A stretch of DNA of 64,000 bases from the NCBI GenBank assembly GCA_016872495.1, contig VGZT01000008.1:1-64000 (forward strand). Direction: 5' to 3'. The translations under genes were made by a program, and so were the position numbers. This document shows positions 1-64,000 of the stretch, one piece after another (within the stretch, counting starts at the first letter, position 1; each line of letters starts with the position of its first letter). The DNA comes from SAR202 cluster bacterium (GTDB taxonomy: Bacteria > Chloroflexota > Dehalococcoidia > Lucifugimonadales > Lucifugimonadaceae). A model generated the notes under the pieces. That model was not told the origin of the DNA and did not search any database. It saw only the letters and a program-made list of their open reading frames with translations.

Positions 1-2
1 AG

Positions 3-125
3 CGCTCGGGCATGGGCTTCCGGATCGCGGCGATGAAAGCGACGTATGCGCATCTCCGTCACCATCTGTCGCGCGAGGAGTCGATCTTTGAGTGCCGCCT
101 CGCCTGCATCGCGTCCCAGGCCTGA
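3..125 (+). CDS. 3' end of an unidentified gene (partial)
   Basis: This frame is open from the window edge to a TGA at 123-125 and gives about 40 residues ending in IASQA. Nearly every codon ends in G or C, as in confirmed genes of this window, which is why I read it as the tail of a real gene entering from the left. The fragment is Arg/His/Ala rich and too short to place in a family. It could be a shadow frame, so confidence is low. The stretch from 126 to 318 shows no further gene. Confidence 0.3.
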   Translation, partial: RSGMGFRIAAMKATYAHLRHHLSREESIFECRLACIASQA

Positions 126-318
126 AACGGCCACAACCATGACCACCAGGCTTCCTGCCCTGGCAACCCAGTTTGTTTCAAGGAGGTTGAGCATTGTCAG
201 GGCGAATCCTCACATCACAATCCAGATCGACAGTTAGATCAGGGCCGCCACTGGCACTTTCATCGGCTGCCCTTTCCTCTGACAGAATTGATTGAACCAA
301 CAAACCTCGGAGCAGAAC

Positions 319-1593
319 GTGGCCGACAGCGCCGACACGCCTGGAAATCCTGACGCCGCCGCACCAGCGGCGGCCAAGCCGGTGCGCGGACGCGGTCTTC
401 GTGACTCCTTTGGCGTCCTGGGGATCAGGGACTTCCGGCTGCTTCTGATCGCGAACGCCCTCACGTTCGCCGGCTTCCAGGTCCGCAACATGGCCCAGGC
501 GTGGCTCGTCCTGGACCTGACCGAGTCGTCGCTCTGGGTCGGAATCGTGAACGCGATGCCCGGCATCGCAATCATCCTGGTGTCGCTTTATGCCGGCGCG
601 GTGGTCGACCGTTCGGAACGTCGAGGCATTCTCGTTCGCTCGCGGTTCGTGATCGCGGTGCTTTCGTGCCTGACCGCGTTCCTGGTCACGACCGGCCACA
701 TCCAGGTATGGCACCTGATCCCAATCGGCCTGGCAATGGGCGTGATGTTCGCGTTCAACAACCCGGCCGGCCAGGCGTTGGCGATGGACGTGGTGGGGCG
801 CGACCGCCTCATTAGCGCCGCCTCGATAAATACGACGATCTCAAACGTGGCCCAGATCGCCGGGCCCGCGGCCGGAGGCGTCTTGCTGGCGCTTGGAATC
901 GACTGGGCGTTTTACCTGCTGGGCGCCCTTTACGGGGTTTCCTGGCTGATGTCGGCCATGATGCACACCCGCAGCGAAAAGTCGGGGCAGGCGCGCAACA
1001 TGGTGGCCGACATCAGGGCCGGCGTGGACTATGCCCGCAATTCCCCGGCGATCTTTTCGTTGCTGATCATCTCAACTTCGGCAATCTTCACGGGCATTTT
1101 CCAGGCGGTGGTCCCGCTCTACGCACGCAACATCCTGGAAGTGGGCGAAACCGGCTACGGCGTGATGCTGGCGGTACAGGGCGTGGGATCGCTGGTTGGC
1201 TCGATGGCGCTCATGGTCGCCGGAAACATCCGCCAGAAGGGACCAATGCTCTTGCTCTCCAGCCTCCTGACCGGCGGCAGCATCGTCCTGTTCGCCTTCA
1301 GCGGCCTGTTCGCGTTGTCGCTGGTGGCGATGTTCATCATGGGCGCTGCGTTCAGTATCTGGTTCGTCATGGTTCCGACGATCATCCAGACGAGCTCGGC
1401 ACCCGAAATGCGCGGGCGCGTGATGAGCATCTTCTTCATGGTCGTGCTTGTGTTCCAGCTGGGCTGGATCGTCGGCGGCGTGCTCGACACTGCCATCGGG
1501 ACGCAGGCCGCGGGCCTGATCTCGGGGATCGGCGGGACAACCATCGTGGTGCTCACCTACCTGAGATCACGGGCCCTCAGAAGCGTTACCTAG
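319..1593 (+). CDS. MFS transporter, EntS/MFS_3-like
   Basis: This is a polytopic inner-membrane transporter of the major facilitator superfamily, 424 aa, with about twelve hydrophobic segments. The loop between helices 2 and 3 carries the MFS signature (DRSERRG), and the central region (FNNPAGQAL) resembles the EntS/MFS_3 group of drug or siderophore exporters. I chose GTG at 319 because GGAG lies six bases upstream; the reading frame also has a TTG at 292 without a ribosome binding site. The soluble N-terminus before helix 1 is Ala/Pro rich. The substrate cannot be told from sequence, and no adjacent biosynthetic gene gives a hint. Confidence 0.85.
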   Translation: MADSADTPGNPDAAAPAAAKPVRGRGLRDSFGVLGIRDFRLLLIANALTFAGFQVRNMAQAWLVLDLTESSLWVGIVNAMPGIAIILVSLYAGAVVDRSERRGILVRSRFVIAVLSCLTAFLVTTGHIQVWHLIPIGLAMGVMFAFNNPAGQALAMDVVGRDRLISAASINTTISNVAQIAGPAAGGVLLALGIDWAFYLLGALYGVSWLMSAMMHTRSEKSGQARNMVADIRAGVDYARNSPAIFSLLIISTSAIFTGIFQAVVPLYARNILEVGETGYGVMLAVQGVGSLVGSMALMVAGNIRQKGPMLLLSSLLTGGSIVLFAFSGLFALSLVAMFIMGAAFSIWFVMVPTIIQTSSAPEMRGRVMSIFFMVVLVFQLGWIVGGVLDTAIGTQAAGLISGIGGTTIVVLTYLRSRALRSVT

Positions 1594-1665
1594 GGCCAAT
1601 CGACCATTAGGCGCTCGGGCCAGCATCGTAAAGCCTGCAGACTTCTCTCAATTGTCGATTGGCCC
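1593..1665. repeat. 12-bp perfect inverted repeat, 49-bp spacer
   Basis: GGGCCAATCGAC (1593-1604) is repeated as its exact reverse complement at 1654-1665. The left arm starts on the last base of the MFS stop codon. The RNA could form a long-range hairpin, but there is no T-run, so it is not a typical intrinsic terminator. It lies between convergent genes. Confidence 0.6.
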
Positions 1666-1715
1666 CGGGGCGATAGGACCGCCGCGATCGTGATCGGTCG
1701 AACCAGCAAAGTGGC

Positions 1716-3257
1716 TCAGCGTTCGTAGGTCCGGGCGGCCGAGGTGAACGACTCGATCTGCTTGGCGTTCTTGCCCGGGAACACCTCCACCTTGACCAAC
1801 CGTGGTCCGGTCATCTCGACGAGCGCCACCCCGACAACCTGGTCGATATTCTGAGAAATAATGTCGTCTCCGGCCCTGATCTCGTGCAATCCGTGCCGTT
1901 TCGGGTCGTTCCTGGCGAGGTAGTCAAAGTACGTTAGTTCGTACTTGATTAGCCCGAACCCGGGTGCAACGTCCCTCGGGGCGGGTCCATTGCCCTTGAT
2001 GCCAAACTGGCGGGCCTGTCCGTCGTAGTTCCCGATCGAAAACCGCCATTGCGTGGGGTCTAAGTAATCGGGAACGAGGGCGAGGTGGCCGTCCCAGTAA
2101 TTGCTCTGAGTAAGCCCCCCGTAGCCATTGGTGCCGACCTGAAACCAGTTGCCGACGAGCCGCCCGTCGACGTCGTGGTCGATCTTCCCGGCACGAGGCT
2201 CAGCGCGACGGAGCATCTTGCCCAGCAGCTCGCTGCGGATCGGCTCAGGAAAGTACGGGAACGGGTCGACCGTGTGCACCTTCCAGGACTCGGACTGGTA
2301 GTGTTCCGGCACGACGAAGCCGGACAGCTTCTGCTGGTAGTCGTACACGCCAAAGTCGAGTGTCTGGGCGCCGATCCTACCGATGACCTGTCCAGCCTTC
2401 ACCGGAATGCCGGTCCAGCGGCCTGTCCTGCCGCCCTGCGTCCGGTTCCACTCCGCCTCGAGCTCGGGCGAGAGCGACGTCAGGAGGTCGAAGTAGCTGG
2501 TGAATGTGCATGTGTGGGCGATGTCCATGCGCCACTCACGTTCCTTCGCCTTGCCAGTATCGACATTGATATCGCGCGGTTGAAGGTTGTAGATCCGCCC
2601 GTCCTGGACGACTCTGACTTCGTATACGTCGCGGCCGAGCGAGCGGTCAGCCGGCTCGAAATACATGTGATCGATGGGGGTCACGTGGGCGCCCGCCAAC
2701 AGGCCATATGGCAGCAGGTACTTGATGTCCTCGTGGCGCATCGGCGAGTTGGCGAATTGCACGGTACCTGAGCCGGAGCAGCCCGAGGATTCAGGGATGC
2801 CACCCTTTGTGGGTGTGGGCGTTGGCGCCACAGTTGGTCTGGACGTTGGAGCCGGCAGCGGCGTCCGTGTAGGTGTAGGCACGGGCGTTGGCGCCACAGT
2901 TGGTGTGGACGTTGGAGCCGGCAGCGGCGTCCGTGTAGGTGTAGGCACGGGCGTTGGCGCCACAGTTGGTGTGGACGTTGGAGCCGGCAGCGGCGTCCGT
3001 GTAGGTGTAGGCACGGGCGTTGGCGTCGCAGTTGGTGTGGACGTTGGAGCCGGCAGCGGCGTCCGTGTAGGTGTAGGCACGGGCGTTGGCGTCGCAGTTG
3101 GTGTGGACGTTGGAGCCGGCAGCGGCGTCCGTGTAGGTGTAGGCACGGGCGTTGGCGTCGCAGTGGCGGCGGTGCCGCAGGCCACGGGTAGAAGCAGGAG
3201 CAGCAGCAATGGGGTCAGTAGAATTGCCTTTGGCTTCAGTAGCCAGTGGCGAGCCAT
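1716..3257 (-). CDS. Lipoprotein with Thr-Pro repeat linker and M23-like beta domain
   Basis: This is a 513-aa predicted lipoprotein. It has a positively charged start (MARHW), a poly-Leu membrane segment and the lipobox LPVAC near residue 27, then about 125 residues of low-complexity Thr/Pro linker built from a 22-residue repeat, then a globular C-terminal domain. That domain contains a stretch (GQVIGRIGAQTLDFGVYD) resembling the beta core of LytM/M23 peptidases, but I do not see the paired metal-binding His motifs, so it is probably non-catalytic. The start at 3257 is preferred over an in-frame ATG at 3353 because it puts the signal peptide at the N-terminus and GGAAG precedes it. It is probably an outer-surface protein held away from the membrane by the linker. 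Confidence 0.75.
   Translation of the reverse strand: MARHWLLKPKAILLTPLLLLLLLPVACGTAATATPTPVPTPTRTPLPAPTSTPTATPTPVPTPTRTPLPAPTSTPTATPTPVPTPTRTPLPAPTSTPTVAPTPVPTPTRTPLPAPTSTPTVAPTPVPTPTRTPLPAPTSRPTVAPTPTPTKGGIPESSGCSGSGTVQFANSPMRHEDIKYLLPYGLLAGAHVTPIDHMYFEPADRSLGRDVYEVRVVQDGRIYNLQPRDINVDTGKAKEREWRMDIAHTCTFTSYFDLLTSLSPELEAEWNRTQGGRTGRWTGIPVKAGQVIGRIGAQTLDFGVYDYQQKLSGFVVPEHYQSESWKVHTVDPFPYFPEPIRSELLGKMLRRAEPRAGKIDHDVDGRLVGNWFQVGTNGYGGLTQSNYWDGHLALVPDYLDPTQWRFSIGNYDGQARQFGIKGNGPAPRDVAPGFGLIKYELTYFDYLARNDPKRHGLHEIRAGDDIISQNIDQVVGVALVEMTGPRLVKVEVFPGKNAKQIESFTSAARTYER
2821..3165. repeat. 66-bp tandem repeat, five full copies
   Basis: Copies begin at 2821, 2887, 2953, 3019 and 3085, with a partial sixth at 3151. 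They are nearly identical at DNA level and encode the 22-residue Thr/Pro linker unit of the lipoprotein on the minus strand. High identity between copies suggests recent expansion and likely length variation between strains. Confidence 0.9.
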
Positions 3258-3415
3258 GAATACACTTCCAGGCTTAAGAATGGGGGGAATTATCTGCGGC
3301 GCTGTGTCTGTGTGCCTTGCTGTGCAGAGGCGCCTTCTTTTTGGCATTTCCACCGGGATTCCTCATATGACGCTTGCCTGGGCCTCGATCGGGTCCCTGA
3401 GAGCCTGTGTCAAAT

Positions 3416-3510
3416 GTCATCCTGAGGGAAGGGAAGAATCTGGGGTGGCGGGACTAACCCCTCCCCAGATGCCGCGTCCTCGCCATGCATTCGCTACTCC
3501 GCAGCGTGAC
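3416..3510. repeat. Intergenic imperfect palindromic repeat element
   Basis: The ends are related by inversion (GTCATCCTGAGG at 3416; the complement of GCAGCGTGAC near 3510), and the centre has ATCTGGGG at 3438-3445 facing CCCCAGAT at 3463-3470. The block can fold into a long stem. Its GTCATCCTGAG...GAATCT wording resembles short dispersed repeats known from many bacterial genomes. The rest of the 390-bp gap (3258-3648) shows no gene. Confidence 0.55.
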
Positions 3511-3648
3511 CCGAGAGACTTGCCGGGACTTTGAACACACGCGCTTAGATATTCTGGTCCAAGGCTATTAGGGCGGATTTAGCCGGGCCGAGGGGACTCG
3601 GAAGAGACTTTACTCCCAGTCCTGTTCCTTGATGAGGAGGAATCCAGG

Positions 3649-5580
3649 TTAACGAAGGGGGACCGCCCGCGGGTCGGTGGGCGCCCCCATTTCGGGCGAA
3701 ACCCCTGCCGGCAAGGGGCAGCGGTTGGCCACGATCTGCAGGTCTCGCGTGGCCTCGACGCTGCAGCGAGAGGTGGACGGCAGGTCTACCCGGTAGAGAA
3801 GAAAATTATCATCGGCGCGCCCCTGGTATCCTCGCACCTCCAACTGCGATCCCTCGTTGCGGGGAAAGCCGAAGATGATCGGCCGCTGGCTCCCCAGCAC
3901 GCTGTTGACGATGGCTGCCCGCACAGGTTCCTCGGTGTCTAGCGAGAGTGTGACATCGGCAGGAGTCAGGCCGCCGGTAGCCCGGTGGCCCTCCAGGCTC
4001 ACTCCGTCCAGGACAAGGTTGCTCCCGGCCTTGAAGATGACTCCCACCGGGGCGGCCCGTTGATCGGCCGCCACCTTGCCCAGAATGCGGCCTCCGCGCA
4101 CTCGAAGGTTGGTCCCTTCCAGGACGACATTGCCTTTCTGGCTGCCAAAGAAAAGGGGTTCAACCAGGCCAGTGTTGGCGGCGTTGAGGTAAGCACCGTA
4201 CTCCCGGTTGTTCCAAGACCTGAAGCCAACCATCTCCCGGGGCGCCCCCTGATAGCGCAGGTGCAGCCCGTCCACCCTGAGACCTTCGCGGGCGATGGTG
4301 TGGGCGGTGTTGTCCCTGAACTCCTGTAGAGGCACGGCGCGAGGAGAGACATTGCCGGAATGGCCCGGCATCGCCATCAGCTGCTCAGGAATCTGGAACT
4401 GGAAGCCTCGCCGTCCGGCCACGGCGTAGTTGCCGCGCCAGGTGTTGGCCGGATTTTGGGTCCAGAACACGGCGGCGTAGGCGTCGGAGGGGAGCAGCTT
4501 GCCCGGCATGGTCAGAATTCCCAGGTTGCCATCGTACACGTTGTCCACTTCATCCCCGTCCTCCACGAAGAAGCCGTGGCCGATGGCGTTGTACCCGACG
4601 TTGCCCCGCAGGGTCACGCCGTTGGTACTGTGCACGGTGATGAAACGGTTACCCGAGTCGTGTACCGAGACTCCTTCGACGACCGTGCCCCTCATGGTGT
4701 TTCGGGCCATATGGAAGTGAATTGGATATTTGCCCAACTGGGCCTGCGCCCCCAGGTGGGCGAACTCGGCGTAGCTGATCCCGCCTCTCGCGCCGTCATG
4801 GAAGATGGTATGGCCGCGCTTGGACACGTCTTTGCTCGTGATCAGGACGTTCCGGCTCAGCAGTGCTACCTCCCCCGGGTACTGCCGCTCCCCGCTGTGC
4901 AGGAACTTGAGGGGTCGGTCCAGGCCGACCCTATTGCCACGGACCGATGCGATGGTGAACTCCTCCACTTCACTTGGATTCAAGCCGGTCGGGGCCACAA
5001 CGATCCGGCCCCCCACGGGCCAATCTACAGGCTGCGCGAGCTCCAGAATCCGCTGGCCCTTTTCGGAGGTGCGTGCCAGAAAGGTGAAGGTTGGGGAGAC
5101 GGGGGCGCCATGGATCTGCGCCTCGCCGTGCACCACCAGGGCGTGCTGGCCGTCCTCTTCATTTACCAACCGGATGCGTGCCGTCACGCCGGCTGGTATG
5201 GGCTGTTCCCGAGTGCCGATCTCCAAACGGCCGGTGGGGAACACGGTGATGTCCCCCACGTCCAAGTTGGTGTGTACGCTCCGGCTAAAGTCCAGACGGC
5301 CTTTGATCTCCAGACTGTGCAGGGCCTCGGTGGAGGCAGAGTCGTACACCACCGTGATGCCCGGCGGGATTACCACCCGCGACGCCTGAGCGGGAACCTT
5401 TCCGCCGGACCAAACGCTGGGATCAGACCAGAGCCCGTTGCGGATGCTCTCCACGGCGGGCGTTTCCCGGGCGCCGGACAAGCTCCGGTCCGGCGCGCTG
5501 GCCGACGCCGCAAGGAGGCCGGCCCCCAGGGTAATGTTGAGCACGGTCACCAGAGCGAGGGTCTTGGCTTTCGAGTGCAT
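3649..5580 (-). CDS. Secreted G8-domain / right-handed beta-helix protein, CEMIP/TMEM2-like
   Basis: This is a 643-aa exported protein. A signal peptide (about residues 1-28, ending ASASA) is followed by a G8 domain (about 45-165), recognised from NGLWSDPSVWSGGKVP and VVIPPGITVVYD. A long series of Gly/Asn/His-rich turns then fits a parallel beta-helix (about 240-560), including LGKYPIHFHMARN, which resembles the conserved HFHM segment of animal CEMIP (KIAA1199) and TMEM2. In animals these proteins bind or degrade hyaluronan; a polysaccharide-binding or lyase/hydrolase role here is inference. AGGAGG lies seven bases before the ATG, fixing the start. It stands alone, separated from neighbours by long gaps. 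Confidence 0.8.
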   Translation of the reverse strand: MHSKAKTLALVTVLNITLGAGLLAASASAPDRSLSGARETPAVESIRNGLWSDPSVWSGGKVPAQASRVVIPPGITVVYDSASTEALHSLEIKGRLDFSRSVHTNLDVGDITVFPTGRLEIGTREQPIPAGVTARIRLVNEEDGQHALVVHGEAQIHGAPVSPTFTFLARTSEKGQRILELAQPVDWPVGGRIVVAPTGLNPSEVEEFTIASVRGNRVGLDRPLKFLHSGERQYPGEVALLSRNVLITSKDVSKRGHTIFHDGARGGISYAEFAHLGAQAQLGKYPIHFHMARNTMRGTVVEGVSVHDSGNRFITVHSTNGVTLRGNVGYNAIGHGFFVEDGDEVDNVYDGNLGILTMPGKLLPSDAYAAVFWTQNPANTWRGNYAVAGRRGFQFQIPEQLMAMPGHSGNVSPRAVPLQEFRDNTAHTIAREGLRVDGLHLRYQGAPREMVGFRSWNNREYGAYLNAANTGLVEPLFFGSQKGNVVLEGTNLRVRGGRILGKVAADQRAAPVGVIFKAGSNLVLDGVSLEGHRATGGLTPADVTLSLDTEEPVRAAIVNSVLGSQRPIIFGFPRNEGSQLEVRGYQGRADDNFLLYRVDLPSTSRCSVEATRDLQIVANRCPLPAGVSPEMGAPTDPRAVPLR

Positions 5581-5859
5581 ATCAAGCCTCCTGTGCTGTC
5601 GCGGTCACGCGGGGACTCATGCCGCTGGCTCGGGTGTCGACGCCTGGACGCAGGCCATGGTTCCGACGATCAGAGACCTACCACCAGAATTCGTTGCGTG
5701 GCTCCCTCCCTCACCTTCCTATCGTTCCGATGAACCTGGGATCAGCATAAGGGAAACACCACTTCGCGCGCACGCGCATGAACGCCGGGGGCCGTGGGGG
5801 ATTCTCTCCGGCCCGATCACCTACCGACCGCGCCAGCCGATCCGCATAATGATCGCACT

Positions 5860-6420
5860 ATGACGAACCAGCCGCGCCCGGACATGGACCACTACATGAT
5901 GGGAATCGCCATTGCCGTGCGTTCCCGCGCCAACTGCCTCGGCAGCAAGGTAGGCGCCCTGATCGCGGTTGATCGAAGGATCGTCTCGACCGGGTACAAC
6001 GGGACGCCCAGCGGGATGCGAAATTGCGACCAGGGAGGATGCGACCGCTGCGCCGATCCGAGGCGATTCCCGCCAGGCACCGCCTACGATGTGTGCATCT
6101 GCGTGCACGCCGAGCAGAACGCCCTGCTGGCGGCGGCGCGGTTCGGCATCCCGGTGGCGGGCGCGACCATCTACACGACCCTCAGACCCTGTTTCGGTTG
6201 CTTCAAGGAGCTGCTCCAGGCGCAGGTCGAAGCCGTGCGGTATTTGCACGAATGGGCGCCGCGCGACCCGTCGCTACGGAACGAATACGAGCGACTGGTG
6301 TCAGCGTTTGTCTCGGGCGTGCAGCAGGTCACGGTCGAAGATCCGGATCGCGCATGGGCGATGGCGTCGGCAAGGGTTGGAACCGGCCAGGCGCCGCCCG
6401 GCGAGGTTCGCACTTCCTGA
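5860..6420 (+). CDS. Deoxycytidylate (dCMP) deaminase family protein
   Basis: A 186-aa zinc deaminase. His83-Ala-Glu85 and Pro-Cys111-x-x-Cys114 form the catalytic zinc site of the cytidine/deoxycytidylate deaminase fold. The insert between residues 55 and 81 has extra Cys (NCDQGGCDRC, CIC), as in dCMP deaminases and ComEB, where a second metal is bound. Expected reaction: dCMP to dUMP, feeding thymidylate synthesis in the cytosol. The ATG at 5860 is chosen because residues upstream of it look non-coding; the ribosome binding site is weak. The gap 5581-5859 shows nothing recognisable. Confidence 0.82.
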   Translation: MTNQPRPDMDHYMMGIAIAVRSRANCLGSKVGALIAVDRRIVSTGYNGTPSGMRNCDQGGCDRCADPRRFPPGTAYDVCICVHAEQNALLAAARFGIPVAGATIYTTLRPCFGCFKELLQAQVEAVRYLHEWAPRDPSLRNEYERLVSAFVSGVQQVTVEDPDRAWAMASARVGTGQAPPGEVRTS

Positions 6421-6475
6421 CGGGCCGGGGTCGGACCACGGGTCGTGCGCGCTGGAGGCGAAAGGGGGTGAGGCA

Positions 6476-7432
6476 TTGAAAGACACCCGGTACGGCGTGT
6501 CCGCGGGAGGTGGCGACGCCTCGACTGTCCTCAACCGCATCGTGGAGATCGAGGAGTCAGGCATCGGCGCCGCGTGGCTTACCACCGGCGGCGCAGGCAT
6601 CGACGGCCTCACGGTGCTGGCCGCGGCAGCGACCCGGACGAACCGGATCAAGCTGGGCACGTCGATAGTTCCGACCTGGCCGCGTCATCCGATCGTGGCC
6701 GTCCAGCAGGCCCAGGTTGTAGAGGCCCTTGCACCGGGACGGCTGCGCCTTGGCATTGGCCCGAGCCACAAGCCGGCGATCCAGGCCATGTACGGATTCG
6801 ACTTCAGGGCTCCCCTGGGGCACCTCAAGGAGTACGTCCACGTAGCACGCACGCTCTTGCACGACGGGGCGGTCGACTTCAAGGGCGAGTTCTATGAGGC
6901 GCACGCTCGAATCGCCGCCCCGATGCCGCGGGTCCCGGTCCTGGCTTCCGCTCTTCGCCGTGCTTCCTTCGAATACTGCGGAGCGGAAACTGACGGGGCG
7001 ATCAGCTGGGTCTGCCCCCCGGCTCACTTGAGAGACACGGCGTTACCCGCTCTCAAGCGTGGCGCCGAGCGTGCGGGGCGACCTGTCCCGCCACTGATCG
7101 CGCATGCCCCGATTTGCGTCCATGAGCGCGTCGAAGAGGTGCGCGAGGCCGTCGGGGAGCAGCTGGCCATCTACCCGAAGCTGCCGTTCTACGCCCGCAT
7201 GTTCGCCGATGCCGGCTTCCCCGAGGCGATCGAATCCGCCCGGTGGAGCGAGCGCATGATCGACGCCACGGTGGCTCACGGAAGCGAGACCGCGGTCGCC
7301 CGGCAGCTTGAAGCCCTGATCAAGTCAGGGGCGACCGAAATCCTGGTGTCGGTTGTCACGGCAGGGCCCGATCGGAAAGCATCCTGGAAGCGAGCCCTCG
7401 AGCTTGTAGGGAAGCTCGAAGCCATTGCCTGA
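6476..7432 (+). CDS. LLM-class F420-dependent oxidoreductase (luciferase-like)
   Basis: A 318-aa TIM-barrel flavin/F420 enzyme of the bacterial luciferase superfamily. The early segment with LGTSIVPTWPRHPIV and the following LAPGRLRLGIGPSHK are signature stretches of F420-dependent LLM oxidoreductases. The substrate is unknown. TTG at 6476 follows a G-rich ribosome binding site (GGGGGTGAGG). The gene starts 55 bases after the deaminase, in a different functional class, so co-transcription may be incidental. Such enzymes are expanded in SAR202-type Chloroflexota, which fits the general picture here. Confidence 0.85.
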   Translation: MKDTRYGVSAGGGDASTVLNRIVEIEESGIGAAWLTTGGAGIDGLTVLAAAATRTNRIKLGTSIVPTWPRHPIVAVQQAQVVEALAPGRLRLGIGPSHKPAIQAMYGFDFRAPLGHLKEYVHVARTLLHDGAVDFKGEFYEAHARIAAPMPRVPVLASALRRASFEYCGAETDGAISWVCPPAHLRDTALPALKRGAERAGRPVPPLIAHAPICVHERVEEVREAVGEQLAIYPKLPFYARMFADAGFPEAIESARWSERMIDATVAHGSETAVARQLEALIKSGATEILVSVVTAGPDRKASWKRALELVGKLEAIA

Positions 7433-7455
7433 GCCGGACCGCTTCGTGGTACTCC

Positions 7456-8700
7456 TCAGGGCGTGGCGCTGCCCCGCGCGCCGTGTGCGCGCCACAGGAA
7501 CAGCAGGATAGACGCGGGCGCAAAGAGCAACAGCCACATTGCGTTGGCCAGGCCCCACGACGAGGCCGCAAGGCCGATTCCCGCGGCCATCATGCTGCCG
7601 AACAGTCCAGAGATGTTCGTCATCGTGATCACCGATCCGCTGCGCTCCGGCACTTCGTCGTACACGCGCGCCTGCAGGACCGGGTACCAGCCCGCCTTTA
7701 CGAGGCCCAGCGCCGCGATCAGGACCAGTCGCACCCCCAGTGATGGCACCAGCAGGAAGGTCACGAACAGTACGACCGCCAGCGCGGCGCTGGCCTTCAG
7801 GTAGGTAACGCCCCCTGTGCGGGCGAGCAGCGGCACCGAAAGCACCGACCCAAGCGTGCCGGCGCCAATCCACAGCGCAACGCTGGCCACCGCGATCGTC
7901 GGAGAGGCGCCCGCAACGTCTGCCATGTAGAGCGCCAGGAAACCGAGGAACACATCGAGCATCAGGTCGGATATCTCAAGGAGGAACAGCTTCGAGGCCA
8001 TCCGCCTGGTCCTGACCGCCCGGAAGAGATCGCGGACTGCCGTGGCGAACTGGTGTCCGATGGGTTTCGTGACGACCGGGGTGTCCCGTATCACGTACTG
8101 AAACCGGGCCCGCAGGGCGAATGCAAGCATGATCCCGGTCATGCCGGCGGAGGCCGCGAACGCCAGGCGCCAGCTCAGGCCCGTGCCGAGGAGTCCGGCG
8201 ATCACTGCGGTGGCGGCCAGCGCGCCGACGTATCCAGCGAACGTCCACAGCACCATGTTGCGCTCTCGCAAAGCCGGAGCGCTGTCCATGAGCGAGGCCT
8301 GTGAGAGCGAAACGAACGCTCCCGATGCCGGTGCCAGGGCCATCGTCGCAACCAGCAGCACTTCAAAGCTACCGGCGACCGAGAGTGCGACCAGTGAAGC
8401 CGCGAAGGCAAGACCGCCGCCGATGACCAGGAATTTGCGCCGCCAGATGTCGCCCAGGATCCCCAGCAGCGGCTCGATCAGGTTCGCCAGGAAGATCGGG
8501 ACGCTGAGGACCAGGCCAACCTGCGCGTAGCTGAGTCCGAGGTCGGTGCGGATCTGCGGCCAGGCCGCTTCACGGGCCCCAAATACGAACTCATCAAGAA
8601 ACTCGATCGCGAGGTAGATAAGGGCTACACGCCCGATTCGGAACCTCGGCCATCGCAGCTTTCGGACCCGGGCCAGGGGCGATGTAAGCAGGATTCGCAC
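7456..8700 (-). CDS. MFS transporter
   Basis: A 414-aa integral membrane protein with about twelve hydrophobic helices. The N-terminus is basic, and an MFS-like loop (GDIWRRKFLVIGGG) lies after helix 2. The central cytoplasmic loop (about residues 205-235) is charged, as usual between the two six-helix halves. It starts with GTG at 8700. The gene ends 23 bases from the convergent LLM gene and follows the aldo/keto reductase on the same strand by 30 bases, so the latter two may be co-transcribed. Substrate unknown. Confidence 0.8.
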   Translation of the reverse strand: MRILLTSPLARVRKLRWPRFRIGRVALIYLAIEFLDEFVFGAREAAWPQIRTDLGLSYAQVGLVLSVPIFLANLIEPLLGILGDIWRRKFLVIGGGLAFAASLVALSVAGSFEVLLVATMALAPASGAFVSLSQASLMDSAPALRERNMVLWTFAGYVGALAATAVIAGLLGTGLSWRLAFAASAGMTGIMLAFALRARFQYVIRDTPVVTKPIGHQFATAVRDLFRAVRTRRMASKLFLLEISDLMLDVFLGFLALYMADVAGASPTIAVASVALWIGAGTLGSVLSVPLLARTGGVTYLKASAALAVVLFVTFLLVPSLGVRLVLIAALGLVKAGWYPVLQARVYDEVPERSGSVITMTNISGLFGSMMAAGIGLAASSWGLANAMWLLLFAPASILLFLWRAHGARGSATP

Positions 8701-8730
8701 GCCCTCGAAGAGTTCCTGGCTCTCTGACCG

Positions 8731-9639
8731 CTAGGTGTTCGGAATCGCCGGTGCGACCAGGCGCCAGATCTCGTCCATGTCGGACCGGCTCAGCGCCCAG
8801 TCGGCCGCCTTCGCATTCTGCGCGACCTGCTCAGGGGTCTTCGCCCCCACGATGCTCGAGGTCATCGAAGGATGCGCCAGCGTCCATGCGATCGCCAGTT
8901 GAACCAGGTCGTGCCCGCGCGCCATCGCCCAGCTTTCCAGCCCGGGAATTACCCTCCAGACCGCTTCTGCCCTGGCCTGGTCGAACGCGGCATGGCGCGA
9001 TCGCTCGTCATCGGCGGGGAACCGGTGTCCGGGCCGGTACTTCCCGGTGAGCAGTCCTTTCGCGAGGGGCGTATGAGCGATCACGCCGATGCCCTGTTTC
9101 TGGCATTCGGGGAGGATCTCGGCCTCGGCCTCTCTGAAAAGCATGCTGTAGCGCGGCTGTGAACTGTGAATCCGTCCGTAGCTCGCCGCGGCGCGCGTCT
9201 GTTGCGCGGAAAAGTTCGAGATCCCGATGTACCGGATCTTCCCGCGCTCCTGGAGCTTCAGCAGGTCGGCCATCGTTTCACCGATCGGGCGTGACGGATC
9301 CGGGCCATGCAGCTGGTAGAGGTCGATGACGTCGGTCTGCAGGGCCTTCAGGCTGTTCTCGATCGCCGCCGCCATGTGGCTGGCCGCGTGACTGCCGGAG
9401 AGCTTGGTAGCGATGAACGCCCTGTCGCGTCTCCCCTTGAGCGCCTTCCCGATGACGGTCTCGCTCGAGCGATAACCCTCGGCCGTGTCGATGAATGTCA
9501 TGCCGAGGTCCAGAGCCGCGTGGATTGTCGAGATCGCCTGCGGTTCCGGGATGTCTCCCATGCCGCCGCCAAGCGGCCATGCGCCAAGGCACACGACCGG
9601 TACCCGCGGGCCGTTCTTCCCGAGCTGCCTGTACTCCAA
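8731..9639 (-). CDS. Aldo/keto reductase
   Basis: A 302-aa NADPH-type aldo/keto reductase barrel. The catalytic tetrad is complete: Asp51 (FIDTAEGY), Tyr56, Lys79 and His111 (YQLHGPD). The late segment TSSIVGAKTPEQV is the usual cofactor-phosphate binding region. It starts with TTG at 9639 behind GGAGAGGAAG. The spacing suggests an operon with the downstream MFS transporter. Substrate unpredictable; members reduce sugar aldehydes and other carbonyls. Confidence 0.88.
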   Translation of the reverse strand: MEYRQLGKNGPRVPVVCLGAWPLGGGMGDIPEPQAISTIHAALDLGMTFIDTAEGYRSSETVIGKALKGRRDRAFIATKLSGSHAASHMAAAIENSLKALQTDVIDLYQLHGPDPSRPIGETMADLLKLQERGKIRYIGISNFSAQQTRAAASYGRIHSSQPRYSMLFREAEAEILPECQKQGIGVIAHTPLAKGLLTGKYRPGHRFPADDERSRHAAFDQARAEAVWRVIPGLESWAMARGHDLVQLAIAWTLAHPSMTSSIVGAKTPEQVAQNAKAADWALSRSDMDEIWRLVAPAIPNT

Positions 9640-9775
9640 CCTTCCTCTCCTCAGGCGAGGCTTTCACCCCATCATACGGCCGGGCGGAAAGGCTGCCCCT
9701 CGAAATCAGGGTTCATTCAGGCGCCGAGCATAAGCAGACCCGGCCCGGGGCGCCGAGACACGCGGGCAACTGCGG

Positions 9776-10240
9776 TCAGAGTGCGACGATGTGGTGCTTC
9801 CCGGCGCCCCAACCGAGGAGGGGTGCGCCGGGGATCAGGTCGGTGCGCAGCCGATCTGCCCTGGCGTTGAACGCGGACCCTCGGGCGCAGGGACGGCCCG
9901 GGCTGCCGATCGCGCACGTGGCGACGTGGATGCGGGCTGCGTTGACGCGTTCGAGCGCGGTCCGCAGCTCGCCCATCGGGGTGTCCGTGGCGTCGATCGG
10001 GTTGTTCAGTTCCGCCCCGTCCTCCGATTCGTCAGGTTGGCCACGCGGTCGAGATCCCCACGATGACCCCGGACGCCGATCCGCCGCCAGCGAACCGCGC
10101 CGCGGCTGATAGCCCGGACCTGTTCGAGCCAGATGCTCGAAGTGCTTTCGACCTGGACGCGGATGGTGCGGAGGGTGCCAGGAGGCCGCCATTCAGGGGC
10201 AGGATAGGACCTTCGTTTCGTTTTTCGTATCGGCGCCCGC
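9776..10240 (-). pseudogene. Frameshifted fragment of an unidentified gene
   Basis: Two minus-strand frames with strong G/C third-position bias abut near 10025-10045. The upstream one reads ...RTIRVQVESTSS...RGHRGDLDRVANLT; the downstream one continues ...EDGAELNNPIDATD...GWGAGKHHIVAL and stops at 9776. A one-base shift would join them. No intact start is visible and I do not recognise the family. The rest of the roughly 1-kb gap between 9640 and 10640 holds only this and a possible small ORF. Confidence 0.35.
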
Positions 10241-10440
10241 GCGGCGCCCCGGAAGGCCGGCGCGCGAGTCGTCGCACCAGATCTCGGGCATGCCGCCGGG
10301 CCGTGCCAGGTCAACTGCCGGCGGCCTCTCACTGTTTCCGCTGCACTGGTGTATCCCGTGCGGCTGACTGAGAATATAGGCGTCATGCTTGTGCGTGGGC
10401 GATCCATCTCGAAAGATCGTTGGTTAAGTTTTCGTTCTCA

Positions 10441-10566
10441 ATGGGTCTTCGTTCAGTCGAGGTTGTAGTGAACAGATCATCCGCCGTCTTCATATCCGCC
10501 GCTCTGATGCTTGTGATTTCCATAGCGAGCCTGGTCGTCATCTGGGTGACCTTGATACCCGACTAG
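10441..10566 (+). CDS. Possible small single-pass membrane protein
   Basis: A short frame of 41 codons (from ATG 10441) or 32 codons (from GTG 10468) is mostly one hydrophobic helix (VFISAALMLVISIASLVVIW) ending TLIPD. GAGG at 10459-10462 sits five bases before the GTG, favouring the shorter version. There are no homologues I can name. It lies 75 bases upstream of the enolase-superfamily gene on the same strand. Confidence 0.3.
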   Translation: MGLRSVEVVVNRSSAVFISAALMLVISIASLVVIWVTLIPD

Positions 10567-10641
10567 ATCCCACGGACGCGCCGCCCACTTCGCGACCCGC
10601 GATCAGGGTGGGAGACGGCACGCCGGTGTGAGGAGTGTCCG

Positions 10642-11802
10642 GTGAACATCGACCGTGTCTCCGTCTATTCGCTCGAAGCGGAGCTCGAGAAGCCGTTCGG
10701 CTGGTCGCAGCGCTGGACGCGCTCCCGGGGCATGACCGTGGTCCGAATCACGGCCTCCGACGGGACTTCGGGCTGGGGCGAATGCGGCAGTGGTACCGCA
10801 TCCCGGGCGGCCATCGAATCCCTCGCACCACTGATCATCGGAGAGGACGCGCTGGCCCGGGAGCGCGTCTGGCAAACGCTCTTCAACGCCTCCTACCAGG
10901 GGCACGGCTTCGCCGGTGCCAACCTGTCGGCGGTCAGCGCGCTCGACATGGCCCTGTGGGACCTGGCCGGCAGGGCAGCAAACCGGCCGGTCTCCGACCT
11001 CCTGGGCGGTGGCCTCAGGGATTCGATCGCGGTCTACGCCACCGGCCTCTACTACGGCGAGGGAGACTTTCCCGATGCCCTGATCAACGAGGCGGTGGGG
11101 TACGCGGAGCGGGGCTTCTCCGGCATGAAGATGAAGGTGGCCGGCAAGCCGCTATCCGAGGACGTCGAGCGCGTATTCGCGGTCAGGCAGGCCATTGGCC
11201 GGGACCTCCACCTGATGGTCGACGCCAACGAGGGCTACAACGCCGCCACCGCGATCGAATTCGCCCGTCGCGTCGCGGACGCCGACCTTTCGTGGTTCGA
11301 GGAACCGTGTGCGTCATATGACGATTCGGCGAATCTGCAGGTCAACGCCGAGGCCGCCATGCCGATATCTGGCGGTGAGGGGCTGCGGACCCGCCACGAA
11401 TTCGCGGACCGGCTCGCCCGCAGGGTGTTCGACATCATCCAACCGGACGTTGTGAACGTGGGCGGGATCTCGGAGTTGGCGGTCGTCGGAAAGATGGCAA
11501 ACGCCTTCGGCGTCCTGATGAATCCCCATTTCTGGGGCACAGGTATCAGCTTCGCGGCATCCCTCCACGTGGCCGCATGCCAGCCGCCGACTCCGCACTC
11601 GGTCGTATCGGAGCCGTATGTGAACGAACTCGTGCTCGAATTCGACCAGACACCCCACCCTGTCAGGCGTGATCTGACGCCCGGATTCCCGGTCGTGGAC
11701 AGCCGGGTTACCGTGCCAACCGGTCCTGGTCTTGGAGTCGAGGTCGATGAGGCGGCGCTAAAGCGCTATGCCGTCGGGCGGCCGGCGATAGTGAAGGGAT
11801 AG
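10642..11802 (+). CDS. Mandelate racemase/muconate lactonizing enzyme-family protein
   Basis: A 386-aa enolase-superfamily enzyme. The N-terminal capping domain (1-125) is followed by the barrel. Lys163-x-Lys165 (MKMK), Asp194 (VDANEG), Glu220/221 (FEEP) and Glu246 (GGEG) match the base and Mg-ligand positions of the mandelate racemase subgroup, and His296 (NPHFWG) is a likely second base. It would abstract a proton alpha to a carboxylate, as in acid-sugar dehydratases or racemases; the substrate is not predictable. GTG at 10642. A VOC gene starts five bases downstream, which suggests a shared catabolic pathway. Confidence 0.88.
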   Translation: MNIDRVSVYSLEAELEKPFGWSQRWTRSRGMTVVRITASDGTSGWGECGSGTASRAAIESLAPLIIGEDALARERVWQTLFNASYQGHGFAGANLSAVSALDMALWDLAGRAANRPVSDLLGGGLRDSIAVYATGLYYGEGDFPDALINEAVGYAERGFSGMKMKVAGKPLSEDVERVFAVRQAIGRDLHLMVDANEGYNAATAIEFARRVADADLSWFEEPCASYDDSANLQVNAEAAMPISGGEGLRTRHEFADRLARRVFDIIQPDVVNVGGISELAVVGKMANAFGVLMNPHFWGTGISFAASLHVAACQPPTPHSVVSEPYVNELVLEFDQTPHPVRRDLTPGFPVVDSRVTVPTGPGLGVEVDEAALKRYAVGRPAIVKG

Positions 11803-11807
11803 AGGCA

Positions 11808-12239
11808 ATGGTAAGCAGCTTCAACCACACGGGCATCGTGGTCAAGGACGTCGGCAAGATGGTGGCCTTCTACACGGAAGTGCTTGGCCTCAAGAAGCTG
11901 CGCGAGATCGACAGCGTCGCTCCACCGACCGGCGACCACACTGGAATACCCGGCGCCCGTCGCAAGCTCGTGTTCGTCGGATTTCCGGACGGTCACCAGA
12001 TCGAACTCGTGCACTACATCGACCCGCCGAGCCCGCGCGGCCATCTCGACAAACACCAGTTCGGAGCCACGCACATCTGTTTCAACGTCGACGACCTGGC
12101 GTCGTTGCACCGCGCGCTTTCTTCCCGAGGCGTCAAGTTCGTGACGACCCCGAAGTTCCGCGACATGCCGGGCGGGAAGATCGGAATCGTCTACGCGCAA
12201 GACCCCGAGGGCAACTGGCTCGAGTTCATCGAGAGCTAG
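11808..12239 (+). CDS. VOC / glyoxalase-fold protein
   Basis: A 143-aa two-module vicinal-oxygen-chelate protein. Metal-ligand candidates are His7 (NHTGIVV), Glu in HQIELVHY, His in THICFNV and the final Glu in WLEFIE, the pattern of glyoxalase I and methylmalonyl-CoA epimerase relatives. It follows the enolase-superfamily gene by five bases and is almost surely in the same operon, so it may isomerise or cleave a downstream intermediate of the same pathway. The precise reaction is unknown. Confidence 0.82.
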   Translation: MVSSFNHTGIVVKDVGKMVAFYTEVLGLKKLREIDSVAPPTGDHTGIPGARRKLVFVGFPDGHQIELVHYIDPPSPRGHLDKHQFGATHICFNVDDLASLHRALSSRGVKFVTTPKFRDMPGGKIGIVYAQDPEGNWLEFIES

Positions 12240-12303
12240 ATCGATCCCCGTTCGGCGCGGAGCGAGCAATGCTCCAGGAGCGACGGGCGATTGCCAAACG
12301 CCC

Positions 12304-13839
12304 CTACTCCAGGAAGTCGCGCAGCTTGCGGCTGCGCGTCGGATGGCGCAGCTTCCGAAGCGCCTTGGCCTCGATCTGCCGGATGCGCTCCCGGGTCACG
12401 TTGAACTCCCGGCCAACCTCTTCCAGCGTGCGGCTACGCCCGTCCTCAAGGCCGAACCGGAGCTGGAGGACACGGCGTTCTCGCAGCGATAGCGTGCCCA
12501 GCACGTCCTCGACCTGCTCCTTGAGCAGCTGTTGCGACACGACTTCGGCGGGAGCGGTGGCCGTACGGTCCTCGATAAAGTCGCCCAGGTGGCTGTCCTG
12601 TTCTTCCCCGATCGGGGTCTCCAGCGAGACGGGCACCTGCGAGATCTTGAGGATCTCGCGCACCTTGTCGGTCGGCAGCTCCATGGCTTTTGCGATCTCT
12701 TCGACGGTCGGCTCGCGCCCGTACTCCTGGACTAGCCGTCGGCTCACCCTGAGCAGCTTGTTGATCGTTTCCACCATGTGGACCGGGACCCGGATGGTCC
12801 TGGCCTGATCGGCGATCGAGCGCGTCAGCGCCTGGCGGATCCACCATGTCGCGTAGGTGGAGAACTTGAAGCCCTTCCGGTACTCGAACTTCTCGACGGC
12901 CCTGATCAGGCCGATGTTTCCTTCCTGGATCAGGTCGAGCAGGGCCATGCCGCGGCCGATGTACTTCTTGGCGACGCTGACGACGAGGCGAAGGTTCGCC
13001 TCCGCAAGGTGTCGCTCAGCTTTTTCGCCCTCGTCCCTGAGGCGGGCGAGGTGCGAGTTGAAAAGCAGGCCGTACATGTCCAGTCGACCATCGAAATCTT
13101 CTTTGTCGACCTGTTTCTGGAGCTGCTTCAGGGTTGGGTCGCCGTCCAGTGCGTTCAGGACCTCGATCGGGAGCAGGCGGGAGAGCACCGAGACCTGCAC
13201 GATCATTGGCTGGACCTGTGCCAGCTCCACCTGAAGGGAATCCTGCAGGTACTTGACGAGTTGCTCGTTGTCGGGGCCGTCGATCAGCGATCGAAGCTCC
13301 GGATCGGTCATGAGGACCGACAGCGGCAGATCCCCCCGCAGGCCGACGAAACGCGAGATCGCGGAGGAGACCTGCTGCAACCCGGACAGGCGGACAAGGA
13401 TTTCCTTGACGACTGCGCTCGCGCGCGGCGTTCGCCCCTGCGGCTCGCCGATCGCCGCTTCGATGATGTCGAGGTGCTTCTCCAGCTCCATCGCCCGGGC
13501 CAGGACGCGCTCGTCTTCGGCGGTCAGGAGGTCGACACCACCGATCTCGCGCAGATACATGCGGACCGGGTCGTCGGTGACATCCGCGTCGAGCGCGGCC
13601 GGTCCCAGTTCCTCGGCAGCGCGGGCCGCCTCCTGCTCTGCGGCGCGCGTGGCCTCCCAGTGGTCCAGTTCGGAGGCGGTCAGCACCTCCGAAGCGTTGG
13701 TCATCGTCGCAGCTTCGGGGTTGTCGGGGTCGTATTCGTCCCCTACCGCCGGAGGCGTGTAGTTGACAAGCCGCGAATCGCGTGCGAGGTCGTCCGTTCC
13801 GATGCCCTCGGCGCCTGGCTTACGAGCTCTCTTAACCAT
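12304..13839 (-). CDS. rpoD: RNA polymerase primary sigma factor (sigma-70)
   Basis: A 511-aa group 1 sigma factor. Region 1.2 ([17 protein letters not shown]) is near residue 90, region 2 ([19 protein letters not shown], then [22 protein letters not shown]) is near 280-330, region 3 follows, and region 4 ([14 protein letters not shown], then [17 protein letters not shown]) is at the C-terminus. The acidic, Ala-rich N-terminal 80 residues fit a region 1.1-like extension. It sets promoter recognition for housekeeping genes. dnaG, the common neighbour of rpoD, is not visible upstream. ATG at 13839 has only a weak GAGG upstream. Confidence 0.95.
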
Positions 13840-13980
13840 GATGTGGAGTCGCCTCGTTACCGGGCTGCGCTTCCCGGTCCGTGCATGCGTGTTCCTCTCC
13901 TATCTGGAGGCAGGAACGGCCGCCGTAAGAATAGACCACACCATCGGAGCGGTAAAGCTGCCGCGCGCCCAACCAGGCCG

Positions 13981-14319
13981 GAGGCTTCCCCCCAGGCCCG
14001 GAGCGCCTTCGCCGGCGAGTCGAAAAGCAGCACCGATCACCCGGTCGTCCAGAGGACGCTCCGGCTGCACGGTTCGACCAGGATCTCCGATCGCCCGGGC
14101 GACGTCGACGCGCTCGCCGTCGCGTCGGGCCTCGTCAGGCTCGCCGGGGATACGGGCCTGTCAGCTGACCTGTGGGAGGCCCAGAAGAAGATGATCGCAT
14201 CGATCTCGGACGCCCTGCCGTCGCAGAAGGAAAAGGCCGGCAGTGGCGACCTGAACTCGGCTCGCTGGATCGAACGCCTTTCCGCGCTCGGCGGCCTGCT
14301 GCACCTGAGGGTCCACTGA
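13981..14319 (+). pseudogene. 3' remnant of an unidentified gene
   Basis: This plus-strand frame from about 13981 to a TGA at 14319 has almost entirely G/C third positions and reads like a real C-terminus (DVDALAVASGLVRLAGDTG, DLWEAQKKMI, then RWIERLSALGGLLHLRVH). No start or upstream body exists, because the frame runs back antisense into rpoD. The DLWEAQ...LG-L pattern faintly recalls DUF3536/GH57-type C-termini; this is a guess. The remainder of 13840-14543 shows no gene. Confidence 0.35.
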
Positions 14320-14479
14320 TCGTGAGACGACTCCGCACGCAGGCTTGCGCGCAGCACCGAGCGAGGACCCCTGGCTTGAGTCGATGCCGCAGAATGTACC
14401 CGGCGCCACCGATCAGCATCCAGACTGGCGGCCACGCGCTCGGCAACGTTCGTCGCGCCAGGGCCCGGTTGCGGAGGGC

Positions 14480-14509
14480 TTGAATCCGACTCTCGCGATT
14501 TAGCGTAAT
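14480..14509 (+). promoter_or_regulatory. Candidate sigma70 promoter of the DNRLRE lipoprotein
   Basis: TTGAAT at 14480-14485 and CGTAAT at 14504-14509 are 18 bases apart, 34 bases before the lipoprotein start. Each hexamer matches the consensus at four or more positions. No experimental support. Confidence 0.3.
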
Positions 14510-14543
14510 AGCGCCGGTAGAACATCTATCCAGGGGTGAAGGT

Positions 14544-15728
14544 ATGGGGCTGCGCATCCTGGTCACGGTTCTTGCATTAATGGCCATGGGGCTGGTCGTC
14601 TCTTGCGGCGGCGAAGTCCCTCCGACGGCGACTCCGGCCCCTGCGGCGTCCCAGCCGACCACCGTCCCGCCCACCAGTATTCCGCCCACGTCCACCCCGG
14701 CGCCGTCCCCGACGGCCCGGCCGGTGGCCACCGCCACGCTGGCCCCAGCGCCCACCGCCACCGCCACGCCGGCCCCAGCGCCGACCGCCACCGCCACGCC
14801 GGCCCCACCGCCCACCGCCACCGCCACCTCGGCCCCGGCGCCGCCCGCCACCGCCACGCCGGCCCCAGCGCCGACCGCCACCGCCACGCCGGCCCCAGTG
14901 CCGACCGCCACCGCCACGCCGGCCCCGGCGCCGACGGCCACCGCCACGCCGGCCCCAGCGCCGACGGCCACCGCCAGGCCGGCCCCAGCGCCGACCGCTA
15001 CCCCGGCACAGCCATCGCCGACGCCCGCGACCACACCCGGAGGACCAACCAGCACACCTGCGTCGCCGACGGCCACGCCGACTGCGCCGGTGCAGAGCGC
15101 TCCCACCGCCACACCGACCCTGCCAACGGCCACCCCGGCAGCACCGGGATCACAGGGCGTCGAGAAGACGGTGACGCTCACCGCGTCCAGGGACGCGCCG
15201 CTGTTCGTCGGATCTCCTGATAGCAACCACACCGGCGACCCCAATCTGTTCGTGGGTCGCACGCGCATGGGCGATGTGCGGCGGGCCATGGTGGCGTTCG
15301 ACATCTCCGGCGCCATCCCGGCCGGATCGAAGATCAAGTCGGTCAAGCTACGCATGTCGGTCGACAAGACCCATCCAGGCGGTCAACCTGTCGGTCTGCA
15401 TCGGATCACCGCCGAGTGGGCGGAGTCGGCCTCGTGGAACAACCGCCAGCCGGGCGTGAAATGGGCCAAGGGGGGCGGCGACTTCGCGGCAACCGCCAGC
15501 GCCACGACCAACGTTTCTGGCCAGCTGCAAGGACTGTTCCCACAGGTCTGGGACTCGGCCGGGCTCAGCGCGGACGTCCAGGGCTGGCTGGATGCACCGG
15601 CCACGAATGCGGGCTGGGTCCTGATCGGGGCCGAAGGGCTTGATCAGTCGGTCAAGCGCTTCGCCAGCAGGGAAGCCAGCGACGTCAACTCACGCCCCAC
15701 GCTCATCGTCACCTTCACCGCGCCGTGA
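14544..15728 (+). CDS. Lipoprotein with Pro/Thr/Ala repeat linker and DNRLRE (CBM96-like) domain
   Basis: A 394-aa protein. Signal peptide with lipobox VVSC near residue 21; about 180 residues of Pro/Ala/Thr linker built on a ten-residue repeat; then a DNRLRE-type beta-sandwich (about 210-394), recognised from SRDAPLFVGSPDSNHTGDPNLFVGR-like strands, RRAMVAFDISG, the hydrophobic SVKLRMSV and the closing SRPTLIVTF. DNRLRE domains are found on secreted glycan-binding and adhesive proteins. GAAGG precedes the ATG. The architecture parallels the lipoprotein at 1.7-3.3 kb: anchor, stiff linker, binding domain. Confidence 0.82.
   Translation: MGLRILVTVLALMAMGLVVSCGGEVPPTATPAPAASQPTTVPPTSIPPTSTPAPSPTARPVATATLAPAPTATATPAPAPTATATPAPPPTATATSAPAPPATATPAPAPTATATPAPVPTATATPAPAPTATATPAPAPTATARPAPAPTATPAQPSPTPATTPGGPTSTPASPTATPTAPVQSAPTATPTLPTATPAAPGSQGVEKTVTLTASRDAPLFVGSPDSNHTGDPNLFVGRTRMGDVRRAMVAFDISGAIPAGSKIKSVKLRMSVDKTHPGGQPVGLHRITAEWAESASWNNRQPGVKWAKGGGDFAATASATTNVSGQLQGLFPQVWDSAGLSADVQGWLDAPATNAGWVLIGAEGLDQSVKRFASREASDVNSRPTLIVTFTAP
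14731..15000. repeat. 30-bp tandem repeat, nine copies
   Basis: Consecutive 30-bp units from 14731 to 15000 encode the Ala-Pro-Thr linker of the DNRLRE lipoprotein. Copies differ by only a few bases (a few third-position changes plus GCG/CCG swaps), so the array looks recently expanded. Confidence 0.9.
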
Positions 15729-15795
15729 CCGGCTGACGTTCAACCGGCGAGGAGCAGGCTGACCGGGTGCCACCCGTCAGCTCTTCGAGGGTCAG

Positions 15796-15815
15796 CTCTG
15801 TCAAACGTGACAGAG
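15796..15815. repeat. 8-bp inverted repeat with 4-base loop
   Basis: CTCTGTCA (15796-15803) and TGACAGAG (15808-15815) flank AACG. It lies 68 bases after the lipoprotein stop and 225 before the dehydrogenase; no T-run follows. It could be an operator or an mRNA hairpin. Otherwise the 311-bp gap 15729-16040 shows no gene. Confidence 0.45.
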
Positions 15816-16040
15816 GTTCGTTGGACCGCCCCGCGCAGCTGTGAGAGAGCAATCGCGGCGAGCGGCAGGCAGGTGGCGGGGCCTCGTCGTTGCTGCTCGT
15901 CCGGTACCGGTACGACCTGCTGTCCGCTCGTCACGGGCCTGACGTAACAAAGTCGGCTTCTAAGCCCGTATCATCAGCGCAGCGCGCCGTCCGCGCGCGC
16001 CGGCCCCTTCCATATGGCGGCCGGGGAACCGGAGGCCCAC

Positions 16041-17096
16041 ATGCGAGCTGCGCGTTTCTACGGTGGCAAAGACATCCGGGTCGAGGAGATCCCGGTGCCT
16101 GAGCCAGGGCCCGGCGAGGTACTGGTTCGCATCCGCTCGGCAGGGATCTGTGGGAGCGACCTCCACAACTACCGGGGCAACCGGGCGTCGGTGTTCACCC
16201 CGCCCTGGGAGCAAGGCCACGAGCTGGCCGGCGAGGTCGCCGGGCTGGGCAAGGACGTCACCGGCCTCAAGATCGGCCAGCGTATCGCGATTGAAGGTGA
16301 GCACCTGGTGGGGTGCGGGGTGTGCCGCCACTGCCTGGCCGGCGACAACCATATCTGTCCGACCAGGGGGTTTGTGAACGGCCAGCGGCATGGCAGCCAT
16401 GGCTTTTCCGAATACGACGTCTGCGTGGCAAGGAACTGCCATCCATTGCCCCACAACGTCTCCTGTGACGAGGCCGTTCTGCTCGACTCCTACGCCTGCG
16501 CTGTTCACGTCCTGAACCGCGCGCCCCTGCACGTGACCGACACCCTCGCGATCATCGGCACGGGCGCGATCGGGCTCACGCTCGGCCAGGTGGCCAGGGT
16601 GTACGGCGCAAGACGGGTGATCATGATCGGGACGCGGGCGGCGCCTCTGCGGATCGCGCAGAACTGCGGCGCCGCAGATGAGGTCGTTGCCATCGAGGAC
16701 GGCGATCCGGTCGCCGCGGTAATGAAGCTGACCGACGGCCAGGGGGCGGACGCCGTGATCGAGACCGTAGGCGGCAATGCTCAGATCCTGGCGCAGGCGA
16801 TGGCGCTGGCACGCCGGGGCGGCACCGTCTCGGTGATGGGCGTGTTCACCGCCCCGCAGACCATTGATCCCTCGCTTGGCTTCAGCCGCGAGCTAACGGT
16901 CAAGTGGTCGAACAGCCTCTCGTCCTGGCACGGCATCTCCGAGTTCCGTACGGCGATCGATCTGGTCTCGAGCGGCCGCTTGCTGGCGGCGCCGATCATC
17001 ACGCATCACTTCCCGCTGGAGAAGATCGCGGAGGCGTTCGCTGCCACCGACGACAAGCGCAGTTCAGGCGCGATCAGGGTGGTCGTGCACGCCTAG
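16041..17096 (+). CDS. Zinc-dependent alcohol dehydrogenase (MDR superfamily)
   Basis: A 351-aa medium-chain dehydrogenase. Catalytic zinc ligands are Cys37 (AGICGSDLH) and His60-Glu61 (GHE); the structural zinc loop has four Cys (GCGVCRHC...HIC); the NAD(P) motif is GTGAIG near residue 180. It resembles L-threonine/sorbitol/galactitol dehydrogenase-type polyol enzymes, but the substrate is not determined. GGAGG lies six bases before ATG 16041; an upstream in-frame ATG at 16014 lacks a site. It ends just before a convergent methyltransferase gene. Confidence 0.87.
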   Translation: MRAARFYGGKDIRVEEIPVPEPGPGEVLVRIRSAGICGSDLHNYRGNRASVFTPPWEQGHELAGEVAGLGKDVTGLKIGQRIAIEGEHLVGCGVCRHCLAGDNHICPTRGFVNGQRHGSHGFSEYDVCVARNCHPLPHNVSCDEAVLLDSYACAVHVLNRAPLHVTDTLAIIGTGAIGLTLGQVARVYGARRVIMIGTRAAPLRIAQNCGAADEVVAIEDGDPVAAVMKLTDGQGADAVIETVGGNAQILAQAMALARRGGTVSVMGVFTAPQTIDPSLGFSRELTVKWSNSLSSWHGISEFRTAIDLVSSGRLLAAPIITHHFPLEKIAEAFAATDDKRSSGAIRVVVHA

Positions 17097-17102
17097 CGGC
17101 GC

Positions 17103-17867
17103 TCAGGCCTTGCGGGCGACGATGAACAGTCGCTTGAAAGGGAAGATCGTGGTGCCGTCGTCCTGCTTCGGGTAGGCCTTGGCTACCAGGGCCCCGTAGG
17201 CCGACTCGAATTCGTCTCGTTCCTTCCCATCGAGAGCCTCGAGCAAGGGGCGAAGCCAGGTGCCCTTGGTCCATTCCTTCACGGGATTTTCGCCGCGCAG
17301 GATCTGCAGGTATTCGGTCTCCCAGACATCGAGCCAGCTCGCCACGGGAGCGAGGATGCGAACGTACGAGGATGGCGGAGCAACCGGCGCGGGCCTCAGG
17401 AGCGGCTGGAGGCTCCGGCGCCATGGCCCCGCGCGGGCGGCCTCTGCCATGGCGGTGTGCGAAGGCGCGCCGAAGTTGCGCGGCATCTGCACGGCAAGCA
17501 CTCCTCCGGGGGCCAGGGCGCCCATGAGCTTCGGGAAGAGCTCCTCGTGCCCACCAACCCAGTGAAGTGCCGCGTTCGAAAAGATGAGGTCTGCCGGCCG
17601 GTCGGGTCGCCACGCGCCGATGTCGGCTTGCTGCCACGCAATGCGCGGCGAGGCGGTCGCCCTGTCGAGCATCTCGCTCGAGTTGTCGACGGCGGTGACG
17701 CGTGCGGCGGGCCAGCGCTGAGCGAGCAACGTGGTCACGCTGCCGGTGCCGGCGCCGAGGTCAAAGACGCTGCCGGGCGATTCGAGATCGATGCGATTCA
17801 GCAGGTCGAGCGCCGGGCGCAGGCGGTGGTCCGCGAACTTCAGGTACTGGGCAGGGTCCCAGGGCAC
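17103..17867 (-). CDS. tam: Class I SAM methyltransferase, trans-aconitate 2-methyltransferase-like
   Basis: A 254-aa methyltransferase. Motif I is VFDLGAGTGSVT; the Asp of VTAVDNSSEML binds the SAM ribose; ADLIFSNAALHWV and ALAPGGVLAVQMP complete the fold and closely follow the Tam pattern, including the N-terminal WDPAQYLKFADHRLRPALDLL. Expected reaction: methylation of trans-aconitate, a spontaneous by-product of aconitate that inhibits the TCA cycle. I start at GTG 17867 because AGGAAAGGAAGG precedes it and the family begins at this point; an ATG at 17921 would add 18 unrelated residues. Confidence 0.8.
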   Translation of the reverse strand: MPWDPAQYLKFADHRLRPALDLLNRIDLESPGSVFDLGAGTGSVTTLLAQRWPAARVTAVDNSSEMLDRATASPRIAWQQADIGAWRPDRPADLIFSNAALHWVGGHEELFPKLMGALAPGGVLAVQMPRNFGAPSHTAMAEAARAGPWRRSLQPLLRPAPVAPPSSYVRILAPVASWLDVWETEYLQILRGENPVKEWTKGTWLRPLLEALDGKERDEFESAYGALVAKAYPKQDDGTTIFPFKRLFIVARKA

Positions 17868-18043
17868 AAAACCCTTCCTTTCCTGGCGCGTGGCAGTCCG
17901 AGGATTGTAGGCGGCCTCCACTGCGGTTGCAGGAGCCAGTTGCGGCTACCAGTCAGCTGTCCGGGCGCACTTGCTAACATGCGCCAGTTGCCCGTGCACA
18001 GCGGGCATGTGCCAACCCGAAGGTCGCATGGAAGGCCGCACCA

Positions 18044-19414
18044 ATGGCTGAGCGTATCCACTCCGATGATGCAGACACGCGCGCCGGCGAAACTGAGCCG
18101 ATGCCGGTGCGTGATCCGAAAGATCGCAGTAACGACGGCAACAAGAACGACGGGCGCGGGATGCAACAGATCCGTGTACTGATCGCGGACGACGATCCCG
18201 CCTTCCGGTTGCTCGCCCGGCGGGAACTGGGTCGCGACGCGCGATTCTCCGTTCTCCAGGATGCCGCGGACGGCGCCGAAGCGGTCAACCTGGCAGCGCG
18301 TGAAAAACCGGACATAGTCCTGATGGATATCCGGATGCCGGTCATGGATGGCGTCGAGGCGTCGCGGCGCATCCTCGAAGCCAGGCCAGAAACCGCGATC
18401 ATCATCGTGTCGTCGTTCGCGGACATCGACGCAGCAACGGTTGGCGCACGCGCCAGGATCGACAAGGCCGATTTCACCCATCGCCGTGTGCTGCAGGCGA
18501 TCGACCTGGACCGTCCGGCGAGCAAGCCAGCGACGCCTCCCGCGGAGGTGCGCAAGCCCGCACGGACGGCGCGCTTGCGGGTAGTCGTAACTGGCGGCGC
18601 CGGACGCCTCGGCCAGTACGTGATCCCGGAACTGGTGCGGCAGGGGTACCAGGTCGTCAACGCCGACCGTGTCGAATCCGCCACCGCCGAGGTGTCAACG
18701 CTGCGGATCGACGTGACTGACTTCGGTGACGTGGTGGCCGCTCTGGCCGGTGCCGACGCCGTGATCCACCTCGCCGCAATTCCGAACCCAATGCAGGACC
18801 CCGGGCATCGCGTGTTCAGTACGAACATGCAGGCCGACTGGAACGTCCTGGAGGCTGCCCACATCCACGGGATTCCAAAGCTGGTAATGGCCTCTTCGGT
18901 GAACGCGGTTGGCGCGGTGTTCTCGCACGCCCTCGTGCCGCCGGAGTACTTTCCGATCGACGAGGAGCATCCGACCCGGGCCGAGGACGCCTACAGCCAG
19001 AGCAAGTGGCTGGGCGAGGAGCTCGCCAAAGGCTTTTGCCGCAGGCGCGACGTGCAGATCGCCAGCATGCGCTTCCACGGCCTGTGGGACCACTCCCAGC
19101 AGCGCGCCCATAAGGCCAATCCGCACTCCGACCCATCAGGCAGGCAGGCGATGCACTTCTGGGGCTGGCTAGATCGCTGGGACGCCGCACGCGCCTGCCG
19201 GCTGGCGATCCAGAAGGAGTGGAATGGACACCGCGCTTTCTTCCTGAACGGCGCGGATACGACGCTGACCGTTCCGACCGAAGAAGCTATCAGGACGGTT
19301 TACCCGGGCGTCCCGATCAAGAAGCCGTTGGCCGGATTTGCTGCGGCGATCGACAACAGCCACGCCGAGCGGGTGCTCGGCTGGCGACCCGAGCGCACGT
19401 GGAGAGACGCCTGA
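18044..19414 (+). CDS. Response-regulator receiver domain fused to NAD-dependent epimerase/dehydratase (SDR)
   Basis: A 456-aa two-domain protein. Residues about 43-155 are a CheY-like receiver with all key residues: the acidic pocket at Asp49-51, phosphoacceptor Asp95 (LMDIRMPVMDG), Ser123 and Lys141. A Pro-rich linker (about 156-176) leads to an extended SDR domain with Rossmann motif TGGAGRLG (183-190), HLAAIP, SSVNAVG and the catalytic Tyr317-x3-Lys321 (YSQSK), resembling uronate dehydrogenase/UDP-sugar epimerase relatives. Both halves look functional, suggesting an enzyme switched by phosphorylation. GGAAGG precedes ATG 18044. A TTG at 18575 could be a second start for the SDR alone. No histidine kinase lies beside it. 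Confidence 0.85.
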   Translation: MAERIHSDDADTRAGETEPMPVRDPKDRSNDGNKNDGRGMQQIRVLIADDDPAFRLLARRELGRDARFSVLQDAADGAEAVNLAAREKPDIVLMDIRMPVMDGVEASRRILEARPETAIIIVSSFADIDAATVGARARIDKADFTHRRVLQAIDLDRPASKPATPPAEVRKPARTARLRVVVTGGAGRLGQYVIPELVRQGYQVVNADRVESATAEVSTLRIDVTDFGDVVAALAGADAVIHLAAIPNPMQDPGHRVFSTNMQADWNVLEAAHIHGIPKLVMASSVNAVGAVFSHALVPPEYFPIDEEHPTRAEDAYSQSKWLGEELAKGFCRRRDVQIASMRFHGLWDHSQQRAHKANPHSDPSGRQAMHFWGWLDRWDAARACRLAIQKEWNGHRAFFLNGADTTLTVPTEEAIRTVYPGVPIKKPLAGFAAAIDNSHAERVLGWRPERTWRDA

Positions 19415-19483
19415 CGCGCTAGCGCGGGGCGGCCCGGACCGCCCGGCATTAAGGGTTCTGTGACGTATGGGCCGAAAAGAAGG

Positions 19484-19813
19484 CTAGCGATCGTTCCGGG
19501 GCGGTCGTCCGCCACCCGTACCGCCGTCCCGCCCGCCGCCGCCCGTGCCGCCGTCGCGGCGCGGGGGCCTTGGCTGCGCTTCGCTGACCGTGATCTGGCG
19601 GCCATTGGCCATCGTGTTGTTGAGGCGCGAGATGGCCTGCGCGGCGCCCGCATCGTCACCCATCTCGACAAAGCCGAAGCCACGCGACCTGCCCGTCTCG
19701 CGATCCTGGATCACCTTCGCCGAGACGACCTGCCCGACCTTCTCGAATATGTTTCGAAGCTCGTCGTCGGTCACGCTGAACGCCAGATTCCCCACGAACA
19801 AGTTCTTACCCAA
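19484..19813 (-). CDS. RRM-type RNA-binding protein with Gly/Arg-rich tail
   Basis: A 109-aa protein with one RNA recognition motif: RNP2 (LFVGNL) at the start and RNP1 (RGFGFVEM) around residue 45, followed by a Gly/Arg/Pro-rich tail (about 80-109) like the glycine-rich Rbp proteins of cyanobacteria. Probably a single-stranded RNA-binding or chaperone protein, perhaps cold-responsive. I start at TTG 19813 because GGAG lies eight bases upstream and the RRM begins there; the frame is open to an ATG at 19873 with no site. Confidence 0.88.
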   Translation of the reverse strand: MGKNLFVGNLAFSVTDDELRNIFEKVGQVVSAKVIQDRETGRSRGFGFVEMGDDAGAAQAISRLNNTMANGRQITVSEAQPRPPRRDGGTGGGGRDGGTGGGRPPRNDR

Positions 19814-20078
19814 GGAAGGCACTCCAATCCGGACAGGACTGCGCGGGGAAGCCGGCTCGCCATCGCCCGACATCTTGCGCCAGGTCCGGGGCGTCGGGCC
19901 CCTGTTCCACTACGTTCCGCCCGAGGCGGATCCCGTGCCGCACCAGGCGGTCGCCAATCCACTCATGGTCGCCGGATTTGCGATGGTCAAGTCCGGTCGC
20001 TCCATACTGCGTGCCGGGCACCCGGACACGACGGCGTAGCATACCCCGGAACTCTGAGGGGTGCCACTCCCCGTCCGA

Positions 20079-20900
20079 TCAGCTACCGACGCGAACCCGG
20101 CCGTCGCATACCCCGCGCAGAGCCTCCAGTGCGGAGAGGATGGCCAGCTGGCTGGTCTTGGGATTCGCCTGGCTCGGCCGGTTGACGAACCGGGCGGTGA
20201 ACTCGCCGAACTCGCCCGACGCCACCAGCTCGTGTACGTTGCCCGGCGCGGCCGGGTCGGCCACCACGCGCGCGATCGTCCGGTCCGGACCCAGGCCGGC
20301 CAGGCTCACGGATGCAGCGACGTTGACGTTGGCCGGGAACTGGCGGACCGCGGCGCCTGCCGGACCCTCGTAGACCAGGACCGGCTTCTCGATCTTCTTC
20401 GACTCCCAGGCGGCGAACCCCGGCGCGCCGCGCAGCGCCTCGGGTCGCTTGGTCGAGGTCAGGATCACACGTTCGAGCCCGGCCCTTACGGCCCGCAGGG
20501 TGTCCAGGCAGCCGATGGCGCCCGACGGCACGGCGAGCGATACGTTGCGTTCCCGTGCCAGCCTCGCGAGCTCCGAAAACGTGTCGCCGATCAGGAGCGC
20601 GCCGGTGCTCATGATGAGCAGCGAGCGTCCCCGGTTCAGCGCCAGGCGGGCGCATTCGGTGGCGGCGGACTGCGAAGCCGCTTCGATCACCAGCCCGACG
20701 GACGCCTCGTCCAGCATCGCCTCCACGGAGGGGCAGACCTTCGACTGCGAGAAACGGGCTACCGTCCGGGCGCGGTCCTGGTCGCGATCATAGACGGCCC
20801 GCAACGCCGCACTGCCACCCTGCCCGTCGACGATCGCGCGTGCCAGCGCCTCCCCGATCGTCCCGCAGCCGACAAGCCCCACACCAATCGTATCTGTCAC
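20079..20900 (-). CDS. nadX: L-aspartate dehydrogenase
   Basis: A 273-aa NAD(P)-dependent dehydrogenase. N-terminal Rossmann motif GLVGCGTIG; catalytic-domain signatures VPSGAIGCLD, FPANVNVAAS and NPKTS match aspartate dehydrogenase, which oxidises aspartate to iminoaspartate for quinolinate and NAD synthesis. The usual partners nadA and nadC are not nearby. Some homologues act on other amino acids, so the exact substrate is likely but not certain. Confidence 0.85.
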   Translation of the reverse strand: MTDTIGVGLVGCGTIGEALARAIVDGQGGSAALRAVYDRDQDRARTVARFSQSKVCPSVEAMLDEASVGLVIEAASQSAATECARLALNRGRSLLIMSTGALLIGDTFSELARLARERNVSLAVPSGAIGCLDTLRAVRAGLERVILTSTKRPEALRGAPGFAAWESKKIEKPVLVYEGPAGAAVRQFPANVNVAASVSLAGLGPDRTIARVVADPAAPGNVHELVASGEFGEFTARFVNRPSQANPKTSQLAILSALEALRGVCDGRVRVGS

Positions 20901-20977
20901 TGAGATAAACTCCGGCAGTTGCGGTCGCGACGCACTTGATGGCTACACACTACTACGAGCCAGCGCCTGGAGCAGAT

Positions 20978-22033
20978 ATGGCCAAAAGCGGACTTGCCGG
21001 CAAGGCGCAGACGGTCCTGGGACCGATCGACGCCGCCCAGATCGGGATCGCGGTTACCCACGAGCATTTACTGATCGATTTCAGGGTCGTGTTCGTGCCT
21101 CCGACGAGCGAAGAGGGCAAGGCGTTATCGAAGCAGCCGATTTCGATGTCGAACCTGGGCTGGGTTCGCTACAACTGGGCGAGTAGCCTGGAGAATCTGC
21201 GCTACGAGGATGAAGCCCTGGCGGCCCGCGAGGCGGCCCATTATGCGCGAGCTGGCGGACGCACGGTAGTAGACGCTACGAGCATCGGGCTGAAACGCAA
21301 CCCTCGGGCGCTGGCCAACATCAGCAAGGCCGCCGGGATCAACGTGATCATGGGTTCCGGCTACTACGTCCAGGCGTCGCACCCCCAGGGCTTGCACGCT
21401 CGCACCGTGGAGGACATCGCGGCGGAGATCGAGCGCGACATAACCATCGGCGCCGACGGCACGGCCATCAAGAGCGGGATCATCGGCGAGATAGGCTGTT
21501 CGTGGCCCTGGACCAGGGACGAGAAGAAATCGATGCAGGCGGCAATCATCGCCCAGGCGAGGACAGGAGCGCCCCTGCTCATACACCCCGGGCGCAGTGA
21601 GACCGCTCCCATCGAGATCGTGAACTTCATCGTCAAGAACGGGGGCAACTTGCGGCGCACGATCATGGGCCACATCGAGCGCACGATCTTCACCGCCCCC
21701 GTGCTCGACGAGCTGGCGGCCACCGGCATTTACCTTGAATACGACCTGTTCGGGCACGACTCCTCCTACTATCCGTTTGCTCCCCAGACCTACATGCCCA
21801 ACGACGCGCAGCGACTCGAGCAGATCGACCGGCTGATCGCCAACGGGCACCTGGACCAAATATTGCTGGCGCATGACGTGTGCTCGCGACACCGCCTCAA
21901 GGAGTTCGGTGGCCACGGGCTCGACCACATTCCCGCCAGGGTGGCGCCATGGATGAAGGCCCGGGGGCTCTCCCAGGTGCAGGTTGACCGCATGCTGGTC
22001 GACAACCCTGCCAGGGTGCTGGCCTTCGTCTGA
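20978..22033 (+). CDS. Phosphotriesterase-family metal hydrolase
   Basis: A 351-aa amidohydrolase-superfamily barrel. Metal ligands are His-x-His (VTHEHLL), His in LLIHPGRS, His in MGHIERT and Asp in LAHDVCSR. At the bridging position usually occupied by a carboxylated Lys there is Glu (GEIGCS), as in E. coli PHP (YhfV). It may act as a lactonase or esterase rather than on phosphotriesters. GGAG five bases before ATG 20978 fixes the start; the frame extends to 20936. It diverges from nadX, with the shared promoter region in the 77-bp gap. Confidence 0.83.
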   Translation: MAKSGLAGKAQTVLGPIDAAQIGIAVTHEHLLIDFRVVFVPPTSEEGKALSKQPISMSNLGWVRYNWASSLENLRYEDEALAAREAAHYARAGGRTVVDATSIGLKRNPRALANISKAAGINVIMGSGYYVQASHPQGLHARTVEDIAAEIERDITIGADGTAIKSGIIGEIGCSWPWTRDEKKSMQAAIIAQARTGAPLLIHPGRSETAPIEIVNFIVKNGGNLRRTIMGHIERTIFTAPVLDELAATGIYLEYDLFGHDSSYYPFAPQTYMPNDAQRLEQIDRLIANGHLDQILLAHDVCSRHRLKEFGGHGLDHIPARVAPWMKARGLSQVQVDRMLVDNPARVLAFV

Positions 22034-22090
22034 GCCGTTCTTGACGATGACTCGAGCGGAGGCCTGGTTGTCCTCCGCACAGGCCAGCAG

Positions 22091-22191
22091 GCAGGCGCAG
22101 GTATGGATGGCACACGAAGCCGCCATGCGAGCCAGGTAGCGCTCACGCCCAGGGCGATTACCGTTGCCAGTCCCAGTAATGCGTTGTCCAC
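22091..22191 (-). pseudogene. 5' fragment of a cation:proton antiporter gene
   Basis: Reading the minus strand from GTG 22191 gives about 33 residues (GLATVIALGVSATWLAWRLR, then VPSIPA) that match the first helix and the conserved RLR-x-PSI motif of CPA2/KefB antiporters, then the homology ends. A second frame just downstream (about 22025-22099, AEDNQASARVIVKNG) looks like the tail of a GNAT acetyltransferase. Both appear to be remnants. Confidence 0.4.
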
Positions 22192-22278
22192 TGGCCACGT
22201 CGGTCTGCCAGTCCGTGAAAGCGGATCATTAGAGCCTGTATGGCAAGCTTAGTGATGGATCGAGAAAGGACCGGGGGG

Positions 22279-23157
22279 ATGCGGGTGCGGATCCGGCTGT
22301 CTTGGCTAATGATCGCGGTCATTGCGTCCGCTGCCGGGCTCGTGGCTTGCGAAGGAGGTAGCGGCCTCCAGTCGGCGAGCCTCGGGGTCTTCCCCATCGC
22401 CTCCGACCTGAAGGTGGGCGAGAACCGCCTTCCGTTCGCCATCATCGACAAGGACGGCAGGTACCTGGTGGTCCGGCCCGCCGCGATCCGCGTCAACTAC
22501 CACCCGCAGGACAGCAGCGACCCTCGCCGGGCTACCGCATCGATCTACCGCCAGTGGCCCGGTGGGCGTGGCGTCTACGTGACCGAGGCCGTGTTCGACA
22601 AGCCGGGGATCTGGTTGATGGACGTCACCATCGATGGCTACTCCGGCACCTTCTCGGCCGGGCTCGAAGTGCGCTCCCAGCCACGGACGCCGGCGGCCGG
22701 CTCGCCCGCGCCCCGCACCCCGACGAAGGTCGCCGTGGCCGGAGAGGACCTGAGCAAGATCACCAGCGCGCCCAATCCGGACCCGGCGTTCTACTCGATC
22801 TCGCTGGCCGATGCCGTGGCTGGCGGAAAGCCGGTGGTCGTGTCCTTTTCCACGCCTCTCTACTGTGCAACCGCGACCTGCGGCCCGCAGCTGGACGAGC
22901 TGGCAAAGCTGCGTCGCCAGTTCAGGGAGCGCGCCAGCTTCATCCACGTCGAGATGTATGACAACCCCCACGAAATCCAGGGAGACCTGACGAGGGCCAG
23001 GCTCGCCGACGCGGTGAAGGTCTGGGGGCTGCCCTCAGAGCCCTGGACCTTCGTGGTCGACGGTGCGGGAGTGATCGTGGCAAAGTTCGAGGCGTTCACC
23101 AGTGCCGACGAGATCGCGCCCGCGCTCGAATCCGCGCTGGCGGGTTCCGGGAGCTAG
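22279..23157 (+). CDS. Lipoprotein with thioredoxin-like fold
   Basis: A 292-aa predicted lipoprotein: basic start, hydrophobic segment and lipobox LVAC near residue 24. Residues 30-150 form an unidentified beta-rich domain; after a Pro/Thr linker, residues about 165-292 resemble the thioredoxin fold, with a Cys pair in CATATCGPQLDEL and the cis-Pro-like segment SEPWTFVVD. The CxxxxC spacing is closer to SCO/peroxiredoxin-like proteins than to thioredoxin. It may handle copper or thiol redox at the cell surface. I start at ATG 22279 behind AAGGA; upstream ATGs lack sites. Its stop codon overlaps the stop of the convergent CoA-transferase. Confidence 0.7.
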   Translation: MRVRIRLSWLMIAVIASAAGLVACEGGSGLQSASLGVFPIASDLKVGENRLPFAIIDKDGRYLVVRPAAIRVNYHPQDSSDPRRATASIYRQWPGGRGVYVTEAVFDKPGIWLMDVTIDGYSGTFSAGLEVRSQPRTPAAGSPAPRTPTKVAVAGEDLSKITSAPNPDPAFYSISLADAVAGGKPVVVSFSTPLYCATATCGPQLDELAKLRRQFRERASFIHVEMYDNPHEIQGDLTRARLADAVKVWGLPSEPWTFVVDGAGVIVAKFEAFTSADEIAPALESALAGSGS

Positions 23158-25505
23158 CCCCCCGGACGGTAGACGCCTGCTACGCCCTTGCTCTCGAGGT
23201 CTCGGATCGCATCGTCTGCGAATCCGATCTCGCGTAGGACTTCGACCGTGTGCTCGCCGCAAGCCGGGGACCCGGAGCGGCGGCGTGCCGGCGTTCTGGA
23301 AAAGCGCACCAGCACGCCAGGCTGGCGGAGATTCGTGAAACCCGGATAGGGGTCATTGGCCAGAACCTGCAGATGAGCGGCCTGCGGGTTCTGGTAAACC
23401 CCCTCGTCGTTGTTCATGGCTACTCGCTCGGCCGGCACGCCTGCCTTGTCCAGGCGTTCGAGCCACTCGCCGACCGTACGGGTTGCGAACAGGCCAGCGA
23501 GCTCTCTCTCGGCGGCCTGCTCGGCCAGGGCTTCCCCGGCCGCCCGAACACCGGTCTGACCCTCGAACGCCGACCTCTCGCCGGGCAACCGGCAAGCGAC
23601 GAAGATGAAGCCGTCGCGGCACCGGTACCAGCGATGGGCCAGGTTAGTCCCGGAGTTGTCGGCGTTGGTCACCGCCCGCGGCTCATGACCCGCGTATCGG
23701 ACGAAGGCGTCGGATTTGAGCCAGAGACCGGTCGCGAGCAGCGATGTTTCGATCAGCTGTCCCTGACCCGTGCGGTCGCGGTGCGCGACGGCAAGCAGGA
23801 CTGCGGTCGCGCCCAGCATCGCGGTGGCGATATCGCAGATCGGCGTCTTGGGGAACACCGGGGGTCGGCCCGGACCCGCCTGGGCGAGGCCGATGCCGGT
23901 CAACGACTGGAAGAGGGGATCGAACCCGGGCTGGCGGGCGTCGGGCCCCTTGCTGCCATAAGCGGTGCTCTGAAGGTAGATGACATCCGGTCGGATCCTG
24001 CGCACGGAGTCATAGTCGAGGCCCAGCCGCTCGGCGACGCCCACCCGATTGTTGTGCACCACGACATCGGAGCGTTCGATCAGCCGGACCAGCGGTTCCC
24101 GAGATGCCGGCGACTTGAGATCCAGCGCCAGCCCACGCTTGCTCGGATTCCCGCCGAGGTACAGCATCATGATCATCCGGCAACCCTCGCCGGTCGGCGG
24201 CTCCACCTTTATCACATCGGCCCCGAGGTCGGCCAGGTAGGCTGGCCCGATCGGTCCTGCGAGGTAAGACGACAGGTCGAGCACCCTCAGACCGGCCAGC
24301 GGTCCGCGGCCAGCCACGACCGCCCGTTCGCGCTGCGCCTCGAAGAACCGGGTGGCGGATTCCCAGTCGAGTTCGTCTTGGGGTGCCTCCGGCGCCGCTC
24401 TTCGCACGCCCCCCGGCGTGGCGGACAACGCGACCGGCGGCATCGCCTGCTCCAGCGGGCCGACACGCGGATCGACGATTAATGTCGAAAGCCCGTTGGC
24501 GACCACTTGCGGGTGCGAGAAAAGCTCGTGTGTCGGCGTGGCCGGGGAGACCGGCACGTCGCCATCTCGCAGGAGCTGCAGCCAGTGTGCGCGGTCTTTC
24601 GTCCGGAACTTCTCTGCCAGCAAACGCTTGGCGGCGGCGCGCACTTCCTCGGATGGCCAGTAAAGCGGTGCGCTTTCGAAGCGGGGGTCGGTAGCGAATT
24701 CGAACAGGTCGAGGGCGATGATCATTTTGTTCCAGAAGACCGGGATCAGGGTCCCAAGGTGAAGCCAGTTGCCGTCGGCGCACTCGTAAAGGCGGTAGTT
24801 CGGCAGCGCGCCCTGCGGGTCGTTGCCGGCGCTGTCCCACGTCTGGACGCCTTCCCCCCGGACCAGCATGGGCGACCGTGCGGCGATCGCACCCTGGTAG
24901 AGGGAGGTCTCGACCAGTTGCCCGCTCCCCGATCTCCTGCGCTCGTAGATCGCAGCCAGCACGCTCTGGATGGCAAGGAGGGCGGTTCCGATCCCGGCGA
25001 TTGGCAGAGGGTTGAAGGTCGGCTCGTTGTCGGGTCCCCGCTGCTCGGTGTGGATCCCGGCCACCGCCGCCACCAGCGCTTCGTAGCCAACCCGGCCGGC
25101 CAGCGGCCCGGTCGCGCCATAGGGAGTGATGGAGCACCAGATCAGTCCCGGGTTGCGCTTGCTCGCCGCCAGGTACGCAGCCTTGCCCGCCGCAGCAAGG
25201 GACTCGACGACCACGTCGGCGCGTTCGATCAAGGCCTGGCTCGCGGCCAGCAGTTCCGTTACCGGAGCCTGCATGGCCCGCTTGTTCCGGTTCCAGACCA
25301 GGTATTCGGGGCCGGTTTCTAGCCCTATGCCAGGAGATGGGACGACCTTCACGACATCTGCGCCGTAGTCGGCCAGGAACATCGTCGCGAGGGCCCCGGG
25401 GTGGTCGTTGGTCAGGTCGACTACCCTCAGCCCCTTGAGGGGTCCGACGTTATCGCGTCCCTCAGGGGGCCTTTGCTGGCGGTTGCTTTGGGGCAACGAG
25501 GGCAC
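23154..25505 (-). CDS. Tandem (double-domain) CaiB/BaiF family III CoA-transferase
   Basis: At 783 aa it is twice the family length: two complete CaiB/BaiF modules in one chain, residues about 20-390 (LKGLRVVDLTN...ADYGADVVKV) and 405-775 (LAGLRVLDLSS...ADLGADVIKVEPP). Family III transferases usually work as interlocked dimers, so the fusion may form the dimer internally. The catalytic Asp position (normally VD-x-S) is Glu in both halves (QLVETSL, QLIETSL). It would move CoA between carboxylic acids, substrate unknown. It starts with GTG 25505, overlapping the end of the TPR lipoprotein by 44 bases on the same strand. Confidence 0.85.
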   Translation of the reverse strand: MPSLPQSNRQQRPPEGRDNVGPLKGLRVVDLTNDHPGALATMFLADYGADVVKVVPSPGIGLETGPEYLVWNRNKRAMQAPVTELLAASQALIERADVVVESLAAAGKAAYLAASKRNPGLIWCSITPYGATGPLAGRVGYEALVAAVAGIHTEQRGPDNEPTFNPLPIAGIGTALLAIQSVLAAIYERRRSGSGQLVETSLYQGAIAARSPMLVRGEGVQTWDSAGNDPQGALPNYRLYECADGNWLHLGTLIPVFWNKMIIALDLFEFATDPRFESAPLYWPSEEVRAAAKRLLAEKFRTKDRAHWLQLLRDGDVPVSPATPTHELFSHPQVVANGLSTLIVDPRVGPLEQAMPPVALSATPGGVRRAAPEAPQDELDWESATRFFEAQRERAVVAGRGPLAGLRVLDLSSYLAGPIGPAYLADLGADVIKVEPPTGEGCRMIMMLYLGGNPSKRGLALDLKSPASREPLVRLIERSDVVVHNNRVGVAERLGLDYDSVRRIRPDVIYLQSTAYGSKGPDARQPGFDPLFQSLTGIGLAQAGPGRPPVFPKTPICDIATAMLGATAVLLAVAHRDRTGQGQLIETSLLATGLWLKSDAFVRYAGHEPRAVTNADNSGTNLAHRWYRCRDGFIFVACRLPGERSAFEGQTGVRAAGEALAEQAAERELAGLFATRTVGEWLERLDKAGVPAERVAMNNDEGVYQNPQAAHLQVLANDPYPGFTNLRQPGVLVRFSRTPARRRSGSPACGEHTVEVLREIGFADDAIRDLESKGVAGVYRPGG

Positions 25506-26442
25506 CTGGTTCTAGTTCTTTGATCGGGAGAGGCGGGAGGTTCGGGCCCTGCCGCTTCACCCAGTTGTCGATCTGGTCGAGGAGGATTGAAGACTGCCGC
25601 TCTACGCCCTCGTTCCTGGGCTCGATCTTCGACCGCTCACGGGCTTCCTCCACGTCGGGCCTGGCGAGCCGGGGATCGAAACCGGCATCGAGAATCGTTC
25701 GGGCACGATCAAGGTAAGCCGCCGCCAACGAGGGCGCAAGTTCGATGGCCACGCTGAGGTCTGCGAGTGCCAGGCGGTACTCTTCGATCGCGTAGCGGAA
25801 CCTTCCCCGCCACCAGTAGACGTCGCCGCGATCCGGCGCCACGCGCACTGCGTCGTCGAAGTGCTTGGTGGCGACGACGACCAGCCCGGCATCTGCGGCC
25901 AGGCGGCCCAGGACGATGTACGGACGTGGGTCGGTCGGGTCGAGTTTAATGGCCTTGTGTGAGTCGGCCTCGGCGCCCTTCGTGTCATCCAGCACGTAGC
26001 GGGCGGAGGCGCGGTTGCCGTAAGCCTTGGCCAGTTCGGGCTTCAATTCGATCGCCTTGTCGAAATCGGCGAGGGCGCCGGCGCCGTCGCCCTTGTTGAG
26101 CCTGGCCTGTCCCCTGCCGTCCCAGGCGCGCGCGAAGTTCGGTTCCAGTTCGATCACTACGGTGAACCGGCGCTCGGCGTCGACCCACTCGCCGCGACTC
26201 AACAGCGCATATGCGTGGGCATAGTGCTGGACGCTGTCGGTCACGTTCGGGACCGGGGTCGGAGTCGGCTCAGGCATGGCGGTCGCCTCCGGAACCGCGG
26301 TGGACGTCGGCTCAACGGTTGGCGATGGCGTCGCGATCGGCGCAGGACCCGAACAAGCGGCAAGCAGGATCCCGCACATGGAGAACGCGATCAGTCCCCG
26401 TGCCACCCTGCTGGCTCTTTGCGCGTCGACACCTGTAGACAT
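25462..26442 (-). CDS. TPR-repeat lipoprotein
   Basis: A 326-aa protein with signal peptide and lipobox LLAAC near residue 28, a Thr/Pro linker (about 32-65), then about five tetratricopeptide repeats (70-290; for example WDGRGQARLNKGDGAGALAD). TPRs form a superhelix for protein binding, so this is probably a surface-attached scaffold. I start at ATG 26442, which puts the signal peptide first and has AAGGA upstream. The tail overlaps the CoA-transferase start by 44 bases, which may mean translational coupling or that the transferase starts later. Confidence 0.8.
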   Translation of the reverse strand: MSTGVDAQRASRVARGLIAFSMCGILLAACSGPAPIATPSPTVEPTSTAVPEATAMPEPTPTPVPNVTDSVQHYAHAYALLSRGEWVDAERRFTVVIELEPNFARAWDGRGQARLNKGDGAGALADFDKAIELKPELAKAYGNRASARYVLDDTKGAEADSHKAIKLDPTDPRPYIVLGRLAADAGLVVVATKHFDDAVRVAPDRGDVYWWRGRFRYAIEEYRLALADLSVAIELAPSLAAAYLDRARTILDAGFDPRLARPDVEEARERSKIEPRNEGVERQSSILLDQIDNWVKRQGPNLPPLPIKELEPGALVAPKQPPAKAP

Positions 26443-26471
26443 GCAGATATTGTCCTTCGGCTCCCAGACGA

Positions 26472-27224
26472 ATGCTATCGTCTGGCGAGTCGGAAAACTC
26501 GCGACTACTCGCTGCATTGATTACGCAGGCAAGCTCCACGACGATTGATCCACAGGCAAAACCATGGCTCGTCGACCTCCACTGCCACACGGCCGCGGGG
26601 TCCGACGACAGCACGGCGAGGCTCGATGCGCTGGCCGCGGCGGGCGCCGCCAGGCTGCTCGACGCCATGTGTGTGACCGATCACGATCACTTCTGGCGGC
26701 CGGGCGAACTGCCGGGATCTGCATCGGGGCTTACGATCTTCGGTGGATCCGAGATCAATACCGATGCCGGGCACGTGCTGGTCTTCGGGCTCGACGGCTA
26801 CGAATTTGGCTATCACCACCCAGAACGCCTTGCCGATGCGGTGGAGCGCGCGTCGGGGGCCATGATCTGGGCCCACCCTTACCGGCGACGGCTTCTGCCC
26901 GGCGTCGAACCAGGCACTCGCGGCTGGCTCGATGCGGTCGAGGCGGCGGTTGAGGGCCCGCTCGGGAAGCTCGTCCACGCAGTGGAAGCCAGCAACGGGC
27001 GCGGGACCGCGCTCGAGAACCTCTTTGCCGAAGCCGTTGCGCGGGCCCTGGGAAAACCGCAGACCGGGGCGAGCGACGCCCACGCTGCCGACGAAGCCGG
27101 TTCTTGCGCAACGGCGCTGGTCCGGCCGGTTTCGACCGTTCACGAACTTGCGGGAGAGATCAGGGCCGGGCGAGTTCGCCCTGGCGCTGGATCAGCCTCC
27201 GCTCGAAAGTCGCGCCGCCAGTAG
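26472..27224 (+). CDS. PHP-domain phosphoesterase
   Basis: A 250-aa protein of the PHP (polymerase and histidinol phosphatase) family. Metal ligands are visible in order: DLHCHT, TDHDH, WAHPYR and SDAHAADE, the set seen in TrpH/YciV-like 5'-3' exonuclease or nucleoside 3',5'-bisphosphate phosphatases. It diverges from the TPR lipoprotein with only 29 bases between starts, so the true start may lie further in. The 3' end overlaps the convergent holA gene by 33 bases. Confidence 0.78.
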   Translation: MLSSGESENSRLLAALITQASSTTIDPQAKPWLVDLHCHTAAGSDDSTARLDALAAAGAARLLDAMCVTDHDHFWRPGELPGSASGLTIFGGSEINTDAGHVLVFGLDGYEFGYHHPERLADAVERASGAMIWAHPYRRRLLPGVEPGTRGWLDAVEAAVEGPLGKLVHAVEASNGRGTALENLFAEAVARALGKPQTGASDAHAADEAGSCATALVRPVSTVHELAGEIRAGRVRPGAGSASARKSRRQ

Positions 27225-28205
27225 CTCCAGGGCGAGGCGCTCCTCCAGCTGGCCATTCTTGATAGCCACGTCAGCCTCGAGCAACCGGCGCATGGTTCCC
27301 GCCATGTATGCGGGCTGGAATCGCCGGGCCTGGTCGACCGTCTTCTGGAGCGGGAATCCGGTGCTGATCCCGAGCCGGGCGGCCATCTCCTCCCGGTCGG
27401 TGACCGGATTCATCCCGCTGTCGAGCAGTTCTCGGGCGATCAGCACCTTGCGAACCTGGCTGCCGATCAGGGCAATGATCGACTGTACGCTCTGCCCGCC
27501 CGCCATCAGCACGTAGAAGCTCCGCGTTGCGACCGCGGGCCGGCGCTCAAGGACGGCGTCGACCGCCACGAAGACGTTGGCCTCCCTGGCCGGGGCAACG
27601 AGCAGGTCGACGTCGTCGCTCTGGACCGGCGCCTCACCGGCATAGGTGGCGAGCTTCCTGATCTCCTGGTCGAGCGCCCTCGTGTTGTCGCCCACCAGTT
27701 CGGCCAGACGCGTCACGGCCGCCGGCGACGCCCGCGCCTTCTCCATTGCGAAGCGCCCTGCGATCCAGTCGAGGAGGTCTTTCCCCTTCTTGCGCGGGTA
27801 CTCTTCGATGCGTGCGCCGGGGCCGGCTGCTCGCAGCCCGGCGCCATTCTTCCGCAACGCGCCGTCGGCGAAGATCAACTCAGTGGTCGATGGGAGCGCC
27901 TGGATGCTCTCGGTCAGCCTTGCAACGTCGATCTTTGCCCGGGGTGCGCCCGCCCGGGCGTTTCTCCGTCCTCCGGTGGGATTGTCGATTCGCCCCAGCA
28001 GGCCGCTGACAATCACGACCCGCTTCTCGGCAAGAAACGGCATCGCCGCGGCCGCCTGCAACAACTGGTCGATGGTGACGCGCTCACCTTCGAATGCCGA
28101 TACGTTGGCGTCGCCCATGCCGGCGTCGCCCGCGGCCTCGTTCCGGAGTTCGCGAACCCGGGTGGCAACGCTATACTCGTCTTCACCGAATATGACACGG
28201 ATCAT
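27192..28205 (-). CDS. holA: DNA polymerase III subunit delta
   Basis: A 337-aa AAA+-like clamp-loader subunit. The N-terminus (MIRVIFGEDEYSV) and AEKRVVIVSG match HolA, as do the helical middle (LAELVGDNTRALDQEIRKLATY) and the C-terminal lid (KNGQLEERLALELL). Delta opens the sliding clamp during loading at the replication fork. ATG at 28205 is preferred over an open upstream frame to 28271. It is divergent from ychF with 91 bases between starts. Confidence 0.9.
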   Translation of the reverse strand: MIRVIFGEDEYSVATRVRELRNEAAGDAGMGDANVSAFEGERVTIDQLLQAAAAMPFLAEKRVVIVSGLLGRIDNPTGGRRNARAGAPRAKIDVARLTESIQALPSTTELIFADGALRKNGAGLRAAGPGARIEEYPRKKGKDLLDWIAGRFAMEKARASPAAVTRLAELVGDNTRALDQEIRKLATYAGEAPVQSDDVDLLVAPAREANVFVAVDAVLERRPAVATRSFYVLMAGGQSVQSIIALIGSQVRKVLIARELLDSGMNPVTDREEMAARLGISTGFPLQKTVDQARRFQPAYMAGTMRRLLEADVAIKNGQLEERLALELLAARLSSGG

Positions 28206-28296
28206 GTGTTCGGTCTGCTCACAGATCGAATCGGCCTGCGCCGCAGGGCCAGGTTCCGTCCGACAAACCACTTAACGAACAGGCCGAATCCTACCA

Positions 28297-29394
28297 GTGC
28301 GAGTAGCAATCATCGGACTGCCGCGCAGCGGCAAGACCACAATTTTCAACGCGGCCACACGCGGGCGGATAGCCGTCGGCGACTTCAGCGCACGGTCGTC
28401 TGCGAATGTCGGCGTCGCCAAGGTGCCGGACCCTCGCCTGGCCCGGCTCACCGCAATGTTCAACCCCGAGAAGGTGGTCCCCGCCGAGATCACCTATGTC
28501 GATTTCCCCGGCCCGCCACCCGGCCAGGAGAACGCGCCGACGTTCAGCGGCGAAACCGTCACCGCGCTCCAGAAGGCCGACGCGATCCTGCACGTGGTGC
28601 GCGGCTTCGAGAATCCGAGCGCGCCGCATCCGAAGGGCTCGGTCGATCCCTGGCGCGATATCGATGCCGTCGGATTCGACCTCCTGTTCGCCGACATTGC
28701 ACTGATCGACCGCCGGATCCAGAGGGTGACCGAAGGGCTGCGCGGGTCACGTGCTTCCGAGCGCGACAACTCGCTCAAGGACATCGAGGTGTTGAAGTCG
28801 GTGCAGGCCGACCTGGAAGCGGGCAAGCCGATGCGGGGCCGCACACTTAACGACAGTGAGAAGCGGGCCTTGCGCGACACGTTCCTCGTGAGCACGCTCC
28901 CCTATCTTGTGGCGCTCAACATCGGCGAGTCAGACATCCCGCGCTCCGTGGAACTCGAGGCCGAACTCGCCAGGCGGGTCACCGGGACGCTCACCGGTTC
29001 GGCGGCGATCGCGGGCCAGCTTGAAATGGAACTCGGTCAGATGGCCGAGGCCGAAGAAAAGGAGTTCCGGGCCTCGCTGGGCGCCGGCGAACCAGGGTTG
29101 GAGCGCATGATCCGCCTGTGTTACCGGGCGGCTGGCCTGATCTCGTTCCTGACCGTCGGCCCCGACGAAGTCCGCGCGTGGCCCGTGGCCGAGCATACCC
29201 CGGCGCAGAAGGCCGCCGGCCGGGTCCATTCAGATATCGAGCGCGGGTTCATACGGGCGGAAGTGGTCGCGTACAACGACCTGGTAAGCGCCGGCGGGCT
29301 GGCTGAAACCAGGAAGGCCGGCACTCTGCGTGCCGAGGGCAAGGACTACGTCGTCAAGGACGGCGACGTCATCAACTTCCTGTTCTCCGTATAG
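28297..29394 (+). CDS. ychF: YchF/Obg-like ATPase
   Basis: A 365-aa Obg-family P-loop NTPase. The P-loop is GLPRSGKTTIFNA, differing from the usual GxPNVGKS; switch region DFPGPPP; a coiled-coil insert lies about 125-210; the base-recognition motif is degenerate (NIGESD instead of NKxE), as known for YchF, which prefers ATP; the C-terminal TGS domain ends AYNDLVS...KDYVVKDGDVINFLF. It binds ribosomes and takes part in translation and stress response. GTG at 28297. Confidence 0.9.
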   Translation: MRVAIIGLPRSGKTTIFNAATRGRIAVGDFSARSSANVGVAKVPDPRLARLTAMFNPEKVVPAEITYVDFPGPPPGQENAPTFSGETVTALQKADAILHVVRGFENPSAPHPKGSVDPWRDIDAVGFDLLFADIALIDRRIQRVTEGLRGSRASERDNSLKDIEVLKSVQADLEAGKPMRGRTLNDSEKRALRDTFLVSTLPYLVALNIGESDIPRSVELEAELARRVTGTLTGSAAIAGQLEMELGQMAEAEEKEFRASLGAGEPGLERMIRLCYRAAGLISFLTVGPDEVRAWPVAEHTPAQKAAGRVHSDIERGFIRAEVVAYNDLVSAGGLAETRKAGTLRAEGKDYVVKDGDVINFLFSV

Positions 29395-29480
29395 GCAGAC
29401 CCCGGGCCAGCCTCCACCGGTACCCGCATGGGGGCATCCTAGCCACGCTCGTCCCAGGTTCAGGCGCGACCCCCCGCCAC

Positions 29481-29847
29481 ATGTTCGCGGTGGTGGAGAA
29501 CATCTCCGAGCGGAAGGCTGCCGAAGAAGCTACCCGCGACCGCCTCGCGCAGGTGCTCGCCCTCCGGTAAAACCGTCATGCTCTCCGCCAGGGTTTGCGA
29601 CGGAATGGTCTGCGTCGAAGTGCAGGGCCAGGGGACCGGCAAAGGTACGGCCGACATGGCCCGGGTCTTCACACCGTTCTTCAGGTCGGACGACCAGGCC
29701 ACCAGGCAAGTGCCAGGTACCGGACTCGGCCTCGCGCTCGTGCAATCGATCGTCGAACTGCACGGTGGAGAGGTGACCGTTTTCTCCGAGCCGGGATCGG
29801 GCAGCAAGTCCGGTTTCCGCATCCCGGGCGTACTCGCCGCGGCCTGA
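29481..29847 (+). pseudogene. Decayed PAS-histidine kinase
   Basis: From ATG 29481 one frame reads the end of a PAS/PAC domain and linker (MFAVVENISERKAAEEATRD) and stops at TAA near 29570. From about 29578 another frame reads the C-terminal half of a kinase ATPase domain: FTPFFRSDD, the G2 box GTGLGLALVQSIVELHGG and GSKSGFRIPG. The HisKA dimerisation/phosphorylation domain and N-box are missing. It is therefore a broken sensor kinase and cannot be the kinase of the receiver-SDR fusion. Confidence 0.7.
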
Positions 29848-29873
29848 ACCGCCGGCCGGTAGCGCCGGGTTCC

Positions 29874-30746
29874 CTAACGTTCGAACACCCCGAAGTACGA
29901 CTCGAAGAACCGCTTCGGATCGACCGTCAGCGCAACCTCGTGGGCGCCGCCCTCGCTCCGAGTCCATGAAGTGACTCCGGACCCCGTATCGACCTCGACG
30001 CGCCCGCGTTGGAAGCCACACACCCGCCCGTCGAACAGAGATGCCGCGGCCAGCGGGTCATGGAATGTCATCAATTCGGCATCCTGGTACCAGACCGTTG
30101 CCATGTCGAGTACCGGGAGCAGCCCAGGGTGTGCGGAAAACCTGGCACGGACTGCCTGCTCTTCCATCTGGACCTGCAAGGTGACGTCCAGGCCCACCGA
30201 CCTGTGGACCGGTACCCGGGTCCGATAAACGATGTCGGCCGCGACGGGATCGCAGTAGACATTCCACTCGTGGTCGGCCCGGGCGCTCGGAGGTTTCGGT
30301 CCGAACCGACCGGACATCAGCATGAGCCCGTTCAGCGAGCCGGCGACTCCCGGGTGTTTCTTGAAGAGGGCTGCGACGTTGGTCATCGGCCCGACGGCCA
30401 GGAGGGTTACCTGGCGTTCGTGGGAGTGGATCGTCTCTGCCATGAAATCGACGGCATCGAGCCGCGGGAACCGGGATTCGTGGGGCCAGCGCGGTAATAC
30501 CGAAGCCTGTTTGGCGAGTGGCTGCCGCTGTCGTCCACTGAAGGGCGCTTCGGCGCCCGGCACGACCGGAACCCCGGGCTGATTCGCCGCCTTGCACAGG
30601 ACGCTGGCTAGCTTCGCCCGCTCCGCCGGCTGCCCGGAAACCGTGGTCACGCCGACCAGTTCACACTCCGGGTTCGCCAGCAGGTAGGCCAGGCAGACGG
30701 CGTCGTCGATATCTGACCCAATATCGGTGTCGAACAGTACCTTCAT
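29874..30746 (-). CDS. Inosine-uridine preferring nucleoside hydrolase
   Basis: A 290-aa nucleoside hydrolase. The calcium-binding N-terminal motif DTDIGSDIDDA is complete, followed by VGVTTVSGQPAERA, the central LAVGPMTNVA, and the late ligand region HEWNVYCDPVAAD. It cleaves the N-glycosidic bond of ribonucleosides to base and ribose for salvage. AGGAGG seven bases before ATG 30746 sets the start. It converges on the decayed kinase and diverges from the hypothetical gene at 30861. Confidence 0.9.
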   Translation of the reverse strand: MKVLFDTDIGSDIDDAVCLAYLLANPECELVGVTTVSGQPAERAKLASVLCKAANQPGVPVVPGAEAPFSGRQRQPLAKQASVLPRWPHESRFPRLDAVDFMAETIHSHERQVTLLAVGPMTNVAALFKKHPGVAGSLNGLMLMSGRFGPKPPSARADHEWNVYCDPVAADIVYRTRVPVHRSVGLDVTLQVQMEEQAVRARFSAHPGLLPVLDMATVWYQDAELMTFHDPLAAASLFDGRVCGFQRGRVEVDTGSGVTSWTRSEGGAHEVALTVDPKRFFESYFGVFER

Positions 30747-30860
30747 TGCGGCACCTCCTGGTTGAAGGCGCCCCACGAACCCCGGTGTGCGCCCGACATG
30801 CACGAGCGGTTACGCGATATCCTCATAAGCTGTCATCCGGTTCATGAATGAGAGGGTGTG

Positions 30861-31577
30861 ATGCCGGCCCAACCGCTAGGCAGGATCGATCGACAGGACG
30901 CCGCCGTGATCCTCGGCGAGCGCAAGCTGTACGTCGCCGCGCTGCTTTATCCGATCCCAGGAGCGCCCCAGGGCTATACCGATCGACTGACCGCGTACTG
31001 GAAGGCGATCGATACCCACGTGGCGAAGCTCGAAGCGCGCGCCGGGGTAGTTAAGCACATCTTCCACGAAGGCGTGGCCGATGCTGGTGAATCCGCCCTC
31101 GAGGCGATCAAAGAGATCAACCCGCCGGCCATGTCCGTGATCAAGTCCCGCATCGACGCAGGAGCCGAGTTCGAGGCGCTCGAGAACGACGAGGCGTTTG
31201 CGGAGACCGTCGACTGGTCCCGCTGCGCCCAGCTTGGGTTCATGAGCCGCAAGGTCGCCGACGTGGTCAGCGAAGCGTATCGAAAGGCAACTGAGGCCCG
31301 CTTCAACCATATGAGGCAGGCCATCGAGGAGACGCTCGGGCAGTCCGAGGCCGGCCTTCTCATCGCGGCTTCCACCCGCGGCCTCCAGCTGTCGGCGACG
31401 ATCCACCTTTACAACGTGGTCCCGCCCGAGCTCGACGAGCTGATGCGGTGGCTGCGTGACGCGTCGGCCCAGGGCCGCGAGCAGTATGAATCCGAGGAGG
31501 AGACCCGCGAGCACGGTCCGGCCGATGAGCCGCCGGCGAAGCCCGGAGGCAGCAAGCTGTGGGTGCCCGGGACTTGA
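30861..31577 (+). CDS. Conserved hypothetical protein
   Basis: A 238-aa soluble protein I cannot assign. It is rich in amphipathic helices, with a YTDRLTAYWKAIDTHVAKLE stretch, a repeat of alternating helices to about residue 200 and an acidic, disordered C-terminus (EEETREHGPADEPP). No signal peptide, membrane segment or metal motif. AGAGG precedes ATG. hemW starts inside its last codons, so the two are co-transcribed and probably translationally coupled; a housekeeping role is possible but unproven. Confidence 0.7.
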   Translation: MPAQPLGRIDRQDAAVILGERKLYVAALLYPIPGAPQGYTDRLTAYWKAIDTHVAKLEARAGVVKHIFHEGVADAGESALEAIKEINPPAMSVIKSRIDAGAEFEALENDEAFAETVDWSRCAQLGFMSRKVADVVSEAYRKATEARFNHMRQAIEETLGQSEAGLLIAASTRGLQLSATIHLYNVVPPELDELMRWLRDASAQGREQYESEEETREHGPADEPPAKPGGSKLWVPGT

Positions 31578-32830
31578 ACATCACGGCCCCGGCACCCGGC
31601 CCGGGGCCGGCCACCGCGCTGGGTCTTTACGTACACGTCCCATTCTGCGCGACCAAGTGCCCGTACTGTGACTTCAATACCTACGCCCGGATCGAGGACC
31701 TGATCCCGGACTACGTAGGTGCGCTCGGCAACGAGATCGCGACCTGGGGCGCCGCGCTCGGTCGCCCGAGCCTCGCCACGGTCTTCTACGGCGGCGGCAC
31801 GCCGTCGTACTTGCCACCCGACCAGTTCATGCGTCTCGCCCACTGCGTAGAAGCGGCGTTCCGGGTCATGCCTGGCGCAGAGATCACGGTAGAAGCCAAC
31901 CCCGACGACTGCAGCCCGGCGAAACTCGCATCTCTGCTGGACGCCGGAGCCAACCGGATCAGCATCGGGGTGCAGAGCCTGGACGACACGCTGCTCAGGC
32001 GGCTAGGCCGACGGCATGATTCGAAACAGGCGCTGGGTGCCGTCCGAGAGGCACGCGCAGCAGGATTCGACAACCTGAGCGTCGACCTCATGTTTGGCCT
32101 CCCCCACCAGTCGCAGGCGACCTGGGAGAGCACGGTCCACCAGGTCCTCGAAAGCGCGCCCGATCATGTCTCGATGTACGCGCTGACCATCGAGCCGGCC
32201 ACCCCCTTCGCGGCGCTGGTTCAGGCACAGGAACTGCCCGAGCCCGATCCGGACCGCGCGGCCGACATGTACGAGTTCGCCTGCGAGGCGATGGAGTCGG
32301 CGGGTTTCCGGCATTACGAGATCTCCAACTGGGCGAAGCCCGGAAGGGCCAGTCGCCACAACCTGATCTACTGGCGGAACTCGTACTACCTGGGCGTCGG
32401 CCCGGGGGCTCATTCATTCTTGCCCGGCGTGAGGTTCGCCGACCTGAAGTCCCCGCGCGAGTACGTGCGCCGCGCAGGCTCACTGACTCCCGAACTCGCA
32501 AACGGCGTTTCCTGGGTCGAAGCTGCGCCTGACGTGGTACGCGCGCTGGAAGCCGCCGGGGTGATCGGCAGCTCAGAACGTATATCCAGGTCGCTCGAGA
32601 TGGCCGAAACGATGATGATGGGCCTCAGGCTTGACCAGGGAGTCGGCAACGCGCAGTTCCAGGCCCGTTTCGGACAGAACCTTGCCGAGACCTATCCTTC
32701 GGAGATCGCCGACCTCACCAGGCTGGGCCTGCTCGAACAGGACGCCGAAGGGTTGCGCCTCACGACCCGTGGCCGCCTGCTGGGCAACGAAGTATTCGGT
32801 CGCTTCGTAATGACCGCCCAGCCCGCCTGA
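31559..32830 (+). CDS. hemW: Radical SAM heme chaperone HemW
   Basis: A 423-aa HemN-family radical SAM protein. Cys30-x3-Cys34-x2-Cys37 (CATKCPYCDF) holds the 4Fe-4S cluster; YGGGTPS, ANPDD, GVQSLDD and DLMFGLPHQ are family motifs. The extra N-terminal Cys that marks true coproporphyrinogen oxidase HemN is absent, which supports HemW, a heme-trafficking chaperone. GTG 31559 has GGAGG nine bases upstream and overlaps the preceding gene by 19 bases; a TTG at 31574 is an alternative start. Confidence 0.9.
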   Translation: MGARDLNITAPAPGPGPATALGLYVHVPFCATKCPYCDFNTYARIEDLIPDYVGALGNEIATWGAALGRPSLATVFYGGGTPSYLPPDQFMRLAHCVEAAFRVMPGAEITVEANPDDCSPAKLASLLDAGANRISIGVQSLDDTLLRRLGRRHDSKQALGAVREARAAGFDNLSVDLMFGLPHQSQATWESTVHQVLESAPDHVSMYALTIEPATPFAALVQAQELPEPDPDRAADMYEFACEAMESAGFRHYEISNWAKPGRASRHNLIYWRNSYYLGVGPGAHSFLPGVRFADLKSPREYVRRAGSLTPELANGVSWVEAAPDVVRALEAAGVIGSSERISRSLEMAETMMMGLRLDQGVGNAQFQARFGQNLAETYPSEIADLTRLGLLEQDAEGLRLTTRGRLLGNEVFGRFVMTAQPA

Positions 32831-32833
32831 CGC

Positions 32834-34684
32834 ATGTTCGTCATCGGCACCGCCGGCCACGTCGACCACGGGAAGTCGACGCTGGTCCATGCGCTGACCG
32901 GGATCGATCCCGACCGCCTTCAAGAAGAGAAGGAGCGGGGCATGACGATCGAGCTCGGCTTTGCCTGGCTCAAGCTCCCCTCCGGCCTCGAGGTCAGCGT
33001 GGTCGATGTCCCTGGCCACGAACGCTTCATCAAGAACATGCTCATGGGGGTGGGCGGGATCGACCTCGCGCTACTCGTCGTCGCCGCGGACGAGGGCGTG
33101 ATGCCGCAGACCCGCGAGCACCTTGCGATCCTCGACCTGCTGCGTATCGGCCGGGGGGTCGTCGCGATCACGAAGAAGGACATGGTCGACGACGAATGGC
33201 TCGGTTTGGTCACGGCCGAGGTGGCGGAGCTACTCGAGGGCACGGCCCTGGCCGGCTCTCCGATCGTCCCCGTCTCCGCGACCAAAGGCATGGGACTCGA
33301 CGCACTGAAGGAGACGATCGAAGAGTCGCTCGCCCACGTCGCTGCCCGTTCCGATCTCGGACGGCCGCGCCTGCCCGTCGACCGATCGTTCACGATCGCC
33401 GGCTTCGGCACCGTGGTCACGGGGACGCTCCAGGACGGACGGATGCGCGTCGGCCAGGAGATCGAGATCCTGCCCGGGCGACTGGCGGCCCGGATCCGCG
33501 GCCTCCAGACGCACCGTAAGGCGGTCGACGAGGCATTGCCTGGCACCCGCGTGGCGATCAACCTGTCAGGGGTCTCCTACGACCAGATCAAGCGGGGCGA
33601 TGTGCTCACCATCCCGAAGTGGCTAAGGCCGACCGCCGCGTTCGACGCCTCGCTGAGGATCATCGAAGGCGCTCCGCGCCCGGTCCGCCACAACGCCCGC
33701 GTCACGCTCTACACCGGCGCGGTCGAGGTCGAGGCGGTCGTCAGGCTCCTGGACGCGAACGAGCTCCATGCGGGCGACCACGGCTGGGCACAGCTACGTG
33801 CAGATGCGCCGGTTGCCGTCGTAAAAGGCGACTACTTCGTGATCCGAGATTCGGCCTCCACACTCGGCGGAGGCAACGTGGTCGACCCGTCGGCGCGGCG
33901 CCACCGCAGGTTCGATGAAGCGACCCTGACCAGGCTCGGCGTGCTCGCACGCGGGAGCGAGCACGACCTGATCCTCTCGGCCCTTGAAACCGCCCAGGGG
34001 TCGTCGCTGGCAGCGCTTTCGACCCGCGCCAACCTGTCGCATGGGGAGGCGCGGCGACTCGTCAACGACGCACTCGAGCAACGGGCGATCGTCGCGCTCG
34101 GGCCGGAGCTGGAAACCCTGTACTCGGCCCGGGGATGGTCGAAGCTGGCCGCTACGGCGGGCGATGCCCTCGCCGCCTATCACCGGCAGTACCCGTTGCG
34201 GCCAGGCATGCCGCGCGAGGAGTTGCGCAGCCGGATGCAGATGAAGGCGAGCCCCTTCCTCCACGCACTCGCCCTGCTGACCGAGGAACAGGTGCTCAAG
34301 GCGGATGACGCGTTCGTGCGGCTGCCCGGGCATTCGCCCGCGGTGTCGCCCGAACAGCAAAGGGTGGCCGACGACTTTGTGCGTTCCCTGGCGACCAGCC
34401 CCTTCACGCCTCCGACCGACCAGAAGCTCGACCCTGAACTCCTCAACCTCCTCCTGGCCCAGGGCAAGGTAGTGCGGGCCAACGAAGACGTGGTCTTCCT
34501 GAAGTCAGCCTATGAAGAGATGGCGGGCAAGGTGGTCGCCCGGATCCAGGCGTCGGGCAAGGTCGGCGTGTCCGACGTGCGCGACATGTTCGGGCAGAGC
34601 AGGAAGTACGTGCTCGCCCTGCTCGAATACATGGACCGGATGCAGGTGACCCGGCGCGTAGGCGACGATCGCGTCCTGCGATAA
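32834..34684 (+). CDS. selB: Selenocysteine-specific elongation factor SelB
   Basis: A 616-aa translational GTPase. G1 [10 protein letters not shown]2 region [13 protein letters not shown]3 DVPGHE and G4 TKKD are intact; domains II/III follow ([17 protein letters not shown]), then C-terminal winged-helix domains (about 380-616) that bind the SECIS hairpin in SelB. It delivers selenocysteyl-tRNA to UGA codons. It begins three bases after hemW in the same operon. selA, selC and selD are not in the window, and I saw no selenoprotein here. Confidence 0.9.
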
Positions 34685-34708
34685 TCGGCAGCCATCGAGG
34701 AGGCGACA

Positions 34709-35209
34709 TTGGCTGCACCCGACAAGGGTGGCCCGCTGTTCATTGAGCTGAGACCGGACAGGCTGTCGGTTTCCGCGGTTTCCTCTTTGCTGCGCGAGGT
34801 ACAGGCTGCGCTGAGGGAGGCGGCTCGCCACGTCCCCGAGGTTGCGCCGATGTTCGAAGGCGAGGGCACCCCGGTCCTTCTGGTCGCCTTCGCCCGGACC
34901 GCCGATGCCATTGGCATGGAGTTCACTTTCACCGACCCCACCACTCGCCAGGCCAGCGGCGCGGTGAGCGGACTGGTTGCGCGCCGGTTCATGGCCGCGC
35001 TGGAGTCGGAGCTCAAGCGCAGGCCGCAGAGGACGCTGTGGGGACAGCCGGCGACGACCGCACGGCGCAAAGCCGCGGAAGCCGAGAGCGACCCGCTCTC
35101 AGGACGGGCGTCGATCATCCTTGCCGAGCTTGGCCGCGTGTCGAGCGCCGTCATTCGCAGCGGCGAGCGCCAGATCCGCCTCTCCGGTGATACCGCGGAG
35201 ATCATCTAG
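34709..35209 (+). CDS. Conserved hypothetical protein
   Basis: A 166-aa protein of unknown function following selB by 24 bases. It begins TTG behind GGAGG. The first 110 residues alternate strands and helices (FIELRPDRLSVSAVSSLLRE; VLLVAFARTADAIGMEFTF); the C-terminus is basic, then ends in ERQIRLSGDTAEII. No membrane segment or catalytic motif is recognised. It is probably expressed with hemW-selB. Confidence 0.6.
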   Translation: MAAPDKGGPLFIELRPDRLSVSAVSSLLREVQAALREAARHVPEVAPMFEGEGTPVLLVAFARTADAIGMEFTFTDPTTRQASGAVSGLVARRFMAALESELKRRPQRTLWGQPATTARRKAAEAESDPLSGRASIILAELGRVSSAVIRSGERQIRLSGDTAEII

Positions 35210-35230
35210 CGGATACGGTACGGACCGCGA

Positions 35231-35602
35231 TTAAAGCCCCAGCTCGTGCAGCTCTTCGTCGTCCATGCCGAAGTGGTGCGCGATCTCGTGCATGACGGTC
35301 TGCTGGACTTCCTCGACCACGGCATCCGCGCTGTCGCACATCTCTTCTATCGGACGCTTGAAGATCGTGATCTTGTCCGGGAGGACGAATCCGTAGTTCT
35401 CGCGCGCAGTCAGCGGCACGCCCTCGTACAGGCCAAGCAAGGTGTGCCCCTCCTCGACCCCTCCGGTCCGCAGCTGCTCTGCCGTGGGCTCGTCGTCGAC
35501 CACGACATCGACGTTCTGGAGGCGCTCATAGAACTCCCCGGGCAGGGTGTCGAGGGCCCTGCGGACGAGGTCCTCAAAGCGTTGGCGGGTCATGGGTTCC
35601 AT
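35231..35602 (-). CDS. Minimal zincin metallopeptidase (DUF1025/PF06262 type)
   Basis: A 123-aa protein ending in the zinc-protease motif HEIAHHFGMDDEELHELGL, where HExxH supplies two zinc ligands and Glu, and the downstream Glu is the third. This matches the small 'minimal zincin' family found next to housekeeping genes in Actinobacteria and Chloroflexi; the substrate is unknown. An ATG four codons in is an alternative start. It lies 20 bases downstream of nfo on the same strand. Confidence 0.85.
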   Translation of the reverse strand: MEPMTRQRFEDLVRRALDTLPGEFYERLQNVDVVVDDEPTAEQLRTGGVEEGHTLLGLYEGVPLTARENYGFVLPDKITIFKRPIEEMCDSADAVVEEVQQTVMHEIAHHFGMDDEELHELGL

Positions 35603-35622
35603 GTGTGATCTGGCAGTCGCGT

Positions 35623-36486
35623 CTAGCGAGCGGCCCCGGCCTCTTTGCGGAGCCGCGTCAGGATGTCGATGTTCTTCTTGTCGGGACCGGAGTTATCAAA
35701 GCCGGGCACCTCGAGGTAGAACGGGACCTTCCCGAGTGCGGGATGCGCCAGGATCGTACTGAAACCGTCGGCGCCGATCGTCCCCTCGCCGATGTTCTCG
35801 TGCCGGTCCACGCCCGACCCGCGCTCCGTCTTGGAGTCGTTGGCGTGCACCGCAGCGAGCAGCTTGAGCCCGATCGCCTTATCGAACTGCTTGAGGGTTT
35901 CGTCGAGGCCGCGCGGGCTTGCGACATCGTAGTTGGCCGCCCACGCGTGCTGCGTGTCCAGGCAGACCCTGATGCGAGGGTGGTTGATCGCCTTCACCAG
36001 GCGGCCGAGTTCTTCGAACCTGGAGCCGATGTGATCGCCCATGCCGGCGCTGTTCTCCAGCGCCAGCCACACCTTGCCCGGCGCCGACTTGAGCACCTGG
36101 TGGACGGCACCGACCATCTGCGCCTCGACCGCCTCGTAACCAGCGCCGCGATGGCTGGCCGGGTGGAAGATCACGCCCGACGCCCCGAGGCGCTCGGCGG
36201 TCTGCATGTAGTTGATCAGCGACTCCATGCTCTTGAGCAGCAGGGCCTCGTCCGGCGCGCCCAGCGCGACCAGGTACACGGCATGAAATACCGTCGGACC
36301 CAGCTTCGCCTTGCTGGCACCCTGCTTGAAGGCTCCGACTGCCTGGTCGGTCGGTGGCTTGAACGCCCACGCGCGGGGCGACGAGGCGAACACCTGGACG
36401 GCCTCCGCGCCGATTTCGACGGCGCGGCCGATCGCCTTGTCGATGCCTCCGGCGGTTGACACGTGCGCACCGATATCCAAAGCCAT
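35623..36486 (-). CDS. nfo: Endonuclease IV (AP endonuclease family 2)
   Basis: A 287-aa TIM-barrel DNA repair nuclease. The start (DIGAHVSTAGGIDKA) and metal-ligand motifs IFHPASH, ALENSAGMGDHIG, VCLDTQHAWAA, HANDSKTERGSGVDRHENIG and LEVPG cover the nine trinuclear-zinc ligands of endonuclease IV. It cuts the backbone 5' of abasic sites in base excision repair. It leads a minus-strand pair with the zincin gene. Confidence 0.93.
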   Translation of the reverse strand: MALDIGAHVSTAGGIDKAIGRAVEIGAEAVQVFASSPRAWAFKPPTDQAVGAFKQGASKAKLGPTVFHAVYLVALGAPDEALLLKSMESLINYMQTAERLGASGVIFHPASHRGAGYEAVEAQMVGAVHQVLKSAPGKVWLALENSAGMGDHIGSRFEELGRLVKAINHPRIRVCLDTQHAWAANYDVASPRGLDETLKQFDKAIGLKLLAAVHANDSKTERGSGVDRHENIGEGTIGADGFSTILAHPALGKVPFYLEVPGFDNSGPDKKNIDILTRLRKEAGAAR

Positions 36487-36599
36487 GCCTCCCTCGCTCA
36501 GTCGAGGTCCCGATTATAGGTGCGCTGACCGTCTGCCACGGACTCAGCCGCGCGCGGTCACGGACGCGCCCTGGCCGGCCTTGTTGCCCCGGGGCTCGC

Positions 36600-37523
36600 C
36601 TACGACGCGGTCGCGGCCTTTCGGCGGCGCGGCAGCCAGCGGGTGAAGTCCCCGTTCTCCCACGCCACCAGGACCTGCGCCGCGTTGAAGATCGAGCTGT
36701 AGGTGCCGACCGCGATTCCGGCGAAGAGGACGATCAGGAAGTCGCGGAGCGACTCGCCGCCGATCAGCAGCATCGCGAGGATCACGAGCAGGGTGGTCGA
36801 TGACGTGCCCAGGGAGCGCATCAGCGTCTCGCCGATGGCCAGGTTGACCGACTGCGCGAACGGGCGCGACGGCGAAATCCTCACATTCTCGCGGATGCGG
36901 TCAAACACCACGATGGTGTCATGGACCGAGAACCCGATCACCGTGAGGATGCCCACTACGAAGATGGCGTTCACCTCGGCGCCGATGAGGCGGCCCAGGA
37001 TGGCGAAAAGGCCAAGGACGAATCCGACGTCGTGCAGGATGGCGATGACGGCGGCGATGGCATAGCGGTACGCCTTCGGCACCGACCTGAATGCCCAGCC
37101 AATGTAGGCCATGACGAAGCCGGCCGCGACGACCACCGCGATGATCGCGTTCCGGACGGTGTCCTCCGCGACGGTTTTGCCGACCGACGTGACTTCGGGG
37201 ATTCGGAACTGCGGTCCGATTTTGGCGGCGATCTCAGCCTGGATCGGCTCGATGCCGGTCTTACCCAGGTCCCGTGTGCGGACGATGTAGCTCCCCTCGC
37301 CGGCACCCTGGATCTGTGCATCGGAGTAGCCGGAGGAGGCGAGGGCGTTGCGCAACGCCGCGCTGCCCGGATCACCCTCGAAATCGACCGTAAATGTGGT
37401 GCCTGACGTGAAGTCGATGCCCACCCTGAGATGGGGCGGAAGGATCAGGAATACCGCACCCACGGCGATCAGGGCAAGCGAGAGCCCGAAGTACCAGAAA
37501 CGATGCTTGACGAAGTCGATCAT
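36600..37523 (-). CDS. secF: Protein translocase subunit SecF
   Basis: A 307-aa membrane protein with six helices: one N-terminal helix, a periplasmic P1-like region (RVGIDFTSGTTFTVDFEG), then five helices with the conserved FSVHDTIVVFDRIREN motif. With SecD it uses the proton gradient to pull secreted proteins out of the Sec channel. It lies three bases after secD on the same strand. The C-terminus is short and basic. Confidence 0.95.
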   Translation of the reverse strand: MIDFVKHRFWYFGLSLALIAVGAVFLILPPHLRVGIDFTSGTTFTVDFEGDPGSAALRNALASSGYSDAQIQGAGEGSYIVRTRDLGKTGIEPIQAEIAAKIGPQFRIPEVTSVGKTVAEDTVRNAIIAVVVAAGFVMAYIGWAFRSVPKAYRYAIAAVIAILHDVGFVLGLFAILGRLIGAEVNAIFVVGILTVIGFSVHDTIVVFDRIRENVRISPSRPFAQSVNLAIGETLMRSLGTSSTTLLVILAMLLIGGESLRDFLIVLFAGIAVGTYSSIFNAAQVLVAWENGDFTRWLPRRRKAATAS

Positions 37524-37526
37524 CGG

Positions 37527-39527
37527 TTAGCTCCTGGCCTGCAATGCGGGCTCTGCGGTGCCAACGGCGCCAATCGGTACGTAGAGCGAGGCTCGCCTGC
37601 CAAGCGGAGTCGACGAGATCGCTCGCATCAGGATCCGGCTGGCGGCCAGAGCGGTGAACATGCTCAGGATGGTGCCGATGAACAGGGTCAAGGCAAACCC
37701 CTGCATGAGGCTGGTGCCCAGGCGATCGCCGAACCAGAAGAGCACACCGCTCGTGATGATCGTCGAGATATTTGAGTCACGGATCGATGGCCAGGCCCGG
37801 TCGAAGCCGGCGCTGATGGCGGCGAACAGCGAACGCCCTGAGCGCAACTCTTCCTTCGTGCGTTCTGCGATCAGGATGTTCGCGTCGACGGCTACGCCGA
37901 TCGAGAAGATCAGCGCCGCCACGCCGGAAAGGGTCAGCGTGACCGGGAGAAGTTTGAACAGGCCGACCACCAGCACCGCATAAAGGATCAGGGCCGTGGA
38001 TGCCACTACACCCGGTATCTTGTAGTAGAAGACCATGAAGCCGATCACCAGGATCAGCCCGATACCGCCCGCCATGACACTGCGGCGGAGGGAGTCGGCA
38101 CCCAGGGTCGCATCGACGTTGCGCTCCTGGACCAGTTCGAGCCGCACCGGCAGCGCACCCGACTTCAGCTGGATGGCGATCGTCCGGGCCCGCTCCGGCG
38201 TGAAATCAGGTCCCTGGATGAAGGCGCGGCCGCCGGAGATGGCCTGCTGCGCAGTCGGCGCCACCAGTTCCTTGCCGTCGAGGTAGATCGCCAGGAGGTT
38301 GCTCGACGGGTCACGTGAGATGCGCTGCGTGATCCGGAAGAACTCCTCGGCGCCCCGCTCGTTGAACTGGATGTTCACCACCGGGTTCGCGATGCCCGGT
38401 TGCGTGCCGGCAAAAGAGTCGATCAGGTCCTGACCGCTCAGCCCGGTCGCGACTTCGTCGAAGTACTTCGGGTTTCGGCAGCGCTCGAGCAGCCACTGCT
38501 CTTGCGTAAGACCATCGGGCGGCCACGCGATCGTGGCGTCGGGCGCCGTGAACGATGCACAGGCGCGCTCACGGAACTCGAGCTGCGCGGTCTGTCCGAT
38601 CAGGTGCTTGGCCTCCTGGACGCCGCCGCCGATGGAGAAGAGCTTGATATCGCCAATGGTGGAAAACAGGGCGGGCTGGCCGAACTCGCCGAACAGCGCG
38701 GTCCTGATCCGGGCGGCTTCCCGGGCTACCGGACTGACTCCCGTGGGGTCCGGGCTGGCATTGGGCATTCTGATTGTGAAGGTGCCCGGGTCGGTCCGGG
38801 CAACGGTGGCGCCGTCGATCGAAAGCCCGGCGATGATGGCGCTGACAGCGTCAAGATCGGGCACCCGGAACGGGGTTGAAGTCGCCCCCGTGGAATTCGC
38901 GGTCGGGGTCGCCGGCGGATTGGTCGGGTAGGACACGACGATCTTTACCGGAAACGCACCCTCCAGCGCGGCACGGATCCGGTTCGCCTCGGAAGGAGTT
39001 GTGATTCTGCCCATGGCATCCCGCTGCGCAGGCGCCAGCTTGTCGAAGCGCATCGTGATCGAGCCGTCGCTGTTGGCGACGACTTCCGCGTCGTCTCGCC
39101 CGACCGTACCGGACGCCAGGAAGCTCTTGATGTCGTCGACGCTCACGAGCTGGGCGCCGAAGTCCGCGGTGATGGTTTCCCCCCGCAGTCCGGGCAGCTG
39201 AACCAGAACGCGGTCGGGGGGCGTACCAAGCAGCTGTACCGTGGGCTCGCTGAGACCAAACTGGTTGACGCGGCTCTCGATGATGCGCCGTACGCCATCC
39301 ATATCGTCGGACGACGGCGCGGACCCGTCTTCATTCACCCCCCGGTAGACGAGGTGGGTCCCACCCTGCAGGTCGAGACCCAGGGTCAGCCCGAGGAAGG
39401 TGTCCGCGTTTCCGCGCTGGAAACGGTTACCGAAGACGCTGAAATCAACCTGGGGGATCGCAATGGCCGCCACCGCTACGGCGAATAGCGCGCCGAGGAA
39501 TAACAGCTTGCGAAGCTCTCGTCTCAT
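37527..39527 (-). CDS. secD: Protein translocase subunit SecD
   Basis: A 666-aa membrane protein. After the first helix is the signature GLDLQGGTHLVYRG, then a large extracellular P1 region (about 60-470) carrying an insert with low-complexity TNPPATPTANSTGATSTP, then the five-helix RND-type bundle with GVAVDANILIAERTKEEL. It forms the SecDF complex with the adjacent secF. It follows cca by three bases in a dense minus-strand operon. Confidence 0.95.
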   Translation of the reverse strand: MRRELRKLLFLGALFAVAVAAIAIPQVDFSVFGNRFQRGNADTFLGLTLGLDLQGGTHLVYRGVNEDGSAPSSDDMDGVRRIIESRVNQFGLSEPTVQLLGTPPDRVLVQLPGLRGETITADFGAQLVSVDDIKSFLASGTVGRDDAEVVANSDGSITMRFDKLAPAQRDAMGRITTPSEANRIRAALEGAFPVKIVVSYPTNPPATPTANSTGATSTPFRVPDLDAVSAIIAGLSIDGATVARTDPGTFTIRMPNASPDPTGVSPVAREAARIRTALFGEFGQPALFSTIGDIKLFSIGGGVQEAKHLIGQTAQLEFRERACASFTAPDATIAWPPDGLTQEQWLLERCRNPKYFDEVATGLSGQDLIDSFAGTQPGIANPVVNIQFNERGAEEFFRITQRISRDPSSNLLAIYLDGKELVAPTAQQAISGGRAFIQGPDFTPERARTIAIQLKSGALPVRLELVQERNVDATLGADSLRRSVMAGGIGLILVIGFMVFYYKIPGVVASTALILYAVLVVGLFKLLPVTLTLSGVAALIFSIGVAVDANILIAERTKEELRSGRSLFAAISAGFDRAWPSIRDSNISTIITSGVLFWFGDRLGTSLMQGFALTLFIGTILSMFTALAASRILMRAISSTPLGRRASLYVPIGAVGTAEPALQARS

Positions 39528-39530
39528 CCA

Positions 39531-41021
39531 CTACTCCTGCCGGGAACCGCTGCCCTCGCGGACCGCTACCCTTAGCAGGTCGAGGGCTTCCTCATGGGTC
39601 TGCACCTTGCCGGCCGCCTCTGCTTCTCTGAGGGTCTGGAGAAGCCGGCCGATCTCAGGTCCGGGCGGAAGCCCAAAGAGGCGCTGGATCTCACTGCCGT
39701 CAAACAAAAGAGACGGCTTCGATTCGCGCAGCTCCTCGAAGCCTCGACGGAGTATATCACCGAGCATGCCAGTATGACGCCGCCAGTCGTCGAGGTCCAG
39801 CATCGGGCCACGCGCGGCCAGATAGTCCGCCATGGCCAGATAGATCGTATCGACCGCCACCGGCGCGACGTCGCGGAAGTAGCGCAGCAGGGCCCGCGAC
39901 GTCGGTTGACGCACGCCGTCGGATAGCTGGACCGGGCGCAGGTGCTCCTGGATCATCAGGGAAACATGGGCCTGGGTTCTTCGGCTGGCCCGCAGCCGCG
40001 CCAGGACATCCACGGCGACCTTTGCCCCCTGGTCGGAATGCCCAAAGAAGTGGGTCCGGCCGTCAGGCTGGACAGATTTCGTCTGGGGCTTGGCGACGTC
40101 GTGCAGCAGCGCGGCGATCTTGAGCAGGGATCCCCGCGTCTGGTGGTCGCTGATCTCCTCCACGAAGAACGCCTCGAACCCATCGATCCTCGGCACCAGC
40201 CCCATCACCTCGTCCGAATCGACTCGCGGATCAAGGATCCGCTCGGCCTCCGCCACCGTCTGGATACAGTGGTCAAGCACGTCCCAGTGGTGCTGTCCGG
40301 GCTGCTCCACTCCCCTTCCGAATGCGACCTCGGGAAGCAGGCGGTCCATGATGCCCGACGTATCCATGAACCGGATGGCGTCGGCGGCATTGGCGCCGCC
40401 GAGCGCGGCAAACAGCTCGTCCCTGGTTCGCTCGGGGGCCACTCCGGTTATCCGGCTGGCGAGCCGCCGCATCGCCTGGCTGGTTGAACTTTCGATCGAG
40501 AAGGAAAGTTGCGCCGCGAATCGGCACGCCCGCAAGATCCGCAGCGGGTCTTGCTCCAGCGCCGATGCCGAGACCTGGCGCAGCTTCCGAGATCGAAGAT
40601 CGTCCCGGCCGCCGGTCGGGTCCTCGACGGCGCCCTCCCACGCCCGCTCACCCCATGCCGGCAGACGAACGGCCATCGCATTGATCGTGAAGTCACGCCT
40701 TGCCAGGTCAGACCGTAGATCGCCTTCACTGCTGTTCACGTCGATCCACCGGGTCGCAGAGTCACCCGGGAAGACCAGCCGCATATACCCGCGTTCCTCA
40801 TCCATGACGATCGGATGGGCGCGGAGCCCCTCGGCGAGCGCGCGGCAAATCGCCGTCGCATCGCCCTGAACAATGACGTCAATATCACGGGCCGGGCGGC
40901 CGAGCAGGCGATCCCTTACCGCGCCGCCTACCACGTGGGCCTCGACCCCGCGTGCGTGCAGCGCAGCGGTCAGGCGTTCGACCGCTGGCATTTCACTGCT
41001 GGCACAGGAGCGACGTGACAC
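39531..41021 (-). CDS. cca: tRNA nucleotidyltransferase / poly(A) polymerase family protein with HD domain
   Basis: A 496-aa class II nucleotidyltransferase. Head: GGAVRDRLLGRPARDIDVIV with the two catalytic Asp; neck: RRDFTINAMA and ALEQDPLRILRACRFAAQL; C-terminal HD phosphohydrolase domain with HHWDVLDH and LLHDVAKP. It would add CCA, or act as an A-adding half enzyme, at tRNA 3' ends. It starts with GTG 41021 preceded by GAGAGG; a second ATG at 40991 is possible. Confidence 0.88.
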   Translation of the reverse strand: MSRRSCASSEMPAVERLTAALHARGVEAHVVGGAVRDRLLGRPARDIDVIVQGDATAICRALAEGLRAHPIVMDEERGYMRLVFPGDSATRWIDVNSSEGDLRSDLARRDFTINAMAVRLPAWGERAWEGAVEDPTGGRDDLRSRKLRQVSASALEQDPLRILRACRFAAQLSFSIESSTSQAMRRLASRITGVAPERTRDELFAALGGANAADAIRFMDTSGIMDRLLPEVAFGRGVEQPGQHHWDVLDHCIQTVAEAERILDPRVDSDEVMGLVPRIDGFEAFFVEEISDHQTRGSLLKIAALLHDVAKPQTKSVQPDGRTHFFGHSDQGAKVAVDVLARLRASRRTQAHVSLMIQEHLRPVQLSDGVRQPTSRALLRYFRDVAPVAVDTIYLAMADYLAARGPMLDLDDWRRHTGMLGDILRRGFEELRESKPSLLFDGSEIQRLFGLPPGPEIGRLLQTLREAEAAGKVQTHEEALDLLRVAVREGSGSRQE

Positions 41022-41054
41022 GGCCCTCTCACCTGGCCCGGGTTGGCGTAGTGT

Positions 41055-41621
41055 TCAGTTGCGCGTCGGCACTACGATCCCGGGCGCTTCATCGGATGCC
41101 GGCTCGAGGTCCGGAGGACCCGAGAAGTCGACGTCGTCATGGTCGTGCTCGGACGGCGTCTTCTTCAGGTCTTCGTGGCTCTTGAGATGGTCCAGATAAA
41201 GGATTCCGTTGAGATGGTCCAACTCGTGCTCGATCGCCTGGCCAAGAAGACTGCTCTCCGCCGCTATGCGGTGCTTTGAAGAGTTCTCATCCACATACCG
41301 TGCCTTGACGATCACCGAGCGCTCTATGCTGCCCGTGTAGCCAGGAACGCTGAGGCAGCCCTCTTCGACGACACGCGTACCTTCCCGGTGCGTGATGACC
41401 GGGTTGATCATGACGAAGGGCTCTTCTTCGGGCATCTGGATCGTGACCACGCGGACCAGCTCGCCGACCTGGTTCGCGGCCAGCCCTACACCCCTGGCCG
41501 CCTGCATGGTTTCGATCATGTCGCGCGCGAGTCTGCGGATGGCAGCGTCAATCACCTTAACCGTCCGCGCCTTGCGGCGCAGGACGGGGTCGGGAACGAT
41601 TCGTATTTCGCGAACTGCCAA
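41055..41621 (-). CDS. def: Peptide deformylase
   Basis: A 188-aa metal hydrolase with the three deformylase motifs: GVGLAANQVG, EEGCLSVPGY (Cys ligand) and IEHELDHLNG (two His ligands and catalytic Glu). It removes the formyl group from nascent proteins. Start: TTG 41621 has GAGGAG seven bases upstream and begins at LAVREIRIVPDPVLR, where the family begins; the frame is open to 41699 without a site. The C-terminus has an acidic 35-residue extension. Confidence 0.93.
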   Translation of the reverse strand: MAVREIRIVPDPVLRRKARTVKVIDAAIRRLARDMIETMQAARGVGLAANQVGELVRVVTIQMPEEEPFVMINPVITHREGTRVVEEGCLSVPGYTGSIERSVIVKARYVDENSSKHRIAAESSLLGQAIEHELDHLNGILYLDHLKSHEDLKKTPSEHDHDDVDFSGPPDLEPASDEAPGIVVPTRN

Positions 41622-41709
41622 GGTGAATCTCCTCGAGTCACCAAAAAGTATATCCATGGAGGGCCGTTCCTTCCGAACGGTGCCCCTGTGGGCCAGCAAT
41701 GCTGCGCCG

Positions 41710-44145
41710 CTAGGAGACGGAAACCGGATCCACGTCCACTGACCAGCCCCGCGGCAGAGCTGCGAGGTCCAGCAGCCTCGTCGGCGCGTCGCCTTTGAGT
41801 ATCAGGTGCCACCGGGTCAGGCCTCGCAGCCTGAGCGGGTAGCCGGGGGTAGGGCCAATTACCTGCGCGGTCGCTTCGCCGCTCGTGTCGCCCGCGCGGC
41901 GGAGGACCCTGGCAAACCGCTCCGCCTCCCTCACGGCCTTCAGCGGGTCGGCATCGGCGTATTCGAGCAGGACGAGTCGCGAGAACGGGGGGTTGTCGAA
42001 GTCCGACCGCAACCGGATCTCGGTCGCATAGAACGCGGAGAAGTCCTGGTCGGACGCCGCCTGGACCGCGTAGTGCTCCGGCTGGAAGGTCTGGATGATC
42101 ACGCGGCCGGCACGGCCGCGCCCCGCCCGGCCAGCCACCTGGGTGAGAACCTGGAACGCCCGCTCGCCCGCGCGGAAGTCCGGGATCGACAGTCCGGTAT
42201 CGGCGGATACGACCCCCACCAGGGTTACCGAGTGGATGTCGAGGCCCTTGGCCACCATCTGCGTCCCGACCAGGACGTGTTCGGGCCCGGCGATGAAGCG
42301 CTCCAGCAGCGCGGTGTGCTCGCGTGCCGTTCGTGCGGAGTCGCGGTCCCAGCGCAGGACACCGGCCCTGGGAAACCGTCGGTTGACCTCTTCCACCACG
42401 GCCTGGGTGCCGGGAGCGAACGGGACCAGCGCGCTCGACCCGCAGACCGGGCAGTCGGTCCGATAGCGGGTCTGCAGGTTGCAGTAGTGGCATACGAGCC
42501 GGACGCCTCCGTCCTCTTTCCGGGGAACGGCGTGGGCCGCGAGGGTGGTCGAGCAACGCCGGCACTTCAATGAGCTCCCGCAGCGACGGCACTGGATGAA
42601 CCCGGCGTTGCCCCGGCGATTCAGGAACAGGATGACCCGGCCCCCCGCGCGCAGAGTGCCGTCGATCCCACGGTGCAGCGCCCTGCTGAACATGCTGGCA
42701 TTCCCATGCCGAAGCTCGTCCCGCATGTCTATGATCTCGACGTCAGCACGGCTCGCAGGAGGGCTGCCCGGCAGTCCGCCGATCCGATCCGGTAGCTCGA
42801 GCAGCCGGTAATCGCCCCGGCTGGCGCGCCGGTAGGTCTCAACGTCCGGGGTTGCGCTGCCGGCCACGAGAACCGCGCCCGCTGATGCGCACAGCACTTC
42901 TGCCACGGCGCGTGCGTGATAGCGCGGTGACGCGTCGTGCTGTTTGTAGGTCCACTCGTGCTCCTCGTCGATCAGCACGAGACCCAGCGCGGGCAACGGG
43001 GCGAAGATCGCGCCACGCGAACCCAGCACGATCGGATACTCCCCCCGCTGGACGCGCCACCACTGGTCAAACCGCTCGCCGGCGGTCAGCCCGGAATGGA
43101 GCAGCGCGATCTTGCCGGGGAACCGCTCTGCGAACCTGCGCAGGTTCTGCGGAGTCAACGCAATCTCGGGTACGAGCAAGATCACCTGTCGTCCCGTGGC
43201 AATGCAGGCCTCCGCGGCTCGCAGATACACCTCTGTCTTTCCGCTGCCGGTGACGCCCATGAGCAGGAAACGGCGGCCGCCCGCCTGGGGTGCCGCGCGG
43301 AGCTCGGCTGCAATCGCGTCTATTGCGGCCTTCTGGGCCGGCGAGGGCGCGGGCGGAAACGTCTGCTGGATCACGAGGCCTTCGAGCGGGTCGCGCTCAA
43401 CCTGCACTCGCTCTACTCTGGCGAGCCCGCGCGCGAGCGCGCTGGCGACCGCACTGGCACCAAAAGCGCGCGCCATGTTCGCCTTTTCGGCGCCGTCCGG
43501 GTTCGCGGCCAGCGCATTGAGCAGGTCGGAGAGGCGCCGCCCGCGCGTCGCGGTGGCGCTTGCCTCGGCCTCCTCCGGCGAGACGGCGAGGCGCAGGAAG
43601 TTCACGAACCGGTGGCGGATCGACGGCGGTTCCCACTCCGAGGACGCGGCCAGCAGCTTCCGGCGCACGAGGCGGTCGACTACGTCGAGGCCGCCCCTGC
43701 CCAGGCGGCGACCGAGGATATCGCGGCGCAGCCGGCCAGCCTCGACGACCTGCTCAAGCGCCCTTCGCTCGCGTGCGCCCAGACCCTCCGGCATCGGTCG
43801 TCCGGTCGCGCTGACATACGTGCGAACGACCTCGGCAAGTCCTGCCGGCAGCATCAACGAGGCGGCGTGATACAGGCCGACACGGTAGTAGCTGGCGATC
43901 CAGCTTGAAGTCGTGAGCTGCGGACCGGAGAGCAGCGGGGACTCGTGGATCAGGCGATCGATGTCGCGGGTCCGCTCGACGGGCGAGGTGTCGACGACGT
44001 TGAAAACGACGCCACGTAACGTCTGTTTGCCGAAGGGTACCCACACCACGTGGCCCGGCGAAATGGCAAGACCGGCGGGTATGGAGTAGGTAAATGTCCG
44101 CGCACGGTCGCCGGGAACGTCGACGGCGACTTCTGCGAAGGTCAA
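41710..44145 (-). CDS. priA: Primosomal protein N' (replication restart helicase PriA)
   Basis: An 811-aa superfamily 2 DNA helicase. The N-terminal 3'-DNA-binding domain (TFAEVAVDVPG...FTYSIPAGL) is followed by Walker A (GVTGSGKTEVYL), DEEH (LIDEEHEWTYKQ), a Cys-rich zinc insert (CRRCGSSLKCRRC...CHYCNLQTRYRTDCPVCG) and helicase motifs V-VI (QVAGRAGRGRAGRVIIQTF). It reloads the replisome at stalled forks. TTG start at 44145. It stands directly upstream of def on the same strand. Confidence 0.95.
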   Translation of the reverse strand: MTFAEVAVDVPGDRARTFTYSIPAGLAISPGHVVWVPFGKQTLRGVVFNVVDTSPVERTRDIDRLIHESPLLSGPQLTTSSWIASYYRVGLYHAASLMLPAGLAEVVRTYVSATGRPMPEGLGARERRALEQVVEAGRLRRDILGRRLGRGGLDVVDRLVRRKLLAASSEWEPPSIRHRFVNFLRLAVSPEEAEASATATRGRRLSDLLNALAANPDGAEKANMARAFGASAVASALARGLARVERVQVERDPLEGLVIQQTFPPAPSPAQKAAIDAIAAELRAAPQAGGRRFLLMGVTGSGKTEVYLRAAEACIATGRQVILLVPEIALTPQNLRRFAERFPGKIALLHSGLTAGERFDQWWRVQRGEYPIVLGSRGAIFAPLPALGLVLIDEEHEWTYKQHDASPRYHARAVAEVLCASAGAVLVAGSATPDVETYRRASRGDYRLLELPDRIGGLPGSPPASRADVEIIDMRDELRHGNASMFSRALHRGIDGTLRAGGRVILFLNRRGNAGFIQCRRCGSSLKCRRCSTTLAAHAVPRKEDGGVRLVCHYCNLQTRYRTDCPVCGSSALVPFAPGTQAVVEEVNRRFPRAGVLRWDRDSARTAREHTALLERFIAGPEHVLVGTQMVAKGLDIHSVTLVGVVSADTGLSIPDFRAGERAFQVLTQVAGRAGRGRAGRVIIQTFQPEHYAVQAASDQDFSAFYATEIRLRSDFDNPPFSRLVLLEYADADPLKAVREAERFARVLRRAGDTSGEATAQVIGPTPGYPLRLRGLTRWHLILKGDAPTRLLDLAALPRGWSVDVDPVSVS

Positions 44146-44201
44146 AGAATCGGCCGGCAGCGGCTAGCGAAGAGCCGGCGGCCGCTCACGGGTGCGGTCC
44201 C

Positions 44202-44699
44202 CTAAGCTTTGGCCTGGTCGGAGGCCTGGGCAGGCTTTGCTGAGGTGGGCGGCGCGGCGGGAGCGGCCTCGGCCACCACAGCCTCGGGTTCGACCGGCTC
44301 CGTTGCGATCTGCGACTCATCGATCGCGGCCGTCCCGGGCACGAGCCGCTTCTCCTTGATGCGAGCCTTCTTCCCTGAGAGACCTCTGAGATAGAACAGA
44401 CGTCCCTGCGCGACCTTGCCGCGGCGGGTGTTCTCCAGGGAGTCGATCAGCGGCGAACAGAGCAGGAAAGTCCGTTCGACGCCGGTGCCGTAGGAAACGC
44501 GCCGCACCGTGAACGTTGCGCTGGGCGCCGGCGGCTTCTGCCTGGCGTAGGAGCCCTTGAGAACGATGCCCTGGAAGGCCTGGACGCGCGTGCGGTCGCC
44601 CTCACGGATCGTCACGTTCACCCTGACGGTGTCACCGACGTTGAAATCCTGAACGGAGGCTCTGACCTTGGCCGGGACAAGCGTAGCGGCGGCGTCCAT
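44202..44699 (-). CDS. rplS: 50S ribosomal protein L19 with C-terminal extension
   Basis: A 165-aa protein whose first 115 residues are L19: VQDFNVGDTVRVNVTIREGD, RVQAFQGIVL, FTVRRVSYGTGVERTF and GKKARIKEKR. A further 45 residues, rich in Ala, Pro and Glu, extend beyond the usual end and look disordered. L19 sits at the 30S-50S interface. ATG at 44699 has GAGG ten bases upstream. trmD, its normal operon partner, lies 650 bases upstream, separated by an opposite-strand gene remnant. Confidence 0.93.
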   Translation of the reverse strand: MDAAATLVPAKVRASVQDFNVGDTVRVNVTIREGDRTRVQAFQGIVLKGSYARQKPPAPSATFTVRRVSYGTGVERTFLLCSPLIDSLENTRRGKVAQGRLFYLRGLSGKKARIKEKRLVPGTAAIDESQIATEPVEPEAVVAEAAPAAPPTSAKPAQASDQAKA

Positions 44700-44797
44700 G
44701 ACGGGGTTACCTCGAGATCGGCGCCCTGCTGCCGGGCTTCGAAGACCGATCCCGGGAGCATGCATGCGCAAATAGTTACTGAACCTGTCCGTTCGCC

Positions 44798-44840
44798 CGC
44801 GAGTTCACCGCGAGTTCACGGAAGTCGAAACATTTATGTT
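44798..44840. repeat. 11-bp tandem repeat and adjacent AT-rich palindrome upstream of rplS
   Basis: CGCGAGTTCAC occurs twice in tandem (44798-44808, 44809-44819), followed by AACAT-TT-ATGTT (44829-44840). It lies in the divergent region between rplS and the broken kinase gene and could include operator or promoter elements for either; function unknown. Confidence 0.4.
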
Positions 44841-44891
44841 AGGGCCAGCGGGACGCGTCGGCAACTTCTCGACCCCTGGGAACCCCGGGCG

Positions 44892-45324
44892 ATGGCCACC
44901 CTGCATCTCATGTGCGGACTACCTGGCTCGGGTAAGACGACGCTGGCGAAGGAGAGCGCGCGCGGCCAGGGCGCTTCGGCTCTCTCCCGACGAATGGATG
45001 GCGCGTGTCGTCGGAGACGGCCACGTCGCCGTCGCTCGCTCCAAGGTCGAAAGAGTGCAATGGGATCTCACGGCGAGGGCCCTGTCCCTTGGCATCGACG
45101 GGATCCTCGAGAGCGGCTTCTGGTCGAAAAGCGAATGGGATGATTTCCGGGCGAAGGCCGCGGCGCTGGGCGCGACCTCGCAGTTCTACTGCCTCGCTGT
45201 CCCTCTGGAAGCCCTCCTGGTGCGGCGCGCGGCCCGCAATCAAGCGTTGCCGCCAGATACTTTCCACATCACCAAGGAGCAGCTCCGACAGTGCTGGCGC
45301 TGGTTCGAGCCACCCGGCCCGTAA
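44892..45324 (+). pseudogene. Frameshifted P-loop kinase (AAA_33 / zeta-toxin-like)
   Basis: ATG 44892 opens MATLHLMCGLPGSGKTTLAK, a perfect Walker A kinase start. The downstream body (RALRLSPDEWMARVVGDG, through SGFWSKSEWDDFRAKA, to CLAVPLEALLVRRAARN) is in the next frame and runs to TAA at 45324. A one-base shift within the GC-repeat stretch around 44950-44975 joins them. Together they give a 140-residue ATP-dependent kinase of the type that phosphorylates small molecules or antibiotics. It is either a recent pseudogene or a sequencing error. Confidence 0.75.
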
Positions 45325-45348
45325 GAACTGTAGCCAGCGCCCCGGCGG

Positions 45349-46035
45349 TCACTTCAGCAGGTCCGGCCTGCGCGCGCGCGATCTTTCCGTGACGTGCCTC
45401 TTTCGCCATGCGTCGATCGCGAGGTGGTCTCCGGAGAGCAGGACTTCCGGGACCTTCCAGCCACGAAACTCGGCCGGACGGGTGTAGACCGGCCCCTGCA
45501 GGAGCCCGCCCAGGCCCGTTGAAAACGAATCACGCGCCGCCGAGTCGATCGAGCCCAGGACCCCCGGCACATAACGTGCAACCGCGTCGATCAGTACCAG
45601 CGCCGGCAACTCCCCACCGCTGAGCACGTAGTCGCCGATCGAGATCTCGTCGTCCACCAGGTGCTCGGCAACGCGCTCGTCGACCCCTTCGTAGTGACCG
45701 CAGATCAGCACCAGGGAGCCGGTGGCGGCCATCCGCCGGGCAAGCCCGTCGGTGAGCGGACGTCCCTGCGGGCTCAGCAGGACAATGAGCGGCTTTCGTT
45801 CCAGACCTGCCGTGATCGATTCGACGGCGGCGAAGATCGGCTCCGGCTTCATGACCATGCCGGGCCCTCCGCCATACGGCGCGTCGTCGACCACGGCATG
45901 CTTGCCGGCAGCGAAGTCCCGGAGCTGGTGGAGCCTTACCTCCAGGACGCCGTTGCGCGCGGCACGCCCCAGCACGCCCGTGCTCAGCGCTCCCTCAAAC
46001 ACCTCGGGGAAAAGCGTTACCACATCGATCTGCAT
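45349..46035 (-). CDS. trmD: tRNA (guanine-N1-)-methyltransferase
   Basis: A 228-aa SPOUT methyltransferase making m1G37 in tRNAs that read CNN/GG codons. Signatures: MQIDVVTLFPEVFEG, VDDAPYGGGPGMVMKPEP, LLSPQGRPL, the knot sequence LICGHYEGVDERV and ISIGDYVLSGGELPAL. ATG at 46035. rimM, usually just upstream, is replaced by a YbjQ-like gene that overlaps this start by 41 bases. Confidence 0.95.
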   Translation of the reverse strand: MQIDVVTLFPEVFEGALSTGVLGRAARNGVLEVRLHQLRDFAAGKHAVVDDAPYGGGPGMVMKPEPIFAAVESITAGLERKPLIVLLSPQGRPLTDGLARRMAATGSLVLICGHYEGVDERVAEHLVDDEISIGDYVLSGGELPALVLIDAVARYVPGVLGSIDSAARDSFSTGLGGLLQGPVYTRPAEFRGWKVPEVLLSGDHLAIDAWRKRHVTERSRARRPDLLK

Positions 46036-46414
46036 GGGCCCATTGTCTACCCCGGTCGGGTGATGGCTCGGCGCGGATGGGGCAGTGGGCCGCCTGTTCG
46101 GCGGACGGCCTGGCTGCCGTTCCGTGCACCAGGATCTCCGCCATCCCGGCCGCTACCGGCGCGGTCGTGTACCTGATCTCGATCACCGCGCCAGCGCAAG
46201 GTTTCTCCGCTTCAGCGGCCATGCGATTCGTGGCGTCTGAGCGCGCCCGTGAAAGCAGGATTGCGTACCCGGGGACGTGGCCACCGACCAGGCCGGGGAA
46301 GAAGGCGGTGAGATCAGCGCCCCCGCGGCGGGCGCGCAGCGCGTTGCCCCGCACGAGGCCGAACGTGCTCGACACCCGGTGGCTGGCGATCGTTCCCGTC
46401 GTGGACAGAAGCAA
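45995..46414 (-). CDS. YbjQ/UPF0145-family protein
   Basis: A 139-aa protein whose first 100 residues match the YbjQ fold (PF01906): MLLSTTGTIASHRV, the Gly-Gly-x-x-Pro-Gly-Tyr turn in LVGGHVPGYAI, the helix RARSDATNRMAAEA and AGAVIEIRYTT. The family forms pentamers and is sometimes called a heavy-metal-binding domain; its function is not settled. The last 37 residues are unusual and run into trmD in another frame. TTG at 46414 has GGGGGAGG upstream. It is probably co-transcribed with trmD. Confidence 0.65.
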   Translation of the reverse strand: MLLSTTGTIASHRVSSTFGLVRGNALRARRGGADLTAFFPGLVGGHVPGYAILLSRARSDATNRMAAEAEKPCAGAVIEIRYTTAPVAAGMAEILVHGTAARPSAEQAAHCPIRAEPSPDRGRQWAHADRCGNAFPRGV

Positions 46415-46430
46415 CGCGCTCTTCCTCCCC

Positions 46431-46964
46431 CTAAAGCGGGACCTGACCTGAGCGCGCGGGAGCCGAAATTGTCGACCTGGTCGGATGGGCGACCTGGCGG
46501 CCCTTCAGCATGTCCAGGGCGTGCACCAGCAACGGCAAGACGACCTCGAGGGTCTCGCGTACGCCTTTGGGACTGCCGGGCAGGTTCACGATCAGGGTTC
46601 CACTTCTCACACCCGCGCGCGCGCGACTCAATGCGGAGAACGGGGTCTTGGCGTAGGTCTGGCCGCGCATCGCTTCGGCGATGCCAGGCACATCGAACTC
46701 GATCACCTTGCCCATTGCTTCGGGCGTGACATCGCGCGGTCCAAGGCCGGTTCCGCCGGTCGTCAGGATCAGTTCTACCTCGCCCGCATCCGCCCAGTCG
46801 CGGATCGTGTTGGCGATCGGGTCGACGTCGTCAGGCAGCAGCTTGCGGTCGGCCAGTTCGTGCCCGGCCCCGCCCATCATCTCGATGATCGTGTCACCGC
46901 TGACGTCGAGCCGCTTCCCGGCGGCTCCCAGGTCGCTGCAAGTCAGGACCGCGTATCTCGCCAA
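46431..46964 (-). CDS. Molybdenum cofactor biosynthesis protein MogA/MoaB
   Basis: A 177-aa MoCF-fold protein: [20 protein letters not shown] at the start, then [28 protein letters not shown] and [17 protein letters not shown], all core motifs of molybdopterin adenylyltransferase (MogA) and MoaB. It adenylates molybdopterin before metal insertion. TTG 46964 is favoured because the domain begins there; the frame is open to 47129. It diverges from mraZ. Confidence 0.88.
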
Positions 46965-47119
46965 GCTTGCCTGCCGTCTCTTCTGGACCGGGACCGCTTC
47001 CCAGCGGTGCCGCTGCCGATCCTGGTGTCCGTATCCCCGCAATCCAAAGGATAACCCGGTCTGGTTCCGGGGCTTGCTCGCGCTCCTGTCAAAACGTGAA
47101 AAGAGGGGTTCAGTTTTGC

Positions 47120-47148
47120 TTGCGACCATCGCTCTGCTCTGGTAGAAC
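47120..47148 (+). promoter_or_regulatory. Candidate promoter of the mraZ division cluster
   Basis: TTGCGA at 47120-47125 and TAGAAC at 47143-47148 are 17 bases apart, about 70 bases upstream of the mraZ start, in the right orientation and just before the putative MraZ boxes. Confidence 0.45.
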
Positions 47149-47200
47149 TTGGTGGCTACAGGGGACGGCAGGTGGTTTTAGGGGCGACCTGTGGCTTCTT
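47140..47200 (+). promoter_or_regulatory. Putative MraZ operator: G-rich boxes with 10-bp period
   Basis: G-rich pentamers begin every ten bases: TGGTA (47140), TGGTG (47150), AGGGG (47160), AGGTG (47170), AGGGG (47180) and TGTGG (47190). MraZ of E. coli binds TGGGN direct repeats with five-base spacers, that is the same 10-bp period, in front of its own gene. The 20-bp higher-order repeat (47151-47170 vs 47171-47190) supports a designed array. It overlaps the -10 region, consistent with autorepression. Confidence 0.55.
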
Positions 47201-47218
47201 CAGGGGGAACTCAACTTC

Positions 47219-47668
47219 GTGATCTTTTCAGGGGAGTACGAACACCGTATCGACTCCCAGGGCCGGATAGCGATCCCGGTCAGGTTCCGTGCGGCCTTCG
47301 CCGACGGCGTCGTGCTGGCCCGCGGGTACGACGCGTGCATCACCGCGTACCCGACGTCCGAGTGGGACCGTCTCTCCGAATCCCTCAACAGCCTGCAGGG
47401 GACCAGCGCGGATGCCCGGCGGCTATTTCGCGTGACATTCGGCGGCGCCTACCCCACCGAACTCGACCGCCAGGGCCGGGTACTCGTGCCGGCGGGTCTC
47501 CGGCAGTACGCAGGCATCAGTGAAGCAGTGGTCACGGTGGGCACGGGCCGGTACCTCGAAGTCTGGGGCGCCGAGCGATGGGCGTCGGAGCGTGAAGCGC
47601 TCGACGAACAGGCGGCGGAAATAGCGGAGCGCACGTCCCGACCAGCGGGCGGCGGCCAGGCCAACTAG
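47219..47668 (+). CDS. mraZ: Transcriptional regulator MraZ
   Basis: A 149-aa protein with two AbrB-like SpoVT halves, each carrying the signature D-x-x-G-R: HRIDSQGRIAIPVRFR (residues 10-25) and TELDRQGRVLVPAGLR (about 80-95). MraZ binds direct repeats upstream of the division cluster and represses it. GTG 47219 is preceded by GGGGGAA. It leads the cluster mraZ-rsmH-ftsA-ftsZ, 13 bases before rsmH. Confidence 0.93.
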   Translation: MIFSGEYEHRIDSQGRIAIPVRFRAAFADGVVLARGYDACITAYPTSEWDRLSESLNSLQGTSADARRLFRVTFGGAYPTELDRQGRVLVPAGLRQYAGISEAVVTVGTGRYLEVWGAERWASEREALDEQAAEIAERTSRPAGGGQAN

Positions 47669-47681
47669 GCGGAGCGCGGCG

Positions 47682-48620
47682 GTGATCTTGATGGGTCTCG
47701 AGCTTCACCACACCCCGGTCATGGTGCCGGAGGTGCTCGAGGCGCTTGCCGTCCAGCCAGGCGGGCGCTACATCGACGGGACCCTGGGCGAGGGCGGTCA
47801 CAGCAAGGTGATCCTCGAGGCGTCCGACCCCGGCGGCCAGGTCCTCGGTCTGGACGCCGACCATGAGGCGATCGCGGTTGCCCGGACACGCCTCGAGCGG
47901 TATGGCGAATCGTTCCTGGCGGTCAATACCAACTTCCGCAACATGCGCAACGCCGCACTGGATCTCAACTTCATCCCGGTGCACGGCATCCTGCTCGACC
48001 TGGGACTGTCGTCCCTGCAACTCGACGCTGAAGCGCGCGGATTCAGCTTCCGCCGTCCCGATCCCCTGGACATGCGCTTCAGCCTTGAGCAGCGCCTCAC
48101 TGCCTCCGAGATCGTTAACGGGTACGGCCAGGGCGAGCTGGCCGACGTGATCTACCAGCTTGGCGAAGAGCCGCTAGCCAGGCGCATCGCTGCGGCCATC
48201 GTGCGGGCCCGTCCGGTCCGCACTTCATCCGACCTGGCGGACGTGGTGGCGCGTGCTGCTGGCGGCGGGCCCCGCAAGCGCATCCACCCCGCGACCAGGA
48301 CCTTCCAGGCGATCAGGATCGCCGTCAACGACGAGCTGGGCGCGCTACAGGAAACGCTCGAGCAGGCGATGACCGTCCTCGGGCACGGCGGCCGGCTGGT
48401 CGTGATCGCCTACCAGTCACTTGAGGACCGGATCGTTAAGAACTTCATGCGGCGGGAGTCCACCGACTGCGTCTGCCCACCCGAAACGCTGGTCTGCGCG
48501 TGCGGGCACAAGGCGACGTTGAGGCTGGTAAGTCGCCGGGTCATAAAGCCTTCGGAAACGGAAGTCGCTTCTAACCCGCGCAGTAGAAGCGCCCGGCTTC
48601 GCGTGGCGGAACGGATCTAG
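47682..48620 (+). CDS. rsmH: 16S rRNA (cytosine1402-N4)-methyltransferase RsmH
   Basis: A 312-aa methyltransferase: HHTPVMVPEVLEAL at the start, SAM-binding GTLGEGGHSKVIL, GILLDLGLSSLQLD, FSFRRPDPLDMRF, the helical insert (about 105-215), and VIAYQSLEDRIVKNF near the end. It methylates C1402 in the ribosomal P site. A Cys-rich segment (CVCPPETLVCACG) near residue 265 is typical. GTG 47682 with GGAG seven bases upstream. Confidence 0.95.
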   Translation: MILMGLELHHTPVMVPEVLEALAVQPGGRYIDGTLGEGGHSKVILEASDPGGQVLGLDADHEAIAVARTRLERYGESFLAVNTNFRNMRNAALDLNFIPVHGILLDLGLSSLQLDAEARGFSFRRPDPLDMRFSLEQRLTASEIVNGYGQGELADVIYQLGEEPLARRIAAAIVRARPVRTSSDLADVVARAAGGGPRKRIHPATRTFQAIRIAVNDELGALQETLEQAMTVLGHGGRLVVIAYQSLEDRIVKNFMRRESTDCVCPPETLVCACGHKATLRLVSRRVIKPSETEVASNPRSRSARLRVAERI

Positions 48621-48692
48621 CGCGCAGGTACGCGGAGTAGTGCGCCAGAGGCGCACAGACGTCCGCCAGAACGGACGGAGGGAGGACAGAGT

Positions 48693-49979
48693 ATGTTGCA
48701 GGACGACATCAGGGCGGCGATCGATCTCGGGACCACGAAGGTCTCCGCGATCATCGGCAAGCAGCGCGACGGCGGTTCCGTCGAGGTGCTCGGGATGGGC
48801 ACCGCGCCGTCCGACGGGATGACGCGTGGCGCGATCACCGACGCGCCCCAGGTAACCGGCGCCATCCGGACTGCCCTGTCGGCGGCCGAAAAGGACGCCG
48901 GGGTCTCGATCCGGGCCGCGTATGTGGGTCTTGGCGGAAGCCAGATCGAATCCCGCAACCAGTGGACCCGGGTGCCCAACCAGGGCATCGCCGTGGTCAC
49001 GCAGACCGACGTCAACCGGGCACTGGCGATTGCCCGGAGCGAAGCCGCCAACAGCGGCGACCATCTACTCCACGTCCTCCCTCGCAGCTACGCGCTCGAT
49101 GGTATCTACGGTGTCCGGAACCCGCTGGGCATGCACGCCAGGGAGATGTACATCCAGACCCACGTCATCACCGGCGCACGGGAGGCCATGGGGCTTCTCA
49201 CGTCAACCGTGGAAGACGCGGGCCTGCAGGTTGGCGGCACGATCGTCCAGATGCTCGGCTCCGCCGAGTCTGCCCTGAATCGCCAGGAGAAGGACGACGG
49301 TGTGGTGCTGATCGACGTAGGAGGCGGCACTACCGACGTGGCCGTCTTCTACGAGGGAACGATCGTTCACACGGTCGTGCTGCCGGTGGGCGGCTGGCAG
49401 TTTTCCAACGACCTGGTGCAGTCCTTCAACACCAGCTTCGCCGAGGCCGAACGCCTGAAGATCACGCACGGCGCGGCGATCCCGGCGGTACGTGGCGCGA
49501 CCGATGAGCTGTCAGTCAATGCCAACGGGATGGACCAGCCGCTGGTAATCACCCGCCGCGAGCTCAGCCAGCTGATTCACGACCGCGCCTCGGAGATGCT
49601 CGAGATGGTCCGCCTGCGGTTGCAGGCGCCCCACCTGCGCGACATCCCGCTCAACAGAATCGTGATAACGGGCGGCGGCGCCAAGCTGGACGGCTTCCAG
49701 GCGGTCGTCAAGGCGACGTTCCAGGGCAAGGTTCGGACCGCAGCCCCGTCAGGCGTGGAAGGGCTCCCGGCCGAGCGCCAGGACCCGGCCTTCACGAGCA
49801 CGGTGGGCCTGCTCCTCTGGGGCATGCACAACCTGGCTCGCGAGTCGCACGTCGGCGCCCGGAAGGCCGTCTCGACCAGCGACGTTCGGATGTTCGACCG
49901 GTTCAAGGGTTGGATCAGCTCGCGGCGCACGACCACCGCAGAACGCACGCCGGTCGGGGCCGGGAAACCCGCTTCATAA
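48693..49979 (+). CDS. ftsA: Cell division protein FtsA
   Basis: A 428-aa actin-like ATPase. Phosphate-1 motif AAIDLGTTKVSAIIG, the SHS2/1C domain (about 80-165), phosphate-2 VLIDVGGGTTDVAVF and adenosine motif IVITGGGAKLDG are all present; the amphipathic C-terminal helix (MFDRFKGWISSRR) anchors it to the membrane. It tethers FtsZ. GGAGG precedes ATG. It directly follows rsmH, with none of the usual ftsL/ftsI/mur/ftsW/ftsQ genes between. Confidence 0.94.
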   Translation: MLQDDIRAAIDLGTTKVSAIIGKQRDGGSVEVLGMGTAPSDGMTRGAITDAPQVTGAIRTALSAAEKDAGVSIRAAYVGLGGSQIESRNQWTRVPNQGIAVVTQTDVNRALAIARSEAANSGDHLLHVLPRSYALDGIYGVRNPLGMHAREMYIQTHVITGAREAMGLLTSTVEDAGLQVGGTIVQMLGSAESALNRQEKDDGVVLIDVGGGTTDVAVFYEGTIVHTVVLPVGGWQFSNDLVQSFNTSFAEAERLKITHGAAIPAVRGATDELSVNANGMDQPLVITRRELSQLIHDRASEMLEMVRLRLQAPHLRDIPLNRIVITGGGAKLDGFQAVVKATFQGKVRTAAPSGVEGLPAERQDPAFTSTVGLLLWGMHNLARESHVGARKAVSTSDVRMFDRFKGWISSRRTTTAERTPVGAGKPAS

Positions 49980-50040
49980 CTACGCGACCTAATTAAGCAG
50001 CAGGCAACAAAAAAGAGCCGACAGGGACGAGGAGACAGGC

Positions 50041-51195
50041 ATGGCGGATGACATTCTTATAACGCAAGAATCTACGGTAGTAGTACCAAAGATAAAGGTA
50101 GTAGGCGTGGGTGGCGGCGGCTCGAACGCCGTCTCACGCATGTACCGCGACCGGCTCACGGACGTCGACTACGTCGTGATCAACACGGACCTCCAGGCGC
50201 TGGTGCGCTCGGACGTCCCGGTCCGGCTCCAGGTCGGCGCGAAGGTCGCCCGCGGGCTCGGCGCCGGTGGCGACCCGGACAAGGGCCGTGAGTGTGCAGA
50301 AGAGAGCCGCGAGGGGCTTAAGAAGTCGCTCGAGGGCTCTGACATGGTCTTCATCGCAGCCGGCATGGGCGGCGGTTCGGGCACCGGCGGCGCACCGGTC
50401 GTGGCCGAGGTCGCCAAGGAAGTCGGCGCCCTGACCGTCGGCGTGGTCACCAAGCCGTTCGGCTTCGAAGGCGCGCGCCGCATGCGCACTGCTGAAGCAG
50501 GCATCGCCGCCTTGAAGGACAAGGTCGACACACTGATCATCATCCCGAACGACCGGCTCCTTGTGATCTGCGACCAGAACGTCACGATGGAAGCCGGGTT
50601 CCGGATGGCCGACGACATCCTGCGCCACGGCGTGCAGTCGATCGTCGAGCTCATCACCACCGCCGGCGAGATCAACGTTGACTTCGCCGACATCCGGGCC
50701 GTCATGGGCAAGGCCGGACCCGCGTGGATGGCCATCGGGCACGGCACCGGCGAACACCGCGCGATCGAGGCGGCCGAGAACGCGATCAACAGCCCGCTGC
50801 TCGAGGTTTCGCTCGAGGGCGCCAAGGGGATCCTGTTCAACATCACCGGCGGCGCGGACCTGACGGTAAGTGAGGTCCACGCGGCAGCCGAGGTCATCGC
50901 CAAAGTGGCCCATCCCGACGCAAACATCTTCTTCGGAATGGTCAACGACAAGAAGATCGAGAACGAAGTGACGCTGACCCTGATCGCCTCCGGGTTCCCG
51001 CAACTCGAGAACACCTCCGACCAGGTCGAAGGCTCGAGCGCAGACCTGCAGACGATCGACCAGACGTCGCTGGACCTGCCTCCGTTCCTGCGGCACCACC
51101 CGGCAGCCCGCCGGCGCCTCAAGGGCGAAGGGCCTTCGCCGATGAACCGGCCGGCCCCCGTCGAGCCGCCGAGGGTCAAGCAGGTGGCCGACTAG
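50041..51195 (+). CDS. ftsZ: Cell division protein FtsZ
   Basis: A 384-aa tubulin-like GTPase. VVGVGGGGSNAV and the tubulin signature GMGGGSGTGGAP bind GTP; the T7 loop (INVDFADIRAVMG) is catalytic; a short linker ends in SLDLPPFLRHH, the conserved peptide for FtsA binding. It polymerises into the Z-ring. The first 20 codons are strikingly A/T rich compared with the rest, probably to keep the start of the mRNA unfolded. GAGGAG precedes ATG. Confidence 0.96.
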   Translation: MADDILITQESTVVVPKIKVVGVGGGGSNAVSRMYRDRLTDVDYVVINTDLQALVRSDVPVRLQVGAKVARGLGAGGDPDKGRECAEESREGLKKSLEGSDMVFIAAGMGGGSGTGGAPVVAEVAKEVGALTVGVVTKPFGFEGARRMRTAEAGIAALKDKVDTLIIIPNDRLLVICDQNVTMEAGFRMADDILRHGVQSIVELITTAGEINVDFADIRAVMGKAGPAWMAIGHGTGEHRAIEAAENAINSPLLEVSLEGAKGILFNITGGADLTVSEVHAAAEVIAKVAHPDANIFFGMVNDKKIENEVTLTLIASGFPQLENTSDQVEGSSADLQTIDQTSLDLPPFLRHHPAARRRLKGEGPSPMNRPAPVEPPRVKQVAD

Positions 51196-51274
51196 CGCTC
51201 TCCAGTTCCCGCGGCGCGGCCCCGAGCGGCGGCCACGTCTACTCCCTCCCCGGCCGACCGCATCGCGCCACACA

Positions 51275-51312
51275 GGAGCCCGCCAGCTCGCCACTGGCGG
51301 GCTCCGCTTTTT
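51275..51312 (+). terminator. Rho-independent terminator after ftsZ
   Basis: A perfect 12-bp stem (GGAGCCCGCCAG 51275-51286 / CTGGCGGGCTCC 51294-51305) with a 7-base loop is followed by GC and five T (51308-51312). It ends the division cluster. Confidence 0.9.
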
Positions 51313-51524
51313 GCCCGCTCCCCTGCCCGGCCTGGGACTGCCGCGCGCGTGGCGCAGAATCGGCTCGCCCCGAAAGTTGGGCGGGAAAATGGCGGCTTCA
51401 ACGGGTCAAACGCGGGCGCGTCTTTCGAAAGTCCTGCTTGCCGCCTGGTCGGGCTGACGGCCCCTGGCTCGATCACATGCGGCAGCCAAGACCCGAAAGA
51501 GGCCATGCGCTCGCCCGAGCCGGG

Positions 51525-51784
51525 CGTGCCATGGCTTCCGGAAGGTCGTACGCGTTCGACGACCTGAAGGCCGCCGGCTTCAAGCTATCGAAGAACGTAC
51601 AACGTGACCGACCTGGCGCATGCGCAGGCCGCATATTTCGGCTTTCGGGGGGCTCCACCCCTGCAAGTGGCGCGAACTCGACGCCCGCTTCTCCCCTGAC
51701 CACGAGACGGCGGTTCGCCATGGCCAGGACCTGGCCCGCGCGCGTCGCATCCTGAGCCAGACTGACCGAAGAAACGACGACTAG
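51525..51784 (+). pseudogene. Decayed unidentified gene
   Basis: Pieces in different plus frames have coding-like G/C third positions: AFDDLKAAGFKLSKNV near 51548, LAHAQAAYFGFRG near 51615, and KWRELDARFSPDHETAVRHG running to a TAG at 51784. At least two shifts separate them and no start is seen. The family is not recognised. Apart from the nrdR promoter, the remainder of 51313-52130 contains nothing I can name. Confidence 0.35.
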
Positions 51785-52130
51785 GAGGCGGGCGGGGTCG
51801 ACCTCGCGACGCCATGGACGTCACACGTCAGAACTACGCCACGCTGCTGGAGCATCTCAGGTAACCGCGGGTCCGGCCGTGTTTCCCATGGCGAAGCGTA
51901 CCTCGCTCAGGGCAATCGTCGGCAGTCGTAACAGCACCAGCGGCCGCTCGAACCTCAGCGCCGAATTCCGCCGGGCTTTTCACGCTTTTCGTGACCGAAC
52001 ATGCCTTACAACGCTTGGTCTCGTAATTACCCGGTGGTTGTCAACACCTTGTGAGATAATTGTTAATAAGTCCACAACCAGTCGCGAAATCGTCGAAGCT
52101 TGACCACAAGTGGTAGTGCACAACGCGGGA

Positions 52131-52159
52131 TTGACGGCCACAATTAATCAGGGTTAAGT
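52131..52159 (+). promoter_or_regulatory. Candidate promoter of nrdR-nrdJ
   Basis: TTGACG (52131-52136) and TTAAGT (52154-52159) are 17 bases apart, 76 bases before nrdR, inside an unusually AT-rich island (52015-52170). A 12-bp palindrome ACCAC-AA-GTGGT lies just upstream at 52103-52114 and could be an operator; it does not fit the NrdR box consensus. Confidence 0.4.
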
Positions 52160-52235
52160 TAGCAGCCCACCTGGTTAAAGGGGGGCCGCGCTCAGCAGGC
52201 GTCATTGCCGGGGCGTTTGCCTGGCGGGCCAGAAG

Positions 52236-52820
52236 TTGCACTGTCCTTTCTGCGGACACGTTGACTCAAAGGTCATCGACTCCCGTGAGTCGCCCGATGG
52301 CGTGCGCCGCAGGCGGGAGTGCCAGGGTTGCGGGATGCGCTTCACCACTTATGAGCGTGTCCATGCCCTGCCGCTCATGGTGGTCAAGCGGGACGGGAGA
52401 CGTGAGACGTTCTCGGCGGAGAAACTGGCCAGGAGCGTCCGGATCGCCTGCGCCAAGCGCCCCTTGGAAATCGGGGCATTAGAGAAGTTAACTGTCGATG
52501 TCGAGAATGAATTGCACCGGCTTGGCCGGGCGGAAGTCGAGAGCCGGATCATCGGCGAGATGGTCATCGAACGGCTCAGGTCGCTCGACCGGGTGGCGTT
52601 CATCCGCTTTGCGTCGGTCTATCGTGATTTCGAAGACATCGACACGTTTGCCCGCGAGCTCGAAGCGCTCCGTGACGAAGCGGGGCAACCGTCGGCACCG
52701 CGCAACCAGCTCCCGCTCATCCCGGACGACGTCCCCAGGGTCGCCGACCGGGGACGAAAGCGGCGACCACGCCGCCCCGGGCCGGGCACAGGCCGGCCTG
52801 TCAGGGTAACCGGGCCCTAG
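52236..52820 (+). CDS. nrdR: Transcriptional repressor NrdR
   Basis: A 194-aa regulator: N-terminal zinc ribbon with Cys pairs CPFC (3-6) and CQGC (29-32), then the ATP-cone (about 48-140; VVKRDGRRETFSAEKL, RIIGEMVIERLRSLD, FIRFASVYRDF). NrdR senses ATP/dATP and represses ribonucleotide reductase genes. The C-terminal 45 residues are a basic, Pro/Arg/Gly-rich extension beyond the usual 150-160 aa. TTG start at 52236. Its likely target, nrdJ, lies 70 bases downstream. Confidence 0.93.
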   Translation: MHCPFCGHVDSKVIDSRESPDGVRRRRECQGCGMRFTTYERVHALPLMVVKRDGRRETFSAEKLARSVRIACAKRPLEIGALEKLTVDVENELHRLGRAEVESRIIGEMVIERLRSLDRVAFIRFASVYRDFEDIDTFARELEALRDEAGQPSAPRNQLPLIPDDVPRVADRGRKRRPRRPGPGTGRPVRVTGP

Positions 52821-52890
52821 TCCATATCCGGCTCAATCCATCAATCCGACCATTCAGTTCTTGAACTGTCCGCAATTTCAGGGGGGCGAG

Positions 52891-55317
52891 ATGTCCGGCA
52901 AGTCCATCAAGGCGAACAACGGCTTCCATCCAGCAGAGCTATCCGAAAACTCCGTAGTCGTGCTCAAGAAGCGCTACCTGCGCAAGAACGACCGGGGAGA
53001 GACGGTCGAAGACCCGCAGGGGATGTTCAAGCGCGTTGCGCAGGCGCTTGCCGCAATCGAGCGCCAGTACGGCACGCCTCCCAGGGAAGTGGAAGCGATC
53101 GCCGGGAAGTTCTACCGCTCGATGGCCAGCCTGGAGTTCGTCCCCAACTCCCCCACCCTGATGAACGCTGGCACCGGGGCCGGGACGCTCTCGGCCTGCT
53201 TCGTGTTGCCCCTGTATGACAGCATGACGAGCATCATGGGGTGCGCCACCGACGCCGCCATGGTCCAGAAGTTCGGCGGCGGGACCGGTTTCGCCCTCTC
53301 ACACATCCGCCCCAAGGGCACCGCGATCAAGACGACGCACGGGCGCGCCTGCGGCCCGATCGCCGTGCTGCGCCACCTTTCGTCGGTGTCCACGCTGGTT
53401 ACCCAGGGTGGCAAGCGCGACGGCGCCAACATGGCCGTCATGGACGTGCATCACCCGGACATCCTCGAATTCATCGACTGCAAGCAGGTCGAAGGCCAGA
53501 TCCACAACTTCAACATCTCGGTCGGTGTGACCGACGAGTTCATGAAGGCGGTAGAGGACGGCACTGACTACGCGCTGCGCTTCCGGTCCAATCCCGCCGA
53601 CCCGAAGAGCAAGCCGGTCGAAGTGGGCCGGATCGACGCCCGACAGGTGTTCAATAAGATCGTCGAAGGCGCCTGGCGCAATGGCGAGCCGGGCATGATC
53701 TTCCTCGACGAGGTCAACCGCAACAGCCCGGTGTTGCACGTAGGCCGCATCGAGGCCACCAACCCCTGCGGCGAACAACCGCTGCTCCCGAACGAGTCGT
53801 GCAACCTGGGTTCGATCAACATGGCTCGCTTCCTCGTGGACACGAAGGACGGCAAGGAGCTCGACTGGCAGAAGCTGGGCGAGACCGTCCGGCTCTCGGT
53901 CCGCTTCCTCGATAACGTGATCGACGCCAATGGATACGCGGTGCCCGAGATCGAGAAGATGACCAAGTTCACCCGCAAGATCGGGCTCGGGGTCATGGGC
54001 TTCGCCGACATGCTGGTCGAGATGGGGATCCCGTACGACTCCGACGAGGGCGTCGAGATGGGACGCAGGGTCATGAAGTTCATCCAGGAGGAGTCGGATC
54101 GCGCCTCCAATGACCTGGCCGCGGTCCGGGGCCCGTTCCCGGCATTCGAAGGCAGCCGTTACCAGAAGGAAGGTCACAAGCCGATCCGGAACGCCTGCCG
54201 CCTGACCGTTGCACCCACCGGGACGATCTCAATGATCGCGGGTTGCTCGAGCGGCATCGAGCCGATCTTCTCGCTCGTGTTCCGCAAGCACAACATCCTG
54301 GAAGGCCAGACGCTCTTCTACATCGACCGCAACTTCGAGCGGATTGCCCGAGAACGCGGCTTCTACAGCGAAGAGTTGATGGCCTTCCTGGCCGACGGCG
54401 GATCGCTGCAGGCACGCGACGATGTCCCTGAGGACGTGCGGCGCCTGTTCCACGTCGCCTCGGACATCTCGCCGCGCTACCACGTGCTCATGCAGGCCGC
54501 CTTCCAGGCCAGCACCGACGCCGGGATCTCCAAGACGATCAACTTCCCGAACTCGGCGACCATCAAGGACGTCGAAGAATCGTACCTGCTGGCATGGAGG
54601 ACAGGCTGCAAGGGGATCACGGTCTACCGGGCCGGCTCCCGCGAGAAGGAGGTCCTGACGGCAGGCACCACGGAGAAGAAGAAGCCGGAAGCCGCAACCG
54701 TCGCCGCTGAAGAGCCGGCCAAGGTTGAAGGACACAAGTACCTGACGCCGAAGGACCGCCCGTCCGAAGTACACGGCGTCACCCGCCGCATCCGCACCGG
54801 GCACGGCAACGTGTTCGTCACGGTCAACATCAACGGCGGCGGGCGGCCATTCGAGGTGTTCGCCACGCTCGGCAAAGCCGGCGGATGTGACGCCGCCCAA
54901 CACGAGGCGATCGGACGGCTGGTATCCCTGGCGCTCCGCTCGGGCCTCGATCCGGACGAGGTGGTCAAGCAGCTAAGAGGCATCACCTGCTGCCCGACCT
55001 GGGACGATGGCGTGCTCGTACGCTCCGGGCCCGACGCGATTGCGCTTGCGCTGCAGAGGCAGCTCGAAGCAAGCAGGGAATCCGAAGCCAAAGCCATTGA
55101 ACCGCGCAGGGAGTCCGCCCAGCTCGGGATGTTCAAAGGTGAACGCCGGGTGCTCGACGTTTCCGGCGCCCGGCCGGTCGCCGAGTTCGTGAAGTCGCCA
55201 ACCGTCAACATCATGGCGCAGCTCAACCAGCGGACCTGCCCCGACTGCGGCGCGCCGTCTCTGGCGTTCGAAGAAGGCTGCATGAAGTGCTACACCTGCG
55301 GCTACAGCAAGTGCTGA
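52891..55317 (+). CDS. nrdJ: Adenosylcobalamin-dependent (class II) ribonucleotide reductase
   Basis: An 808-aa enzyme reducing ribonucleotides for DNA synthesis with a cobalamin radical, so it works with or without oxygen. The barrel has the active-site loop [20 protein letters not shown], substrate region [12 protein letters not shown] and [11 protein letters not shown]; after residue 600 comes a TSCPD domain ([40 protein letters not shown]), and the C-terminus is a Cys-rich ribbon (CPDCG...[12 protein letters not shown]) providing the reducing thiols. ATG 52891 follows GGGGGGCGAG; a TTG at 52861 is the open-frame alternative. No B12 riboswitch is seen upstream. Confidence 0.95.
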
Positions 55318-55347
55318 CGAGGGCAGGTTTCCGGCCGGCTCTTGACG

Positions 55348-55373
55348 AAGGCCCCCGCGCTGCGGGGGCCTTT
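55348..55373 (+). terminator. Rho-independent terminator after nrdJ
   Basis: AAGGCCCCCGC (55348-55358) pairs with GCGGGGGCCTT (55362-55372) around a 3-base loop, but only three T follow. Strong stem, short T tract, 30 bases past the nrdJ stop. Confidence 0.75.
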
Positions 55374-55390
55374 CGATTCAGTCACCCGCG

Positions 55391-55903
55391 GTGAATATCC
55401 AGGAGATCGCCGACATCCACCTCGCCTTCCCGGGGTTCTACCTGTTCAACCTGGGCATATTCACGTTCACCGCCGGCTCGGTCGTGACGATCTTGGCCGG
55501 GTTGGCGGTCGCGTGCCTGGCCTGGTCACGTGCAGAGAGACCGGCCAACGCCTGCCTGAGCCGCCGGGCTCGCATGCCACGGGGCGTCCACTACACGATC
55601 GCCCCCGCCACCCAGATCATGCTGGTCGCCACCACTATCTTCATCACGCTGAAAGTGAGCGGGGTGAACCTGACGGGGCTTGCGGTCGTCCTGAGCCTGC
55701 TCACGTTGGGACTCTACGTCCGCCCGCAGAATCTGCCCTCGAACTTCGTCTCGGGCGTGCTCCTGCTGTTCGTGCGTCCGGTCCAGGCGGGCGACCGGGT
55801 CGTCACCGAAGGCGTGGCGGCACCACGCGCGGTGTTCGTGCACCAGCCTTCGGCGCGCGCGGTCGAAACGCCGAACCGCGTGGCCAGGCGACCCGACGTA
55901 TGA
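55391..55903 (+). CDS. Truncated MscS-like mechanosensitive channel protein
   Basis: A 170-aa protein with three to four hydrophobic helices. The last, with LYVRPQNLPSNFVSGVLLLF and the following VRPVQAGDRV, matches the pore helix TM3 and the first strand of the MscS beta-domain. The normal cytoplasmic beta and alpha/beta domains (about 100 more residues) are missing: the chain ends in a non-homologous Ala/Pro/Arg tail after RVVTEGV. It is probably a decayed or frameshifted gene, since the cytoplasmic cage is needed for a normal channel. Start near 55391, right after the nrdJ terminator. Confidence 0.55.
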   Translation: MNIQEIADIHLAFPGFYLFNLGIFTFTAGSVVTILAGLAVACLAWSRAERPANACLSRRARMPRGVHYTIAPATQIMLVATTIFITLKVSGVNLTGLAVVLSLLTLGLYVRPQNLPSNFVSGVLLLFVRPVQAGDRVVTEGVAAPRAVFVHQPSARAVETPNRVARRPDV

Positions 55904-55937
55904 TGGTTGGCCTGTGACTGTGGCAGGAGCAACACCA

Positions 55938-56951
55938 TTGGCCCAGAAACGTCCAACGCTTGCGCTCACGCTTGGCGATCCATCCGGCATCGGACCCGAG
56001 GTTGTCGCCAAGGCGCTCAAGCGGACCGAGGTTTATGAAACGTCTGTCCCGTTCGTGATTGGCACGGTCGCGGCCATGAGCGATGCGGCGCGGCTCGTCG
56101 GGCTGCAGGCCAACGTGCGCGCGATCACCCGGCCCCAGGATGCGTCCGGCAAGGCAGGCACGGTCGACGTTCTGAACGTCGATGGCTATGAAGAGACCCG
56201 CTTCCCTGTCGGCAAGCACGCGGTCGACTCCGCAAAGGCCTCCCATGCATGGGTCGAACGCGCCGCAAGGCTGTGCATCGACGGTGACGTCGCTGGCATG
56301 GTGACGGCCCCGGTCAACAAGGAGGCCTGGCACACCGCCGGCTTCGAAGACACGGGCCACCAGGAAGTGTTCAAGCGGCTCACGGGCGCGGGATACGTGG
56401 CGACGATGCTGGTGTCCGGCGGCTTACGCTGCATGCACCTGAGCACGCACAAACCCCTGCGAGAGGCGTGCGACTACGTGACGCGCGCGAACGTACTGCG
56501 GGCGATCCGCCTGACCCATTCCGAGTTCGAGAAGTGGGGCTTCGACAGGCCCCGGATCGCGGTCGCCGGCCTGAATCCGCATGCCAGCGACAACGGCCTG
56601 ATCGGCCGTGAAGAGCTCGACGAGATAGCGCCGGCGGTTGCGGACGCGCGCAAGGAAAAGATCCTGGCCACCGGCCCGGTGCCCGCCGACTCCGTATTCA
56701 GCCAGGCGATCAACGGCAAATACGACGTTGTTGTCGTCATGTACCACGACCAGGGACACATCGCGATCAAGGTCCACGGGTTCGAGGAGAGCATCTCGGT
56801 CAACCTTGGCATCCCCTTCCTGCGAACGTCGGTGGACCATGGGACCGCGTTCGACATCGCGGGCAAGGGCGTGGCCGACGAAACGAGCATGATCGAGGCG
56901 ATCCGGCTCGCCGTGGCGCTTTCGACCCGCAAAGGCATCGTGCGCCGGTGA
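55938..56951 (+). CDS. pdxA: 4-hydroxythreonine-4-phosphate dehydrogenase family (PdxA)
   Basis: A 337-aa metal- and NAD-dependent dehydrogenase. LALTLGDPSGIGPEVVAKAL is the family start; metal His are in DTGHQEVF, LNPHASDNG and MYHDQGHIAIK; TSVDHGTAFDIAGKG closes the active site. In pyridoxal phosphate synthesis it oxidises 4-phosphohydroxy-threonine; paralogues act on D-threonate or D-erythronate 4-phosphate in sugar-acid catabolism, and no pdxJ is nearby, so that role is possible. TTG 55938 with AGGAG eight bases upstream is preferred to GTG 55914. Confidence 0.9.
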   Translation: MAQKRPTLALTLGDPSGIGPEVVAKALKRTEVYETSVPFVIGTVAAMSDAARLVGLQANVRAITRPQDASGKAGTVDVLNVDGYEETRFPVGKHAVDSAKASHAWVERAARLCIDGDVAGMVTAPVNKEAWHTAGFEDTGHQEVFKRLTGAGYVATMLVSGGLRCMHLSTHKPLREACDYVTRANVLRAIRLTHSEFEKWGFDRPRIAVAGLNPHASDNGLIGREELDEIAPAVADARKEKILATGPVPADSVFSQAINGKYDVVVVMYHDQGHIAIKVHGFEESISVNLGIPFLRTSVDHGTAFDIAGKGVADETSMIEAIRLAVALSTRKGIVRR

Positions 56952-56985
56952 CTGCGGCGTTGGTCGTGCAGAGAGGTTGGGGTCG

Positions 56986-57786
56986 ATGAAGATCGGTTTC
57001 ATTGGCGGCGGAGTGATGGCCGAGGCGCTCATCTCTGGCATTCGCCGGGCGAAGCTGTCCGCCGATATCACGGTCGGCGAGCCCGTGGAGCCTCGCCGCC
57101 ATGCACTGACCAGGGGCCTTGGCGTAGACGTGACCGGGGACAACCGGGCCGCAATAAAGGGCGCCGAGCTGGTGGTGCTCTCGGTAAAGCCTCAGCAGCT
57201 TGACGGCGCGGCCCGTGAGCTTTCCGGAGCGCTGGCAGCTGACCAGACGGTGCTTTCAATCCTCGCCGGCGTGAAGATGCACTCGATCGGGTTACGGCTC
57301 AACCACAAGAACCTCATCCGTGTGATGCCCAACACGCCCGCGCAGATAGGGCTTGGCATGAGCGTGTGGACTTCGACCGCGACCGTGCCCGCCCCGGTGC
57401 GCGAGTTCACCGGCGGGATGCTGACGGCGATCGGCGAGCACGTTTACGTTGAAGATGAGAAGTACGTGGACATGGCGACCGCCCTGTCCGCCAGCGGACC
57501 AGCGTATGTTTTCGTGTTCATCGAGTCGCTGGTCGACGCAGCGGTTCAGCTGGGCATGCCCAACGAGATGGCACGCAAGCTGGTCCTGCAAACGCTGATG
57601 GGGAGCGCAGCCCTGGTCAAGGCGACCGGCAAGCATCCGGCCGAGCTGCGCAACATGGTCACATCACCGGGGGGAACGACTGCGTCAGGGCTGCTGGCGC
57701 TTGAAAACGCCGGATTCCGCGCCGTGGTGATCAAGGCAGTTCTGGCGGCATACGAGCGAGGTGAACAGCTGGGGTCCGGGAAGTAA
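56986..57786 (+). CDS. proC: Pyrroline-5-carboxylate reductase
   Basis: A 266-aa oxidoreductase for the last step of proline synthesis. Rossmann motif IGFIGGGVMAEALISGI; VVLSVKPQQ; LIRVMPNTPAQIGLGMSVW; and the dimer-domain signature LSASGPAYVFVFIESL with MVTSPGGTTASGLLALE. ATG 56986. It is followed by yggT with a 1-base gap, a conserved pairing in many bacteria. Confidence 0.95.
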   Translation: MKIGFIGGGVMAEALISGIRRAKLSADITVGEPVEPRRHALTRGLGVDVTGDNRAAIKGAELVVLSVKPQQLDGAARELSGALAADQTVLSILAGVKMHSIGLRLNHKNLIRVMPNTPAQIGLGMSVWTSTATVPAPVREFTGGMLTAIGEHVYVEDEKYVDMATALSASGPAYVFVFIESLVDAAVQLGMPNEMARKLVLQTLMGSAALVKATGKHPAELRNMVTSPGGTTASGLLALENAGFRAVVIKAVLAAYERGEQLGSGK

Positions 57787-57787
57787 A

Positions 57788-58036
57788 TTGGCTCTCCTAT
57801 TCATTTCATATCTGCTCCAGTTGCTGGGATTCCTCATCATCGCCCGCTCGTTGCTTTCATGGTTCCCGGATATCCAGGGCAACATGCTGGTCCAGATCCT
57901 CCGGCAGGTCACTGATCCGATCCTTCTGCCGCTTCAGCGGATCGTCCCGCGCGTCGGGATGTTCGACTTCAGCCCGATGATCGCGGTGATCGTCCTTTTC
58001 TTCCTGGCCGAACTAATCCGCAGTCGGGCCGGTTAG
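57788..58036 (+). CDS. YggT-family membrane protein
   Basis: An 82-aa protein with two membrane helices flanking the YggT motif: LLGFLIIARSLLSWFPD, then QVTDPILLPLQRIVPRVGMFDFSPMIAVIVLFFL. The family is often encoded after proC and is implicated in osmotic tolerance and division-site or envelope functions, not firmly known. TTG 57788 behind GGGAAG is chosen; the frame opens earlier inside proC. Confidence 0.85.
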   Translation: MALLFISYLLQLLGFLIIARSLLSWFPDIQGNMLVQILRQVTDPILLPLQRIVPRVGMFDFSPMIAVIVLFFLAELIRSRAG

Positions 58037-58113
58037 CTTCGGGCAACCCGGCCCGGCGCCCTCGAATCCACCGGGCCGGTTGATGCCGGCGGCAAGGCCC
58101 TGAACCGCCGCCG

Positions 58114-58714
58114 TTCGACAACGTACTGCTGATATCTGTCGTGGTCGTCGTTCTGGCGGCCCTTGTTGGCACATTGATTCGCGGGCTCCGCAAGGACATC
58201 TGCCGCAAGAGCCTGCGCGTACACGATCACCGTGCTGCTGAAGAGCGGCAAACGGATCGGGGGCCGTCTCCAGGTCGAATCGACCGGGATCGAGTTCAAG
58301 TGCCGTGCCGATTGCACCGGCATCGATCGCATCGAATCCAGCTTCATCATCTACAAGTCGAAGTACCCGTCGATCGACCCGACGATCAGGTACCTCGACG
58401 AGCTGGCCCGGACCAACGTATGGCGTCGCGAGAAGACGTTGCGCCACTCCTGCAAGCCGGGGCTCATGCGGCGGATGCCGTGCAATCCGCAACGTCCTGA
58501 ATACGTTCCGCGACGGCCTTCACGACACCATGGACATGCCGCGTTCCCAGGTGAAGGCCCCGGTGCATCGACGCAGGCCCAGCAACGGGTCTCGAAACCC
58601 GGCCTCGAGGTGCTCGAAGTCAACTTCCCCGGTGCCGGAATTATCGAAGTGGGGGTCTTCCGCGACTACAGCCCCGGCTTCCTGGAGGTGATGACAATCC
58701 GGTTTCCCGAAGGC
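58114..58714 (+). pseudogene. Frameshifted membrane-anchored protein
   Basis: Coding-like pieces lie in three plus frames: a hydrophobic anchor (LLISVVVVVLAALVGTLIRG) near 58120-58180; TVLLKSGKRIGGRLQVESTG with YPSIDPTIRYLDELARTNVW to about 58450; RNVLNTFRDGLHDTMDMPRS near 58490-58550; and GLEVLEVNFPGAGIIEVGVF with LEVMTIRFPEG to about 58714. At least two or three indels separate them. The protein was probably about 200 aa, with one membrane helix and a soluble domain; family unknown. Confidence 0.55.
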
Positions 58715-58824
58715 GTCAGGACACGGGGGTCGACCTGGTCCCCCGCGTGCCCACGGGTTCATCCGCTACAGCGGCCAGCACGCCGGCCCGATGAAAACCT
58801 GGACCTGGACAGGCCCGGGCTCGA

Positions 58825-59586
58825 TCAGGCGTGCGCCATTGCACCGCCGTCGACGTAGATCGTCTGGCCCGTGGTGAAGTCGGACGCGTCCGAGGCCAGC
58901 AAGACCACCAGCGAGGCGACATCGACCGGCCTGCCCTTGCGGCGCAGGGGCAGGAAGCGGACCAGCTTCTCTTTCAACTGGGCCTCGGCCGGCTGATCCG
59001 CAAGGTCGTACCATCCCAGCCCGATCGCGTTGACCCGCACGCCGGACCGCGCCCACTCAAGGGCCAGCGACTGCGTGAGCCCTCGCAGGGCTGCCTGGGT
59101 CGCCGAAAGCGCCGTGCCGTTCGCCATGCCACGCTCAGCGAGCACCGAAACAAAATTGACGATCCGTCCGTAGCGCTGTGCCGTCATGTGGGAGCCGGCG
59201 GCACGGGTCCACCGCATGGGCGCCAGAAAGTTGAGCTCGAAAACCCGCTGCCAGGACTCCTCGTCGATCTGCCCGAACGGCCGGGCGTACCCCGCGCCGG
59301 GACAATTGACCAGGATATGCAGGCCGAAAAGCTCGCCTACCACCTGCCGTACCGCCTGTTCGACCTCCTCCGGGAGGTCCGAGTTCAACTGGAGCTGGAT
59401 CCCGGTCCGCCCGGCTGCCCGTGCCGCCTGGACTGCGGCGCCCGTGTCCTCGTGTGACCGCCCCGCCACCGCAACATCGGCGCCTGCTTCCGCCAGCGCG
59501 TGTGCGATCACCGATCCCCACGGCTCGGTGGCGCCGGTCAAAAGGGCCTTCTTGCCGTCGAGCCGGAAGGCTGGAACAGGTGGCAC
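58825..59586 (-). CDS. SDR-family protein lacking the catalytic Tyr/Lys
   Basis: A 253-aa short-chain dehydrogenase fold by overall pattern: TGATEPWGSVIAHAL (cofactor loop, with the middle Gly replaced), FELNFLAPM (Asn kept), NFVSVLAERG (Ser kept), GRPVDVASLVVLLAS and YVDGGAMA. Where the Y-x3-K motif should be it reads ALSATQAA, that is Tyr to Leu and Lys to Gln by ungapped alignment with the next gene. It is probably inactive as a dehydrogenase. GTG 59586 has GAGGG upstream and lies five bases after the stop of the upstream SDR. Confidence 0.8.
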   Translation of the reverse strand: MPPVPAFRLDGKKALLTGATEPWGSVIAHALAEAGADVAVAGRSHEDTGAAVQAARAAGRTGIQLQLNSDLPEEVEQAVRQVVGELFGLHILVNCPGAGYARPFGQIDEESWQRVFELNFLAPMRWTRAAGSHMTAQRYGRIVNFVSVLAERGMANGTALSATQAALRGLTQSLALEWARSGVRVNAIGLGWYDLADQPAEAQLKEKLVRFLPLRRKGRPVDVASLVVLLASDASDFTTGQTIYVDGGAMAHA

Positions 59587-59590
59587 GCTT

Positions 59591-60412
59591 CTACCCTCTG
59601 GCCAATTCGGCAACGGGCGCATGGCCGGTCGGCGCGATGCCCCCCGCCAGGCCTCCGCCGTCCACGACGAAGATCTCCCCGGTCATGTAATCCGACCCTG
59701 GTCCGGCCAGCCAGACGGCCACTGGTCCGAGCTCATCGGGATCTCCCACCCGACCCACGGGTATGAACTCCCCGCTCGGCAGCTCCATGGCGCTGTCGGC
59801 CGTCCCCTCGGTCGGGAACAGTCCGGGGACGATGGCGTTACTGGTTATTCCGTAGCGGCCGAGGCTGACCGCCAGCGAACGGGTCAACTGGACAATTCCG
59901 CCCTTTGCACATGCATACATATAGTTGTCACGGGCGCCTCGAAGGCCGTAGCCGGAAGAGACGTTGATGATCTTCCCACGGCCCCGTTCCGACATGTGCC
60001 GGGCGACCGCCCGTGCGCAGAAGAAAGCACCCGTCAGGTTGGCCTCGATTCCTGCCCGCCACTGGTCATCGGTGATGTCCCACAGCGCGACGCCGCCCTG
60101 GCCACGGACCATCCCGGCGTTGTTCACCAGGACATCCACCTTCCCGAAGTCGGATATGGCCTGGTCGACCATCGCCTTCACCGACGCCGAGTCGGTGATA
60201 TCGGCCGTCACGACCAGGGCGCGCCCGCCCGCAGCCTGGATCTGACGCGCGGTCGCCTCGAGCGGGGCCGTCCTGCGCCCGGACAGGGCGACGTTAGCGC
60301 CCGCTCCGGCGAGGGCGATAGCCATCGCCCTGCCGAGCCCGGACCCCCCGCCTGTCAGGATGACGTTCGTGCCAGCCAGATCGAGGGGCCGGGCCAGTTG
60401 ATCGTGAAGCAT
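59591..60412 (-). CDS. SDR-family NAD(P)-dependent oxidoreductase
   Basis: A 273-aa classical short-chain dehydrogenase with an intact set: TGGGSGLGRAMA, VLVNNAGMV, Asn in EANLTGAF, Ser in INVSSGYG and Tyr-x3-Lys in YMYACAKGG, ending EIFVVDGGGLAGG. Likely a 3-oxoacyl or alcohol/ketone reductase; substrate unknown. It is operonic with the catalytically degenerate SDR downstream, suggesting they may form a mixed complex. Confidence 0.9.
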   Translation of the reverse strand: MLHDQLARPLDLAGTNVILTGGGSGLGRAMAIALAGAGANVALSGRRTAPLEATARQIQAAGGRALVVTADITDSASVKAMVDQAISDFGKVDVLVNNAGMVRGQGGVALWDITDDQWRAGIEANLTGAFFCARAVARHMSERGRGKIINVSSGYGLRGARDNYMYACAKGGIVQLTRSLAVSLGRYGITSNAIVPGLFPTEGTADSAMELPSGEFIPVGRVGDPDELGPVAVWLAGPGSDYMTGEIFVVDGGGLAGGIAPTGHAPVAELARG

Positions 60413-60435
60413 GAGGCAATCCTTTTGCCGACACC

Positions 60436-61227
60436 TTAGCGTGCGCCCTGGAGCGTGACCTCACCTGCGGTGAAGCGACGCAGCTGCCCGTCGGCGGTCC
60501 TGACGAGCAGGCTGCCATCGTAGTCGATTCCCTCTGCCCGGCCGGTCACGACGTCGCCGGTTGACGTCACTGTAACGGTTCGCCCTACCGTCTCCACCCT
60601 GCTCGCCCAGTCATCGCGCACGCTTGCACCCGCAACCACCCGGTCGTACAGGTCGTTGATCTCTTCCAGCAGGATGCGCAGCGTGGCCACACGGTCGTGG
60701 GGTGCCCCGGTCAGCTGCCGCAGGCTGGTCGACGATTCCGCGATTTCCGACCAGCGAGTGGGATCCAGGTTCACGTTCAACCCGATACCTACCACCGAAA
60801 CCGTCTGAACTCCGCTCGTTTCGGATTCGACCAGCACGCCGCAGATCTTGCGGCCCTGCACTCGGACGTCGTTGGGCCACTTGATGGCGCTGGGGATGGG
60901 AAGCAGGCGGTCGACGGTCCGCGCGCAGGCAAGGCCGGCGAGCATCGACAGCTGCGACGACGAAGCTGGTGAGGGCCTGAACAGGATTGACACCAGGAGG
61001 TCGTCGCCGCTCGAGCCCAGCCAGGAGCGACCATGGCGGCCTCTGCCCGCCGTCTGGCCGTCGGCGCCTGACACCAGGCCCTCGGGCGCGCCTTCGCGTG
61101 CACCCGACCGGGCGTCATCCATCGTCGAAACCGTCTTCTCTTTCCATCGGATCGCGTGGCCGACGCGCCGCCCGGCAAAGAATGCAGCGACGGACTCGAA
61201 TCCGGCACGCCCTTCGGGTCTACCCAC
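60436..61227 (-). CDS. birA: Biotin--[acetyl-CoA-carboxylase] ligase
   Basis: A 263-aa biotin protein ligase without the N-terminal DNA-binding domain. Core motifs: VSTMDDA, GQTAGRGRHGRSWLGSSGDDLLVSIL (biotinyl-AMP loop), IKWPNDVRVQGRKICGVLVE, VVGIGLNVN and the C-terminal SH3-like domain (RAEGIDYDGSLLVR). It attaches biotin to carboxylase carrier proteins. GTG start at 61227. It is the first gene of a minus-strand group with the two SDR genes. Confidence 0.93.
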   Translation of the reverse strand: MGRPEGRAGFESVAAFFAGRRVGHAIRWKEKTVSTMDDARSGAREGAPEGLVSGADGQTAGRGRHGRSWLGSSGDDLLVSILFRPSPASSSQLSMLAGLACARTVDRLLPIPSAIKWPNDVRVQGRKICGVLVESETSGVQTVSVVGIGLNVNLDPTRWSEIAESSTSLRQLTGAPHDRVATLRILLEEINDLYDRVVAGASVRDDWASRVETVGRTVTVTSTGDVVTGRAEGIDYDGSLLVRTADGQLRRFTAGEVTLQGAR

Positions 61228-61266
61228 CGCGATTACCAGGAACTGCTCGGTTTACGTTGGTCATGG

Positions 61267-61734
61267 ATGGCCTACGATTCTCTTCTGAGCAGTCTCTCCG
61301 TGCAATTCCTCGAATCAGCAGGACAAGCCTGGAAACTCGCCACGGCCACAGGCGGACAGGGACCTGATCGCGGCGTGGCGGCACGCCAGGCTGATAAGGG
61401 CTTCAGGCAGGAAAGTATCGACCAGGCAAGGCTCTCACGCCGACAGCTGGATGAGGCCCGTTCCGAAGGTCATGAAGCCGGGCGGCAGGACACTGAGGCC
61501 ACCCTCGCCGAGATCCGGGCAAGGGAAGCCCAGGACGCGCGCGCCGTCACCGAGGCTGAGGTCAGGGCGCTGATTGCCGAGCTCGGCGCCTACCGTGAAC
61601 CCACTCATGATCCTGAGGAGCCCGGTCCACAGGCCGACCGCGCCGCCCGGCCCCCGGCTGCAGGCCCCTTCAAGCATCCTGTCGCTTGGAGCGCTGGTAC
61701 GCCACGGGAGCCGCCGCCGGCCGGCCTACAATAG
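61267..61734 (+). CDS. Hypothetical protein with helical, charged core
   Basis: A 155-aa predicted protein, unrecognised. After a short hydrophobic start (YDSLLSSLSVQFLESAGQAW) residues 50-110 are highly charged Arg/Glu/Ala/Gln, likely one long helix or coiled coil (RRQLDEARSEGHEAGRQDTE); the tail is Pro/Ala rich. ATG 61267 is the best of two close ATGs; no clear ribosome binding site. It diverges from birA and ends 35 bases before the aminotransferase. Confidence 0.4.
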   Translation: MAYDSLLSSLSVQFLESAGQAWKLATATGGQGPDRGVAARQADKGFRQESIDQARLSRRQLDEARSEGHEAGRQDTEATLAEIRAREAQDARAVTEAEVRALIAELGAYREPTHDPEEPGPQADRAARPPAAGPFKHPVAWSAGTPREPPPAGLQ

Positions 61735-61769
61735 GGCCTTCAGTCCTCGTGGTTGACTCGGAGGCAGCG

Positions 61770-63071
61770 GTGGATTTCAAGCGCAGCGAAGCGCTCTTTG
61801 CGCGGGCAAACGACCTCGTGGCCGGCGGCGTGAGCAGCCAGATCCGTCGGGGCGAAAAGCCGGTCCCGCTTTTCTTCGTCCGCGGCAAGGGCGGCAAGCT
61901 CTGGGACGTCGATGGGAACGAGTACGTCGACTACGTCCAGGGGATGGGCCCGAACATCTTTGGCCACGCGCCCGACTTCATCGTCGACGCGGTCGCCCGG
62001 GACATGCGCAACGGCTTCGTCTTCGCAGGCCAGTTCGAAAAGGAACTGGAAGTCGCAGAGATGGTGCGGGGGATGGTCCCGCTCAAGGGCCCCGTGCGCT
62101 TCGCGTCTTCGGGCACCGAGATCGACCAGCTGGTGCTGCGGCTGGCCCGAGGATTCACCGGACGGCCCAAGTACGTCAAGTTCGAGGGCCACTATCACGG
62201 ATGGACCGACACCGTCCTGTACTCCGTTCACCCGCCCCTGGACCGGGCCGGTCCCGCGCATGCACCCGTCCCGGTCGGCGAGTCGAAGGGCATGGCGCCC
62301 GGGTCTGCCGACGACGTCGTGATTGCTCCGTGGAACGATCTCGCCACGCTCACCAAGATCTTCGAGCGTGAGCGCGGTCAGATCGCCGGCGTGATCATGG
62401 AGCCGATCCTGGCCAACACCAACTGCATCCTGCCGAGGCCGGGTTACCTGGAAGGCGTCAAGGCGCTCTGCGAGAAGCACGGCGCCCTGCTGATCTTCGA
62501 CGAGGTGATCACGGGATTCCGGGTCGCCGCGGGTGGCGCACAGGAGATGCTGGGAGTTACGCCCGACCTCGCCACTTACGCGAAGTCGATGGCGGGCGGG
62601 TTCCCGATCGCGATGTTGCTGGGCCGCCCCGACGTGATGAGCATGGTGGGCGACGGCTCGGTGTACCACGGCGGCAGCTTCAACTCGAACGTGATGTCGA
62701 TCGCCGCCGCGCATGCGTCGCTGTCGCACATCGCCTCCGACCCCACGCGCTTCTACCGGGACCTCACGAATCGTGGCCGGCGCCTGATGGAGGGGCTGCA
62801 GGGCGCGGCCCGTCGGGCCGAGTCTGACCTCTTGGTCCAGGGTGTCGGCTCGGTGTTCGCGACCTCTTTCAGCTCCCGCGACGAGATCCACGACTACCGT
62901 GAGCATGCCCGTTACTGCGACGACGGCCGCTATCGCCGGTTCGCCGAGCTGATGCTGGAGAACGGCGTGCGCCTGGCGACCAACGGGCGCTGGCATGTGG
63001 CGTCGAGCCACACGGACGCCGACATCGAGAAGACGGTAGCCGCCGCGGAGAAGTCGCTGCGGGCCCTCTGA
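61770..63071 (+). CDS. Class III aminotransferase, glutamate-1-semialdehyde aminomutase-like
   Basis: A 433-aa PLP enzyme. VDGNEYVDYVQGMGP, FASSGTEIDQLVLRLAR, EGHYHGWTD, LLIFDEVITGFR (PLP-ring Asp) and the lysine in TYAKSMAGGFPIAMLLG follow the HemL/aspartate-aminotransferase-family III layout. A strict HemL would use GTEA at the substrate loop; here GTEI suggests another amino substrate. GTG 61770 with GGAGG five bases upstream. No other tetrapyrrole genes are nearby, so a catabolic role is likely. Confidence 0.87.
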   Translation: MDFKRSEALFARANDLVAGGVSSQIRRGEKPVPLFFVRGKGGKLWDVDGNEYVDYVQGMGPNIFGHAPDFIVDAVARDMRNGFVFAGQFEKELEVAEMVRGMVPLKGPVRFASSGTEIDQLVLRLARGFTGRPKYVKFEGHYHGWTDTVLYSVHPPLDRAGPAHAPVPVGESKGMAPGSADDVVIAPWNDLATLTKIFERERGQIAGVIMEPILANTNCILPRPGYLEGVKALCEKHGALLIFDEVITGFRVAAGGAQEMLGVTPDLATYAKSMAGGFPIAMLLGRPDVMSMVGDGSVYHGGSFNSNVMSIAAAHASLSHIASDPTRFYRDLTNRGRRLMEGLQGAARRAESDLLVQGVGSVFATSFSSRDEIHDYREHARYCDDGRYRRFAELMLENGVRLATNGRWHVASSHTDADIEKTVAAAEKSLRAL

Positions 63072-63133
63072 TCGAGCTGCTCCGCGCACCTGCTTCCCGG
63101 ACCGGCTGATTTCTCCCCCGCCGAGTCAGCGCA

Positions 63134-63185
63134 GGTGTGTGCACACCGGTGCCGTATCCGCGTGACAGGCGGTATCCCCGCCTGT
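63134..63185 (+). promoter_or_regulatory. Two palindromes upstream of the FIST gene
   Basis: GGTGTG-TG-CACACC (63134-63147) is operator-like, and ACAGGCGG/CCGCCTGT (63165-63172/63178-63185) forms an 8-bp hairpin with a 5-base loop followed by TTT. The second may also end the aminotransferase transcript. Both sit in the 137-bp gap before the FIST gene. Confidence 0.4.
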
Positions 63186-63208
63186 TTATGATGCAGGTGG
63201 AGCGAACC

Positions 63209-64000
63209 ATGCGCTGGGCTTCAGCTGTGTCCGATTCCGCCTCGCTGAGCGAGGCTATTCAGCACGCCAGCGAGCAGACGCTGGAGAACCTCGAGGGCGA
63301 GCGTGCAGACGTCGTCATGGCGTTTGTCTCGCCACACCACTCGGCGTCTTACCTCTCAGTCCCGGAGTTGATCCGGTCCCAGTTCGGCCAGGTACCGTTC
63401 ATCGGCTGCTCTGCGGGGGGCGTGATCGGGGGAGGACACGAGGTCGAACGGCGGCCGGGCGTGGCGATCACCGCCGCGCACCTCCCCGGCGTAAAGATCA
63501 AGCCATTTCATCTACGGCAGGAGAGCATGCCGACGGCCGATGCGGGCCCGGACGAGTGGGAGACCGCGCTTGGCGCGCCTGTGGCCGCGACCCCGCAGCT
63601 GATCCTGCTGCCCGATCCTTTTTCGATCGACGCCGAGGCGCTGGTCGCCGGCCTGGATTTCGCATATCCGGGCTCCATCAAGGTTGGAGGACTCGCCAGC
63701 GGCGGACGCCAGCCGGGCGAGAACGCGCTGTTCATGAACGAACGCACCTGGCGCTCCGGTGCGACCGGCCTCGCCCTTTCCGGCAACCTGCGGGTCGAAA
63801 CGATCGTGGCCCAGGGGTGCCGGCCGATCGGCCGCCCTGCGGTCGTCACCGAATGCGAGAAGAACGTGATCAAGCGGCTCGGCGAGGCGACGCCGCTCGA
63901 GGTACTGCGAGGGCTTTTCGAGGCCGCCGATGAGCGCGACCGCGGCCTGATCCGCCGTTCTCTGCACGTCGGCGTGGTCATGGATCCGCTGTCGAACTCG
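63209..64000 (+). CDS. FIST-domain sensory protein (partial, runs off the window)
   Basis: An open frame of 264 codons continues past the window end. The N-terminal FIST domain is seen from VVMAFVSPHHSASYL, PFIGCSAGGVIGGGHEVE, PGVAITAAHLPGVKI, LILLPDPFSIDAE and GSIKVGGLASGG. FIST domains bind small ligands, perhaps amino acids, and are often linked to signalling modules; the C-terminal FIST_C part would follow outside the window. ATG 63209 with GGAG six bases upstream; another ATG at 63191 is possible. Confidence 0.82.
   Translation, partial: MRWASAVSDSASLSEAIQHASEQTLENLEGERADVVMAFVSPHHSASYLSVPELIRSQFGQVPFIGCSAGGVIGGGHEVERRPGVAITAAHLPGVKIKPFHLRQESMPTADAGPDEWETALGAPVAATPQLILLPDPFSIDAEALVAGLDFAYPGSIKVGGLASGGRQPGENALFMNERTWRSGATGLALSGNLRVETIVAQGCRPIGRPAVVTECEKNVIKRLGEATPLEVLRGLFEAADERDRGLIRRSLHVGVVMDPLSNS

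Follow-up and report, generated by a model that had tools for sequence, protein, structure and literature searches.

A CheY-like receiver (REC) and an SDR enzyme are encoded on one chain in the window, a stretch of 64,000 nucleotides of SAR202 cluster bacterium DNA, and both domains are maintained in three genomes, with dN/dS well below 1 for each. The gene (18044-19414, forward strand) forms a single open frame of 456 codons plus a stop and encodes an intact receiver together with an intact NAD-binding SDR. The chain begins with an N-terminal tail (residues 1-39, 18044-18160), followed by the receiver (Response_reg residues 45-140, 18176-18463), an interdomain linker (residues 156-178, 18509-18577) and the SDR domain (residues 179-456, about 278 aa, 18578-19411). 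The Pfam Response_reg profile (PF00072) matched residues 45-140 with an E value of 4.5e-20 and 72 bits against a cut-off of 30.2, and the Epimerase profile (PF01370) matched residues 180-344 with an E value of 4.2e-23 and 82 bits against a cut-off of 20.9. A sequence-only reading of this DNA had described one uninterrupted frame carrying D49-51, D95, S123 and K141 in the receiver and the SDR motifs TGGAGRLG and Y317-x3-K321; all of these were confirmed, with the D95 codon at 18326-18328, TGGAGRLG at residues 183-190 (18590-18613) and the Tyr-Lys motif at 18992-19006. Translation probably starts at the ATG at 18044, given that the three homologues all share this Met. The ATG at 18161, at the edge of the receiver, is a possible alternative start; the tail that it would omit is weakly conserved (dN/dS 0.2-0.4) and predicted to be disordered (pLDDT <50).

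Comparison of the three genomes of the genus (the window genome, G001 and G002) revealed the same in-frame fusion in each, on independent contigs and at 73-75% identity; the junction, whose conservation in related genomes the sequence-only reading had proposed as a check, is kept in all three. The amino-acid identity among the fused homologues is 75-82% in the receiver and 80-81% in the SDR, and only 23-35% in the linker, which is predicted to be disordered, evolves fast and differs in sequence among the three species. Its description as Pro-rich holds only for the window species; in G001 it is Ala-rich. By the Nei-Gojobori method, dN/dS among the three homologues comes to 0.06-0.10 in the receiver, 0.11-0.12 in the SDR and, where calculable, about 0.5-0.6 or more in the linker; since dS is near or above saturation these ratios are rough, but the amino-acid identity sets the linker apart from the domains just as clearly. 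Both halves are thus under purifying selection, and the linker is not. The named motif residues are invariant in the three homologues with the exception of A186 of TGGAGRLG, which is Ser in the other two.

The structural model of the receiver shows a confident CheY fold (pLDDT 91, TM 0.88 to solved CheY), with the acidic pair (D49-51), the phospho-acceptor Asp (D95), the Ser/Thr (S123) and the Lys (K141) all present. These phosphotransfer residues are kept at seven loci in two genera, three fused and four in unfused relatives. The receiver is an unusual sub-type in which helix alpha4 is cut to a stub: several residues are missing in comparison with ordinary receivers, and in the model a stub helix of four residues stands in place of the full-length helix, which is usual in receivers although it does not strictly define them. 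In all seven cluster receivers several alpha4 residues are absent, and alpha4 is followed by a conserved I-x-K-x-(E/D)-F segment. The alpha4-beta5-alpha5 surface is the usual dimerisation face of receivers, and with alpha4 mostly missing from it this receiver may use a different face. A profile search of the contigs of the genome returned mostly ordinary receivers. Closely related receivers (about 180 bits) were found only at the cluster loci of the fused genus and of a sister genus, g3, the next best receiver in the order scoring 103, and a receiver fragment at a contig end in G032, a g3 genome, scored 144 bits. The seven cluster receivers group together in the tree (94/93). The g3 clusters also hold, upstream, a second CheY-like single-domain receiver (L132:8726-9160, L134:9084-9527, L150:7686-8114), and no counterpart of it was noticed near the window fusion.

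Analysis of the SDR half indicated that G184, G187, G190, S284/S285, Y317 and K321 are invariant in 20 aligned SDR sequences, S284/S285 preceding the active-site Tyr. The features of a PF01370 extended-type SDR (TGxxGxxG, YxxxK, the Ser and a score over the cut-off) are all present. The best PDB profile match is the uronate dehydrogenase 6mfh; among the listed fold matches it also has the smallest rmsd (3.3 Å, TM 0.72 on target), most others lying at 7-9 Å; the matches listed from the PDB fold search with the whole chain covered the SDR half only. The score against NF041293, the model of the NAD-dependent glucose-6-phosphate dehydrogenase Azf, was 56.6 bits versus a cut-off of 400, which places the SDR outside the Azf equivalog. 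The SDR is a putative dehydrogenase that resembles uronate dehydrogenase and Azf more than the classic extended nucleotide-sugar enzymes and epimerases. The suggestion of a role in sugar or nucleotide-sugar metabolism was accordingly correct in part only: the profile and the fold comparisons both fit uronate dehydrogenase best.

Judged by its gene content, the conserved neighbourhood of the fusion looks catabolic. In the window, a gene of the zinc alcohol dehydrogenase family (16014-17096, +) lies upstream, and downstream are an aspartate-dehydrogenase-like gene (20079-20900, -) conserved next to the SDR and two further conserved cluster members, a phosphotriesterase-family hydrolase (20936-22033, +) and a family III CoA-transferase with two CaiB-type units (23154-25505, -). 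The order zinc alcohol dehydrogenase, receiver, SDR, aspartate-dehydrogenase-like, phosphotriesterase-family and CoA-transferase recurs, within the reach of the contigs, in the window, G001, G002 and g3, and the clusters of relatives also hold hydantoinase A/B, an amidohydrolase and a Vgb/SMP-30-like protein. A gene for a small RRM RNA-binding protein (19484-19873, -) adjoins the fusion and is conserved in G001 and G002. The product of the frame at 14544-15728 (+) is predicted to be secreted and contains a long region of Pro/Thr/Ala repeats, and a similar protein is encoded near the fusion in G002 (L131:4326-5306).

In two g3 genomes (G004 and G014), with the zinc alcohol dehydrogenase orthologue beside them, the receiver and the SDR are separate genes: the receiver ends in a stop and the SDR follows 55-56 nt on, in another frame of the same strand. 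The distance from the receiver end to the SDR start is 61-62 nt in this pair, compared with a linker of 72-78 nt (24-26 codons) in the fused species. Because the unfused pair adjoins in the cluster of a related genus, the fusion is best read as a stop loss between cluster neighbours, and apparently the neighbouring genes were fused in the ancestor of the genus, the spacer becoming the linker, which would be the simplest reading of the gene arrangements. The sequence-only reading had taken separate genes in relatives as a sign against the fusion; in the three genomes of the genus the homologues are fused, and separate genes occur in g3. The tree neither supported nor rejected one clade of fused and g3 receiver-adjacent SDRs (p-AU 0.20), and their orthology is based on the shared gene order.

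When the fused profile was run against sampled genomes at three levels (250 for the order, 393 for the class and 400 for the phylum), SDR relatives appeared at each level but no further REC-SDR chain did, and no other fusion was found in the family sample. Long frames around SDR matches in three genomes (G474, G869 and G647) proved to be spurious GC-rich extensions lacking a receiver. Two genomes of a distant family of the same phylum, G812 (L267:531-2021) and G650 (L271), were rejected as further fusions: each has a receiver gene immediately upstream of an HpnA-like SDR, yet the two are unfused, in G812 standing in the same frame with one TGA and a short stretch between them. In those other genomes of the family that were examined, no receiver was seen adjoining the SDR relatives.

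We propose that an NAD-dependent SDR dehydrogenase of a catabolic cluster gained a built-in receiver by fusing with the gene just upstream. D95 would receive its phosphate from a kinase whose gene lies elsewhere, or from acetyl phosphate, phosphorylation would alter the dimerisation of the receiver or its docking on the SDR, and the activity or placement of the dehydrogenase would be raised or lowered in consequence. Phosphorylation control of the SDR is plausible, in that a receiver-enzyme fusion kept under selection fits it. That phosphorylation of D95 modulates the attached dehydrogenase through dimerisation or docking is a tentative reading, to which we give a little short of an even chance; the flexible linker makes either route likelier than a rigid hinge. 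Counted against phosphorylation control are the disordered and unconserved linker, the truncated alpha4, the failure to find a cognate kinase and the receivers that lack an SDR in two further g3 genomes. A related proposal, that the alpha4-trimmed receiver directly switches the dehydrogenase, having arisen within the catabolic cluster as a regulator dedicated to the enzyme, at first separate and later fused, appears doubtful.

Regarding the kinase, a HATPase_c search of the window genome gave ten matches, including three intact-looking histidine kinases (on C1, C16 and C19), each of which adjoins its own response regulator. The remaining matches are GyrB-like or MutL-like by sequence or are fragments, among them the window remnant at 29578-29847. 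No orphan intact histidine kinase was found by this search in the genome, which is 98% complete; other kinase classes may exist. The earlier observations that no partner kinase is adjacent to the fusion and that the kinase near 29.5 kb is decayed were both borne out. Decayed or fragmentary kinase and receiver genes are present at 29578-29847 of the window and on C4, C6, C20, C33, C56 and C73. The genome is possibly losing two-component genes, the fused receiver remaining intact.

An alternative explanation is that two independent domains share the chain, the receiver having a separate role, as a phosphate sink or as a docking partner of some other cluster protein, with the SDR unregulated, so that the fusion provides equal dosage or co-localisation only. 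The flexible, unconserved linker is compatible with this explanation. In addition, the receivers of G023 and G032, also g3 genomes, stand beside the aspartate-dehydrogenase-like and phosphotriesterase-family genes with the SDR absent next to them, suggesting that the job of the receiver is not tied to the SDR alone, and no receiver lies close to the SDR orthologues found elsewhere in the family. The retention of the fusion in all three species, with similar selection on both domains, argues against independence, and we consider it a credible but unlikely explanation. Improbable by comparison is a receiver that works unphosphorylated and serves the enzyme as a module for dimerisation, stability or docking; the truncated alpha4, the lack of an orphan kinase in the search above and the decay of several receivers and kinases of the genome would suit such a module, but the phosphotransfer residues at seven loci in two genera and the low dN/dS of the receiver in the fused genus are hard to explain by it. 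In the reverse arrangement, the SDR would sense NAD(H) or a metabolite and tune the phosphorylation or docking of the receiver, reporting the metabolic state to a kinase. The NAD motif is retained in the fused enzyme, and REC-attached domains have been discussed as sensors for archaeal proteins (PMC5847659), but the complete catalytic residues and the catabolic gene neighbourhood suggest a working enzyme and make this arrangement very improbable. A misassembly or base error joining two genes, raised in the sequence-only reading and favoured only by the separate genes of g3, can be dismissed, since three independent species assemblies carry the same in-frame fusion with different linkers.

Two-component signals mostly act on transcription, and a receiver wired into a dehydrogenase would, if its phosphorylation does control the SDR, provide fast post-translational control of catabolism. 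The fusion would then capture the step from two-gene to one-gene post-translational control, and the unfused pair of g3 can be compared with it directly. A candidate for an enzyme-dedicated regulator is the receiver sub-type that both genera carry in this cluster.

Receivers attached to metabolic enzymes form a rare class, each confined to a few genera; examples are REC with the BcsA-like glycosyltransferase MTH_548, KaiC-REC, and REC with thioredoxin reductase or pyruvate phosphate dikinase (PMC5847659). The view that receivers usually have DNA-binding or signalling outputs is broadly correct, but it passes over this class, which was already described (PMC5847659). The window protein is similar to these enzymatic-output response regulators in having REC and an enzyme on one chain in few related genera, and differs from them in that its output is an SDR/Epimerase-family dehydrogenase, that it is bacterial and that its origin is apparently traceable to a cluster neighbour. 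No description of an SDR/Epimerase-family output on a receiver was found in the papers searched. The chemotaxis methylesterase CheB likewise consists of an N-terminal receiver, a linker and a C-terminal enzyme, and the NCBIfam CheB match covers the receiver part of the window protein; the resemblance is one of architecture only, as the CheB enzyme is unrelated to the SDR, and no chemotaxis context was seen near the fusion gene. Uronate dehydrogenase (6mfh, 3rft) and Azf share the NAD motif and YxxxK with the window SDR, which in the fold alignment is about 23% identical to 6mfh; unlike the window protein, these relatives carry no receiver. The G004 and G014 pair shares the cluster, the receiver sub-type and the SDR family with the fusion and differs from it in being two genes, with a stop and the 55-56 nt spacer between them.
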